Origin: Methanoregula sp.
GTDB taxonomy: Archaea > Halobacteriota > Methanomicrobia > Methanomicrobiales > Methanospirillaceae
Assembly: GCA_030651815.1 (NCBI GenBank)
Contig: JAUSBW010000149.1
Span: 1-45,345, forward strand
Reading direction: 5' to 3'
DNA: 45,345 nucleotides
Shown here piece after piece: positions 1 through 45,345 of the stretch. Within the stretch, counting starts at the first letter, position 1. Every line of letters begins with the position of its first letter. The notes beneath the pieces are model-generated. The model was given only the letters and a program-made list of their open reading frames with translations. It was not told the DNA's origin and did no database searches. The translations under genes and the position numbers were made by a program.

Positions 1-596
1 GGGGTTGAGTATCGCTAGCTGAACGCATCGTTTTGCATTGTTCCAATTTTTTATATGTGATTCATAGTATGGCTGCTCATGGGGCGGTGGGTGAAATACC
101 CATAATTATTGATGATTTCGGGAGAGGGTCGTGAATGGGAACGGTGAGTCAGATGTGGTGTCCATAATCAATTCCCCTTTGACCAATTGAGAGACGGAGC
201 GGAGAGTTCTGTTCCTTTATCGAGGTCCGGCGGAACAGGGTGGGGGAAACCGGGGGTAGGTGGATTATTGAAATCAGATTCGGTGGTACCTTACGGTCAT
301 TGAATGGTGAACACGCATTGCTCTCATCATCATTGCATATTCAAACTATCACCAATTATTATGCGATTTATAAATAATTTTGCATAAGAAAACCCCTTTG
401 GATTCATTATTCTCTGGAACCTTTCATAGATAAGATCGAAAACCTTTCGACTGAATCTTCATCGGGCACTGTTCGCTTTTGAATTTTTCATCGGCCGTGG
501 AACTCCCGTTATATATCCCGCCATTATCGTTGAACAAGGCGTTCGGGGAGAACCGGACCTTGAAGACGATCTTCCGGATCCTGTTTGCTGCCCGTT
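1..596. other. No convincing gene; left-edge intergenic stretch
   Basis: I see no gene here that I can support. The one open frame on the + strand has no family resemblance and no ribosome binding site. There is an A/T-rich TATA-like stretch around 364-376 and a small perfect hairpin at 436-450 (TCGAAA, 3 nt, TTTCGA). The following HEAT gene on the minus strand stops at 597-599, so this is its downstream flank. Confidence 0.4.
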
Positions 597-977
597 TTAA
601 TTCCCTTGGATCTTTCCCAATGCCTCGGCTGCTTTATCTCTCGTTATTCCATCCTCGTCGTTCAACGCCAGTCTGAGTGCGTTTACTGCCGTTTCTGACC
701 GTATCTCACCGAGCGCCCATGCAGCTCCGTGCCGGACCCAGACATGGTTGTCTTTCAGGGCCAGAATAAGCGGTTCGATAGTCTTTTCCGATTTGCGGTG
801 TCCGAGTGTCCCGGCTGCGGTAGAACGGACAATTTCGTTGGGATCTTTGAGTTCCCGGATCAGTTGTTCAACGGATTTTTCTGCGGGAATATCTGACGGT
901 ACGGTCGTATCTGCACGGGCAGGTTCGACTGTATTGTGGACCGGTTTCTTTGACTTCGTTTTACTTTTTGAGACCAT
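597..977 (-). CDS. Small HEAT-repeat (PBS-lyase-like) protein
   Basis: This is a 126-residue protein with a lysine/serine-rich N-terminus (residues 1-12) and, from about residue 40, three consecutive HEAT-like units. Each unit has the pattern LKD-x-VR-xxAAxALG followed by a second helix. The repeats are of the phycocyanobilin-lyase/HEAT type, which usually act as protein-protein interaction scaffolds; nothing here indicates an enzyme. The gene is alone and its neighbours are non-coding on both sides. A purine-rich AGGAAG lies about 15 bases before the ATG. The partner is unknown. The domain call is firm, the biological role is not. Confidence 0.8.
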   Translation of the reverse strand: MVSKSKTKSKKPVHNTVEPARADTTVPSDIPAEKSVEQLIRELKDPNEIVRSTAAGTLGHRKSEKTIEPLILALKDNHVWVRHGAAWALGEIRSETAVNALRLALNDEDGITRDKAAEALGKIQGN

Positions 978-1766
978 TTAAATCACAACTTCCTGCTGGA
1001 ACATCCCTGATATGACGAAAATCGGGATATGGTATGGAAGGTTTCCGGTAATGTCATACGGATTTGAAAGGTCATATCCGGGCAGAGCATGTGGATATCT
1101 ATCAAAGGTATATTTAGAGATTTGCAGCTCACGGATTACCGCAAACGATGTTTTGAATCGGATGAAAAAATTCCGGATGTGATCTGGCCGGGCTGGTACT
1201 GACCCGGGTGATGGACCCGGTGACTGCTCAGCAAGTGGTCGAGTTGATTACGGGAATGGGGGTATGAGATGTCCCCCTCATTTACCCTTCGTCAGAGACA
1301 CCTTTTATCAGGGGGTATGGACCCTGAGGGAAAATAAGCCCGATACGGGCTCCGTTTCCCACCCCTTACAAAGGGGGCGATACCGGAAAATCCCGTAAAA
1401 CCGTCCGTTTCGGTTCGTGTGGAAACGGAGGCATTATTGTGCCATGATTGCCAAAATACGGCAGGAAAGCCCCTCACCCAATGGCTGTCAGAGCCCATTA
1501 AATCGAGGCATTTTTCGCCACTTGGTTTACCCCATCCCGACCTTAGAAACCCTGCCGGAATGCGAATATGAGGGTCGTTTTTTCCGGGGTGCCGGTTTTC
1601 CGGAGAATGTGGCGGGGGCAGAACCGTGTTATTCATCGGTCGTAGTGATCTGGCAGAGGTTCGTTTCGATTTTCCTTCTGCTCCGGTTCCAGGGATAGAA
1701 AGGAGATAGTCCCCGTGGTGCATCATGAGCGGTAGTCGGTACCGCATTCAATTGGTGAGTCCGTAG
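978..1766. other. Gene-poor stretch with degenerate palindromes
   Basis: No supportable gene. Two overlapping open frames of about 90-150 codons on opposite strands (1292-1747) are low-complexity in composition, match no family I know, and have no clear start signals. The stretch contains several short hairpins, for example AGCCCG-ATA-CGGGCT near 1338-1352 and G-run/C-run pairing near 1257-1280. It reads as decayed sequence between the HEAT gene and the MscS remnant. Confidence 0.4.
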
Positions 1767-2195
1767 CCTCAATCTGCCGGAACAACATCGTCCTCTCTTT
1801 GTTCGAGCCTCGCATCCAGCAGTTTCCTGTTCAGTTCAGGCCTCCGGCTGACCGATACTTCTTCGCTTATTGTGTCGTATGGTATCATCGGCGCCGGTAT
1901 TGCATTTGCCCTGCAGGATGTGTTCAGGAATTTTGTCGGGGGCTTTTTAATCATGCTCTCCAGTATGTACCGGGTCGGCGACAGGATCTCCATTGACAAC
2001 AACTACGAAGACGTCATGGACACCGGTGTCATGAGCACGACGCTGATGGAAATACGGGGCCGGGTTTCCGGGGACCAGCCATCAGGGCGACTGTTCAGCA
2101 TACCAGACGGCCTTATGATCAATCACCTTTTGTACAATTACACCCGCGACCATTCGTTTATCCGGGACGAGCTATCCATTTCCCCTGACCAATAA
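1767..2195 (+). pseudogene. MscS mechanosensitive-channel remnant, truncated at both ends
   Basis: The open frame begins after a TAG at 1764-1766 and has no ATG. The recognisable part starts near 1851 and contains the pore-lining helix and the start of the beta domain of MscS channels (GIIGAGIAFALQDVFRNFVGG, then YRVGDRISI). The N-terminal transmembrane helices are missing, and the frame stops just after a motif resembling IPN-x-NYTRD, so the C-terminal alpha/beta cage is missing too. A GTG at 1872 could only start a protein inside the pore helix. An intact MscS gene lies 1.2 kb downstream, so this is best read as a decayed extra copy. A short expressed channel fragment cannot be excluded. 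Confidence 0.75.
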
Positions 2196-2322
2196 CAGCA
2201 ACTGACAACAGATCTCATCCTCCGCATAGAGATAAATTTTTTAAAATCCCCGTCACTATCAACACTGGATTTTGCATACCCTTTAATAATCTCCCGTATA
2301 TCTCACTAACAGGAGACCTGGA

Positions 2323-3366
2323 TTGGATATGGCAGACGGGGAGAAAGCTGCTTTTGCAGGCAATGTCATCGGTATTGAACGGGAAATAAAAGAGATCACC
2401 GATGCCATCGAACGGTCCGGGTCCGGTGCTCCGCCTCACATTGCCATCATTGCAGAACCGATGAGTGGCCGCACGACCATCGTTGACGAGATCCGGCGCA
2501 TCTACAGCGACAGGGTGCACTATCTGCCCCTTAAGTTTGTCATTAACCAGTCCGCCCTCCCGGACTTCTCGTCCCTTCCAGGTGATATCATCCTGATCGA
2601 GAACTGCCAGTTCCTTACAACAAGAGTTATCGGGGGATTTGATGTCCTTGATACGTTCCTGCACATGCAGATCACGTCAAAAAAGATCTTCATCACGACA
2701 TGGAACACCTATAGCTGGCATTACCTCTCCTCCGTCATGAACATTGATGCGTATTTCCCCACCATAGTTACCTTAACCAGGATGGATGCACCGCTTCTCA
2801 AGCAGGTGATCCTGTCGCGCTATAAGTCCGGGGAGATCCGGTTTGTTGATGGGGGGGCAGACGAGCGAGCGATGTTTTTCTCCGTGATCCACCAGTCGGT
2901 GCGCCTGCCGTTTACTGCAACCGAAATTTCAGTCCCGTGGATAAAGCTTAATTTTATCCTGATACTTCACGGGCTGCCCCGGAAAAAACGCGTCCAGATC
3001 TCCATAGAGGATGTAATTTTTGAAAAGATCAACCGGATAGCCAGGGGAAATCCAGGTGTCGCGATCCTGCTGTGGAATGCGAGCCTGAAGGATAATGCAA
3101 TATCATTAAGTGCAATCACCGTATCTTCGTATTCCATCTCCCTTGACCCGGATGAATCATTCATTCTTTCCGTCATCCTGTCCATGGAATCGCTGCATGC
3201 AAAGGATCTTTCCGCAATAGCCGGATCCGAGATGGATATCGAACGGGTGCTCTACCGCCTCATCCAGCAGGGTCTTGTCCGGGACGATACAGGCTATTAC
3301 AGTATCATGCCCTTTGCCCTTGGTCCGGTGACTGAATATCTTAAGAAAACACGGAGGTTGTGGTGA
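2323..3366 (+). CDS. P-loop (STAND/AAA-like) protein coupled to MscS, degenerate Walker motifs
   Basis: This is a 347-residue protein. Near residue 44 it has a P-loop-like A-x4-G-R-T-T in which the usual lysine is arginine. Near residue 88 a hydrophobic beta strand (DIILIEN) stands at the Walker B position with E-N instead of D-E. The C-terminal ~80 residues look like a winged helix. This is the layout of small STAND/ORC-like ATPases, but both nucleotide-binding motifs are altered, so binding without hydrolysis is possible (inference). The start is TTG at 2323, because AGGAG at 2311-2315 sits 7 bases before it; an in-frame ATG at 2329 is the alternative. Its stop overlaps the start region of the next gene, an MscS channel, so the two are almost certainly co-translated. 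I do not know a characterised homologue. Confidence 0.75.
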   Translation: MDMADGEKAAFAGNVIGIEREIKEITDAIERSGSGAPPHIAIIAEPMSGRTTIVDEIRRIYSDRVHYLPLKFVINQSALPDFSSLPGDIILIENCQFLTTRVIGGFDVLDTFLHMQITSKKIFITTWNTYSWHYLSSVMNIDAYFPTIVTLTRMDAPLLKQVILSRYKSGEIRFVDGGADERAMFFSVIHQSVRLPFTATEISVPWIKLNFILILHGLPRKKRVQISIEDVIFEKINRIARGNPGVAILLWNASLKDNAISLSAITVSSYSISLDPDESFILSVILSMESLHAKDLSAIAGSEMDIERVLYRLIQQGLVRDDTGYYSIMPFALGPVTEYLKKTRRLW

Positions 3367-3368
3367 CC

Positions 3369-4232
3369 ATGGCTGATACCCTGCTCTCCAATGTTACGGC
3401 GGATGTTGCGATGGAACTCCCGATAAAAACCATTGATACAAACCTGATCCTGTACATCGTTTCTATCATCATCATCGCCTATGTTATTTCGTACCTGCTC
3501 AGTTTCATCCTCGTCCATGTCTCGGAGCGGATCGGCTGGTACCGGACATCTGTCACTATGACCATTCCCCTGTTGAAGCTCCTTGTCTACATGGTTGCAC
3601 TCTATTACATTATCATCGCTGTCATCGAACCTTCGCTGACCCAGATGATTGCATTCTCGGGGCTTTTTGGTGCTGCTATCGGGTTTGGGTTAAAAGACCT
3701 CTTTTCCGATATCGTGGGGGGCATCGTGATCATCTTTGAAAAGCCGTACCAGATCGGCGACAAGGTAACAATCGGCGACAAATACGGGGAGGTTAAAGAT
3801 ATCGGCATCCGTTCGACGCGTATCCAGACACCGGCAGATGAACTGGTATCAGTGCCGAACAATACCATCTTCAGCCAGCCGGTAACAAGTGGCAATGCCG
3901 GCGATCTGGCCATGATGATCGTAATCGATCTCTTCATTCACCCGGATTCCGATGCTGACACGGCAATGAAGATCTTAAAAGAGGCGCTTGTTACCTCGAA
4001 GTACGTGATCATCTCAAAAAGGTATCCTTACACAGTCCTCTTCGAGGACTTCCCGTTCTACAAGCGAATCCGTGCAAAGGGATATGTCAACGACCTACGG
4101 CTGGAGTTCGAGTTCAAATCTGAAGTCACCCGGCGATCATGGGCGGAGCTTAAAAAGGCAGGGATCCGGCCACCGTCAATTGTCCCCCCGTCAGCCGATA
4201 TGAGCGGGCAATCTCCGGCAACGATACTGTAA
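3369..4232 (+). CDS. MscS-family mechanosensitive channel
   Basis: This protein of about 287 residues has an outside-facing N-terminus, hydrophobic helices at about 27-50 and 63-85, and a third, Gly/Ala-rich pore helix (FSGLFGAAIGFGLKDLFSD). The MscS beta domain follows (PYQIGDKVTIGDKYGEV, then IRSTRIQT and VSVPNN), and then the alpha/beta C-terminal domain. The length fits small MscS channels, which open under membrane tension and release solutes in osmotic downshock. The upstream ATPase-like gene ends at 3366. GGAGG at 3353-3357 serves ATG 3369 or GTG 3363/3360. The tight coupling suggests that the P-loop protein is a dedicated partner, perhaps a gating or assembly factor (inference). Confidence 0.88.
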   Translation: MADTLLSNVTADVAMELPIKTIDTNLILYIVSIIIIAYVISYLLSFILVHVSERIGWYRTSVTMTIPLLKLLVYMVALYYIIIAVIEPSLTQMIAFSGLFGAAIGFGLKDLFSDIVGGIVIIFEKPYQIGDKVTIGDKYGEVKDIGIRSTRIQTPADELVSVPNNTIFSQPVTSGNAGDLAMMIVIDLFIHPDSDADTAMKILKEALVTSKYVIISKRYPYTVLFEDFPFYKRIRAKGYVNDLRLEFEFKSEVTRRSWAELKKAGIRPPSIVPPSADMSGQSPATIL

Positions 4233-4334
4233 TACTGTTTGGTATCCATTTTTAAAAAAAATCCAAACTCTTACAACCTGACAATGTCAAACTTAACTAA
4301 CAATCAGGATAGATAACAGGGGTCACAAAGTAAT

Positions 4335-5393
4335 ATGGTAAAACTATCATCACGGGGCTGGTTGGCGCTTTCAATCCTCTTTTCCTTAACGGTTATCATC
4401 ATCATCTTTGCGACAACCTTTAACGAGGAAACAATTGGCTATATACTCTCGTTCAATCTCTTCTTTTTAGGACTTGCCATCATGTTTCGACTCCTTGCAC
4501 TCGTGCTCTGGGGCATAAGGATTCAGCTGATGTCGGGCTCGCTTGGCTACCATGTAAAACTCCCATACTGCGTGAACATGGTACTTGCCGGGCTGCTTGC
4601 CGGTACCATCACACCCGGGCAGGCAGGTGGAGAACCGGTCCGGGTGCATGAACTCTACCGGGCGGGGGTTAAAATTGGTGATGCCACTGCGGTTGTTATC
4701 ATGGAGCGGGTCCTTGATGGTATAATCCTGACCGTCATGGGGATTCTTCTCATGATCCTGATGACCCGGTATATCGGGAGTATTTTTAACCCTGCCTTAA
4801 TCATCCTTGTTATCATCGCATGGCTCTTCCTCATTAGTTTCCTCCTCATTCCGGTTCTCGCCATCAAGTATCCGGAACGGACAAAAAATATCCTGATGAA
4901 ACTGGTCAACTGGCTTGTCTCCCGGTTCGGAAGATTCTCTGCCTCGCACCAGTCGATAACTGAGCGGGCAGATCATGAGATTGATAACTTATTTGCGACC
5001 ATGTCCCGGTTTACCGGAACTGCCTGGAGAGGACTGCTCTTTGGAGGAATCGTAACAGCACTATTCTGGATCAGTGAGTTCCTCGTTGCTTCGGTAATTA
5101 TGATGGGTCTGGGTCTTGGCCCTTTTATTCTCGAATCTTTTTTCTTCCAGATCCTGATTGCAATCATCATGATGATCCCGCTCACTCCGGGTGCATCGGG
5201 AGTAACCGAGCTTTCCACATCATCGTTGTATGCGCTGATCATACCCTCGGGAATGATTGGGATTTTTGTCATACTCTGGCGTTTTGTGACATTTTACTTA
5301 AATATCATTCTTGGCGCCATTGCCGGTCTTGCCATCTTCAAACGTGAACTGAAGTATCTGAAAAAAGAAGAAGAGCCCGGAAAAACAGACTGA
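4335..5393 (+). CDS. Flippase-like integral membrane protein (LPG synthase TM / UPF0104 family)
   Basis: This is a 352-residue polytopic membrane protein with roughly eight hydrophobic helices. It has the family signature regions AGTITPGQAGGEPVR, the following VIMERVLDG, and the later MIPLTPGASGVTE. These are typical of the lysylphosphatidylglycerol-synthase transmembrane region family (PF03706/UPF0104). Archaeal and bacterial members often lack the soluble synthase domain and are thought to flip or transfer lipid-linked groups. The last ~15 residues form a charged cytoplasmic tail rich in Lys and Glu. It converges on a GT2 glycosyltransferase that ends 33 bases away, so a shared role in glycolipid or S-layer glycan metabolism is plausible but not shown. 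Confidence 0.85.
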   Translation: MVKLSSRGWLALSILFSLTVIIIIFATTFNEETIGYILSFNLFFLGLAIMFRLLALVLWGIRIQLMSGSLGYHVKLPYCVNMVLAGLLAGTITPGQAGGEPVRVHELYRAGVKIGDATAVVIMERVLDGIILTVMGILLMILMTRYIGSIFNPALIILVIIAWLFLISFLLIPVLAIKYPERTKNILMKLVNWLVSRFGRFSASHQSITERADHEIDNLFATMSRFTGTAWRGLLFGGIVTALFWISEFLVASVIMMGLGLGPFILESFFFQILIAIIMMIPLTPGASGVTELSTSSLYALIIPSGMIGIFVILWRFVTFYLNIILGAIAGLAIFKRELKYLKKEEEPGKTD

Positions 5394-5425
5394 TAGACCG
5401 GTCCGGATCCAGCTGTTAACATGAT

Positions 5426-6172
5426 TCATTTTTCGTCTGGTCGGCCGTTTCGATCCGTTTCGTTTGAGTTCTGGCTTTTGTATTCCTTCCTTGTATAGGT
5501 AAATCTCTTGGATATACCCCCACAAAGGACAATCCAGTACCATTCAAAGATCGTTTGCCAGAACCCGTACTGGTCATATCTCCGGAAATCAAACCCGACT
5601 TTTAAGTTGGGATTAAAGATGACTTTTCCCTCTTTGCGCATCCGGGTTGCCACTTCCAGATCGTCTCCGGCATCCATAACCCTGTACATTCCGGCATGCT
5701 TCAGGACCTCATACCTGAAGATGGTGTTGCAACCGAGTGTATAATAATAAAGGCGGGTTGCCGCTCCAAACCCCATCAGGATATCGAACAGCATGACATA
5801 GCACCGGTTTTTTGGCGTATCTTCGATAGTGGTTACCGGGCCAAAGACAAGGACCACATGGGGATCTGTAAATGAGTGAAGAATCTGCTCAATCCAGTCC
5901 GGGGCAGCTACACTGTCGGCATCCGTGGTTGCAACGATATCATACTTTGCCCGGGCAAACCCGTCATTTCGTGCTCCGGGGACCCGTTCAGATTCCTGAA
6001 TAAACACCAGATCAGCATATTCAGCTGCAATTTCCCGTGTCCGGTCGCTGGAATTCCCGTCAACGACAATCAGCTCATAGGAACTGCGGGAAACGGTCTG
6101 GTTGGACAGGGCAGACAGGCACCGTTGAATGGTGGCCTCTTCATTATACGCCGGAATAATTACAGATATCAT
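5426..6172 (-). CDS. Family 2 glycosyltransferase
   Basis: This is a 248-residue enzyme with a GT-A fold. The N-terminal SVIIPAYNEEATI is the classic nucleotide-sugar-binding start, VDGNSSD follows near residue 38, and TDADS near residue 88 is the DxD-type metal site. An ED-like acceptor-site motif (AGDDLEVATRMRKEG) lies near residue 168. The C-terminus carries one hydrophobic stretch (WQTIFEWYWIVLCG) that may touch the membrane, followed by a basic tail. Such enzymes move sugars from nucleotide donors to lipid or glycan acceptors. The exact donor and acceptor cannot be read from sequence. A TATA-like AATATATT at 6236-6244 lies upstream, which would give a leader of some 40 bases. Confidence 0.9.
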   Translation of the reverse strand: MISVIIPAYNEEATIQRCLSALSNQTVSRSSYELIVVDGNSSDRTREIAAEYADLVFIQESERVPGARNDGFARAKYDIVATTDADSVAAPDWIEQILHSFTDPHVVLVFGPVTTIEDTPKNRCYVMLFDILMGFGAATRLYYYTLGCNTIFRYEVLKHAGMYRVMDAGDDLEVATRMRKEGKVIFNPNLKVGFDFRRYDQYGFWQTIFEWYWIVLCGGISKRFTYTRKEYKSQNSNETDRNGRPDEK

Positions 6173-6320
6173 GTTCTGGGTGTGGAATTCTTAAATGAAG
6201 ACTGATATTTCTCAGTATTATTGGGTATGGAACTCAATATATTTAGCGCGTCTCAAATACCATGCATTTTACACATTATCCCGTTGACCCGATCGGAAGA
6301 CGGAGTTTCCGTGCCCTTCA

Positions 6321-6827
6321 TCACTTCCCTGCAATCCGCTCCTCAAGCATACGTCCATGCGAACCGTTCCAGTAGAGTTTCTTACACTGCTCGCACCAGA
6401 AAAACGACAATCCCCTCCAGTCCTTTGGTGCATAATCAGCACCTGCAATCTCGCATTCGAATGCTTCCCGTACTTGTGTATTACAGAGCGAGCACCTGCT
6501 CATGGTCACCCTTCGCTTGATACAGCCGAGTCCGATGAGTTGCTGCACCTGTTCAATCACGTCTTCGGATCTGACCAGGATCGCCTGTTCTTTCCCGCGC
6601 CGTGCAAGTTCGGCGTCCCTTGTGAGCAGGATACGATGTTCCTGAAGGCAGAGTTCGAGCAGGAGTGTATCTTCCTTTGCATTGCCCGCTGCAAGATTGT
6701 TGGCACTGGTAGTATCGTACCCCATGAACCGAAGGTAACGGGTGAGTGTACCGAGCATACGATCAGCGATAAAGCGGGGCTCGGCAGATGAGATTTGTTG
6801 AGCGGGAGTACTGTGTTCAGTTGACAT
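6321..6827 (-). CDS. Mut7-C (PIN-like RNase) domain protein with zinc ribbon
   Basis: This 168-residue protein has the Mut7-C signature (RFIADRMLGTLTRYLRFMGYDT) at residues 18-39, followed by an RDAEL motif near residue 70. Together these supply the acidic residues of this PIN-like nuclease fold. The C-terminal third has two Cys pairs (CSLC and CEQC) ending in KLYWNGSH, which form the zinc ribbon typical of the family (formerly DUF82). It probably acts on RNA, with substrate unknown. Its start overlaps the last 11 bases of the AmrS-type gene, so it is the distal gene of a zinc-ribbon, radical-SAM, Mut7-C operon. Confidence 0.88.
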   Translation of the reverse strand: MSTEHSTPAQQISSAEPRFIADRMLGTLTRYLRFMGYDTTSANNLAAGNAKEDTLLLELCLQEHRILLTRDAELARRGKEQAILVRSEDVIEQVQQLIGLGCIKRRVTMSRCSLCNTQVREAFECEIAGADYAPKDWRGLSFFWCEQCKKLYWNGSHGRMLEERIAGK

Positions 6828-7830
6828 GGCGTATTATCTCGATTTTTTCACCACAGTTTGTGCATTGCTGGCCTTCGAGTGCCACAAACCGGCTGGAAAA
6901 TCCCTGTCGCTCGATCAGCATCGCATTGCATTTGGGGCAGTACGTGTTCTCAAAGGGATTACGGGATACATTGCCAAGATATGGGAATCGCAGGCCAAGT
7001 TCTTTTGCCTTCCTGTAGATCTTTTCCAGCATTGCCACAGGTGTAGATCCACGGTCGAGCATCTTGTAATCCGGGTGGAACGCGGAGAAGTGCATCGGAG
7101 TTTCCGGGCCAAGATGTTCTATCACCCAGCGGATCAACCCTTCCTGCTCTTCCATGCTGTCATTGAGACCCGGGATCACCAGTGTGACGGTCTCGACATG
7201 CATTCCGAGCTCGCGGGCGAGCTGTGCTGAGTCGAGCACCGGCTGAAGTTTCGCACCGCAGATCTTTTTGTAAAAATCATCCGAGAATGCCTTGAGATCG
7301 ACACGGAATGCTCCGAGCATCGGTGCGAGCTCGCGGAGAGCTTCTTCTGTTATGTACCCGTTCGTCACATAGATCGTGCCCAGTCCTTTAGCCCGGGCAA
7401 TCGCACCCATATCAAGCGCGTACTCGTGCCATATCGTAGGCTCGTTGTATGTCCACGAGATACTTGCACTCCCGCTCGCAATCGCCCGCTGTACGCCTTC
7501 TGCCGGCTCCAGAAAACGGAGCATTGCACCATCCAGTCCCTGCCGGGAGATATGCCAGTTCTGGCAGTGCTGGCAGTGAAAGTTACAGCCGATAGATCCC
7601 AGCGAGTATGAAAGGGTGCCGGGCAGGTAGTGAAAAAGAGGTTTTTTCTCGATCGGGTCAACCGCTTCAGCGCTGATCTTTGCGTAGGTCATCGCCACAA
7701 GTAAACCATGTTCGTTCACCCGCACTCCGCAGATGCCGTGCTTGCCGTCATTGATCGTGCAGCGGTGACTGCACAGCGAGCACTTCACCGTATTATTCTT
7801 AAGTTTTGCGTACTGGCGTGCCTCGTACAT
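6817..7830 (-). CDS. amrS: AmmeMemoRadiSam-system radical SAM enzyme
   Basis: This 337-residue radical SAM protein carries the CNFHCQHCQN motif near residue 80, which binds the [4Fe-4S] cluster that cleaves S-adenosylmethionine. Before it comes a Cys-rich N-terminus (CSLCSHRC, then GICGVR), and after it the SWTYNEPTIW and YVTNGYI segments typical of AmrS. A C-terminal zinc ribbon (YCPKC and CTNC) follows near residues 290-328. The family is named for its association with AMMECR1 and Memo proteins, but neither is present here; the neighbours are a small zinc-ribbon protein upstream and Mut7-C downstream. Its substrate is unknown in archaea. It was long mislabelled pyruvate-formate-lyase activating enzyme. 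Confidence 0.9.
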   Translation of the reverse strand: MYEARQYAKLKNNTVKCSLCSHRCTINDGKHGICGVRVNEHGLLVAMTYAKISAEAVDPIEKKPLFHYLPGTLSYSLGSIGCNFHCQHCQNWHISRQGLDGAMLRFLEPAEGVQRAIASGSASISWTYNEPTIWHEYALDMGAIARAKGLGTIYVTNGYITEEALRELAPMLGAFRVDLKAFSDDFYKKICGAKLQPVLDSAQLARELGMHVETVTLVIPGLNDSMEEQEGLIRWVIEHLGPETPMHFSAFHPDYKMLDRGSTPVAMLEKIYRKAKELGLRFPYLGNVSRNPFENTYCPKCNAMLIERQGFSSRFVALEGQQCTNCGEKIEIIRHVN

Positions 7831-7851
7831 ATCCTGCCTTCGTAAACGTGA

Positions 7852-8022
7852 TTAGGGATGATCCTTATTCTCTTTTTCGATCTCCCGGAATGCATCTGCA
7901 CCATCGATCTCGAGCACAAACGAGCCGCGGTATCCGCAGTCTTTGCAGAGATATACCTGTCCGACACATCCGCCGGCAACGGGAAATATATCCTGGCTTT
8001 TACAGTTCGGGCAGTAAAACAT
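7852..8022 (-). CDS. Small zinc-ribbon protein
   Basis: The frame can be extended to 8082, but the ATG at 8022 gives a 56-residue protein beginning directly with the metal knuckle MFYCPNC. A second knuckle CKDC lies 20 residues later, so there are four cysteines for one zinc. The C-terminus is acidic and charged (EIEKENKDHP). The gene lies 21 bases before the AmrS-type gene on the same strand and shares a 43-base divergent promoter region with pyrH. Its role is unknown; it may be an RNA- or protein-binding partner in the operon. The longer start is unlikely because it would overlap the pyrH start. Confidence 0.75.
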   Translation of the reverse strand: MFYCPNCKSQDIFPVAGGCVGQVYLCKDCGYRGSFVLEIDGADAFREIEKENKDHP

Positions 8023-8065
8023 AGTAAACAACTCTATATGAGCATCAGGTACAAAAACTAGTGCA

Positions 8066-8770
8066 ATGAGAAATATTGTCATCTCGCTGGGTGGTTCGAT
8101 CCTTATCCCAGAACTCAGCGGGAACAGGATCAGCAGCTATGTCCCGGTACTCAGGGCGATCGCAGAGCACCACCGGCTCTTTGTGGTCGTTGGCGGGGGC
8201 GGTGCAGCACGGGATTATATTGAAGCTGCACGAAAACTCGGTGTGGATGAGGGGACTTCCGATGAGATCGGCATCCTTGTCACCCGGCTCAACGCCACAC
8301 TCCTTATTGCAGCACTGGGTGATGCAGCCTACCCGAAAGTTGCAGAGAGTCATGCGGAGGCAAAGAAGTTTGCAGAATCCAGCAAGATCGTGGTGATGGG
8401 TGGTATTACACCGGGCCAGACGACCGACGCAGTTGCCGCAGTGCTCGCCGAACGCGTAAGGGCGTTGGTTTTTATCAATGCGACCTCGGTAAATGGTATC
8501 TATGACAAAGACCCGAAAAAGCATAAAGATGCGAAGCGGTTTGAGACTCTCACGCCCCAGCAGCTGCTGGGGGTTGTCAGCCAGATCGGTCTTGGCGCCG
8601 GATCCAACAATGTGCTTGACATCATCGCCGCCCGGATAGTCGAGCGCAGTCATATCCCTCTGGTTGTACTGGATGGAACAGAGCCGGAAAACCTGCAAAA
8701 CGCCATCCTCAAAGGCACATTCACCGGCACCATTGTGTCTGAATCCAATAAAAATCCCCTGCCGGTCTGA
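8066..8770 (+). CDS. pyrH: Archaeal-type UMP kinase
   Basis: This 234-residue amino-acid-kinase-family enzyme converts UMP to UDP with ATP in the cytoplasm. The N-terminal ISLGGSIL and the VVGGGGAARDYI segment build the nucleotide-binding fold. The GGITPGQTTDAVAAVLAE segment near residue 112 is the archaeal UMP-kinase signature, and NGIYDKDPKK near residue 148 is the ATP-site loop. The length is typical. I considered isopentenyl phosphate kinase, a relative found in archaea, but the TPGQTTD signature favours PyrH. It is transcribed divergently from the zinc-ribbon operon. A TATA-like CTATATGA at 8033-8040 lies about 26 bases before the ATG, so the message is probably leaderless or nearly so. 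Confidence 0.9.
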   Translation: MRNIVISLGGSILIPELSGNRISSYVPVLRAIAEHHRLFVVVGGGGAARDYIEAARKLGVDEGTSDEIGILVTRLNATLLIAALGDAAYPKVAESHAEAKKFAESSKIVVMGGITPGQTTDAVAAVLAERVRALVFINATSVNGIYDKDPKKHKDAKRFETLTPQQLLGVVSQIGLGAGSNNVLDIIAARIVERSHIPLVVLDGTEPENLQNAILKGTFTGTIVSESNKNPLPV

Positions 8771-8822
8771 CCCTTAAAGACCATTACCTATTTTTATCAT
8801 CCCGTCGCATCTATGATGGCGC

Positions 8823-8897
8823 GGGGTAGTAGGGTAGCCTGGTCCATCCTAGAGCGTTTGGGACGCTTTGACGGCGGTTCGAATCCGCCCTACCCCA
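8823..8897 (+). tRNA. tRNA-Pro (anticodon TGG)
   Basis: The acceptor stem GGGGTAG pairs perfectly with CTACCCC, and the discriminator is A at 8897. The anticodon arm is GAGCG-TTTGGGA-CGCTT, which gives TGG (Pro) with a G-U closing pair. The T-arm is GGCGG-TTCGAAT-CCGCC. No CCA is encoded and no intron is seen. An A/T-rich box (TATTTTTAT, around 8789-8797) sits about 30 bases upstream as the likely promoter. Confidence 0.95.
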
Positions 8898-8904
8898 TGA
8901 GGCT

Positions 8905-9561
8905 ATGAAAAAACAGGACGCAGCGCAGTGCTATTCTCTCCTTGTAAAACACTATCCTGATCCCCGTAATTCTCCCGCCATCCTCTCGAAAGGCTCTGCC
9001 TTTGAGGTACTCATCCTCACCATCCTGTCAGCGCAGACTACTGATCGTGCGGTGCTGAACGTAAGAGAACCGCTTTTTAAAAAATACCCGACACCCTCTG
9101 CTCTTGCAAAGGCAAAGACGGAAGATGTGGAAATGATCATCCACAGTCTTGGATTTTATCACGCAAAAGCCCGCAATATTATCGCTGCTTCCCAGGTTCT
9201 TCTCTCTGCCTTTGGGGGAAATGTTCCTGAATCGATGGATGAGTTACTCACTATTCCCGGCGTTGGCCGGAAAACAGCAAACATCGTGCTCTACCATGCA
9301 CTCGGGAGGAACGAGGGGATCGCGGTGGATACCCATGTCCGCAGGCTTGCCCTGCGGATCGGCTTTTCCAATACTGATAATGTATCCATTATTGAACAGG
9401 ATCTTATGGCAATCTTTCCGCAGGAGCAATGGGGTAATCTCACTGATGTCCTGATCGCTCACGGGCGGGCATGCTGCAATGCAAAAAAACCGCAGTGCGA
9501 ACTCTGCCCGATCAGTGCACGGTGCCGGTATTTCGCAAGATCTAAAAAAAAGGGCGGATAA
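8905..9561 (+). CDS. nth: Endonuclease III (DNA glycosylase/AP lyase)
   Basis: This 218-residue base-excision repair enzyme removes oxidised pyrimidines and nicks the abasic site. The helix-hairpin-helix TIPGVGRKTANIV carries the catalytic lysine (GRK), and AVDTHVRR near residue 140 carries the catalytic aspartate. The C-terminal C-x6-C-x2-C-x5-C motif near residues 192-207 is the [4Fe-4S] ligand set. The ATG at 8905 is only 7 bases after the tRNA-Pro 3' end, so the mRNA may be released by tRNA 3' processing or start inside the tRNA gene (inference). All family residues are intact. Confidence 0.95.
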   Translation: MKKQDAAQCYSLLVKHYPDPRNSPAILSKGSAFEVLILTILSAQTTDRAVLNVREPLFKKYPTPSALAKAKTEDVEMIIHSLGFYHAKARNIIAASQVLLSAFGGNVPESMDELLTIPGVGRKTANIVLYHALGRNEGIAVDTHVRRLALRIGFSNTDNVSIIEQDLMAIFPQEQWGNLTDVLIAHGRACCNAKKPQCELCPISARCRYFARSKKKGG

Positions 9562-9566
9562 TTTTT

Positions 9567-10598
9567 TCATGATCCGACAATGAGCCGGATTACCATAAAT
9601 GAGATAAAACCGATCAGGGCGCTGATGGGGATTGTCATGATCCATGCAAGAGCGATGCTCCGTGCAATACCCCATTTTACGGTACTTGCGCCCATGGTGG
9701 TACCCACGCCCATGATCGATGTGCAGATTATGTGCGTAGTGCTCACCGGAATACCAGCAATAGAAGCCCCTATGATGGTTGCCGCTCCGGCAGTTTCTGC
9801 AGCAAACCCATGCACAGGGCGCAGCTTGGTGATCTTGTAGCCCATTGTTTTTACAATCCGCCATCCTCCAAAGAGTGTCCCGAGTGCGATGGCGGTATGG
9901 GCAATAAGGATCACCCATAAGGGAACCGGCAGGTGGTTTGGGTCAACAGCAGATCCGAAATATCCGATTGAGAAGAGCAGCGGAACTATGATACCCATCG
10001 TTTTCTGGGCATCGTTTGTTCCGTGACTGAAACTATAGGCTGCCGCTGAGCAGAGCTGGAGCCGTTTGAAATGGGTTTCTGCAGTTGATTTATGGGCATT
10101 TTTGGTAAGATTGAGCACGATTGCCATAAATAAAAAACCAATTGCAAAACCAATAAGAGGGGACAGGATCATAAATATCGCTACCAGCTCAACCGTGGAC
10201 CACTTGATCGCCGCCAGTCATGCTGCCGATATACCGGCTCCTGCCATCCCCCCGATAAGGGCATGGGAAGATGATGTGGGCAGGCCAAAAAACCAGGTGA
10301 TTATGTTCCATACGATTGCACCGGTGAGTGCAGCGAGAATGATATAGGGGACCATAGCGGTCTCGACAACCTCCAGTTGAATGATTTTGGCGATCGTACT
10401 CGCAACCGCAACCCCAAACCCGAATGCAGCAATAAAATTAAAAAATGCGGCAAAGGCCACCGCATTTTTCGGGGAGATTACTTTTGTCGAGACATCCGTT
10501 GAGATTGAGTTTGCCGAATCGTGAAACCCGTTAGTGAAATCAAAGATCAGCGCAATGACGATGATGGCAATAATCAGGATAAACGGTGCCTCTATCAT
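9567..10598 (-). pseudogene. pit: Pit-type phosphate permease interrupted by an in-frame TGA
   Basis: Two same-frame pieces make one inorganic phosphate transporter of the PiT family. The first (10598 down to 10221) has the N-terminal signature DFTNGFHDSANSIST and the LPTSSSHALIGG repeat motif. The second runs to 9567 and carries SFSHGTNDAQKTMG and GIPVSTTHIICTSIMGVG. Between them is a TGA at 10218-10220, after which the frame continues with 15 codons that read like the expected inter-helix loop before the next ATG (10172). The join is in frame, so this is a single nonsense change (GGA to TGA would restore a glycine), not a frameshift. Full length would be 343 residues. It could be a new pseudogene, a read-through gene or a base-call error. 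Its ribosome site is GGAG, and an intact paralogue lies just upstream. Confidence 0.85.
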
Positions 10599-10626
10599 GC
10601 AGACTCCTTACGTGTGATTCTGCCCC

Positions 10627-11256
10627 TCACGAGTGTCGGATAGCGATATCGGACAGCACGTTTGCAACATCTTCACAGTTGTCAGTCGCAATTTCAAGAT
10701 GTTCGTAGATATCTTTGAGTTTGATGATCGTAATAGCATCTGTTGTCTTAAAGAGGTCGGTCACCGCATGAGCAAGCACATCATCAGCAAGATTTTCGAG
10801 CCTGTTTACCTCAATGCAGCGTTCTTCGATATACCGGGGATCTTTGATTGAACGGATGGCTTTTACCGCACTTTCGATCTCTACACTGGACATATGGATC
10901 AGTTTTGCCAGTTCGATCATGTGGGAGTCCGTGGATTCAATATTATAATAGTACATCTTCTCGGTTGCACCATCGATATAGTCCAGTACTTCATCAAGGG
11001 ATGATGCAAGTTTTGAGATCTCTTCGGGATCGATCGGAGTAATAAACGTGCTGTTCAGCTGCTGGTAGATATCATGGGTGATCAGGTCTCCCTTGTGTTC
11101 AAGCAGTTCGATTGCGTGACGCTTATGCTTGACATCGGTAAAATCCTCGGTCAGGGCAACGAGCAGCCAGGCGGCCTCCGTTATAACCTCTGCCTGCTTT
11201 TCAAACAGGTCGAAAAATATCTTATCCTTTGGTATCAACAATTCACGAATACCCAT
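10627..11256 (-). CDS. DUF47 (PhoU-like) protein paired with Pit
   Basis: This is a 209-residue all-helical PhoU-like protein. It opens with RELLIPKDKIFFDLFEKQ, the family's typical start, and has an EHKGDLITHDIYQQLN segment near residue 52 and an IKLKDIYEHLEIATDNCEDVANVL segment near the C-terminus. Both match the repeated E-x3-D and D-x6-D metal-binding motifs of PhoU folds. DUF47 proteins are nearly always encoded beside Pit transporters and are thought to regulate phosphate uptake. Here it lies 28 bases before the Pit gene that carries the stop codon. It is a paralogue of the protein at 12503-13132, with the same length and layout. Confidence 0.9.
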   Translation of the reverse strand: MGIRELLIPKDKIFFDLFEKQAEVITEAAWLLVALTEDFTDVKHKRHAIELLEHKGDLITHDIYQQLNSTFITPIDPEEISKLASSLDEVLDYIDGATEKMYYYNIESTDSHMIELAKLIHMSSVEIESAVKAIRSIKDPRYIEERCIEVNRLENLADDVLAHAVTDLFKTTDAITIIKLKDIYEHLEIATDNCEDVANVLSDIAIRHS

Positions 11257-11315
11257 AACAAACCTACTGGTAATCGGTGAAGGATCTTAAAAAATATAGC
11301 GAAATTGTGCGGGCA

Positions 11316-12506
11316 CTATACCATAGTCAGTACGAAGCTGACAAGCATGTATCCGGCCCATGACACTGCCAGAGCGAGCGGGATGGTGATTATCCATGCC
11401 GTCATCATCTCACGCACAACCTTCCACTGCACAGCGTTCCTGCCCCTTGTTGTCCCCACGCCGATTATCGCGCCATTGATCGTTTGGGTGGAGGAGACGG
11501 GTATGCCCTGCCGGGTGACCATTACAAGAATTGCACTGCTCACAGTTGCAGCACAGAATCCCTGGTACGGTCGGATCTTGGTGATCTCTTTTGCCATTTT
11601 ATCAACTACCTGCCACCCGCCAAAACAGGTGCCCAGACCGATTGCAACTGCTGATGCAAGAATTACCCACACAGGCACTTCAAAGGTTACGAGAAATCCG
11701 GATGAGACAAGCAGTGCGGTAATCACACCCACAGCGTGCTGTCCATCGTTCGCGCCATGGGCGGTTGCCTGTCCGAGACATGCGAGCACATGCAGGGGCT
11801 GGAAGATGTGTTTTGCCCTGTTTTGCCGTGAGTGTTTGATCATCTGTGAAACAAGGATATTAAAGAGGAATGCGCCCGCCATGCCAAGGAGCGGTGAGAT
11901 GAAGATGAAGAGCACGATCGCAAAGAGGCCGTGGATCTGTATTACACCGGCAATCATCAGGATCGGGATGATTATTCCCGCTCCGCAAACACTTCCCAGC
12001 AGGACTCCATACCTGATATCTCCCTCAAACGCTGCACAGATGATGGCAAGTACAAGGGCCCCGGGAATCGCACCCATGATCGCGTAGGAAAAAACCTGAA
12101 ACACGGTGTCTGCACCGGGAAGGATAACTGCGGAAAAGCCAATCGCCCCTATCCCTGCTCCCAGTAACCCTCCCACCAGGGCATGACTGCTGGAGAGCGG
12201 AATTCCCATACGGGTAGCAACAAAGACCAAAACGATCGATGCACCCATAGCTACGACAATTGATAGTGGGGTGAGTGCACCCTGGGTAACGATAGCGGTA
12301 CCAATTGTTGCTGCAACAGCCGTAGAAAAGATAAACGGCCCGATCATGTTGCAGATGGCAGTAGAGAACACTGCCTTGATGGGCGAGAGCGCTTTTGTAG
12401 CAACTACCGTTGCAATCGAGTGCGAGGCATCATTGAGGCCGTTTACAAAGTTTAAGGCAAGCGCAAGGATGATGCCAAACAGAATGATTGGTTCCATGCC
12501 AATCAT
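11316..12506 (-). CDS. pit: Pit-family inorganic phosphate transporter (intact)
   Basis: This 396-residue membrane protein has about ten hydrophobic helices and both PiT signature repeats: FVNGLNDASHSIATVVAT near the N-terminus with IPLSSSHALVGG, and ATAHGANDGQHAVG with GIPVSSTQTINGAIIG in the second half. A long loop of basic residues near the middle (KHSRQNRAKHIFQP) is probably cytoplasmic. Pit transporters take up phosphate with a cation, usually H+ or Na+. Its start ATGA overlaps the stop of the DUF47 gene at 12503, so the two are translationally coupled. It is about 50 residues longer than its interrupted paralogue downstream. Confidence 0.93.
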   Translation of the reverse strand: MIGMEPIILFGIILALALNFVNGLNDASHSIATVVATKALSPIKAVFSTAICNMIGPFIFSTAVAATIGTAIVTQGALTPLSIVVAMGASIVLVFVATRMGIPLSSSHALVGGLLGAGIGAIGFSAVILPGADTVFQVFSYAIMGAIPGALVLAIICAAFEGDIRYGVLLGSVCGAGIIIPILMIAGVIQIHGLFAIVLFIFISPLLGMAGAFLFNILVSQMIKHSRQNRAKHIFQPLHVLACLGQATAHGANDGQHAVGVITALLVSSGFLVTFEVPVWVILASAVAIGLGTCFGGWQVVDKMAKEITKIRPYQGFCAATVSSAILVMVTRQGIPVSSTQTINGAIIGVGTTRGRNAVQWKVVREMMTAWIITIPLALAVSWAGYMLVSFVLTMV

Positions 12507-13132
12507 GCATGGCTCATCACGATGTCATTGAGTGCGTGCCCGACATCATTGCACTTCTCCATCACCCGGCCGAGCCCCTCGTAGATATCCTTGAGCTTGA
12601 TTATCAGCAGCAGATCCTTTGTCTTGAACAGATCGAGCACTGCCTTTGCCTGCAGTTCTATGGAGATGTTGTATAACCGGTTGATCTCGCTTGCATGGCT
12701 CTTTACCTCATCAGGCTTTTTTAAGCTTTCAAGAGCAGTAACTGCTTCTACAATCTCTGAGGCAGACATCATGATCAGGTAGGAAAATTCCTTTAATGTC
12801 TCATTACTCTCGTTAAGCTCGTAGTTGCAGATCTGCTGGGTGACCCGGTCAATGCGGTCCATGACATCGTCCAGGACCGGAGCAAGCCGGGAGATCTCCT
12901 CCGGCTCGAGCGGTGTGATCAGTGATTCGTTCAGCTGTTCGTACACACTACGGGTGATCTCGTCACATTTATGCTCAAACTGGCGCACCTTGTGAGATTT
13001 TTCCGTGCCATTCGGAAGTTCGTGGGTGATCTCGTTTAATGTAGTGGAGGCTTCTGAAATCATTTCGGCCATCTCTTTAAAAAGAGTAAAAAAGATCTTG
13101 TCTTTTGGGAGGATCAGATCACGGATACGCAT
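12503..13132 (-). CDS. DUF47 (PhoU-like) protein, first gene of the phosphate cluster
   Basis: This 209-residue helical PhoU-like protein has the same frame of motifs as its paralogue at 10627-11256: an RDLILPKDKIFF start, FEHKCDEITRSVYEQLN near residue 50, and a C-terminal IKLKDIYEGLGRVMEKCNDVGHAL. The coding strands have diverged enough that the duplication is old. It is the promoter-proximal gene of the leftward phosphate cluster. A TATA-like TTTATACTT (minus strand, about 13163-13171) lies some 30 bases before the ATG. The role is inferred from the constant pairing of this family with Pit transporters. Confidence 0.9.
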   Translation of the reverse strand: MRIRDLILPKDKIFFTLFKEMAEMISEASTTLNEITHELPNGTEKSHKVRQFEHKCDEITRSVYEQLNESLITPLEPEEISRLAPVLDDVMDRIDRVTQQICNYELNESNETLKEFSYLIMMSASEIVEAVTALESLKKPDEVKSHASEINRLYNISIELQAKAVLDLFKTKDLLLIIKLKDIYEGLGRVMEKCNDVGHALNDIVMSHA

Positions 13133-13491
13133 AAGAGGTCTGGATAGTCCCTCTGGTATTTAAGTATAAATAACGTAGGACACTTCTTTGTGAACCGTAG
13201 TGTCATTGCTTAATGATCTGGATGAATTATGGGAGTGTCTATGCCGTTGGGATACTTCAGCCTGATAATAACCCGGCTTTCCGGTACATCGGCTGAATCT
13301 CTGCATCTTCAAGCTTGCCGCCAGCCCGGACATGCCGCTTGCGTATAATCGGTGACATTTTTTTTATGCGACCGGTTTAAAACCCTGCTTTGTGTAAAAA
13401 CCTGACTGGTGTTTGACCGCATGACACTAAACGATATGACTTATCTGGTGAAAAGAGACCGGAGCCGCTTAGGCTCTGGTCGAAAAACGAA
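13133..13491. other. Intergenic stretch between phosphate cluster and tRNA-Ala
   Basis: This stretch holds the promoter of the phosphate cluster at its left end, a 5-bp inverted repeat GACAC/GTGTC around 13179-13205, and the short ORF listed separately at 13257-13358. A hairpin of the form GACCGGAGCC-GCTTA-GGCTCTGGTC lies just left of the tRNA (about 13456-13481), downstream of the minus-strand tRNA, and could be its terminator or processing signal. Confidence 0.45.
13257..13358 (-). CDS. Possible 33-residue small protein (weak)
   Basis: An ATG at 13358 opens a 33-codon frame beginning MSPIIRKRHVRAGGKLEDAE and ending in TGA at 13257. The composition is protein-like (Arg/Lys-rich start, no rare-codon runs). 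A one-base shift near the stop would extend it by about 16 further plausible codons ending in a TAA near 13209, so it may be a frameshifted small gene. A TTTAAACC-like box lies about 20 bases before the ATG and there is no ribosome site, which would fit a leaderless message. I recognise no family. It may be spurious. Confidence 0.3.
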   Translation of the reverse strand: MSPIIRKRHVRAGGKLEDAEIQPMYRKAGLLSG

Positions 13492-13563
13492 TGGACTGGG
13501 CGGGAATTGAACCCGCGGCCTCTCCCATGCCAAGGGAGCGATCTACCACTGATCTACCAGCCC
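13492..13563 (-). tRNA. tRNA-Ala (anticodon GGC)
   Basis: On the minus strand the acceptor GGGCTGG pairs with CCAGTCC (one G-U), the D-arm is GATC-AGTGGTA-GATC, and the anticodon arm is CTCCC-TTGGCAT-GGGAG with anticodon GGC (Ala). The T-arm is GCGGG-TTCAATT-CCCGC and the discriminator is A. No CCA and no intron are encoded. An A/T-rich box (CTTTTTAAAGC) lies about 45 bases upstream on the minus strand. Confidence 0.95.
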
Positions 13564-13651
13564 GCTCCTCTTTAGTAGGATGCCATAGGTTAAAAGAATT
13601 GGGCTTTAAAAAGGGCGGGAGATAAAACTGTGATTTCCTGGAAAAAAACAA

Positions 13652-14797
13652 TTATTTCTCTGATGCTGCCGGAGATTTGAGCCAGGTGAGCACCTTTGCC
13701 CGCGCATCCACCATATCCGATCTTTTTGTTATTGCACCGTCTTTTATAAATTGTTCAATCAGCGGAATTGCACCATGTGGCATTTTGCTTGCCACTGGCA
13801 GCACCGTACGCTTTCCTGATGACTGTTCGTACACCTGTTTCACCCCGCTCCGCTTGCCCCGTTTTGCCTTTGCCGCGCCTTTTATCTCCACGATATCCAG
13901 CGCAAAGTCAATCACGGGTGCATTCGCAATCGTTCCCCCGATACCGAATGCATCCACAATATCGCGGTACTCGTTCACCTCTTCACGGGTAACTCCGCCA
14001 GATAAGAAGATCTTCACGCCGGAATACCCGTGGGAATCCAGTTCCCAGCGGACTTCTTCGATTATAGATCGCATATTGCCCCTGCGTGAGCGTGGTGTGT
14101 CGAGCCTGACTGCGGTTGCTCCGCAGGCTGCCGCCCGGAGCGATTCGGACTTCTCATCGCAGTACGTGTCGGAGAGCATGATGCGGGGGATCTCTTTGGA
14201 AGCATGCCTGTCAAACGAACGCCACGCATCCTCCGGTGTATCATAACACATCACAAAAGTGTGCGGCATTGTTCCGACAACCGGCATCCCTTCCGGTGCA
14301 CAGGTATTGGAGACCCCGTCCACCCCGCCGATCCATGCCGCCCGCTCGATCATGCGTGCGATAGAGGGGTGCTGCCTGCGTGAACCAAAGGAATAGACCG
14401 GCCGCTTATGGGCAGCAAGCTTGACATGGGCGGCAGCAGTTGCAATACCGGAGGCATGACAGAGAAAACCGAGGATTGCTGTCTCATAGCGGCAGAAGTC
14501 CCGATACTTGCCGGATATTCGCAGCACCGGCTCATTTTTGTAAAAGACGGTGCCTTCGGGCAGTGCATCAACGGTTACCGGCATCCCTTCGAGCAGCGCG
14601 ATCACATCGGAAAGCCCGCAGAATGTTGCCCAGGTATCAGGCAGTTCAGTTGCAGTCGCCTCCATGACAACGTGCGGATTGATCCCCTCTGCCTTAAGCA
14701 TTTCTTCCGTGCGCTCGAAATAAATGTCCGTGCATTCCCCGCGCCGGATCGTTTCATCGCTGACCGTATCGAACATGCCCATACCAGATGATGGCAC
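13652..14797 (-). CDS. pncB: Nicotinate phosphoribosyltransferase
   Basis: This 381-residue enzyme of the NAPRTase type II fold makes nicotinate mononucleotide from nicotinate and PRPP, the salvage entry to NAD. Seen in the sequence: VYSFGSRRQHPSIARMIERAAWIGGVDGVSN (nicotinate-binding and catalytic-loop region), SDTYCDEKSESLRAA, a VRLDTPRSRRGN phosphate-binding segment near residue 230, and IFLSGGVTREEVNEYRDIVDAFGIGG, the C-terminal PRPP-site barrel strands. The listed start is GTG; ATG codons at 14782 or 14776 are alternatives, and no strong ribosome site decides between them. A perfect palindrome overlaps the likely transcription start. Short archaeal NAPRTases of this size are common. Confidence 0.92.
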   Translation of the reverse strand: MPSSGMGMFDTVSDETIRRGECTDIYFERTEEMLKAEGINPHVVMEATATELPDTWATFCGLSDVIALLEGMPVTVDALPEGTVFYKNEPVLRISGKYRDFCRYETAILGFLCHASGIATAAAHVKLAAHKRPVYSFGSRRQHPSIARMIERAAWIGGVDGVSNTCAPEGMPVVGTMPHTFVMCYDTPEDAWRSFDRHASKEIPRIMLSDTYCDEKSESLRAAACGATAVRLDTPRSRRGNMRSIIEEVRWELDSHGYSGVKIFLSGGVTREEVNEYRDIVDAFGIGGTIANAPVIDFALDIVEIKGAAKAKRGKRSGVKQVYEQSSGKRTVLPVASKMPHGAIPLIEQFIKDGAITKRSDMVDARAKVLTWLKSPAASEK

Positions 14798-14807
14798 GTT
14801 TAAGGAA

Positions 14808-14823
14808 TTTACGCTTGCGTAAA
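14808..14823. promoter_or_regulatory. Perfect 16-bp palindrome at the pncB promoter
   Basis: The sequence is TTTACGC-TT-GCGTAAA. A/T-rich TATA candidates on the minus strand lie at 14831-14838 and 14843-14850, which place the expected transcription start at or inside the palindrome and about 10-25 bases before the pncB start. Position and symmetry suggest a repressor operator; the regulator is unknown. Confidence 0.55.
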
Positions 14824-14952
14824 TGCTCCGATAAAAATTCGCTAAATATTAGTGCCTCCCGCGACAATTATTCTCAAGCGCAGGTATCCCATGCTGTCTG
14901 TATCGAACACATTTGCGGGTAAACGGTCCACACGGTCCGGAGGAAGGTGCTG

Positions 14953-15624
14953 ATGCTCGGCATTGTCGGGGGCACAAGCCTCCTGTTCTCTGATCTGCCG
15001 GAGCTCCGGAAGCGACAGGTGCACACACCGTTTGGCAACGCTGAACTCTTCTGCGGAGATATCGTGATGCTGATGCGCCACCAGCAGGGTCTGCCTCCGC
15101 ACAGGATCAATCACCGGGCGAACATGGCCGCACTCGCTATTGAAGGTGTGGACAGGATTGTCGCATTCGGCTCTTCCGGATCGCTGAACCCTAAGATAAC
15201 CCCCGGCTCGCTCGTGATCCCTACCGATTACGTGAGCATGACAGATATCCCCTCCATCCACGATCATGCGATTGAGCATGTGCTACCTGTTTTGTCTGCC
15301 GGGCTCTCGCAAAAGCTCGCATCCCACATACCTGAAGCCCGGCACTGCGGAGTGTATGTACAAACAACAGGCCCCCGGTTTGAGACGGTTGCCGAGATAC
15401 GGGCATTGTCAAGAGTAGCCGATCTCGTAGGTATGACACTGGCATCCGAGGCTACACTTGCCGGTGAACTGGGCATGGATTTTACCGCACTCTGCACGGT
15501 AGACAACTATGCAAACGGCCTTGCTGAAGGGGTACTGACCTTTGATGAGATTCTTGAGATATCGAGGTCATACCGGCACCGCACCAATGAGATTTTAAGC
15601 ATGATAATCAGGCATATGGCCTGA
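14953..15624 (+). CDS. 5'-methylthioinosine/methylthioadenosine phosphorylase (PNP family)
   Basis: This 223-residue enzyme belongs to the MTAP/PNP superfamily, which splits a purine nucleoside with phosphate. It starts GIVGGTSLLF, has MRHQQGLPPHRINHRANMAAL near residue 37 (phosphate and purine site region), GSSGSLNP, and TTGPRFETVAEI near residue 138, a family signature. In methanogens the related enzyme prefers 5'-methylthioinosine, made by a deaminase. The next gene is exactly that deaminase type and lies 18 bases on, so methylthioinosine is the likely substrate (inference). The ATG at 14953 is chosen because GGAGG at 14939-14943 is 9 bases away; the in-frame GTG at 14947 would leave only 3. 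The enzyme is shorter than typical MTAPs. Confidence 0.85.
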   Translation: MLGIVGGTSLLFSDLPELRKRQVHTPFGNAELFCGDIVMLMRHQQGLPPHRINHRANMAALAIEGVDRIVAFGSSGSLNPKITPGSLVIPTDYVSMTDIPSIHDHAIEHVLPVLSAGLSQKLASHIPEARHCGVYVQTTGPRFETVAEIRALSRVADLVGMTLASEATLAGELGMDFTALCTVDNYANGLAEGVLTFDEILEISRSYRHRTNEILSMIIRHMA

Positions 15625-15642
15625 GGCTGAATGGAGATCATT

Positions 15643-16962
15643 ATGGATGATATGGACAATATTTTCAATAAACGGCAATCGATCCTGATTGCGAATGTGA
15701 TGGTAGAGGGAAAGGCTGTAGATATTTTTGTAAACAATGGCGGTATTATCACAGCGGTCGGGGAAGGAGTACGGGGACAGCACAAGGGTGAAGCAGATCT
15801 GGTGATTGACGGGGATGGGGCGATTGCACTCCCCGGTCTTGCCAACACTCACACCCATGCGGCCATGTCATTGCTCCGCGGGTATGCAGACGATATGATC
15901 CTGCAGGACTGGCTCAGCCAGAAGATCTGGCCGCTCGAAGCTCACCTGACCGGCAACGATGTGTACTGGGGCACGAAGCTGGCCTGTCTCGAGATGATAA
16001 AGAGCGGCACCACCGCATTCAACGATATGTACTTCTTTATGGATGAGGCAGCGCGGGCGGTGGATGAATCCGGTATCCGTGCGGTTCTCTGCTATGGTTT
16101 TATCGATCTCTTCAATGCAGAAAAACGGGAGAACGAGTGCAAGGCCACCGAGAAGCTTGCCACACAGATCCGTTCTATGAACAACCCGCGCATCAAAGCT
16201 GCTGCCGGACCCCATGCGATCTACACGGTCTCTCCAGAAGGGCTGAAATGGTGTGCCGAGTTTGCCAGAGAGCAGAAGATTGCAATCCACATCCACCTGT
16301 CCGAGACGGAAAAGGAGGTCAGTGACTGTGTTGCCCGGCACGGCACACGCCCGGCAGCATTGCTTGACGAATGCGGCATCCTCACCCCGGAAACCACTGC
16401 CGCTCACTGCTGCTGGCTCGATGATGCAGAGTGCGCCCTGCTCGGGAAACGCGGAGTTTCGAGCTCCCACAACCCGGCGAGCAACATGAAACTTGCCACC
16501 AACCGGGCGATGCCCATCCGCCAGCTGATGGCTGCGGGAGCGAATGTCTGCCTCGGTACCGATGGCTGCGCCAGCAACAATAACCTCGATATGTTTGAGG
16601 AGATGAAGACCGCTGCCCTGCTTCAGAAATTCTTCTGGAACGATCCTACTGTTCTTCCTGCACCTGTGGCACTTGCGATGGCAACTACAAACGGGGCAAA
16701 GGCACTGGGCTTTGGCACGGGAACACTGTCTGCGGGTTCCCCAGCAGATATTGTGCTCGTCTCTGCCCGTACAGCATGTAACACTCCGTTGCACAACGCC
16801 ACATCTAATCTTGTGTACTCGTGCAACGGGGCTGCGGTTGAGACCACTATCTGCGATGGCAGGGTGCTGATGCTGAACCGTGAGATCCCGGGCGAAGACG
16901 AGATCCTTGCCGGTGCTGCAAAGGCAGCGCATGAACTCGTCAGCCGCTCACAATCCGCATAA
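15643..16962 (+). CDS. dadD: 5'-deoxyadenosine / S-adenosylhomocysteine-type deaminase
   Basis: This amidohydrolase of about 439 residues removes the amino group from 5'-deoxyadenosine, methylthioadenosine and S-adenosylhomocysteine. Metal ligands are visible in order: HTHAAMSLLRG (HxH near residue 68), HIHLSETEKEV near residue 213, AHCCW near residue 249, and GTDGCASNNNLDMFEE near residue 305. The MtaD/DadD family is used by methanogens to recycle products of radical SAM enzymes, several of which are in this window. GGAG at 15633-15636 places the start at ATG 15643; ATG 15631 is also in frame. The stop is one base before the next ATG, so the operon continues. Confidence 0.9.
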   Translation: MDDMDNIFNKRQSILIANVMVEGKAVDIFVNNGGIITAVGEGVRGQHKGEADLVIDGDGAIALPGLANTHTHAAMSLLRGYADDMILQDWLSQKIWPLEAHLTGNDVYWGTKLACLEMIKSGTTAFNDMYFFMDEAARAVDESGIRAVLCYGFIDLFNAEKRENECKATEKLATQIRSMNNPRIKAAAGPHAIYTVSPEGLKWCAEFAREQKIAIHIHLSETEKEVSDCVARHGTRPAALLDECGILTPETTAAHCCWLDDAECALLGKRGVSSSHNPASNMKLATNRAMPIRQLMAAGANVCLGTDGCASNNNLDMFEEMKTAALLQKFFWNDPTVLPAPVALAMATTNGAKALGFGTGTLSAGSPADIVLVSARTACNTPLHNATSNLVYSCNGAAVETTICDGRVLMLNREIPGEDEILAGAAKAAHELVSRSQSA

Positions 16963-16963
16963 T

Positions 16964-18367
16964 ATGAATGAGACTCATATCAGGAAGATCTTCCGGCACC
17001 GTGCGGTTGCAGTCATCAGCATCATTTTTATTCTGATCTCGTGTATCGCCATGAGTGGCTGCTTAAGCGATCCCGGCATTCCGGGCTTTGGCTTGCATGG
17101 TTCTTCCCACCGGGCGGATAATGATGGCAAACTCTCCGTATATTTCCTTAATGTCGGTCAGGGTGACTCATCGCTTATCATCTTTGGGGACAAAACGATC
17201 CTGATCGATGCCGGTGAAGTGGATATGGGTGACCGCGTGGTTAACGATCTCAAAGAGCTGGGCGTTACCAGAATTGATCTGCTCGTAGCTACCCACCCGC
17301 ACTCAGACCATATCGGAGGCATGTTACAAGTGCTGGATAATTTCGCGGTACGGCAGGTGCTCGATTCCGGCATGCCGCACACATCGGCACTCTACGAGCG
17401 GTTCTTAGAAAAGATCGATAAGAAAAATATCCCCTATACGGTCGCAGTGCAGGGCGATACTATCGACATCGACCCTGCCCTGCGGATTGTGGTGCTCTCC
17501 CCTCCGGAAAAACGGTTTGGCGATAACTTAAACACCAACTCCATTGTGCTGCGCATATCCTATGGAACGATCAACTTCCTGTTCACTGGAGATGTCGGCG
17601 GTGAAGCCGAGACTGCGCTGGTGAAGTCCGGGTACGCCATCGATTCCCGGATCCTCAAAGTCGGTCACCACGGCAGCCTGCACTCGAGCTCGCCTGCATT
17701 CATTGCAAGGGTAACTCCGGAAGTTGCAATCATCTCACTTGGGCAGGACAACCCGTACGGCCATCCGCACAAACAGGCAGTTGATACGCTTAATGATGCC
17801 GGTGTCACTGTCTACCGGACTGACCGCAACGGGACTATCCTGGTGAGGAGCGACGGGACTTCCTACACAGTAAAGACCGGTATGGGAATTGGTGGATCAG
17901 CCCCGGCAGTTACGTCCATGACGCAGGTTACTGGTAATAGTACCTTAATTGCGCTCCCGATACCCACTGTCCCGGTGGCAGCTACCAACATCTCCATACC
18001 CCTGCCATCGATAACCGTACCGCAGATCGGCAATGCAAAATCCATTGTGTTCAGTGCCACACAATTTAATGCGCCGGGAGATGACCGGCAGAATGTGAAT
18101 GGTGAATGGGTCCAGCTGACCAACCGTGGGGATGACACTGTGCTCATTGCAGGCTGGACACTCTCCGACAACAGCCGTAGTACCCTGTATACCTTCCCGG
18201 CTGTTTACCTTGTGCCCGGAGAGACAGTCACAATCTTTTCGGGTACGGGAACCCTGAACAACACGGCACTCTACATGGGAAAAACAGAACCTGTCTGGAG
18301 CAACAGCGGGGACATCGCAATCTTAAAAGACGGAAGCGGAAATATTATCGACCAGAGGTCAGAGTGA
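16964..18367 (+). CDS. Secreted metallo-beta-lactamase-fold lipoprotein with lamin-tail domain
   Basis: This is a 467-residue exported protein. An N-terminal signal (about residues 10-33) ends in a lipobox-like MSGC, so lipid anchoring at the outer face of the membrane is likely. Residues ~50-300 form the ComEC-type metallo-beta-lactamase domain: NVGQGDSSLI, THPHSDHIGG (zinc ligands), FTGDV and VGHHGSLHSSS. After a Ser/Thr/Pro-rich linker (about 310-360) comes a lamin-tail domain (residues ~362-467; GEWVQLTNRGDDTVLIAGWTL). ComEC MBL domains are thought to degrade DNA, and lamin-tail domains accompany secreted nucleases, so an extracellular or surface nuclease is plausible (inference). DUF3006 follows directly, as it often does with this family. 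Confidence 0.9.
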   Translation: MNETHIRKIFRHRAVAVISIIFILISCIAMSGCLSDPGIPGFGLHGSSHRADNDGKLSVYFLNVGQGDSSLIIFGDKTILIDAGEVDMGDRVVNDLKELGVTRIDLLVATHPHSDHIGGMLQVLDNFAVRQVLDSGMPHTSALYERFLEKIDKKNIPYTVAVQGDTIDIDPALRIVVLSPPEKRFGDNLNTNSIVLRISYGTINFLFTGDVGGEAETALVKSGYAIDSRILKVGHHGSLHSSSPAFIARVTPEVAIISLGQDNPYGHPHKQAVDTLNDAGVTVYRTDRNGTILVRSDGTSYTVKTGMGIGGSAPAVTSMTQVTGNSTLIALPIPTVPVAATNISIPLPSITVPQIGNAKSIVFSATQFNAPGDDRQNVNGEWVQLTNRGDDTVLIAGWTLSDNSRSTLYTFPAVYLVPGETVTIFSGTGTLNNTALYMGKTEPVWSNSGDIAILKDGSGNIIDQRSE

Positions 18368-18373
18368 GTGCGT

Positions 18374-18586
18374 ATGAAAGCGAGCATTGACCGTATCGAA
18401 GAGGGCATTGCGGTGTTGATCAGTGCTGAAGCAGAGCCAGTACGCATGACCATACCGGTATCGCTGCTTCCGCCCGGTGCAAAGGAAGGTGATATTGTTA
18501 TCATCGGTATTGAACGTGATGAAGGGGCGACAGCAGCATCAAAAGACAGGGTCACTTCCCTGATAGAAAAATTAAAAAAGAAATGA
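18374..18586 (+). CDS. DUF3006-family small protein
   Basis: This 70-residue protein starts MKASIDRIEEGIAVL, with a short beta-rich core ending in KEGDIVIIGIERD and a charged helical C-terminus of lysines. DUF3006 proteins are usually encoded immediately after ComEC-type metallo-beta-lactamase proteins, exactly as here, where the previous stop is 6 bases upstream. The ATG at 18374 is preferred; a GTG at 18368 would add two residues. The function is unknown; an auxiliary role for the lipoprotein is inferred only from neighbourhood. A T-rich stretch follows (about 18619-18630) as a possible terminator for both converging genes. Confidence 0.85.
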   Translation: MKASIDRIEEGIAVLISAEAEPVRMTIPVSLLPPGAKEGDIVIIGIERDEGATAASKDRVTSLIEKLKKK

Positions 18587-18636
18587 CCATGGATTTCAAC
18601 GACTCATAGCACAGAATCTTCTTTTTTTGTTTTCAT

Positions 18637-21024
18637 TCATTCTTTTTGGTGTTTTTCAAGCGATTCTGTTAGTTTTTTGATGGCCTGAAAGTCTTTTTTA
18701 CCATGATAGATCGCCTTCCGGAGCGCATCTTTTACAGGATCAGGGGTGACTTTTTGCATCATTCCGCCACGACTGATGGCTGCTGAAGCGTTCTTTAAGA
18801 TGGTGCGCTGCTCTTCGTTGTAGAGCATCTCCCATGCCTGCTGTTCTGACGCCTCTATGGCTTCGCGGTCAAGAGACCCCCTCACCCTGAGGAGTGCGGC
18901 ATCGAAGTGCATCTTTGTGATCATCACATTCTTGATCGCATCTTTGCGTTCCTGTTCTCCGCAGTTGCCCATCATGATGATGAATTCGCGCATGGCTGCC
19001 ATCTTGGCTTCACGGACCAGCGATTCTATGTCAGCACCCACATACCCATCGGTCTGTTTCACCAGTGCATCGATATCCACATCCCTGGAAAGAATGCTTC
19101 CGGTCCCGCCGCCGAGATAGACTTCGAAGATCTTCTTCCTGCTCTCTTCATCCGGTGCCGGGACGTAGATGTGCCGTTCGAGCCGGCCCGGGCGGAGCAG
19201 GGCATCGTCTAACATATCCGGGCGGTTCGTTGCCGCAAGGATGGTGACGTTCCTGAGCTCTTCCATGCCGTCAAGTTCCGTGAGGATCTGGGAGACCACG
19301 CTCTCGGTCACATGGGATGAACCCGGGTAGCTTCCCCGTTTTGGCACCAGTGCATCGATCTCATCGAAGAAGATGATGGAAGGGGATGCCTGCCGCGCTT
19401 TCCTGAAGATCTCCCTGACACCTTTTTCCGATTCCCCCACCCATTTCGAGAGCAGTTCGGGGCCTTTGACAGCGATGAAGTTGCACTCGCTCTCGTTTGC
19501 CACAGCTTTTGCGAGCAGGGTCTTTCCTGTACCGGGCGGGCCGAAGAGAAGAATGCCTTTTGGGGGTTTGGTCTGGAGTCGCTCAAAGACATCCGGGTAC
19601 TTCAATGGCCATTCGACTGCCTCTTTGAGCTCCTGCTTGGTCTCTTCAAGACCGCCCACCTGTTTCCAGGTGATGTCGGGCACTTCGACAAGGACTTCAC
19701 GCATTGCCGAGGGCTCCACATGCTTCCTGGCTTCAGCAAAATCTTCGTTGGTCACCCGCAGCGCATCAAGCACTTCGTTTGGGATCTCCTCGTCAATTTT
19801 GATTAAGGGGATTACCTTCCTGAGGGCATGCATGGCCGCTTCCTTGACCAGCAGCGCAACATCAGCGCCCACAAATCCGTGGGTGGAGTTTGCATATTCC
19901 TCAATTTTCACATTGTCTGCAAGCGGTACACCGCGGGTGTGTACCTGGAAGATTTCCATGCGGCCTTTTTTGTCCGGGATACCAATCTCGATCTCCCGGT
20001 CAAACCGACCCCCCCTGCGGAGTGCGGGGTCAATGGAGTCCGGCAGGTTGGTTGCGGCAATCACAATGACCTGCCCGCGCCCCTTTAACCCGTCCATGAG
20101 TGCGAGGAGCTGGGCAACTACGCGTCGCTCGAGTTCTCCTTTAGTGTCTTCACGCTTGGGGGCGATAGAGTCTACTTCATCGATGAAGATGATCGCCGGT
20201 GCATTCGCTTGCGCTTCTTCAAAGACTTCCCGGAGTTTTCCCTCACTTGCCCCATAAGTCCCGCTCACAATCTCCGGGCCGGAGATGGTGATGAAATGTG
20301 CATCCACTTCATTTGCCACCGCTTTTGCGATCAGGGTCTTACCGGTTCCTGGAGGCCCGTAGAGCAGCACTCCCTTGGGGGGTTGAATACCCAGACGCTC
20401 AAAGATCTCGGGGTGCCTCAGTGGAAGTTCGATCATCTCCCGCACGAGCTGCAGCTCCCGTCCAAGCCCACCGATATCTTCATAGTGGATGTCAGAGACT
20501 TCCCTCATTCCGTCTTCGGGTTTGTAGGGCTCTTCTTTGAGTTCGATCTCGGTGTCATCGGTGACAATCGCAATTCCTTTCGGAGCGACTTTTGTTATCA
20601 CCAGAGTAATTGCGTTTCCGATCACATCCACGCGTACGGTCTGACCTTCCATTACAGACCGGCCGCGCAACACCCGTGCAAGGTACTGTTCACCCCCGAC
20701 GAGCCGTATCGGCTGGGTGGGTTGGATCACCACCTTCTTCGCATACACGGCCTCGGATTTTTTGATCTTTACCCGCTCATCGATACCGGTACCGGCATTT
20801 CCCCGTATATTCCCGTCTATGCGAAGGATGGAATATCCGGTATCCTGTGCAAATCCGGGCCAGACAACTGCAGCTGCCTTTTTCTTCCCCTGGATCTCGA
20901 TCACATCGCCCGAGACCAGTCCGATCTTCTTCATCACTTCGATGCTCACCCGCGCGATACCGCGGCCGGCATCATCGTGGGTTGCTTCCTTTACTGTAAC
21001 TTCTGCAAAATCTTTTTCTGTCAA
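18637..21024 (-). CDS. cdc48: CDC48/VCP-type AAA+ ATPase (VAT)
   Basis: This 795-residue unfoldase has the standard order. An N-terminal double-psi barrel and substrate domain occupies residues ~1-180. The first AAA module has Walker A GPPGTGKT near 223, Walker [10 protein letters not shown] and an arginine-finger region [13 protein letters not shown]. The second has Walker A near 495, [16 protein letters not shown] and [12 protein letters not shown]. It threads proteins, probably into the archaeal proteasome. The start is TTG at 21024, supported by GAGGTG about 8 bases upstream; no nearby ATG fits the family N-terminus. The promoter has a TATA box and a perfect palindrome (listed separately). 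The gene is single and complete. Confidence 0.95.
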
Positions 21025-21044
21025 GCGTAAAACACCTCGTTCAT

Positions 21045-21088
21045 TTAAGGTTTACCTTAAGTTAGTGTTCAAATATATATAAAATATT
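21045..21088 (-). promoter_or_regulatory. cdc48 promoter: TATA box plus perfect palindrome at the start site
   Basis: On the minus strand a TATA run (TTTATATATATTT, 21072-21084) is followed about 20-25 bases later by TTAAGGT-TT-ACCTTAA (21045-21060), a perfect 16-bp palindrome. The expected transcription start falls at or beside it, leaving a leader of roughly 25 bases that carries GAGGTG. Archaeal heat-shock regulators bind palindromes at this position of AAA ATPase promoters, so a stress operator is plausible (inference). Confidence 0.55.
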
Positions 21089-21340
21089 TGTTTGCGGAAC
21101 ATCTCATTCCGGGAATGAAAAGTGACAGGTTATACATTGGTCAGACAGATCGGGAATTTACCGCTTTGCATTAACGATCTGCCATTATTTACGTGAACAG
21201 AACGGGATTTGCGGTAACCAGCACAAAGCAAAAAATTCTGCGTTATTCCAAATCAACTTTACTTGTTGAGAAGACAAGCCAGATTTAGTCCAGAATTAAA
21301 AAAACAAGCCTTTATCTGGTCTTTACTTCAACCTGTATTC

Positions 21341-22618
21341 ATGAGTATAGTCGCTGATGCCAAGCGTGGTATTGTTACTGAAGAGATGAAGATCGTCGCG
21401 AAACAGGAGGGAGTCACTGAAGATTTTGTCCGGCGCGGCGTTGCAGGAGGCCACATTGTTATCCCGGTCTCACCCTACCGGAAAGTGAAGATCTGCGGCA
21501 TTGGCGATGGGCTTCGCACAAAGGTCAATGCGTCGATAGGAACATCCACCGATATTGTAGATATCCCCCAGGAGATCGAGAAGGCAAAACAGGCCGAGCG
21601 TGCCGGTGCCGACACCTTAATGGAACTTTCAACTGGCGGTGACTTTGTCGAGATCCGCAAGCAGATAATAGCAAATACAACTCTGTCTGTTGGTTGCGTT
21701 CCTCTCTACCAGGCATTCATTGAAGCCGCGATCAAGGATGGCGCTGTTGTCAACATGAAAGAAGATGATCTCTTCCGGATCACCGCAGAACAGGCCAGAC
21801 TCGGTACCAACTTCATGGCCATTCATACCGGAATCAACTGGGAAACCGTCAAGCGCCTGAAAAACCAGGGGCGGCACGGCGGACTGGTCTCACGCGGCGG
21901 GGCATTCATGACTGCTTGGATGCTCCATAACGAGAAGGAGAACCCTCTCTACAGTGAATTTGATTACCTGCTGGAGATCATGAAGGAGCACGAGGTTACT
22001 CTCTCCATGGGTAACGGTATGCGCGCAGGTGCAATCCATGACGCAACCGATCGTGCAGCAATCCAGGAACTGCTCATCAACGCAGAGCTTGCCGACAAGG
22101 CACACACTGAAAATGTACCGGTGATTGTTGAAGGCCCGGGTCATGTGCCAATCGATGAGATTGCCGCCAATGTCATGCTGATGAAACGTGTCACCAACAA
22201 CAAACCGTTCTACATGCTCGGTCCCATTGTCACCGATATCGCCCCGGGTTACGATGACCGGGTAGCTGCTATTGGTGCTGCAATCTCATCATCGCTCGGT
22301 GCGGATTTCATCTGCTACGTGACTCCGGCAGAACACCTCGCACTTCCGACCCCCGAAGAAGTCTATGAAGGGGTCATGAGTTCACGCATTGCCGCCCATG
22401 TCGGTGACATGATCAAACTGAAAAAGACCCGTGATCTCGACCTTGAGATGGGACATGCACGCAGGGATCTTGACTGGGACCGCCAGTTTGCTGTTGCCAT
22501 GAACCCGGCACGGGCAAAAGCAATCCGCAAGGAGCGTATGCCTGCGGATACTGACGGGTGCACCATGTGCGGCGACTATTGTGCAATCAAAATTGTGAAC
22601 AAGCATTTCCAGTTCTAA
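21341..22618 (+). CDS. thiC: ThiC-family radical SAM enzyme (phosphomethylpyrimidine synthase)
   Basis: This 425-residue enzyme rearranges aminoimidazole ribotide to hydroxymethylpyrimidine phosphate for thiamine synthesis. Visible family segments are ADTLMELSTGGDFVEIRKQI, MAIHTGINWETVKRL, SRGGAFMTAWML, SMGNGMRAGAIHDA, VEGPGHVPIDEI and YVTPAEHLALPTPEEVYEGV. The C-terminal cluster-binding cysteines read CTMCGDYC, i.e. C-x2-C-x3-C, one residue shorter than the C-x2-C-x4-C I know from bacterial ThiC. The ATG at 21341 gives the usual N-terminus; upstream codons to 21263 are non-coding leader. No ribosome site is seen, and a TTTATCTGG box 30 bases upstream suggests a leaderless message. A paralogous role in benzimidazole synthesis (BzaF) is a less likely alternative. 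Confidence 0.88.
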   Translation: MSIVADAKRGIVTEEMKIVAKQEGVTEDFVRRGVAGGHIVIPVSPYRKVKICGIGDGLRTKVNASIGTSTDIVDIPQEIEKAKQAERAGADTLMELSTGGDFVEIRKQIIANTTLSVGCVPLYQAFIEAAIKDGAVVNMKEDDLFRITAEQARLGTNFMAIHTGINWETVKRLKNQGRHGGLVSRGGAFMTAWMLHNEKENPLYSEFDYLLEIMKEHEVTLSMGNGMRAGAIHDATDRAAIQELLINAELADKAHTENVPVIVEGPGHVPIDEIAANVMLMKRVTNNKPFYMLGPIVTDIAPGYDDRVAAIGAAISSSLGADFICYVTPAEHLALPTPEEVYEGVMSSRIAAHVGDMIKLKKTRDLDLEMGHARRDLDWDRQFAVAMNPARAKAIRKERMPADTDGCTMCGDYCAIKIVNKHFQF

Positions 22619-22636
22619 TCAGTACCCCCTCCTTTT

Positions 22637-22667
22637 TTTGCCACGACATCACCACCCCTTTTTTTGA
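22637..22667 (+). terminator. Two T-tracts after thiC
   Basis: A T7 run at 22637-22643 and another T7 run near 22661-22667 follow the thiC stop at 22618. Archaeal termination commonly uses such oligo-T tracts. The rest of the 212-base gap holds only a CTTAAATAAT promoter-like box (about 22812-22821) close to the next GTG start. Confidence 0.5.
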
Positions 22668-22830
22668 GCACTTACCCGGATAGTCATCCTTATTGGATTA
22701 AACGGACAATATTTGAATGAATGCCACGATGAAGCACGCCATGATACCAGTACATAAAAAGCAAATCCGCGATACTGCATGCCTAACTCAATACAGTCAA
22801 ATAATCTTTCTGCTTAAATAATCCGGCACG

Positions 22831-23562
22831 GTGATCTCAATCAAATTAAACTTCGGGGGATTTGTCCCGCTATCAACCGTTGACTGGCGTGGACGGTCGG
22901 CCTGCACGGTATTTCTCAGGGGATGCCCGGTCCGCTGCACCTACTGCCAGAACTCCTCGATACTTTCGGGTAAAGATGAACGCGACTGTGAAGAGATCAT
23001 TGAGATGATCCGCGGATCCCTGTTCGCCATCAGCGGAGTTATTTTTTCCGGCGGCGAACCTACAGCACAGAAAGAGGCATTGCTCTTCCTTGCCCGTGCC
23101 ACAAAGACAATGAGTCTCGCTGTCGGTGTTCACACCAATGGCGTGTACCCGGGCACTCTTGAAGCCCTCATCAAAGAGAGACTCATCGATCACGTGGCAC
23201 TTGACATAAAAGCCCGGTGGGCGCGGTATAATAATCTCCTCAAGGGAGATTATGTTAAGGATGTGCAGAAGTCACTTGCACTCTGTAAAGAAGCGCACGA
23301 GAACGGACATCTGCCGGAGTTCGAAGTCGTAATCACCCTGTTCCGGGGATACGACGATGAAGTTCCCATCATCGCACAAGAAGCGGGTGGTGTAGATATC
23401 GTACTGCAGCAGGGAGTGACCGAAGATGTGCGTCCCTTCTCTGAAGCAGAGATGGAAAAAATTGCTGACGGGCTTCTACGAAGTGTTAAGATCCGTACCC
23501 GTGAAGGAGGTGAAATTGTCTATGAAGGTGATCGGAGTCGTCGGGCTGCCAGCAAGCGGTAA
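22831..23562 (+). CDS. Radical SAM protein (NrdG-like activase family)
   Basis: This 243-residue protein contains RGCPVRCTYCQN (C-x3-C-x2-C, residues ~31-38), the [4Fe-4S] cluster motif, with a GGEPT motif near residue 74 and HTNGVYPGTL near residue 97. The size and start (LNFGGFVPLSTVDWRGRSACTVFLRG) are typical of annotations as anaerobic ribonucleotide reductase activating protein. No reductase gene is next to it, so the target is uncertain. The start is GTG at 22831 with a TATA-like box about 15-20 bases before it, so the message is probably leaderless. Its last 41 bases overlap the start of the next kinase gene, the beginning of a four-gene overlapping operon ending with RNase Z. Confidence 0.85.
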   Translation: MISIKLNFGGFVPLSTVDWRGRSACTVFLRGCPVRCTYCQNSSILSGKDERDCEEIIEMIRGSLFAISGVIFSGGEPTAQKEALLFLARATKTMSLAVGVHTNGVYPGTLEALIKERLIDHVALDIKARWARYNNLLKGDYVKDVQKSLALCKEAHENGHLPEFEVVITLFRGYDDEVPIIAQEAGGVDIVLQQGVTEDVRPFSEAEMEKIADGLLRSVKIRTREGGEIVYEGDRSRRAASKR

Positions 23563-24070
23563 AGGTGAATTTTCAAAGATCGCCGCAGAAGCAGGTATCC
23601 CGGTCATAGTCATGGGCGATATGATCCGGGCTGCTGTAAAGAAAGCGGGGCTGGAACCTACCGATACCAATTTCGGGGCAACGGCAAACCGGCTCCGTGC
23701 AGAGAACGGCATGGATGCAATCGCTGCGCTGTGCGTGCCGGAGATAAACGGCCAGACTGCACCACTGGTCCTTGTCGATGGGATACGGGGGGATGCTGAG
23801 GTACGGCTGTTCCGGAAGCACTATTCTATGTTTACGCTCATCAGCATAGATTCTTCATTTGAAAAACGGCTTGACCGCATCAGGGCACGCGGTCGTTCCG
23901 ACGATTTTGTTCTGCCCGAATCCCTGCGTGAGCGGGATGAACGCGAGATGAAATGGGGACTTGGTAATGCACTTGCAGAAGCGGATATCAGGATAAAAAA
24001 CGAAGGCAGTCTTGAGGAGTTCTCCTCAGCGGTAATCTCTGTCATTTCCTCACTGGGATGTGATCCATGA
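23522..24070 (+). CDS. UPF0200-family P-loop kinase
   Basis: This 182-residue protein has a P-loop GLPASGKGE (residues 7-15), VMGDMIR near residue 31, and an LVDGIRGDAEV Walker-B-like segment near residue 84, followed by an RIRARGRSDD lid-like stretch. This is the pattern of the archaeal UPF0200 family, related to adenylate and dephospho-CoA kinases; the true substrate is unknown. The ATG at 23522 is decided by a strong GGAGG at 23506-23510, inside the end of the upstream gene. Upstream codons in the same frame belong to that overlap. The stop overlaps the next ATG by 4 bases. Confidence 0.85.
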   Translation: MKVIGVVGLPASGKGEFSKIAAEAGIPVIVMGDMIRAAVKKAGLEPTDTNFGATANRLRAENGMDAIAALCVPEINGQTAPLVLVDGIRGDAEVRLFRKHYSMFTLISIDSSFEKRLDRIRARGRSDDFVLPESLRERDEREMKWGLGNALAEADIRIKNEGSLEEFSSAVISVISSLGCDP

Positions 24071-24840
24071 TGCTCAAACCGTATTTCTCTTCTTCCTCAA
24101 AAGTCTGGGATGACATCGCATGGGTGTACGGGATCGAAGAGGCGGGTTACGACGGCTGGGAGATAGTAGCGGACGGCAACTACAAACTTGACAATCCCGA
24201 ATGCCTCAAAAAAATACAAGACGTGATTGCGGGCACAGATCTGGGTATTTCAGTGCATGCCCCATTTGGTGATCTGAACCTTGCTACATTAAACGATCCT
24301 ATCTGGCGCGAATCGATCCGGCAGATATGTACCTGCATATCCCTTGCATCCGCTTTCGCTGACCGGATCACCATCCATCCCGGCTACCTGTCCCCCATCG
24401 GGAAACTGATGCCCCAAAAAGTCTGGGATCTCCAGAAAGAGGCACTCAGGCAGATCGGGAAATGTGCTGCTGAGCATTCAGTACTGGCATGTGTTGAGAA
24501 CATGATCGGTGTAAAAGAGTTTCTCTGCCAGCTTCCCGAAGAACTCATTGGCATGACCGAAGGAATTGAGGGTATCGGGATGACCTTTGATTTCGGTCAT
24601 GCGAATACACTGGGTAAAGTGAACAGTTTCCTGCCGTTTGTTAAAAAAGCCAGTCATATCCATATTCACGACAACCACGGTATGTCTGATGAACATCTGG
24701 CACTGGGCGACGGGCTCATCGACTGGACTATAGTGGGAAAGTCTGTTGCAGCGAACTATAACGGTATCGTCGTTATCGAAGGGCGATCCATAGAAGAGGC
24801 AGGAACGAGCCTGCCGGTATTCCGGGAGTGTTTTTTATGA
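24067..24840 (+). CDS. Sugar-phosphate isomerase/epimerase-like TIM barrel (AP endonuclease 2 family)
   Basis: This 257-residue xylose-isomerase-like TIM barrel has conserved metal-site segments in order: GWEIVADG near residue 31, ISVHAPFGDLN near 61, ITIHPGYLSP near 99, VENMIG near 142, FDFGHAN near 173, HIHDNHGMSDEHLALGDGLIDW near 198-219, and IVVIEG near 235. The metal ligands (E, H, E, D/H, H, H, E) seem complete, so it is likely an active isomerase, epimerase or endonuclease IV-like enzyme; which one cannot be told. It overlaps its upstream neighbour by 4 bases, and the downstream RNase Z start overlaps its stop, so it is translated in the operon. Confidence 0.85.
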   Translation: MMLKPYFSSSSKVWDDIAWVYGIEEAGYDGWEIVADGNYKLDNPECLKKIQDVIAGTDLGISVHAPFGDLNLATLNDPIWRESIRQICTCISLASAFADRITIHPGYLSPIGKLMPQKVWDLQKEALRQIGKCAAEHSVLACVENMIGVKEFLCQLPEELIGMTEGIEGIGMTFDFGHANTLGKVNSFLPFVKKASHIHIHDNHGMSDEHLALGDGLIDWTIVGKSVAANYNGIVVIEGRSIEEAGTSLPVFRECFL

Positions 24841-25775
24841 GTGGCGAGACCCTGCACGTCTATTTCCTTGGCACTGCCGGTGCCCTGCCAACGCCGCAGC
24901 GCAACCCCCCCTGCATCATGATACGGCGCGGTGCTGATACCCTGCTCTTTGACTGCGGGGAAGGTGCCCAGCAGCAGATGATGAGAGCGCGATGCGGTTT
25001 TTTAGTCAACGCGATCTTTGTCACCCACTGGCATGCGGATCACTTCCTTGGCATATTCGGCCTTGTCCAGACCATGTCATTCAACGGGCGCACCGAGCCC
25101 CTCACCATCTACGGGCCGGAATGGGTGCAGGAGTTCGTCACTTCCCTGCGTCAGGTAACACGGTTCAATCTGAAATTTACCATAGACGCTGTTGAACTTA
25201 CGCATGGCTCATGGGTGCGGTTTGACGAGTATACCATCACCGCATTTGCCGTAAGCCATGGGATGGCGGCACTGGGATATTCATTGGAAGAAGATCCCCG
25301 TCCGGGCAGGTTCGACCGCGAAGGGGCAATCGCTCTTGGTGTTCCCCCGGGCCCCCTTTTTGGCAGGCTCCAGCGCGGGGAAACAGTTACCATCGGTGCA
25401 GAAGGGCAAAGGCGCGAAGTGAAACCGGAAGAGGTTCTTGGCACCCCCCGCCCCGGACGCAAGATTGTATATACCGGAGACACCCGTGCAGTCCATACCA
25501 CATTAGGAGAGATTGCCCGGAATGCAGATCTGTTGATCCATGATGCTACCTATGATGAAACTGAAGCGGCCCGGGCAGCGGAATTTTACCATGCCACGGC
25601 AGCACAGGCCGGAGAAGCAGCAACCATCCTTTCAGCCCGCACCCTGGTTCTCGTCCACATCAGTTCACGATATATCGATTCACAGGCTCATGTCAGCGAT
25701 GCAAAGAAAAAATTCTCCGGTCCGATCACAGCTCCAAATGACCTCGATATGATTGAAGTACCGTTCCGTGATTGA
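24837..25775 (+). CDS. rnz: Ribonuclease Z (tRNA 3' endonuclease)
   Basis: This 312-residue metallo-beta-lactamase nuclease cuts the 3' trailer from tRNA precursors, which matters here because neither tRNA in the window encodes CCA. The core motif THWHADHFLG (residues ~63-72) supplies most zinc ligands. VSHGMAALGY near residue 139, YTGDTRAV near residue 212 and VHISSRY near 273 complete the fold. The RNase Z exosite loop (GPPLFGRLQRGE) is present, which separates it from other MBL proteins. The start is ATG 24837, whose ATGA overlaps the previous stop; the three in-frame codons before it are excluded by that coupling. Confidence 0.93.
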   Translation: MSGETLHVYFLGTAGALPTPQRNPPCIMIRRGADTLLFDCGEGAQQQMMRARCGFLVNAIFVTHWHADHFLGIFGLVQTMSFNGRTEPLTIYGPEWVQEFVTSLRQVTRFNLKFTIDAVELTHGSWVRFDEYTITAFAVSHGMAALGYSLEEDPRPGRFDREGAIALGVPPGPLFGRLQRGETVTIGAEGQRREVKPEEVLGTPRPGRKIVYTGDTRAVHTTLGEIARNADLLIHDATYDETEAARAAEFYHATAAQAGEAATILSARTLVLVHISSRYIDSQAHVSDAKKKFSGPITAPNDLDMIEVPFRD

Positions 25776-25959
25776 ACGGGTTCTTCATTTTTCATGCTAT
25801 TTTTAATTTTTTTCCGGACTGTACAATCTTTTCCGGATAACAAGTAAATTAAATCTTCAGACACCCATTCATGGATATACAGAGCAGTATCCAATCGCGT
25901 GGCATTGACGAAAAAATCTAAAACAAAATGCCCGTTTCGCTGTGTGTGTGGTGAAAAAA
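25776..25959. promoter_or_regulatory. Promoter region of the DHH nuclease gene
   Basis: T-rich runs right after the RNase Z stop (25799-25812) may terminate that operon. A repeated TTTTCCGGA element (25810-25817 and 25832-25839) and a 6-bp inverted repeat TGGATA-N10-TATCCA (25872-25893) lie upstream of the next gene. None is a clear operator. Confidence 0.35.
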
Positions 25960-27807
25960 ATGCAAAATAACGATTCAAACAATGTGCTCGTCTACCGGCT
26001 CGGCACCGGCTGCGATCTTGCTGATGTGACAGCAGGAAATATCTACCAGGGAAAGGTGCAGGGTTTTGCAACCTTCGGTATGTTTGTACAGTTAAACGAC
26101 CGGATCAAGGGACTTGTGCACAAGAGCAACGTCAAGGCAGAACACAAGGAGCGCGATTCCGTACTTGTTAAAGTCCGCGAGGTCCGGCCAAACGGCAATA
26201 TCGATCTTGAAGAGGTGCAGCACCAGGTGTACCAGGTAGTGAACGTGGAGCGAAAATCCACTACCATAGCAATAATCGATCTTCCGGAAAAGCTGGGAAA
26301 GACGGTTGCCATCGAAGGTGAGATCGCCCAGATCAAGCAGACCAGCGGCCCTACCATCTTTACGATCATTGACGAAACCGGTACCCAGAACGGCGCAGCA
26401 TTTATCGAAGCCGGTATACGGGCATACCCTGAAGCGGAACTCGGGGACATGGTCAAGCTCATCGGAGAGGTGATGATGAGAAACGGCCAGATCCAGATTG
26501 AAGTAGACGCACTGTCCGTTCTCACTGATGAAGAAGCGGCAGTTGTTAAGGTAAGGATCGAAAAAGCCCTGGATCTCCGTTCAGAGCCGGAGAATTTCCC
26601 GCTTCTTGTTCCAAGCGTTGTCATGGAGAAACTCCGTCCCGAGATGAGAAAGGTTGCAAAGATCATCAGAAAAGCGGTCTTTACATCCCAGCCGATCATC
26701 CTGCGGCACCATGCTGATGCTGACGGCATCTGCTCGGCAGTAGCAATCGAGCAGGCGGTCGTTTCCCTTATCCGCGAGAGCGGCGGTGACTTTGATGCAG
26801 AGTACTTCTTATTCAAGCGGGCTCCTTCAAAAGCACCGTTCTATGAGATCGAAGACATCACCCGGGACCTTGACTTTTCGTTAAAAGACCATGTCCGTTT
26901 CGGCCAGAAGATGCCTCTTGTGATCCTGACCGATAATGGATCAACCGAGGAAGACGAACCTTCCTATAAGATCGCCAGTGTCTACGATCTCCCGCTTGTG
27001 GTCATCGATCACCACCACCCTGATGCCTCTATTGACAAATACCTCCTCGCTCATGTCAACCCCTACCATGTCGGGGGAGACTTTGGTATCACTGCCGGTA
27101 TGCTCGGCACAGAAGTCGCACGGATGATCAACCTCAAAGTCGAACCGTTAATCCGCCACCTCCCGGCAGTGGCAGCAGTCGGTGACCGGAGCGAAGCTCC
27201 CGAACGGGCATTATATCTTGCCCTTGTGCGTGACAACTACCCCGAACAGTCCTGCAAGGATATTGCCCTGGCCCTCGATTACGAGCAGTTCTGGCTCCGG
27301 TTTAACGATGGCAGGGAAATTGTAAAGGATATCTTAAACTTAACCGGAAATACAGAGCGTCACAAAAAACTCTTAACCCTCCTGATCGATGGGGCAAACA
27401 CCATGATCGCTGATCAGATGAGCGCCTGCATGGCCCACGTAGCACCCCGTGTCTTAAAAAATGAGGCACTACTCTTCCTTCTCGATGTGGAGATTCATGC
27501 CCACAAGTTTACCTTCCCACCCCCGGGTAAAACTTCCGGAGAGGTGCATGACCGTCTCTGCCAGCAGAATGCAGGTAAACCGGTTGTCACTATCGGGTTT
27601 GGGCCGGACTTTGCCGTGCTCCGTTCCCGCGGCGTCCTGATGAACATCCCCAGAATGGTGAGGGAATTGCGTGTCGAGATTCCGGGCGGCGGAATCAGCG
27701 GTGGCGGGCATCTGGTGGTTGGCAGCATAAAATTTGTTGAAGGTATGCGCTCTGTGGTTCTCGAAGCATTGATAGACAAGATTGCCGATGCACAGGTACA
27801 GCAATAA
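25960..27807 (+). CDS. DHH-family phosphoesterase with S1/OB domains (archaeal RecJ-like)
   Basis: This protein of about 615 residues begins with an S1-type RNA-binding domain (residues ~22-85; YQGKVQGFATFGMFVQLNDRIKGLVH, then HKERDSVLVKVREV). An OB-fold follows (residues ~95-185). The DHH core starts with LRHHADADGICSAVAIE near residue 247, VILTDNGS near 324 and VIDHHHPD near 347, the aspartates and histidines that bind Mn. The C-terminal DHHA1 motif GGGISGGGH lies near residue 585. Archaeal members of this RecJ-like family are exonucleases acting on DNA or RNA, some within the replisome. The ATG at 25960 has a GGTGA 5 bases before it; upstream GTG codons are alternatives. Confidence 0.9.
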   Translation: MQNNDSNNVLVYRLGTGCDLADVTAGNIYQGKVQGFATFGMFVQLNDRIKGLVHKSNVKAEHKERDSVLVKVREVRPNGNIDLEEVQHQVYQVVNVERKSTTIAIIDLPEKLGKTVAIEGEIAQIKQTSGPTIFTIIDETGTQNGAAFIEAGIRAYPEAELGDMVKLIGEVMMRNGQIQIEVDALSVLTDEEAAVVKVRIEKALDLRSEPENFPLLVPSVVMEKLRPEMRKVAKIIRKAVFTSQPIILRHHADADGICSAVAIEQAVVSLIRESGGDFDAEYFLFKRAPSKAPFYEIEDITRDLDFSLKDHVRFGQKMPLVILTDNGSTEEDEPSYKIASVYDLPLVVIDHHHPDASIDKYLLAHVNPYHVGGDFGITAGMLGTEVARMINLKVEPLIRHLPAVAAVGDRSEAPERALYLALVRDNYPEQSCKDIALALDYEQFWLRFNDGREIVKDILNLTGNTERHKKLLTLLIDGANTMIADQMSACMAHVAPRVLKNEALLFLLDVEIHAHKFTFPPPGKTSGEVHDRLCQQNAGKPVVTIGFGPDFAVLRSRGVLMNIPRMVRELRVEIPGGGISGGGHLVVGSIKFVEGMRSVVLEALIDKIADAQVQQ

Positions 27808-27816
27808 TTTTTTTTT
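27808..27816 (+). terminator. Oligo-T terminator after the DHH gene
   Basis: A run of nine T residues begins directly after the TAA stop region, followed by A/T-rich sequence. This is the usual form of an archaeal intrinsic terminator. Confidence 0.6.
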
Positions 27817-27983
27817 AATAATGATTACCCGTTATGCATAATTATCCCCGTAACAGTCGAAACAAGCCCGTAAATCCGCATTTAAAAAACAGCCCGTCCG
27901 GAGCGCCTGATACATTTTTTCTGGTCAGAATTATGGTGCAGTAAGAGAATAAAGACCGAATTTTTCGCCCGTAAATCAGATAT

Positions 27984-27992
27984 CTATATATA
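27984..27992 (+). promoter_or_regulatory. TATA box of the DUF7123-like gene
   Basis: CTATATATA lies about 40 bases before the ATG at 28032. The expected transcription start near 28014 leaves a short leader containing TGAGG at 28021-28025, 6 bases from the start codon. Confidence 0.55.
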
Positions 27993-28031
27993 GCAGTTAA
28001 ATTATATGAGTTTCTAATGCTGAGGCACAAC

Positions 28032-28283
28032 ATGTCAACTACCAAAAAGTTACGTGAAACGTATAATGAGACCCAGCACAAGATCGTCCAGTACCTCAAT
28101 TCCGGTATAACTCTGGGCAAGCACTATTTCAAATCGAAATACATAGCAAAAGATCTTGGGTTATCACCAAAAGAGGTGGGAACCAACATGGCGATCCTTG
28201 CAGACAACTGCAAAGAACTGGACATCAAACGGTGGAGCTATTCGAACAGCACAACATGGATGGTCACGCCAAGGGCGTGTTAA
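28032..28283 (+). CDS. DUF7123-like winged-helix protein
   Basis: This 83-residue protein has one winged helix-turn-helix domain: QHKIVQYLNSG (helix 1), HYFKSKYIAKDLGLSPKEVGTNMAILAD (helix-turn-recognition helix), and a wing ending DIKRWSYSNSTTWMV. The YFKS, KEVGTNM and TTW segments resemble small archaeal wHTH proteins known mainly from halophiles as DUF7123. It probably binds DNA, but its targets are unknown. ATG 28032 is preferred over ATG 28017 because TGAGG at 28021-28025 fits only the later start. It stands alone between the DHH gene and a second small ORF 24 bases downstream. Confidence 0.8.
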   Translation: MSTTKKLRETYNETQHKIVQYLNSGITLGKHYFKSKYIAKDLGLSPKEVGTNMAILADNCKELDIKRWSYSNSTTWMVTPRAC

Positions 28284-28307
28284 TCCATTTAATCATACTC
28301 TTTTATC

Positions 28308-28496
28308 ATGGTAAAAGTTCTGGAGTTTGAATCCGGGATCGAATTTGTGGCAGATATCAACGACCACAAAGACTGCCTGATGTCACAGGATCCCACGCAG
28401 GAGACACCTGACGTTCTCTGGTACAACATCGACATCCCAAAAGGCCATATGTTAAAAGCCGGTGACCGGATTCGTATCACCGTAGAAAAACTCTAG
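28308..28496 (+). CDS. Hypothetical 62-residue acidic protein
   Basis: I do not recognise a family. The frame begins MVKVLEFESGIEF and ends GHMLKAGDRIRITVEKL. It is acidic in the middle and looks like a small beta-rich fold. The codon use resembles the neighbours and no other frame competes here. There is no clear ribosome site; a TTTAATCAT box about 20 bases upstream would fit a leaderless transcript. It follows the DUF7123-like gene by 24 bases on the same strand and could be co-transcribed. Confidence 0.6.
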   Translation: MVKVLEFESGIEFVADINDHKDCLMSQDPTQETPDVLWYNIDIPKGHMLKAGDRIRITVEKL

Positions 28497-28608
28497 TTTT
28501 TTGTCGTATCCAGTGCAGGTCCGGGATGTAATCGACCGGCTTATCATCTTTGTAAAGTGATACGCGTTTTTCGAAAATCCCGTCCTTATCCGGGAAGGCT
28601 CATCTCCT

Positions 28609-28703
28609 GGGTACCTATGGGCTGAGCCATATTTGAGCAATTAAGGGTACCTATGGGATGAGCCTAAATCGACAAAATGAATGGGGTACCCATGGGCTGG
28701 ACC
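28609..28703. repeat. Three 20-bp direct repeats in an intergenic gap
   Basis: Copies are GGGTACCTATGGGCTGAGCC at 28609, GGGTACCTATGGGATGAGCC at 28645 and GGGTACCCATGGGCTGGACC at 28684, starting 36 and 39 bases apart. The first copy ends in TGAGCC, which pairs with GGCTCA at 28598-28603, and another hairpin (TCCCG, 8 nt, CGGGA) lies at 28578-28595. The surrounding gap 28497-28885 has no gene I can support; it lies between convergent coding regions. The spacing and length do not fit a CRISPR array. Confidence 0.7.
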
Positions 28704-28885
28704 TTTCCAACTAATGTAATGACTGGAAAAATAGGCAGAGCCCATCAGCAGCGTTTTTTATGGATTCACTCTGCCCGGATGGGGTTGCCTTCGACCGTTT
28801 CGTTAGTGCCTCGCCGGGTAAGGTGGTTTTTGTAGTTCCCCCCGGACAAAAGAGATATGGATCCTTCTCTATGCTACTGGAATGT

Positions 28886-30169
28886 TCACTGACCTGCCTG
28901 TGTCTCGAAGAATCCTGTCTCCTTAAGAACCCATCGCCAGACCGGTATTACCCGAACCGGACGATCCCTGTTGGTGAACATCTCATCCTGCCGCTCAGTT
29001 AAGATTATACCGGTGCAGTCCGGGAACCGTTCCATAACTTCCGCCAGACCCTCAACCTCACGCTGGCGGTTCTCATGCGTCAGATGGAAGCAGACCTGTA
29101 TCGCAGTCTTTACCTGACCCCGGTCAACCACCAGAAAATCACATTCCCGTTTACCGGTCCACCCGTACACTGTTTTGCCCTGACGGCGCAGCTCTGTCCA
29201 GACCATATTTTCAAGAAGCATCCCGGAATCACCAGGGAACCTGAACGCAACAGCATTGCGCATTCCGGTATCAATCCCGTAATACTTCTGGTTGCGGGAA
29301 AGTTGTTGTTTCATCGAATACTCGTACGGGCACAGACTGCCAAGCAGGTACGAATCTTCCAGATACCCTATCCAGGTCTTGACGGACAATCCGCTTTTTA
29401 TCCCGATCACAGATGCAAGTGAATTCAGGCTTGCTTCACGGGTCATGTTCGTCAACAGATAGCGGGCGAGTTCGCGAAACGCCTTTATTTCACGGATTTT
29501 GTATCTCGTGATAATATCCCGGAATATGATATCATCAAACGTCCGTCTGAGAATATCAGGATCAAGGTCCGATTGGTATTCAGGAAATCCTCCATCCTCA
29601 AGATATGAGGAGAACATCCGTAGAATACCTGCTTCCTGCCGGGTGGTTATGAGTCCGGATTTATCTAAAATGATCTTTTTAAAGCGGCATATCTCGTCAA
29701 ATCCAAAGGGAAAGAGTTCAATCTGAATGTATCTGCCGGTCAGATGGGTTCCGAATTCAATACTCAGCAGATGGGAGTTTGATCCGGTCAGAAAGAGGTT
29801 ATATCCTTCATCATGCATCCGCCGGACAATACGTTCCCATCCCGGGATGTTCTGGATCTCATCAAGAAAAACCGTTCGGGCACCGGGATATACCTCCTCC
29901 CAGATTACAAGCAATGCTGCCAGATCAGATGTGTCTGCACCCACAAGCCGGTCATCATCACAGTTCAGGTAGAGCACTGGATCATAGCCTTGGGACAATT
30001 GTTTTAAGAGGGTAGATTTTCCACACCTGCGTACTCCAGATATCACCACAATCCGGGACCGTTCCCTGTAGTGTTCAGGATTGATTCTCCGGGGAATGCC
30101 CGGATCCTGTGCTTTGAACCTGGCTATCTGATCGGCAGTTATCCTCCGTAGTTGAAAAGGATCGATCAT
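28886..30169 (-). CDS. AAA ATPase with DUF4143 (PD-(D/E)XK-like) domain
   Basis: This 427-residue protein has Walker A SGVRRCGKST near residue 44, Walker B TVFLDEIQNI near 99, and a sensor-like LFLTGSNSHLLS near 127, with the following LTGRYIQIELFPFGFDEI typical of the family. The DUF4143 C-terminal part has LEDGGFPEYQ (about 193) and a late nuclease-like stretch, LLENMVWTELRRQGKTVYGW, then ECDFLVVDRG and AIQVCFHL (about 318-363), which has the E, D and Q-x-K-like spacing of a PD-(D/E)XK fold. These proteins are frequent and mobile in archaea, and the role is unknown. The gene stands alone beside repeats, which suggests accessory DNA. Confidence 0.9.
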   Translation of the reverse strand: MIDPFQLRRITADQIARFKAQDPGIPRRINPEHYRERSRIVVISGVRRCGKSTLLKQLSQGYDPVLYLNCDDDRLVGADTSDLAALLVIWEEVYPGARTVFLDEIQNIPGWERIVRRMHDEGYNLFLTGSNSHLLSIEFGTHLTGRYIQIELFPFGFDEICRFKKIILDKSGLITTRQEAGILRMFSSYLEDGGFPEYQSDLDPDILRRTFDDIIFRDIITRYKIREIKAFRELARYLLTNMTREASLNSLASVIGIKSGLSVKTWIGYLEDSYLLGSLCPYEYSMKQQLSRNQKYYGIDTGMRNAVAFRFPGDSGMLLENMVWTELRRQGKTVYGWTGKRECDFLVVDRGQVKTAIQVCFHLTHENRQREVEGLAEVMERFPDCTGIILTERQDEMFTNRDRPVRVIPVWRWVLKETGFFETQAGQ

Positions 30170-30348
30170 ACGTGTGCCTATTTGTTTTTATCAGATATTA
30201 GTAATTGCTAAAAAAATAATTTTTGCTTATTGATAATTGTCATTGTGTCATAAATATTTGTATCTATCCGGGTGTATGGCTGAATGGTTACCATTTTCTC
30301 TCAAAAAATTGCCGGACAATCCAAAGAGAGCATACTTACTACGACTTT

Positions 30349-30395
30349 TTTTTTACCAAAAAATCCAGTACGGAAGTTTATTATCTGGTAAAAAA
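30349..30395. repeat. 10-bp perfect inverted repeat upstream of the GH57 gene
   Basis: TTTTTTACCA (30349-30358) and TGGTAAAAAA (30386-30395) are exact inverses separated by 27 bases. It lies 68-114 bases before the GH57 start, between divergent genes. It may be an operator or a transcript hairpin; nothing distinguishes these. The 293-base gap contains no gene. Confidence 0.45.
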
Positions 30396-30462
30396 GAGAA
30401 TGGGTGAATAGTCGAAAAACAGTCAGTGAGACTGGAAAGATTTTTTAAAAGGGAATGGATGC

Positions 30463-32967
30463 ATGAGTCGTTTTGTCTGTATACATGGCCATTTTTACCA
30501 GCCACCCCGGGAGAATCCCTGGCTTGAAGAAGTTGAGACAGAGGATTCTGCATATCCCTATCACGACTGGAATGAACGCATCACCGCCGAATGCTATGCA
30601 CCGAATGCTGCATCCCGTATCCTCGATAAGGACAAAAAGATCATCGATATTGTCAATAACTATGCAAAGATAAGTTTCAATTTCGGCCCCACCCTGCTTA
30701 CCTGGTTAGAGCAGAACAACAAGGAAGTGTATCTGGCCATTCTTAAAGCGGATAAAGAGAGTATGAACCGTTTCTCCGGGCATGGTTCTGCCATTGCCCA
30801 GGTGTACAACCATATTATCATGCCCCTTGCAAACAGCAGGGACAAGCGGAGTCAGGTTATCTGGGGAATTAAGGATTTCATATCCCGGTTCGGACGCGAT
30901 CCTGAAGGCATGTGGCTCCCTGAGACGGCAGTTGACTTAGAGACCTTAGAAATTCTTGCAGAACAGAAAATTAAGTTTACCATCCTCTCTTCAAAACAGG
31001 CCAGTCGTATAAAACCGGTCAATGACACACAATGGACTGATGTGAGCCGGGGGGGCATTGACAGTTCCATGCCGTACCTCTGCCGGTTGCCATCCGGTGA
31101 GTCGATTGCGATCTTTTTTTATGATGAGGCGATTTCACAGGAAATTGCGTTTAGCAATCTTTTAGAGAATGGAGAAGTGTTTGCCAACAGGATGATCCGG
31201 TATTTTTCCCAGAACCAGAAACAGTCCGGGCTGTTAACTATCGCATCCGATGGCGAGACTTTTGGGCATCACCACCGGTTTGGGGATATGGCGCTTGCAT
31301 ATGCTCTCTATCTCATAGAATCCAGAAACCTTGCCCGGATTACCATCTATGGAGAATACTTAAGTAAAAATCCTCCCACGCACCAGGTCGAAATAATTGA
31401 AAATACATCATGGAGCTGTATTCACGGGGTCGAACGCTGGAGAGATGACTGTGGGTGCTGTACCACAGGTTCAATTGCCCAGATGACCGCATCCAATCCG
31501 TTTGTCCATTCCGCAGCAAGGGATGGACCAGTAGCGGTCAAAAGTTGTTCACTTGTCTCACGACAGAAATGGCGCAGGCCGCTTCGGGAGGCCATGGACT
31601 GGCTCCGTCAGACACTGGTGTCTCTCTTTGATGACCGGATGAGCCAGTTTTTAACAGATCCCTGGCAGGCACGGGATGATTATATTGATATCATCCTGGA
31701 CCGGTCTTTTCAGAACATTGAATTGTTCTTCTCAAAACATGCTATCCGTACACTTTCCGACAAAGAGAAGGTCGAAGTACTCAAACTGCTCGAGATTTCG
31801 CGGAACGGTATGCTCATGTATACGAGCTGCGGATGGTTTTTTGACGATATTTCCGGTATAGAATCGGTCCAGGTTCTGCGTTATGCCTGCCGTGCAATGC
31901 AGCTTGTACGGGAGGTTGCCGGTGTTGATCCTGAACCGGACTTTATCTACATACTAAAAAAAGCCCCCAGTAATGTACCGGAATATAAGGACGGGGCACA
32001 AGTGTACCGGAATTTTGTCCAGACCTCTGTTGTTGATCTTTCACGGGTAGGTTTTCACCATGCATTGTCATCGCTGATTGTTAATTCCCCTGAAAAGATC
32101 CGGATAAAAAATTATACTCTTAAGAATGAGGAGTACAATAAGACAGAATCCGGCGATCTCAAACTGGCCATCGGGAAAGTCTTTTTATATTCCGATATCA
32201 CCTGGGAAAAAAATACCCTGATGTTTGCCGTTCTTCATCTGGGAAACCATAATTTCATGGGCGGGGCAACAGAATTTTCAGATGATAAAACGTATGTTGC
32301 CATGCGGGATGAATTAAGGGATGGTTTTTCCAAAAGCGACATACCACGAATGATTCTTTCTCTTAAAGACCACTATGGCAGCCGGTTCTATTCACTCTGG
32401 GACCTGTTCCGGGACGGACAGCGGAAGGTATTGTACTCAATTCTTAACTCCACACTTGCCGATATGGAATCTGCATTCCGGCACATCTACAACCAGTTTT
32501 TACCGCTTCTCCATGCCATGAAAGAAATGCAGATACCCCCGCCAAAAGTGCTCGAGGATCCGGTCTGGTATATCATCAATCTTGATCTTAAGAGAGTTCT
32601 TTCCGATTCCAATCCCGATACGCAACGCCTTGCAGTTCTTGTCGATGAAATGACCAGGGGAAAATTCGAACCGGATACTGAAACCCTCAATTTTACTGCA
32701 AGCCTTGTAATAACTAACCTCATGCAGAGTCTTTTTGAGAACCCGGATGATCTCATTCTGATGGAAAAGATCACAACCGTCTTTAAATTATTGTCCCCGC
32801 TCTCACTGAAATACAATCTTTGGGAATCGCAGAATGATTATTTCTTCATAGGTCGAAAAAAAGCAGCAGCCATGCAGGCCCTTTCTGGATCCGGTGATAC
32901 GCATGCAAGGCAATGGATGAAACTCTTTGAGGATCTGGGAGGGAACCTGGGAGTGAAATTCTCATGA
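30463..32967 (+). CDS. GH57 glycoside hydrolase with DUF3536 domain
   Basis: This 834-residue protein starts FVCIHGHFYQPPRENPWLEEVE, the signature of the GH57-DUF3536 group. The GH57 barrel covers residues ~1-330: GMWLPETAVDLETL near residue 149 carries the likely nucleophile glutamate, and IASDGETFGHHHRFGD near residue 262 the aspartate acid/base. A cysteine group (DDCGCC) follows near residue 330. The DUF3536 domain fills most of the remainder. GH57 enzymes cut or rearrange alpha-glucans, and this subgroup is not well characterised. The malQ gene follows 37 bases downstream on the same strand. There is no signal peptide, so it acts on internal polyglucan. Confidence 0.9.
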   Translation: MSRFVCIHGHFYQPPRENPWLEEVETEDSAYPYHDWNERITAECYAPNAASRILDKDKKIIDIVNNYAKISFNFGPTLLTWLEQNNKEVYLAILKADKESMNRFSGHGSAIAQVYNHIIMPLANSRDKRSQVIWGIKDFISRFGRDPEGMWLPETAVDLETLEILAEQKIKFTILSSKQASRIKPVNDTQWTDVSRGGIDSSMPYLCRLPSGESIAIFFYDEAISQEIAFSNLLENGEVFANRMIRYFSQNQKQSGLLTIASDGETFGHHHRFGDMALAYALYLIESRNLARITIYGEYLSKNPPTHQVEIIENTSWSCIHGVERWRDDCGCCTTGSIAQMTASNPFVHSAARDGPVAVKSCSLVSRQKWRRPLREAMDWLRQTLVSLFDDRMSQFLTDPWQARDDYIDIILDRSFQNIELFFSKHAIRTLSDKEKVEVLKLLEISRNGMLMYTSCGWFFDDISGIESVQVLRYACRAMQLVREVAGVDPEPDFIYILKKAPSNVPEYKDGAQVYRNFVQTSVVDLSRVGFHHALSSLIVNSPEKIRIKNYTLKNEEYNKTESGDLKLAIGKVFLYSDITWEKNTLMFAVLHLGNHNFMGGATEFSDDKTYVAMRDELRDGFSKSDIPRMILSLKDHYGSRFYSLWDLFRDGQRKVLYSILNSTLADMESAFRHIYNQFLPLLHAMKEMQIPPPKVLEDPVWYIINLDLKRVLSDSNPDTQRLAVLVDEMTRGKFEPDTETLNFTASLVITNLMQSLFENPDDLILMEKITTVFKLLSPLSLKYNLWESQNDYFFIGRKKAAAMQALSGSGDTHARQWMKLFEDLGGNLGVKFS

Positions 32968-33004
32968 TAAACAATGGACGGGGAGTAACTTCAGAGACGA
33001 GCGA

Positions 33005-34558
33005 TTGCCGGAGCAAAATTGCACACCAGTTAAGGAAAATACGGGGGACAAAAGTGTGAATCGAAGAGGAAGCGGAATCCTTTTACATATCACTTCTTTG
33101 TTTTCAACATATGGCATCGGCGATCTCGGGCCCTCTGCCTGCCGGTTTGTGGATTTTTTATCTGATGCACAACAAAGTTACTGGCAGATACTTCCCTTAA
33201 ATCCCACCAGCCCGGAATATGACAATTCCCCGTATCACAGTATATCCGCCTTTGCCTTCAATACCATGCTCATAAGCCCCGATTGCATGGTAAGAGACGG
33301 TTTTTTAAATAAAACTGATGTTGCCGCAATTCCGCCCTTTCCCTGCGGTACAGTAGATTTCAATGCCGCTATCCGGTTCAAGGAAAAAATATTTTCGCTT
33401 GCTTATGATCGGTTCAAAGATAAAACCCGGCTTCCAGAGTTTGACGAGTTCTGCAGGAACAATGCCGGATGGCTTGAAGATTTTGCACTCTTTACCTCTT
33501 TAGACCGGCACTATAACGGCATCTGCTGGAGCAGCTGGCCGGATGAGATAAAATATCGTGAGCCTGCTGCACTGGATGCGATAGGACAATCTCTTAAAAA
33601 AATGGTCGGAAAGGAAAAATTTCTCCAGTTTATTTTTTATAAACAGTGGCTGGCGCTGAGGAGATATGCCACAGAAAAAGGGATCTGCCTGATTGGGGAT
33701 ATCCCGATTTACGTTAATTATCACAGCGCTGATGTCTGGACACACCCTGAATTGTTCCGGCTCGGAAAAAAACTTCAACCTCTCGTTGTGGCAGGAGTGC
33801 CTCCGGATTATTTCAGCAAAACCGGGCAACTCTGGAAGAACCCGCTCTATTGCTGGGAAGAACATGAAAAAGAGGATTTTTCCTGGTGGATTTGTCGTGT
33901 TGAGCACAACTTGACCTTGTTTGACTATGCACGAATTGATCACTTCCGGGGACTTGTCGCGTACTGGGAGGTGGCAGCCGGGAAAAAAAATGCAATTAAC
34001 GGGAGATGGGTCCCGGCACCGGGTGAGAAATTATTAACGCTGTTGAAACGCAGGTTTGTAAATCTTCCCATTATTGCAGAAGATCTCGGGATTATTACTC
34101 CTGATGTGTCTGAACTCATTGAAAAATTCGACCTGCCGGGCATGCGGGTGCTTCTCTTTGCCTTTCCTGATGATCCTTCTAAAAGTCCGCATGCCCCGCA
34201 TAACCTGAAACGAAACTGCATCCTGTATACCGGTACGCATGACAATGCTACAATCCGGGGATGGCTCGAATCGGATGCTACACCAGAAGAGAAACTGAGA
34301 CTCTTCAAGTACATTGGACGGGAAATACCCGCTGAACAATTACCCGCCGCATTAATCCGGCTTGCCATGATGTCTGTTGCAGATACGGTAATATTTCCCA
34401 TGCAGGATATTTACGGACTGGGGGAAAAATCCCGGATGAACCGGCCGGGAACCGATGAGGGCAACTGGCGATGGCAGATGGAAAAAGACACGATTGATCC
34501 TTCCGTAACCCAAAACCTTGCCGATATGACGCAGATTTTTGGGAGAGGCTTAAAATAA
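33005..34558 (+). CDS. malQ: 4-alpha-glucanotransferase (amylomaltase, GH77)
   Basis: This enzyme of up to 517 residues moves maltooligosyl units between alpha-1,4-glucans. Family marks are RRGSGILLHITSLFSTYGIGDLG at the N-terminus, YWQILPLNPTSPEYDNSPYHSISAFAFN near residue 57, IYVNYHSADVWTHPELF near 238, the nucleophile region YARIDHFRGLVAYWEV near 312, the acid/base region IIAEDLGIITPDV near 360, and YTGTHDNAT near 413. The start is uncertain: TTG 33005 gives 517 residues, while GTG 33056 begins right before the conserved RRGSGIL. Neither has a strong ribosome site. It follows the GH57-DUF3536 gene and converges on the isomerase operon. Confidence 0.93.
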   Translation: MPEQNCTPVKENTGDKSVNRRGSGILLHITSLFSTYGIGDLGPSACRFVDFLSDAQQSYWQILPLNPTSPEYDNSPYHSISAFAFNTMLISPDCMVRDGFLNKTDVAAIPPFPCGTVDFNAAIRFKEKIFSLAYDRFKDKTRLPEFDEFCRNNAGWLEDFALFTSLDRHYNGICWSSWPDEIKYREPAALDAIGQSLKKMVGKEKFLQFIFYKQWLALRRYATEKGICLIGDIPIYVNYHSADVWTHPELFRLGKKLQPLVVAGVPPDYFSKTGQLWKNPLYCWEEHEKEDFSWWICRVEHNLTLFDYARIDHFRGLVAYWEVAAGKKNAINGRWVPAPGEKLLTLLKRRFVNLPIIAEDLGIITPDVSELIEKFDLPGMRVLLFAFPDDPSKSPHAPHNLKRNCILYTGTHDNATIRGWLESDATPEEKLRLFKYIGREIPAEQLPAALIRLAMMSVADTVIFPMQDIYGLGEKSRMNRPGTDEGNWRWQMEKDTIDPSVTQNLADMTQIFGRGLK

Positions 34559-34634
34559 AAAAACCACATGATTCCGATGGTCACAAGCATATGGGTACAT
34601 GAAAATGGCGGAGTTTTTTATATTAAAAATGAAT

Positions 34635-35390
34635 TTACGGATAGAGTTCCCGGAATAATGATTCGAATTTTTCAGGACGGTTGAGAAATTCGAGGACCGG
34701 GGCCCGGTTTTCAATGAGATTGTAGAGCGGGTCGGGAATTGCGTCCTTTACATCCAGAAGGCGCTGCGCTTTTACGAGCCGGAGATCCGGGTGGTTCCGG
34801 TAAGCAGGATTCTTAACAAACCCTTCTTTTACCCACTCAAAAAAAACTGCCCCGTTCTGCGCTTCATAGCCGTGATAATTGCTGGAAAACCTGGAAGAGA
34901 CAATGTTTGCCATCTGAAGAACGGTAGACCGGGTTGGGTTGATGGTCACATGCCCATATCCCGGAGGAACCACGACTACATCCCCGGCACATGCTGCTAT
35001 CATCACCACATCGGAACAATCCTTGTTCTGGATCAGGTAATGTGCTTCACCGGCAAGGACTTCGTATATCTCCGGGTAGCCGGTACCGGAAGGATCAGCA
35101 GGGTGATAATGCCCTTTTGTTTTGTTATACTCACCACAGAGTTCACGCGGGGGGATGACCGTGATATCGAATCGCAGCATCTGTGCTGCAAGCCAGCTGC
35201 GATCTTCAGGGGTTCGGGCGACATCGCGGTACATGTAATATACCGGTCCTGTGCAGGTACACCCGGGATTTGCCAGAACCATAAGGAGATCTTCTGCTGT
35301 TCGGACAGCAGGTTCGGGCAGCGGTCCCTTCCAGCAGACCATACACGCAGGTTTGGCAGGCTGGGCGTTTTCTAGAAGATTTCTGTTCAT
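34635..35390 (-). CDS. pgi: Cupin-type (archaeal) glucose-6-phosphate isomerase
   Basis: This 251-residue cPGI interconverts glucose-6-phosphate and fructose-6-phosphate. The metal-binding cupin motif is seen as KGHYHPADPSGTGYPEIYEVLAGEAHYLIQ (His, His, Glu) near residue 90 and VPPGYGHVTIN with the last His near residue 138. The remaining family strands, including FFEW, are present. The upstream N-terminal ~50 residues contain several cysteines. Its ATG overlaps the PFK stop by 4 bases (ATGA), so the two enzymes of successive glycolytic steps are co-translated. It is unrelated to bacterial PGI. Confidence 0.93.
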   Translation of the reverse strand: MNRNLLENAQPAKPACMVCWKGPLPEPAVRTAEDLLMVLANPGCTCTGPVYYMYRDVARTPEDRSWLAAQMLRFDITVIPPRELCGEYNKTKGHYHPADPSGTGYPEIYEVLAGEAHYLIQNKDCSDVVMIAACAGDVVVVPPGYGHVTINPTRSTVLQMANIVSSRFSSNYHGYEAQNGAVFFEWVKEGFVKNPAYRNHPDLRLVKAQRLLDVKDAIPDPLYNLIENRAPVLEFLNRPEKFESLFRELYP

Positions 35391-36427
35391 TTCCGACCCC
35401 CTATTACCGTCATCGCGAGTTCATAGAAGTCGTCGTCTACGGTTTTTAAATGGTTAACCGCTGTTTCAAGAGGTATGCTGGTGATCCTGTTTCCCTGCAG
35501 AGCAACCATCTTCCCAAAATCACCGGCATGTGCGAGTTGGACTGCTGCAACACCGAACCGCGTGGCAAGGACGCGATCAAATGCAGTTGGTGATCCACCC
35601 CGTTGGACATGCCCGAGAATGGTGACACGGGTTTCGATACCTAAACGGCGTTCCAGTTCTTTTCCTAAAATATTACCCACACCCACGAACTTTTCGTGAC
35701 CGCATTCATCCCGTTCATTCTCTGGAACTGAGGATAAACCAAGATCTTTTTCGTGAGCTCCTTCTGCAATCACCACAATGGAAAATTTTTTTCCTGCATC
35801 GTATCGGTCCTTTAATTTTTTACAGACCCCGTCCATGGTAAAGTGGAACTCCGGGATCAGGATCTCATCAGCTCCCCCGGCAATTCCTGCCGTGACAGCG
35901 ATCCACCCTGTGTTTCGCCCCATTACCTCAACAACGATGATCCGGTGGTGCGACTCAGCTGTAGTATGGAGGCGGTCGATCGCTTCAGTTACCGTAGAAA
36001 CAGCGGTATCAAAACCGAATGTCATATCGGTTCCGGAGATATCATTGTCTATGGTTTTGGGAATACCCACAACCGGAATTCCCTGCTTTGCTACATCGCG
36101 GGCAGCTGAAAGGGTTCCGTCACCGCCAATGATTATCAGCGCATAAATACCGAATTTTTTTATATTGGCTTTGATCTTCTGGAAATCCGATGTTATTTTC
36201 AGCGGGTTCGTGCGGGATGTACCGAGAATCGTTCCCCCTTTGGGCAGAATTCCTGATACAGAAAAATCGGTGAGCGGCTCGACATCGCCATCGATGAGAC
36301 CCTGCCACCCGTTCCGGATACCGAGGGTTTCAAAATCATATTTTATTCCCGCCCTCTCTACAGCCCGGATCACCGCGTTAAGCCCTGGGCAATCACCACC
36401 CCCGGTCAGGACACCAATGGTTTTCAT
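35387..36427 (-). CDS. pfkA: 6-phosphofructokinase, PfkA-type (group III)
   Basis: This 346-residue enzyme phosphorylates fructose-6-phosphate. It begins IGVLTGGGDCPGLNAVIR. The nucleotide loop is IIIGGDGT near residue 100 and the catalytic loop IPKTIDNDISGTD near residue 125, with the base Asp in TIDND. MGRNTGWIA near 168 and HVQRGGSPTAFDR near 293 bind the sugar. In this superfamily Gly at the GGDG position usually goes with ATP and Asp (GGDD) with pyrophosphate, while Lys in PKTIDND is typical of group III, so ATP is predicted but pyrophosphate cannot be excluded. A strong coupled small ORF precedes it (ATGA overlap), and PGI follows. This type is unusual next to an ADP-dependent kinase. 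Confidence 0.92.
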   Translation of the reverse strand: MKTIGVLTGGGDCPGLNAVIRAVERAGIKYDFETLGIRNGWQGLIDGDVEPLTDFSVSGILPKGGTILGTSRTNPLKITSDFQKIKANIKKFGIYALIIIGGDGTLSAARDVAKQGIPVVGIPKTIDNDISGTDMTFGFDTAVSTVTEAIDRLHTTAESHHRIIVVEVMGRNTGWIAVTAGIAGGADEILIPEFHFTMDGVCKKLKDRYDAGKKFSIVVIAEGAHEKDLGLSSVPENERDECGHEKFVGVGNILGKELERRLGIETRVTILGHVQRGGSPTAFDRVLATRFGVAAVQLAHAGDFGKMVALQGNRITSIPLETAVNHLKTVDDDFYELAMTVIGGRK

Positions 36428-36528
36428 ACTCTGTCAACTCCTGAATTTATGGTTCCCAGCTCCGGTATATCTGCATAATGATCGAAAGGCACATCAAGCG
36501 GGATACTGAGGGGTTCATCTGCTTTCAT
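36424..36528 (-). CDS. 34-residue ORF translationally coupled to pfkA
   Basis: An ATG at 36528 opens a 34-codon frame ending in TGA at 36424-36426, which overlaps the pfkA ATG as ATGA. AGGAG lies 6 bases upstream of its ATG, the best ribosome site in this cluster, whereas pfkA has none of its own. The protein is acidic, begins MKADEPLSIPLDVPFDHYAD and ends in a Gly/Val/Asp stretch. I know no family. It could be a tiny regulatory partner of the kinase or a leader peptide whose translation drives pfkA. Confidence 0.6.
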   Translation of the reverse strand: MKADEPLSIPLDVPFDHYADIPELGTINSGVDRV

Positions 36529-36601
36529 TGATTGCTCCTACTCTTTCCTTTTGATTCACAGGATATGGTCTTTTTGTATGCAGGGATCGCTATGAATGGC
36601 T

Positions 36602-37585
36602 TTACCTGCAGGTTTCCATGAAAATCCGTCGGTGGATAATGCGCCAGCAGAGAATCAGCTGGACAAGATCCCCTGCTGTCACATAGGAACGGTCTTTGAA
36701 TATGGAGATGGGATGAACCCGGGTCTGTTCCTCGATGCTGTGCTCAAGCTTTTTTACCACATGTCCGCTCAGTTCCCCGTCAATAATCAGTTCGCCCATC
36801 TTGTGGCCATTCTGCTCACTGGTCACAAATTCGAGCGAGAAATTCCGCTCGGATAAAGAGAGGATGGAATACAGGTCCAAAGAGAGATCGATATTTTCAA
36901 TACTCTGCTTCATCCGGTTCTGGGAGAGGGTGACTTTGTACACGTTCTGCTCTTTTCCTAACTGCTGCCCGTACCGTGAATAATCGATACCTATTACTGC
37001 ATCCGCGTACTCCTTCTGGGGGGCGATATAGCGTTCATACTCCGGTTCGCGTTCTGCAATCTCTTTTAGGACTGCATCGCGGGAATACCCCCGCATGTTT
37101 ACATCCCTTTGGATCTTCCAGTCATACTTCACCAGTTTTTCTGGATCCACAAATAGGGTAAAATCAAGATATTTCCGCAGTGTGGGCGTGAACAGCGTGT
37201 GAAGTCCTTCAAGTATGAGGATCTTCTTTGGACGAAAGATGACCGGTGGATCAAATTTGCCCGAGGTATGGTTGTAGGACGGTTTTTCTACCGGAACCCC
37301 CCGTCTGAGCGAGATGAGATCATGCTCAAGCCGCTCAATCCGGTTTGCCTTTGGGTTTAAGGCCGTGATTCCCTGCTCCCTGCGCCCGTCCCTGTCAAGA
37401 CTGTGGTAATCGTCAAGTGTGATGGTTGAGACGAGATCATTGCCAAAAATATTCCGCACACCCTGCGTGAACGTAGTCTTCCCCGAACCGCTGTCCCCTG
37501 CAACCCCAAGGGTAAAGATATACGGCGATGCGGCAATCGTGTCCTTAAAGTTTGGATGAGGCATGCGTAATTCCTCTATGGTCAT
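36602..37585 (-). CDS. prk: Archaeal phosphoribulokinase (uridine-kinase-like P-loop kinase)
   Basis: This 327-residue kinase has Walker A GDSGSGKTTF at residues 30-38, ITLDDYHSLDRDGRREQGITALNP near residue 57 (the Asp base and ribulose-site arginines of the family), RRGVPVEKPSYNHTSGKF near 94, and the Walker-B-like KILILEGLHTLF near 122. The order matches the archaeal phosphoribulokinases described from Methanospirillum, which make ribulose-1,5-bisphosphate for RuBisCO. Uridine kinase is the main alternative. A start at M8 (37564) is supported by GAGG 8 bases before it, so the true N-terminus may be 7 residues shorter. A TATA box is at 37693-37700. RuBisCO is not in this window. Confidence 0.85.
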   Translation of the reverse strand: MTIEELRMPHPNFKDTIAASPYIFTLGVAGDSGSGKTTFTQGVRNIFGNDLVSTITLDDYHSLDRDGRREQGITALNPKANRIERLEHDLISLRRGVPVEKPSYNHTSGKFDPPVIFRPKKILILEGLHTLFTPTLRKYLDFTLFVDPEKLVKYDWKIQRDVNMRGYSRDAVLKEIAEREPEYERYIAPQKEYADAVIGIDYSRYGQQLGKEQNVYKVTLSQNRMKQSIENIDLSLDLYSILSLSERNFSLEFVTSEQNGHKMGELIIDGELSGHVVKKLEHSIEEQTRVHPISIFKDRSYVTAGDLVQLILCWRIIHRRIFMETCR

Positions 37586-37692
37586 CTATCAGGTAAAAAT
37601 CATCCTGCATTTCCTTTGAGATCGCAGTGATACTTCAGAGATTTCTGGTTCAGATGAGATACCTGCAAGGAATGGGGCCGGCAAAATACCGG

Positions 37693-37763
37693 ATATAAAA
37701 CCACAAATCAATCATGTACCCGCTTTGCATGGAGACAAGCACGTTCTTAAAGCCGGAAAAAAA
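37693..37763 (-). promoter_or_regulatory. Terminator of the glycosyltransferase and TATA box of prk
   Basis: On the minus strand a T7 run at 37757-37763 follows the GT4 stop after about 30 bases. A TTTTATATCC box (37691-37700) then gives prk its own promoter with a leader of about 80 bases. So prk to pgi can be transcribed apart from the glycosyltransferase. Confidence 0.5.
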
Positions 37764-37792
37764 GAGAGGGCATATCAGTGCAATCCCTTTTT

Positions 37793-38935
37793 TCATGAGA
37801 CCGTACGGGCATAGGTTTCGGTCAGTTCTTTTACTATCGGACCCCAGAGGAAGAGCCGATCCACTTTCTTTCTTCCCCGTTTTCCCAGAGCCTCTGCATT
37901 CCAGGGTTCATCAATCATGGTATTGATACCCCAGGCAATGGATTCCGGGTTCACATCAACTTTTACACCGTTTACAAACGACTCGATGTTCTCCGACAGT
38001 CCGCCGACATTGGAGGCTACAACACATTTTTCAGCACTCCATGCTTCGAGAAGCACAAGACCAAACGGCTCATTGCGACTGGGAATTACAACAATGTCTG
38101 CGGCATTCAGGATGCGGATGTACTCTGAGTCAGGGATATAGCCAACAAAGTTTACCGGCAGATCCTTTGCCCGTTCCTGCAGGAGCTGCCGCATACCCCC
38201 ATCCCCGGCAACGATCACTTTTGCGTCCCAGCGGTGCTGGCAGACTTTTCTTATCGCCTCAATAAACAGATCCGGCCCTTTCTGGTAGACTAACCTTCCG
38301 ACAAACAGGATCAGTGGGGCATAGGGATGGATGCCATACGCCCGTTTCACTTCACCCGGATCAATATTTGTCCGGTACTCGCGCGGGACTACGCCGTTTG
38401 GGATCACATCGCATTTTTCAGACGGTATATTGTATAACATCATCAGTTCATTTTTCAGTGTTGCCGATACAGCAGTCACCCGTTTTGCAATGAGCCCGCC
38501 GTACCACTCCTTTCCGGAGATCTCTTTGAACTCCCACCAGTCCCCATACTGGTTGCCATACCTCCCGTATTCCGTAGAATGATACGTGAGGATGGTATTC
38601 CGGTCCTGCAGGAAATGGAGGGCCTGCACTACATGCCAGTCATGGAAGTGAAGGAAGTCAAACCGGTGAGGAGTATCATATTTCTGGAACTGGTCCACCA
38701 TCGCTCTGCTCATGGAATCGCAATATTCTACAATATTTTTTCCTGTGGGCTGGCAATAGTGGTAACAGACTCCATTGACAGTCTGGTCGGGCATTGTTCC
38801 CCGTGTGAAAAAATGCACTTCGTGATGTTGTTTCACTAACGTTTCTGCAAGATTGGTTGCAGCATTGGCAAGCCCGCCAACCCGTTCCGCGTACATTGAT
38901 TCCCAGCAGAAAAAGGCTATTTTAAGTGACTCCAC
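37793..38935 (-). CDS. GT4 glycosyltransferase, probable archaeal glycogen synthase
   Basis: This is a 380-residue GT-B enzyme. The N-terminal half has the glycine-rich acceptor loop ERVGGLANAATNLAETL near residue 17 and the HFHDWHV motif near 95. The C-terminal half has LFVGRLVYQKGPDLF (donor site) near 208, VAGDGGM near 244 and the E-x7-E motif SRNEPFGLVLLEAW near 292. This combination matches archaeal alpha-glucan synthases of the GT4 type. It should extend alpha-1,4-glucan from a nucleotide sugar (UDP- or ADP-glucose), though it could act on another glycan. The start is GTG 38935, with GGGAG 5 bases upstream, overlapping the GH57 stop by 19 bases. The pair builds and trims polyglucan. Confidence 0.85.
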   Translation of the reverse strand: MESLKIAFFCWESMYAERVGGLANAATNLAETLVKQHHEVHFFTRGTMPDQTVNGVCYHYCQPTGKNIVEYCDSMSRAMVDQFQKYDTPHRFDFLHFHDWHVVQALHFLQDRNTILTYHSTEYGRYGNQYGDWWEFKEISGKEWYGGLIAKRVTAVSATLKNELMMLYNIPSEKCDVIPNGVVPREYRTNIDPGEVKRAYGIHPYAPLILFVGRLVYQKGPDLFIEAIRKVCQHRWDAKVIVAGDGGMRQLLQERAKDLPVNFVGYIPDSEYIRILNAADIVVIPSRNEPFGLVLLEAWSAEKCVVASNVGGLSENIESFVNGVKVDVNPESIAWGINTMIDEPWNAEALGKRGRKKVDRLFLWGPIVKELTETYARTVS

Positions 38936-40371
38936 AGCAGCTCCCTCCGTTCTTTTATGACCCGGGCCAGATCATGGCGCTCTGTCAGCCCGGCAATGCT
39001 CTCAGAAAGACGCGGATCTTCGAGAATATCTGTTATCCATAGGGAGAAATCGCCTCGTTCCTGATGATACTGGATCGAATCCTTGGGTACGATGTATAAC
39101 AATTCTTCAAACTGGTCAAGGTTATAGGCTGTATGTCCGATGAACCCTGAAGGTCCTGCGAAATGAAATGCCTGTTCAGGCGCCAAGGTTCGCAGTGTTT
39201 TAGCCGACTTACGGTTTTTCATCACGCGGATATTTCGCAATTCGTAGTCTGCCAGCACCCTCATATAAGTTTTGAATGCATCATCGGCTTCGTGGTGGCT
39301 GAAGTAAGTGTGGACTTCTCCGCACGTGCCATATTTGGAGGCCATGTAATAGAAATGGTCACTGGTCTGGAGATATCGCCAGATCGATTTGTCAATGGCA
39401 TAAGGTCGTGCCAGCTGGACTGCATGAAAAGCTGCCCGCTGTCGATCGTTTCCCATCCATGCGGAGGTATCCTTCTCAAGGTCCGCCCAGGAAATGGTCT
39501 CCTTTACATCTATTTCTCCTACGGGAGAAAAACGAGAGACACTCTCTGAGGGCAGGATCGATTCTACACCCCGTTTTGCCAGTTCATCGGGCAGGGAGTT
39601 TAAGAAGTTAAATATCCCGGTTTCCTGCCAGAAGTGCTCGCCAAAGGTTTCGTAATCCAGGAACACATTGATAACATCGCCATGAGATGCGGCAATCCAT
39701 TGGGCATAGGTATCGGCCGTTAACGGAAACATGTCCCATGTGCGGTTGGCAAACCGGAATGCAATGTCATCTGAAAACCGGGTGTTACGAAGCATCACCG
39801 GAAGTCCCTTACAGCTGTAGAGATGATTCGGGCTGCGCCATCCGAGAATGCGATCTACACCTTCGGTAAAGATACCAGAGAAATCCATATCCCTTGTGGT
39901 AGCAGCTATATCGTTATTGAACGTGAATTCCGTATTCTCAAAAATTGTGGGCCGGGATTTAAACTGATCATACATCAGGTCCGAGTGAAGTCTGACCTGT
40001 TCTTTGAATTCTGTTTTATCCTGAAAACAACTGGCAATACTGTGGTAGTAGGTCTGGCCAATTATCTCGCTGTTTTTATGCCGTGCCACCTGTTCAAAGA
40101 GAGAGAGGGTATCCTTGCTCCACTTTTCCAGCTGTTCAATGAGTATGCCCGACAAGGAAAAAGAGCAGGAAAAACCATTGTCGAGTTTTTCTAAAATGAT
40201 CTTTGTTGCAGGATTGTAGCACTTTTCTGCTACACGCTCTAGTATTTCCTTATTCAGACTGTCAAAATAGTGATCAAAAAGATCTTTCTTTTTCATCTTT
40301 GGGACTGATTCAAACTGCCGGTTCAGCCGGTATGGCTGGTGAACTTCGAATCCGATACAAATAGGTGGCAT
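38917..40371 (-). CDS. GH57 alpha-amylase / glucan-modifying enzyme
   Basis: This 484-residue enzyme begins CIGFEVHQPYRLN, the GH57 alpha-amylase opening. EFTFNNDIAAT near residue 149 contains the probable nucleophile region, and VFLDYETFGEHFWQETGIF near residue 246 the acid/base aspartate. The remaining barrel and helical bundle are present, and the protein ends close to the overlap with the synthase gene. It hydrolyses or rearranges alpha-glucans inside the cell; there is no signal peptide. ATG 40371 is chosen because AGGAAG lies 7 bases upstream. The frame is open to 40425, but those codons are not family-like. It heads the operon with the GT4 enzyme. Confidence 0.9.
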   Translation of the reverse strand: MPPICIGFEVHQPYRLNRQFESVPKMKKKDLFDHYFDSLNKEILERVAEKCYNPATKIILEKLDNGFSCSFSLSGILIEQLEKWSKDTLSLFEQVARHKNSEIIGQTYYHSIASCFQDKTEFKEQVRLHSDLMYDQFKSRPTIFENTEFTFNNDIAATTRDMDFSGIFTEGVDRILGWRSPNHLYSCKGLPVMLRNTRFSDDIAFRFANRTWDMFPLTADTYAQWIAASHGDVINVFLDYETFGEHFWQETGIFNFLNSLPDELAKRGVESILPSESVSRFSPVGEIDVKETISWADLEKDTSAWMGNDRQRAAFHAVQLARPYAIDKSIWRYLQTSDHFYYMASKYGTCGEVHTYFSHHEADDAFKTYMRVLADYELRNIRVMKNRKSAKTLRTLAPEQAFHFAGPSGFIGHTAYNLDQFEELLYIVPKDSIQYHQERGDFSLWITDILEDPRLSESIAGLTERHDLARVIKERRELLWSHLK

Positions 40372-40550
40372 GGCAAATACTTCCTGCTTTTGAAAAAGGG
40401 AACAATCCCCGGGTACCAGACCCACTGGATCATCTGCGCAGGTTTGTTATTACAGGTTTTTTTAAGATAACCATGAGAAAGCAGGGATGGGATATATCCT
40501 CATGGAAGTTGCGGACCGTTCCTTTCCCCAGTATTACTACATAACCAGCA

Positions 40551-40565
40551 TATAAGATATATACG
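40551..40565 (-). promoter_or_regulatory. TATA box upstream of the GH57-GT4 operon
   Basis: On the minus strand TATATATCTTATA lies in an A/T-rich block about 180 bases before the GH57 start. If used, it gives an unusually long leader of about 150 bases. The leader 40372-40525 has no confirmed fold or ORF; a 74-codon frame across it looks spurious. Confidence 0.45.
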
Positions 40566-40621
40566 TTTCTACGATTACTGCAAGAGATTATAATTAAAAA
40601 AAAATGAAATGCACCAAAACG

Positions 40622-40725
40622 GGCTGGGTCACAACTAAAAATATGATTAGTCATTTATAAACTGCTGAAGAAAATCTCTGCAATTTGAAGGTATTTTATC
40701 TCCTATAAGAGGTTTTGACCCAGCC
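40622..40725. mobile_element. MITE-like 104-bp element with terminal inverted repeats
   Basis: GGCTGGGTCA (40622-40631) and TGACCCAGCC (40716-40725) are exact inverses. Allowing one mismatch the match extends to 14 bp (GGCTGGGTCA-x-AAC). They enclose about 80 A/T-rich bases without a coding frame. This is the form of a miniature inverted-repeat element mobilised by a transposase elsewhere. No clear target-site duplication flanks it. It lies between the ADP-dependent kinase and the GH57 promoter. Confidence 0.5.
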
Positions 40726-40813
40726 TGAAAAGGGAAAATTGCATCAATTGGCTATGATTTTATTTTTTTGTTTGCGAACAGGCGCAATTTGAGTGATATG
40801 GCAGGATTTTGAT

Positions 40814-42142
40814 TCAGAATTGATCCGAAACAAAAGCGCTGGATGAAAGGATGTCTCCGAGTCCGGAGGATTTTGTAATATCTTTTGCAATTATTGTTGG
40901 AATCATGACGATCGTATGCGTATTGTTACGAAAAATCCCCGGTGATATTTGCGGCCCGAATATCTTATCAACCTCCTCAATAGCGGAGATGCCTGCGGGA
41001 GAAATTTCCCTGTGTGTTCCCTGTGCAGCCTGAGCAACTGCACGAGAAGCAAAGAGCAGGGCATTGAGCGATGCTTCAGGATTTGCATACTCATTTCTGA
41101 GAACCTGCACATAATACCTAAACGTGTGAAGGTGGAGGCGTTTGAGTCTACTTTTTTTACAAATTTCCAGTGCCCCTTTCACCAGTTGAACCGGAGACAG
41201 AATCTCAAAAATTCCCGGTTCTTCGTTCTGTAAGTTCAGACTATGAAGGAGTAATACAAGTTCGTGTTCGTTGAGTCCTATACTGTCTGCCACTGGCAGA
41301 ATATGCTGGATAAAACCGTTAATAATTTTATTATCGGTGACCGATACGCATTCGACATGAACCCGCATCCGGTCGTTATTCTTTTTCATGAGCAGGCACT
41401 GTTCTGCCGCCCGATCAAATTCTTCATCGGTTTGAAGATACTGGTAACCGGAAAGAAACGCACGGGCGTACTGAGAGATCCCTGCACTGAACGCATCCAT
41501 TTTATCACCCGGGATAAGTACCGACTCCGGAGTATGAGCAGGGGATGCAATGAAACGATTATTTCTTGAAGTCACACCGTCTGCCACAGGCACGAGACCG
41601 GGGGCGTATTCAAAGACGAGATGGATGGTATCTGAAAAATGTCCCCTTCCCCCGTTGAGATCCAGCAGATGAACCCCGACGTTCTCAAGGATTTTTTTGG
41701 TGTCCGGCCCCACGGAATGAGTGATACAGAGCACATCGGAAATGCCCATCGATGCCAGATGGACCGCTGCAATACCGGCCTGTCCTCCTATGACGAGATG
41801 GCCGGAATCTGCAAATATGCGGGTAAACTGCTGGTACAGCTGAGGATCGGTCACAAACCATTCTTCGGCTGTACAGGTCTGCATGGAATGCAGGAGTCGG
41901 GACCGGAGTTCAGAAAGTACGGGCAGATTGAAAAAGGCTGACCCGAGTAATGCCGGAGTGACCGTGATGATACGGTCAAGATTCACATTGAATCCGACAA
42001 TTGTGGGATTTAGCGGTAATGTACTGATGTTATCATAGAGTTTTTGCCATGCCCTGTCATCCATGCAAAAGTTTCCTTGAATTCTTTTTTGGTGTTGTGA
42101 GATTTCAATTGTTTCATTGAAAAATTTGTGCATCTCTTGCAT
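40814..42142 (-). CDS. ADP-dependent phosphofructokinase/glucokinase
   Basis: This 442-residue ribokinase-fold enzyme phosphorylates glucose or fructose-6-phosphate with ADP. It has GFNVNLDRIITV near residue 50, VIGGQAGIAAVHLASMG near 115 and, at the C-terminus, KSSGLGDILSSSAFV, where GLGD holds the catalytic aspartate. It seems complete, although this class is often about 450-480 residues. Methanogen homologues are bifunctional, so the substrate cannot be named. It sits upstream of the glucan operon and is transcribed in the same direction but apart (about 440 bases). Its presence beside a PfkA-type kinase gives two possible routes for the same step. Confidence 0.9.
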   Translation of the reverse strand: MQEMHKFFNETIEISQHQKRIQGNFCMDDRAWQKLYDNISTLPLNPTIVGFNVNLDRIITVTPALLGSAFFNLPVLSELRSRLLHSMQTCTAEEWFVTDPQLYQQFTRIFADSGHLVIGGQAGIAAVHLASMGISDVLCITHSVGPDTKKILENVGVHLLDLNGGRGHFSDTIHLVFEYAPGLVPVADGVTSRNNRFIASPAHTPESVLIPGDKMDAFSAGISQYARAFLSGYQYLQTDEEFDRAAEQCLLMKKNNDRMRVHVECVSVTDNKIINGFIQHILPVADSIGLNEHELVLLLHSLNLQNEEPGIFEILSPVQLVKGALEICKKSRLKRLHLHTFRYYVQVLRNEYANPEASLNALLFASRAVAQAAQGTHREISPAGISAIEEVDKIFGPQISPGIFRNNTHTIVMIPTIIAKDITKSSGLGDILSSSAFVSDQF

Positions 42143-42640
42143 ATTGGAAAAACAAACTGGAAAAAAACTCTATCCGTCATCGTTAAAGAAAAATGTGTAG
42201 AGTGATGGGATAAACTTTCACACTTTTTTTAAGCCGTGTACCGATGAGACTATCATCATTTCGGATTGGATTATTGCCGAATCCGTAACCATCATAGGCA
42301 GGCGGAGCGGGGGGAAAGCGGGAGAGCAGCTGTATCACTATTTTATAGACAATTGCGATCTCGTTTTTACCGACAAAAAAATACTCAAAGGATGCATGTC
42401 TGTTTTTCTTCGCTATGACGGTACCCTGTCAGTTTCTGATGCTGCATCTGTTTTTATCATGAAGAAAAAAAATATCGACCGGATCCTTTCATTTGATTCA
42501 GATTTCGATAAAGTTGCGGGGATCGTCAGGATATATGAGTCCTGATGGAGAGCATTTGCATCCGATTCCCTGGAAGTAATCCATTTTACTAAATACCATG
42601 CAAAGTAATTAGTTCGATAAGCCTCAACGAATATGAACTC
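42143..42640. other. Gap between the ADP-kinase and the marker-9 operon
   Basis: Besides the PIN fragment, this gap holds the T/A-rich promoter of the minus-strand ADP-dependent kinase at its left end. An A/T-rich TATA-like TTTTACTAAATACC near 42583-42596 lies about 45 bases before the marker-9 start. Nothing else is recognised. Confidence 0.45.
42201..42545 (+). pseudogene. PIN-domain (VapC-type) ribonuclease fragment lacking its N-terminus
   Basis: The frame is open from after a TAG (42198-42200) to TGA at 42543, but contains no ATG, GTG or TTG start before the conserved part. From 42258 it reads IISDWIIAESVTIIGRR, then CDLVFTDKKIL, YDGTLSVSDAAS and DRILSFDSDFDKVAGIVRIY, which is the middle and end of a PIN domain. 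The E, D and D acidic residues of the active site are present. The N-terminal ~40 residues with the first essential aspartate are gone, and no second half or antitoxin gene is beside it. It is a dead toxin remnant, unless an unusual start is used. Confidence 0.8.
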
Positions 42641-43780
42641 ATGATGGATGCATTTGAGCGTTTCGGGCTGCTCATCAATGATCGGGTTGTCAGGACACCT
42701 GTGGGAATTGCATCCATGGCAGGCATTGTCGATGCATCCTATGTGATCGAACGAACCGGGCATATCGGCTTTGCATTCATTGGCGGATATTCGATCGATC
42801 AGAGCACCATGGATGCTGCAAAGAGTATAGCCGCCAAAGGAGATCGCAGGGAATTCTTATACAATGATCCGGTCGAAGAGTTGACAAAGCAGATCGCAAA
42901 GATGGAAAAGAACAATGTAATTCTGGGAATCAATCTTCGTGGAAGCACACCGGAATCTTTCAGAACTCTGGCTGGCGCAACTGGTGACAGGGTTGTGTAT
43001 GAGATAGATGCTCATTGCCGTCAGCCTGAAATGATCGCAGCAGGATGTGGAGAACACTACTTAAAAAAACCAGATGAACTTGAAGCTGCAGTCAGGGCGC
43101 TCAAAAAAGAGGGTGTAACTGTCTCAGTAAAGATACGGGCCGGTGTGGCAGCAGATGACCGTCAACTCGCGATAAAACTCTGGTCAGCCGGAGCAGATAT
43201 CCTGCACATCGATCTCATGGACTTTGGCTCTGCAAAACTCCGGCAGATCAGGAACAGTTGTCCACTGATGCTGATTGCCAATAATTCCATAACCGGTTTT
43301 GATAAGATGAAGGATATGCTCTCACACGGCGCTGATCTTGTCTCACTCGCACGGCAGTCAGATATTCGTACACTCTCTGGACTTGATGCTGCCATCACAC
43401 GCTATGCTGATGAAGAAGGATGGTACAATGCACCCAAGCAGCTCTGTCGTGGCGGGGATATTCGTGCACTGGCGTTCTGCTGCATGCCGGTAAAAGAGTG
43501 TCCACTCATCCCTACATTGTCACGCATGGGGATAACAAAGGAAAATTACATACACATGAAACAGGAAGCCGTAAAGGGGTTGCCTCTCGAAAATGGGAAG
43601 CAGACCTGTTTTGGCAGTCTTGCATGGTGCTGCAAAATTTCATCCCCCTGCATGTTTCGGGATTTGACATTAAAACAGGAAGGATTATCAAAGAAAGAAT
43701 ATATGCGTCTCAAACGCGATCTATCTGATACATTGATGTGCGGTGTTTTTCATGACATGCCTTTCGATGAAAGCAGCTGA
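42641..43780 (+). CDS. DUS-like TIM barrel fused to methanogenesis marker 9 domain
   Basis: This 379-residue protein has an N-terminal ~260-residue TIM barrel resembling dihydrouridine synthase or other FMN enzymes (TPVGIASMAGI, then VSVKIRAGV near 166, LHIDLMDFGS near 188, LIANNSITGF near 208 and SHGADLVSLARQSD near 227). The C-terminal ~110 residues form the Cys-rich methanogenesis marker 9 domain (LCRGGDIRALAFCCMPVKECPL, CFGSLAWCCKISSPCMFRD). At least seven cysteines could hold an iron-sulfur cluster or zinc. The marker domain is confined largely to methanogens, with function unknown. The stop lies inside the next gene's start, and a CitG-like and a DUF447 gene follow. Confidence 0.88.
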   Translation: MMDAFERFGLLINDRVVRTPVGIASMAGIVDASYVIERTGHIGFAFIGGYSIDQSTMDAAKSIAAKGDRREFLYNDPVEELTKQIAKMEKNNVILGINLRGSTPESFRTLAGATGDRVVYEIDAHCRQPEMIAAGCGEHYLKKPDELEAAVRALKKEGVTVSVKIRAGVAADDRQLAIKLWSAGADILHIDLMDFGSAKLRQIRNSCPLMLIANNSITGFDKMKDMLSHGADLVSLARQSDIRTLSGLDAAITRYADEEGWYNAPKQLCRGGDIRALAFCCMPVKECPLIPTLSRMGITKENYIHMKQEAVKGLPLENGKQTCFGSLAWCCKISSPCMFRDLTLKQEGLSKKEYMRLKRDLSDTLMCGVFHDMPFDESS

Positions 43781-44573
43781 ACGGGCCCAGCTTGCCATGA
43801 TGCTGGAAGTGTGCGCATTTCCCAAACCCGGCAATGTCGATCGCTGCCATGATTATCCTGAAACACGTCTCGAACATTTTCTCGCATCCACAATCTTTGC
43901 ACGCACGGCACTTGAAGAGGCAGAGAAGAGCGAGGGAAGGATCGGTGAGATCATACGGCATGCGGTCCAGCAGACCAATTGTCACAAGGGGGGAAACACC
44001 CACTTTGGTGCATTCATCCTGCTAATCCCCCTGATATATGGTCGTTCCATCGAAGGGGCGATGAAAGCGATCGAACGAACAGATACCTCTGATGCAGTTG
44101 CTTTTTACCGGGCATTCGGTCTGACAAAAGTCCACACCTGTTCTGAGGATGTGCTGGATGTGAATGATCCGAAATCGCTTGCTGTGTTACGGGAACGCGG
44201 GATGACACTTCTGGATGTCATGCAGCATTCCGCTGCAAACGACATGGTGGCACGCGAGTGGGTAACCGGATTCCCTTTAACGCGGAGGGGTGCAGATCTG
44301 CTCAAACATTTTGGTACGGGACGGCAGGCTATTGTCCAGATGTTCATTACGCTTCTTGCACAGGAGCCGGATACATTCATTATAAAAAAGCATGGGATTT
44401 CTGTAGCACAGGAGATAGTGCGCAAAGCCCGCGATGTGCTCGATGGGAATGAGACCCTGGCAAATTTTGATCAGGACTGTATAGACAAGGACATCAACCC
44501 CGGCTCGATTGCCGATATCACGATAGCGGCGATCTTTATCGCTCTTACGGAGGGTTGGGAATGGGACTCTTAA
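43767..44573 (+). CDS. CitG-like triphosphoribosyl-dephospho-CoA synthase family protein
   Basis: This protein of about 268 residues has the CitG/MdcB family signatures: EVCAFPKPGNVDR near residue 16 (the KPG-x-VD motif), NCHKGGNTHFGAFILLIPL near residue 73, and INPGSIADITIAAIF near the C-terminus. In bacteria CitG makes the prosthetic-group precursor of citrate lyase from ATP and dephospho-CoA, but methanogens have no such lyase, so another cofactor is likely. From memory, homologues (COG1767) occur with DUF447 in tetrahydromethanopterin gene clusters of methylotrophs. The start is ATG 43767 in the overlap with the upstream gene; ATG 43752 and GTG 43743 are alternatives. Confidence 0.85.
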   Translation: MKAAERAQLAMMLEVCAFPKPGNVDRCHDYPETRLEHFLASTIFARTALEEAEKSEGRIGEIIRHAVQQTNCHKGGNTHFGAFILLIPLIYGRSIEGAMKAIERTDTSDAVAFYRAFGLTKVHTCSEDVLDVNDPKSLAVLRERGMTLLDVMQHSAANDMVAREWVTGFPLTRRGADLLKHFGTGRQAIVQMFITLLAQEPDTFIIKKHGISVAQEIVRKARDVLDGNETLANFDQDCIDKDINPGSIADITIAAIFIALTEGWEWDS

Positions 44574-45115
44574 AACCGGGTATCAACGAAGTCATTGCTA
44601 CCACAGAGTTCAACGCCGCACCCATGGGTATCATATTAAGAGAAGGTGTGGCAAGGATGGTCGTTTTTTCCGGCAGCCACACTGCGAATAATATTGAAAA
44701 AAACGGTTGGCTGGTGGCAAATTTCGTCTATGATTCTGTCCTGTACGTTACAACGGCTTTTGAGGATATCTCCCATAACGCGTTTTTAGAAGAAACAGTC
44801 AATGGCAGAAAAATGCAACGGCTTAAAGACACGGACGCATGGGCTGCATTCACGACCACCGTAGATAAAAAGACAACTGAAGCACTGATAGTTACCTTAA
44901 CGCTCGAAAAAGAGATCATTGAAGAAGTGTCTTTGCACCCGGTAAACCGCGGTTTTAACAGCATTATTGATACAACGATCCATGCTACGAGGTATAAAAT
45001 GAACCATGATCCGGAACTTATGAAACAGATCGATTATCATGCGGGCATTGTCAGAAAGTGCGGAGGAAAACGGGAACTTGAAGCACTGGAACTTCTATTG
45101 AGATATATTTCCTGA
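44561..45115 (+). CDS. DUF447 family protein (split-barrel fold)
   Basis: This 184-residue protein opens GLLKPGINEVIATTEFNAAPMGI, which is the DUF447 start, with VANFVYDSVLYVTTAFEDI near residue 50 and NRGFNSIIDTTIHATRY near 130. The family has a flavin-reductase-like split barrel, and a flavin or pterin ligand is suspected but unproven. The ATG at 44561 is decided by GGAGGG at 44549-44554 with 6-base spacing; an earlier TTG at 44555 directly abuts it. It overlaps the CitG-like gene by 13 bases and closes the operon. Confidence 0.88.
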   Translation: MGLLKPGINEVIATTEFNAAPMGIILREGVARMVVFSGSHTANNIEKNGWLVANFVYDSVLYVTTAFEDISHNAFLEETVNGRKMQRLKDTDAWAAFTTTVDKKTTEALIVTLTLEKEIIEEVSLHPVNRGFNSIIDTTIHATRYKMNHDPELMKQIDYHAGIVRKCGGKRELEALELLLRYIS

Positions 45116-45227
45116 CTTTCCTTTCCGGATTCTTAAACAACAACCACTCCTGCATTTTCGCTCAATCACCATGACTTTATATTGCACAACTGCAACTCAC
45201 TATATTACCTGAATAGCGAAAAAATAC

Positions 45228-45303
45228 GTACTACAAATAATTAATTCCAATATTTCCCATTGAATTCCAAAATAGAGGCGAAATATTAATATATTTGTAG
45301 TAC
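45228..45303. promoter_or_regulatory. 12-bp perfect inverted repeat spanning the promoter of the last gene
   Basis: GTACTACAAATA (45228-45239) and TATTTGTAGTAC (45292-45303) are exact inverses 52 bases apart. The right arm overlaps a TATA-like TTAATATATTTG (about 45285-45296), about 25 bases before the ATG at 45318. A repressor binding both arms could loop or block the promoter. The gap 45116-45317 has no gene. Confidence 0.5.
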
Positions 45304-45317
45304 TTAATAAATATAAC

Positions 45318-45345
45318 ATGACTATTCGGCGAGTCAAGAAGGGGA
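45318..45345 (+). CDS. Start of a gene cut off by the right edge
   Basis: An ATG at 45318 opens the frame MTIRRVKKG, which continues past the end of the window. It is supported by the promoter box about 25 bases upstream, which implies an essentially leaderless message, and by the inverted repeat. Too little remains to name a product. Confidence 0.4.

Follow-up and report, generated by a model that had tools for sequence, protein, structure and literature searches.

The window analysed here, a stretch of 45,345 nucleotides of Methanoregula sp. (contig JAUSBW010000149.1), contains two adjoining genes of a pair that a public record labels only as "hypothetical protein" and "mechanosensitive ion channel family protein". 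MscS channels are tension-gated valves, and the question raised by this locus is why the gene of such a channel directly follows that of an ATPase-like protein in which both Walker motifs are altered, and what the upstream protein, hereafter the partner or P, does for the channel.

Both open reading frames lie where the earlier note on this DNA had placed them. P has 347 residues when read from TTG 2323 and 345 residues from the conserved alternative start ATG 2329, and the alignment shows that its relatives mostly begin at the codon corresponding to ATG 2329. The longest reading of the MscS frame is 290 residues from GTG 3360, and every sequence in the MscS alignment shares the methionine at 3369. 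The two genes overlap by 7 bases when GTG 3360 is used and are separated by a gap of 2 bases when ATG 3369 is used. The overlap described in the earlier note therefore hinges on the choice of start, whereas the tight coupling stands regardless of it; because the GGAGG element listed in Table 1 sits inside the end of the P gene, the translation of P and MscS is probably coupled whichever start is used. The same pair is found on a haloarchaeal plasmid, where the genes overlap by 4 bases. A chance reading frame or an artefact is excluded by the homologues in 72 genomes and by the dN/dS of the P gene, which is 0.12–0.27.

Table 1. Features of the P–MscS locus, in positions of the window.
Feature	Position	Strand	Basis
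Truncated ordinary MscS remnant, upstream of the pair	1872..2195	+	PF00924, E = 1e-9; frame of 107-142 aa
STAND/AAA+-like putative pseudo-ATPase gene (partner, P)	2323..3366	+	ORF; homologues in 72 genomes; AlphaFold2 model; Foldseek
Walker A position, AEPMSGRT (Arg for Lys, first Gly replaced by Ala)	2452..2475	+	Sequence, alignment
Walker B position, IILIEN followed by C (Glu-Asn where the canonical pair is D-E)	2587..2604	+	Sequence, alignment
R-x-I-G-G-F loop past Walker B, family signature, G105 invariant	2623..2640	+	Two alignments
TTWN..W.YL motif, sensor-1 strand (STAND TTR position)	2695..2727	+	Alignments; model
GNPGVA motif, GxP/GLPL-like, STAND helical domain	3046..3063	+	Alignments; helix 244-254 in model
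Predicted C-terminal winged-helix domain, ending in a conserved R-x-x-W	3148..3363	+	Secondary structure of model; Cdc6/RuvB matches spanning the winged helix
GGAGG, putative ribosome-binding-like site for MscS, within the end of the P gene	3353..3357	+	Sequence
MscS-family channel gene, paired clade	3360..4232	+	PF00924, E = 1e-21; model; Foldseek
Pore-helix signature GFGLKD, paired clade only (AxAxQD in other archaeal MscS)	3681..3698	+	Comparison with 43 unpaired MscS

The constancy of the pair was determined in two samples, one consisting of 121 genomes (the source genome and 120 near relatives drawn) and one of 393 genomes spread over Halobacteriota, in which P was sought with a profile. 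P was found in 32 of the 121 genomes, and the profile matched in 71 of the 393. Removal of four weak AAA+ matches (G002, G017, G291 and G299), a fragment in G294 and a broken gene in G357 leaves 65 genomes, which together with 7 more from the smaller sample give 72 Halobacteriota genomes with a usable P. P is paired with a downstream MscS gene in all 72, mostly in direct adjacency; at every locus with enough DNA, P is followed by an MscS gene of its own orientation, with the exceptions given below. In the reverse direction, the profile of the paired MscS at 1e-60 returned exactly the 65 genomes carrying P among the 393, so that no MscS of the paired clade was found without P at this threshold. 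Scores in the paired clade ran from 295 to 485 bits, 296 being the minimum in the phylum-wide search, and unpaired MscS reached at most 110 bits; a looser search of 25 genomes gave 15 paired MscS at 306–485 bits and all other MscS at or below 110, which leaves the gap between 110 and 295 bits empty in these genomes.

The exceptions can be explained individually. The four P matches with no MscS (G002, G017, G291 and G299) proved to be AAA+ proteins of other kinds, with E values of 1e-3 to 1e-5, and P stands apart from MscS only apparently in G086, G419 and G439, where contig ends intervene; the paired MscS of G086 starts contig C3. Decayed copies occur in G357, where both genes are broken, in G294, where P is reduced to a fragment of 65 residues and the paired-clade MscS is missing, and in G405 and G347, where a frameshifted P adjoins an intact MscS. 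A single internal TAA was also observed in the otherwise intact P of G380 (L109, 2454–3494), which is likewise adjoined by an intact MscS. The broken P genes of G405, G347 and G380 may mean that the partner is dispensable there, or they may be sequencing errors. At locus L036, P and MscS are separated by one inserted IS-like gene; this reading frame (7748–8896) resembles, by eye, a transposase of the IS605/TnpB type and is the sole insertion seen in the pair. In the genomes searched, neither gene was thus found without the other except as decayed copies. Homologues of P without MscS neighbours, which the earlier note had named as the observation that would count against its pairing, were thus not found, and the pairing holds in 72 of the 72 usable genomes. 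A natural fusion of P and MscS was not seen.

The Pfam match of the window's P is weak (AAA_16, E = 1e-4, below the cut-off), the cut-off of nSTAND3 was not reached, and a search of the PDB sequences with the P profile gave no significant match. Five of 29 members of the P family match Pfam nSTAND3 (PF20720), where only L026 passes (29.7 against 27.2 bits); the window's P and most family members have no match. The AlphaFold2 model, built with 66 relatives, has a pLDDT of 88.5 and a pTM of 0.84, and predicts a nucleotide-binding domain, a helical lid and a winged-helix domain in this order. The best PDB neighbours of the model in Foldseek are Cdc6, RuvB, Orc and the cores of plant NLR proteins. 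The STAND/AAA-like identity proposed from the sequence was therefore borne out by the predicted three-domain fold and its structural matches, and on the strength of the model P is assigned to an uncharacterised STAND/AAA+ family.

The conserved motifs of P can be read by analogy with this class, in which many proteins carry TTR at the sensor-1 strand and a GxP/GLPL motif in the helical domain. In the model, a strand (122–128) followed by a helix (129–139) forms at the TTWN motif, where W132 is invariant and W127 and N128 are conserved in at least 90% of the sequences. By this analogy TTWN would stand where many STAND proteins have TTR, and GNPGVA in the lid would correspond to the GxP/GLPL motif. 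P thus has the same domain order as winged-helix STAND/AAA+ proteins (Cdc6/Orc1, RuvB, the NLR core and the P. abyssi ATPase PAB2304, 2qen), and its GNPGVA resembles their GxP/GLPL motif. However, it differs from them in its degraded Walker motifs, in the RxIGGF and TWN..W.YL signatures, and in an extra hairpin at about residues 185–210, which is less confident in the model and looks peculiar to the family. It also has neither an effector domain nor a recognition domain (no TPR, WD40 or LRR); the effector would be supplied in trans. Two distant relatives of P (L158, 4343–5413, and L159, 3889–4959) were also observed, which are solitary AAA+ proteins with a winged helix and a canonical Walker A loop; no MscS adjoins them within the DNA examined.

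The earlier note had described Arg for Lys in the P-loop (SGRTT) and Glu-Asn in place of the D-E pair of Walker B. Both substitutions were read again in the window's P, where the first Gly of Walker A is also replaced by Ala; AEPMSGRTT departs from the consensus GxxxxGK[ST] and ILIEN from hhhhD[DE]. Among 66 sequences, the position of the Walker A Lys is occupied by R in 30, K in 26, Q in 3, E in 2 and other residues in 5. The first acid of Walker B is D in 48 and E in 11; the second position is N in 38, D in 12, G in 9, H in 3, and R and E in 2 each, so that an acid (E or D) stands there in 14 of the 66. Canonical motifs in most species, which the earlier note had named as a second observation against its reading, thus gave a split result: 26 of the 66 sequences retain the Walker A Lys, but the D-E pair of Walker B is nearly absent (Glu in 2 of 66).

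The state of the Walker A Lys follows lineages. It is kept in family f8 (18 of 18 rows), in f14, f30 and f36, and partly in f6 (3 of 7 members), and is absent from f1, the window's family (0 of 18 rows), and from f2, f4, f10, f22 and f23; the tree requires at least four changes of state. These alignments indicate that the substitutions are lineage-wide and no peculiarity of the window's gene. Because loops of the GSGKTT type occur in the distant, unpaired relatives of G291 and G299, the history is likely one of loss from a nucleotide-binding ancestor. Judged by their motifs, lineages with GKTT and an Asp in Walker B should still bind nucleotide, and those with no recognisable P-loop (SRVEHI, AGDYLI, AGIAPL) probably bind none. 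The description "nucleotide-sensing but non-hydrolysing" is therefore not supported for the family as one state, as its motifs range from GKTT to no P-loop.

The channel, in turn, belongs clearly to the MscS superfamily. It matches Pfam MS_channel_2nd (PF00924), which covers the pore helix and upper vestibule, with 77 bits against a cut-off of 20.2, and its model contains three membrane helices (27–58, 62–89 and 93–110/112–127), of which the pore helix is kinked, followed by beta and alpha/beta domains. The best Foldseek match of the model is the open MscS structure 7onj (E = 4.5e-16), and the nearest sequences are the pore modules of MscM and MscK and small MscS proteins. It thus shares the three helices, the kinked pore helix and the cytoplasmic domains with E. 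coli MscS, MscK, MscM/YjeP and YnaI. In contrast to these, sequence comparison places the paired channel in a discrete clade marked by GFGLKD and by a separate signature in the cytoplasmic part, and wherever this clade was found, P or a remnant of P was found as well. G110 is present in 98% and K112 in 92% of the paired clade, and neither in any of the 43 unpaired archaeal MscS. The conserved lysine at the hinge of the pore helix is a notable feature in itself. The conserved residues private to the clade concentrate in two places, the pore helix and the alpha/beta domain of the cytoplasmic part. Among the cytoplasmic ones are S177, N179, G181, M185, S213 and F250, and a docking surface would be expected to show such a pattern.

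The two genes have also evolved together. The tree distances of P and MscS are correlated with r = 0.81, to which shared organismal descent contributes in part; none of 500 permutations was as high, and none exceeded 0.26. Purifying selection acts on both genes, and the dN/dS of the channel (0.08–0.21) is lower than that of P in each comparison made. The P tree tracks archaeal families, with 12 label changes compared to 40.6 expected from shuffles, and contains one clear transfer, in which genus g29 of f6 lies within the f1 group; these trees indicate that the pair is mostly inherited vertically. Relatives of the pair on viral contigs were searched for and none was found. A mobile or defence element was rejected on the basis of this result, the mostly vertical trees and the single haloarchaeal plasmid copy, which carries the same pair.

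At 20 of 61 loci, in 10 of 33 genera, ordinary MscS genes are found no more than 6 kb from the pair, in several arrangements. About 25 such genes were counted in the 0.63 Mb searched, compared to about 0.8 expected from the density of unpaired MscS (93 in about 70 Mb, or 1.3 per Mb); kinship was gauged by the count of genera. Kup K+ transporters occur near the pair in two arrangements (L034 and L044–L046), and a Na+/H+ exchanger in L044–L046. Besides the MscS paralogues there is no conserved third gene, the largest other neighbour clusters comprising 7–8 loci of large families. Because of the clustering of MscS genes and the nearby Kup and Na+/H+ exchanger genes, the surroundings speak for a role in osmotic or ion homeostasis rather than in defence.

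Several further observations concern the surroundings. The MscS remnant upstream of the window's pair lacks the first helices and the C-terminal domain, and an intact MscS stands in its place in L043, L050 and L118, which gives an array of MscS, pseudo-ATPase and MscS. In L082 (6000–11000; G278, contig C24), a paired MscS and three ordinary ones form a cluster of four genes within about 6 kb. Elsewhere in the window, the pair of a PHO4 phosphate transporter and PhoU_div is duplicated in tandem at 10218–13132, where one PHO4 is truncated to 126 residues, and a short HEAT-repeat protein of 126 residues is encoded at 597–977.

Four rival explanations were ranked in the order of autoregulator, assembly factor, defence and toxin–antitoxin-like pair. 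An AAA+ protein with a winged helix can also bind DNA, which counts against reading P as a channel subunit, and P might thus be a DNA-binding regulator of its own operon and of the MscS genes nearby that does not touch the channel itself. The Cdc6/RuvB-like predicted fold with its winged helix, the position of P as the first gene of the operon and the frequent proximity of further MscS genes fit this explanation. It is nevertheless unlikely, since the rates of P and the channel are correlated and the two genes are never separated, which is unusual for a regulator needing only DNA, and since the clade-specific cytoplasmic residues of the channel are unexpected under purely transcriptional control. 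Moreover, the winged helix of STAND proteins normally serves as an intramolecular lock, as in NLR proteins and Apaf-1. P could instead be an assembly factor or scaffold that helps a divergent MscS to fold, insert or oligomerise and has no role in gating, which would agree with the probable translational coupling behind a first gene and with the loss of nucleotide motifs in many lineages. However, MscS homologues assemble unaided, and intact MscS genes stand beside a broken P in G405 and G347, so that this explanation, next in the ranking, also appears doubtful.

A role in defence, which the earlier note had offered as an option, would make P a STAND sensor and the pore an effector that depolarises the infected cell. 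STAND proteins are common immune sensors, some of whose effectors are membrane proteins, and the presence of P is patchy (71 of 393 genomes). Yet P has no recognition domain, there are no recurrent defence neighbours and no relatives on viral contigs, the trees agree with the archaeal families except for about one clear transfer, and the pair sits among osmotic channels. PADLOC gave no match for P or MscS and only marginal scores in relatives. With no support from the neighbours, PADLOC or the mode of inheritance, this option is improbable. Least probable of all, and only slightly credible, is a toxin–antitoxin-like arrangement, in which a leaky channel is neutralised by the P encoded upstream; the two-gene unit with the regulator first and a near-overlap, and the apparent co-loss in G294 and G357, are what it would predict, but the broken P beside an intact MscS in G405 and G347 and the vertical inheritance argue against it.

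The explanation considered moderately probable is that P, derived from a STAND-type nucleotide switch, is a dedicated regulatory subunit by which a specialised MscS channel is gated or held. The obligate unit of P and MscS suggests that the channel has its own soluble regulator built in, and the earlier note's general idea that P controls the channel is supported as an idea. The two genes would then form one functional unit of a divergent MscS-type channel and a cytoplasmic subunit, whose ancestry would lie in a switch with an AAA+ nucleotide-binding domain, a helical domain and a winged helix. P would most likely dock on the channel's cytoplasmic cage, where it may set the opening threshold or hold the channel closed or open, as KefF does on KefC. 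In lineages of the Methanosarcinaceae type, where the P-loop appears still usable, ATP/ADP or another ligand may set the state of the switch. In most Methanomicrobiales, including the source genome, the Walker A Lys is replaced, and P probably works by binding alone with no ATP cycle.

Known systems offer partial parallels. The gene of the ancillary subunit KefF lies 5' of the efflux gene with an overlap of a few bases, and KefF binds the cytosolic domain of KefC and is needed for its full activity (PMC10224563). The P–MscS pair resembles KefF/KefC and KefG/KefB in the position of the soluble-subunit gene 5' of the efflux gene and in the tight coupling. KefF is a quinone reductase whereas P is STAND-like, and KefC, unlike MscS, is an antiporter that carries a KTN domain; some Kef systems have no subunit, whereas the P–MscS pairing has no clean exception. 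In bCNG channels, according to titles cited in PMC4560390, a pore of the MscS family is under the control of a soluble nucleotide-binding module. In contrast, the regulator here would be a separate protein with degraded nucleotide motifs. The cyclic-nucleotide module of bCNG channels is fused to the pore and has a fold other than that of P. The literature searched, outside subscription journals, contained nothing relevant on the P–MscS pair, on STAND proteins with MscS, on accessory proteins of archaeal MscS or on MscS in defence. The parts of the system are of known kinds, and the obligate union of a STAND-like P with MscS is new relative to that literature.

If P gates the pore, the pair would be a case of a switch module controlling a channel in trans. 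Tentatively, a separate STAND switch could, besides tension, open a ligand- or nucleotide-controlled MscS, and this switch, at first ATP-binding, could have become independent of ATP repeatedly across archaea. Since the Walker motifs of the family range naturally from intact to erased, the need for nucleotide is directly testable. For a gene pair that includes a hypothetical protein, the analysis also proposes a likely function, in methanogens whose osmotic adaptation is poorly understood.
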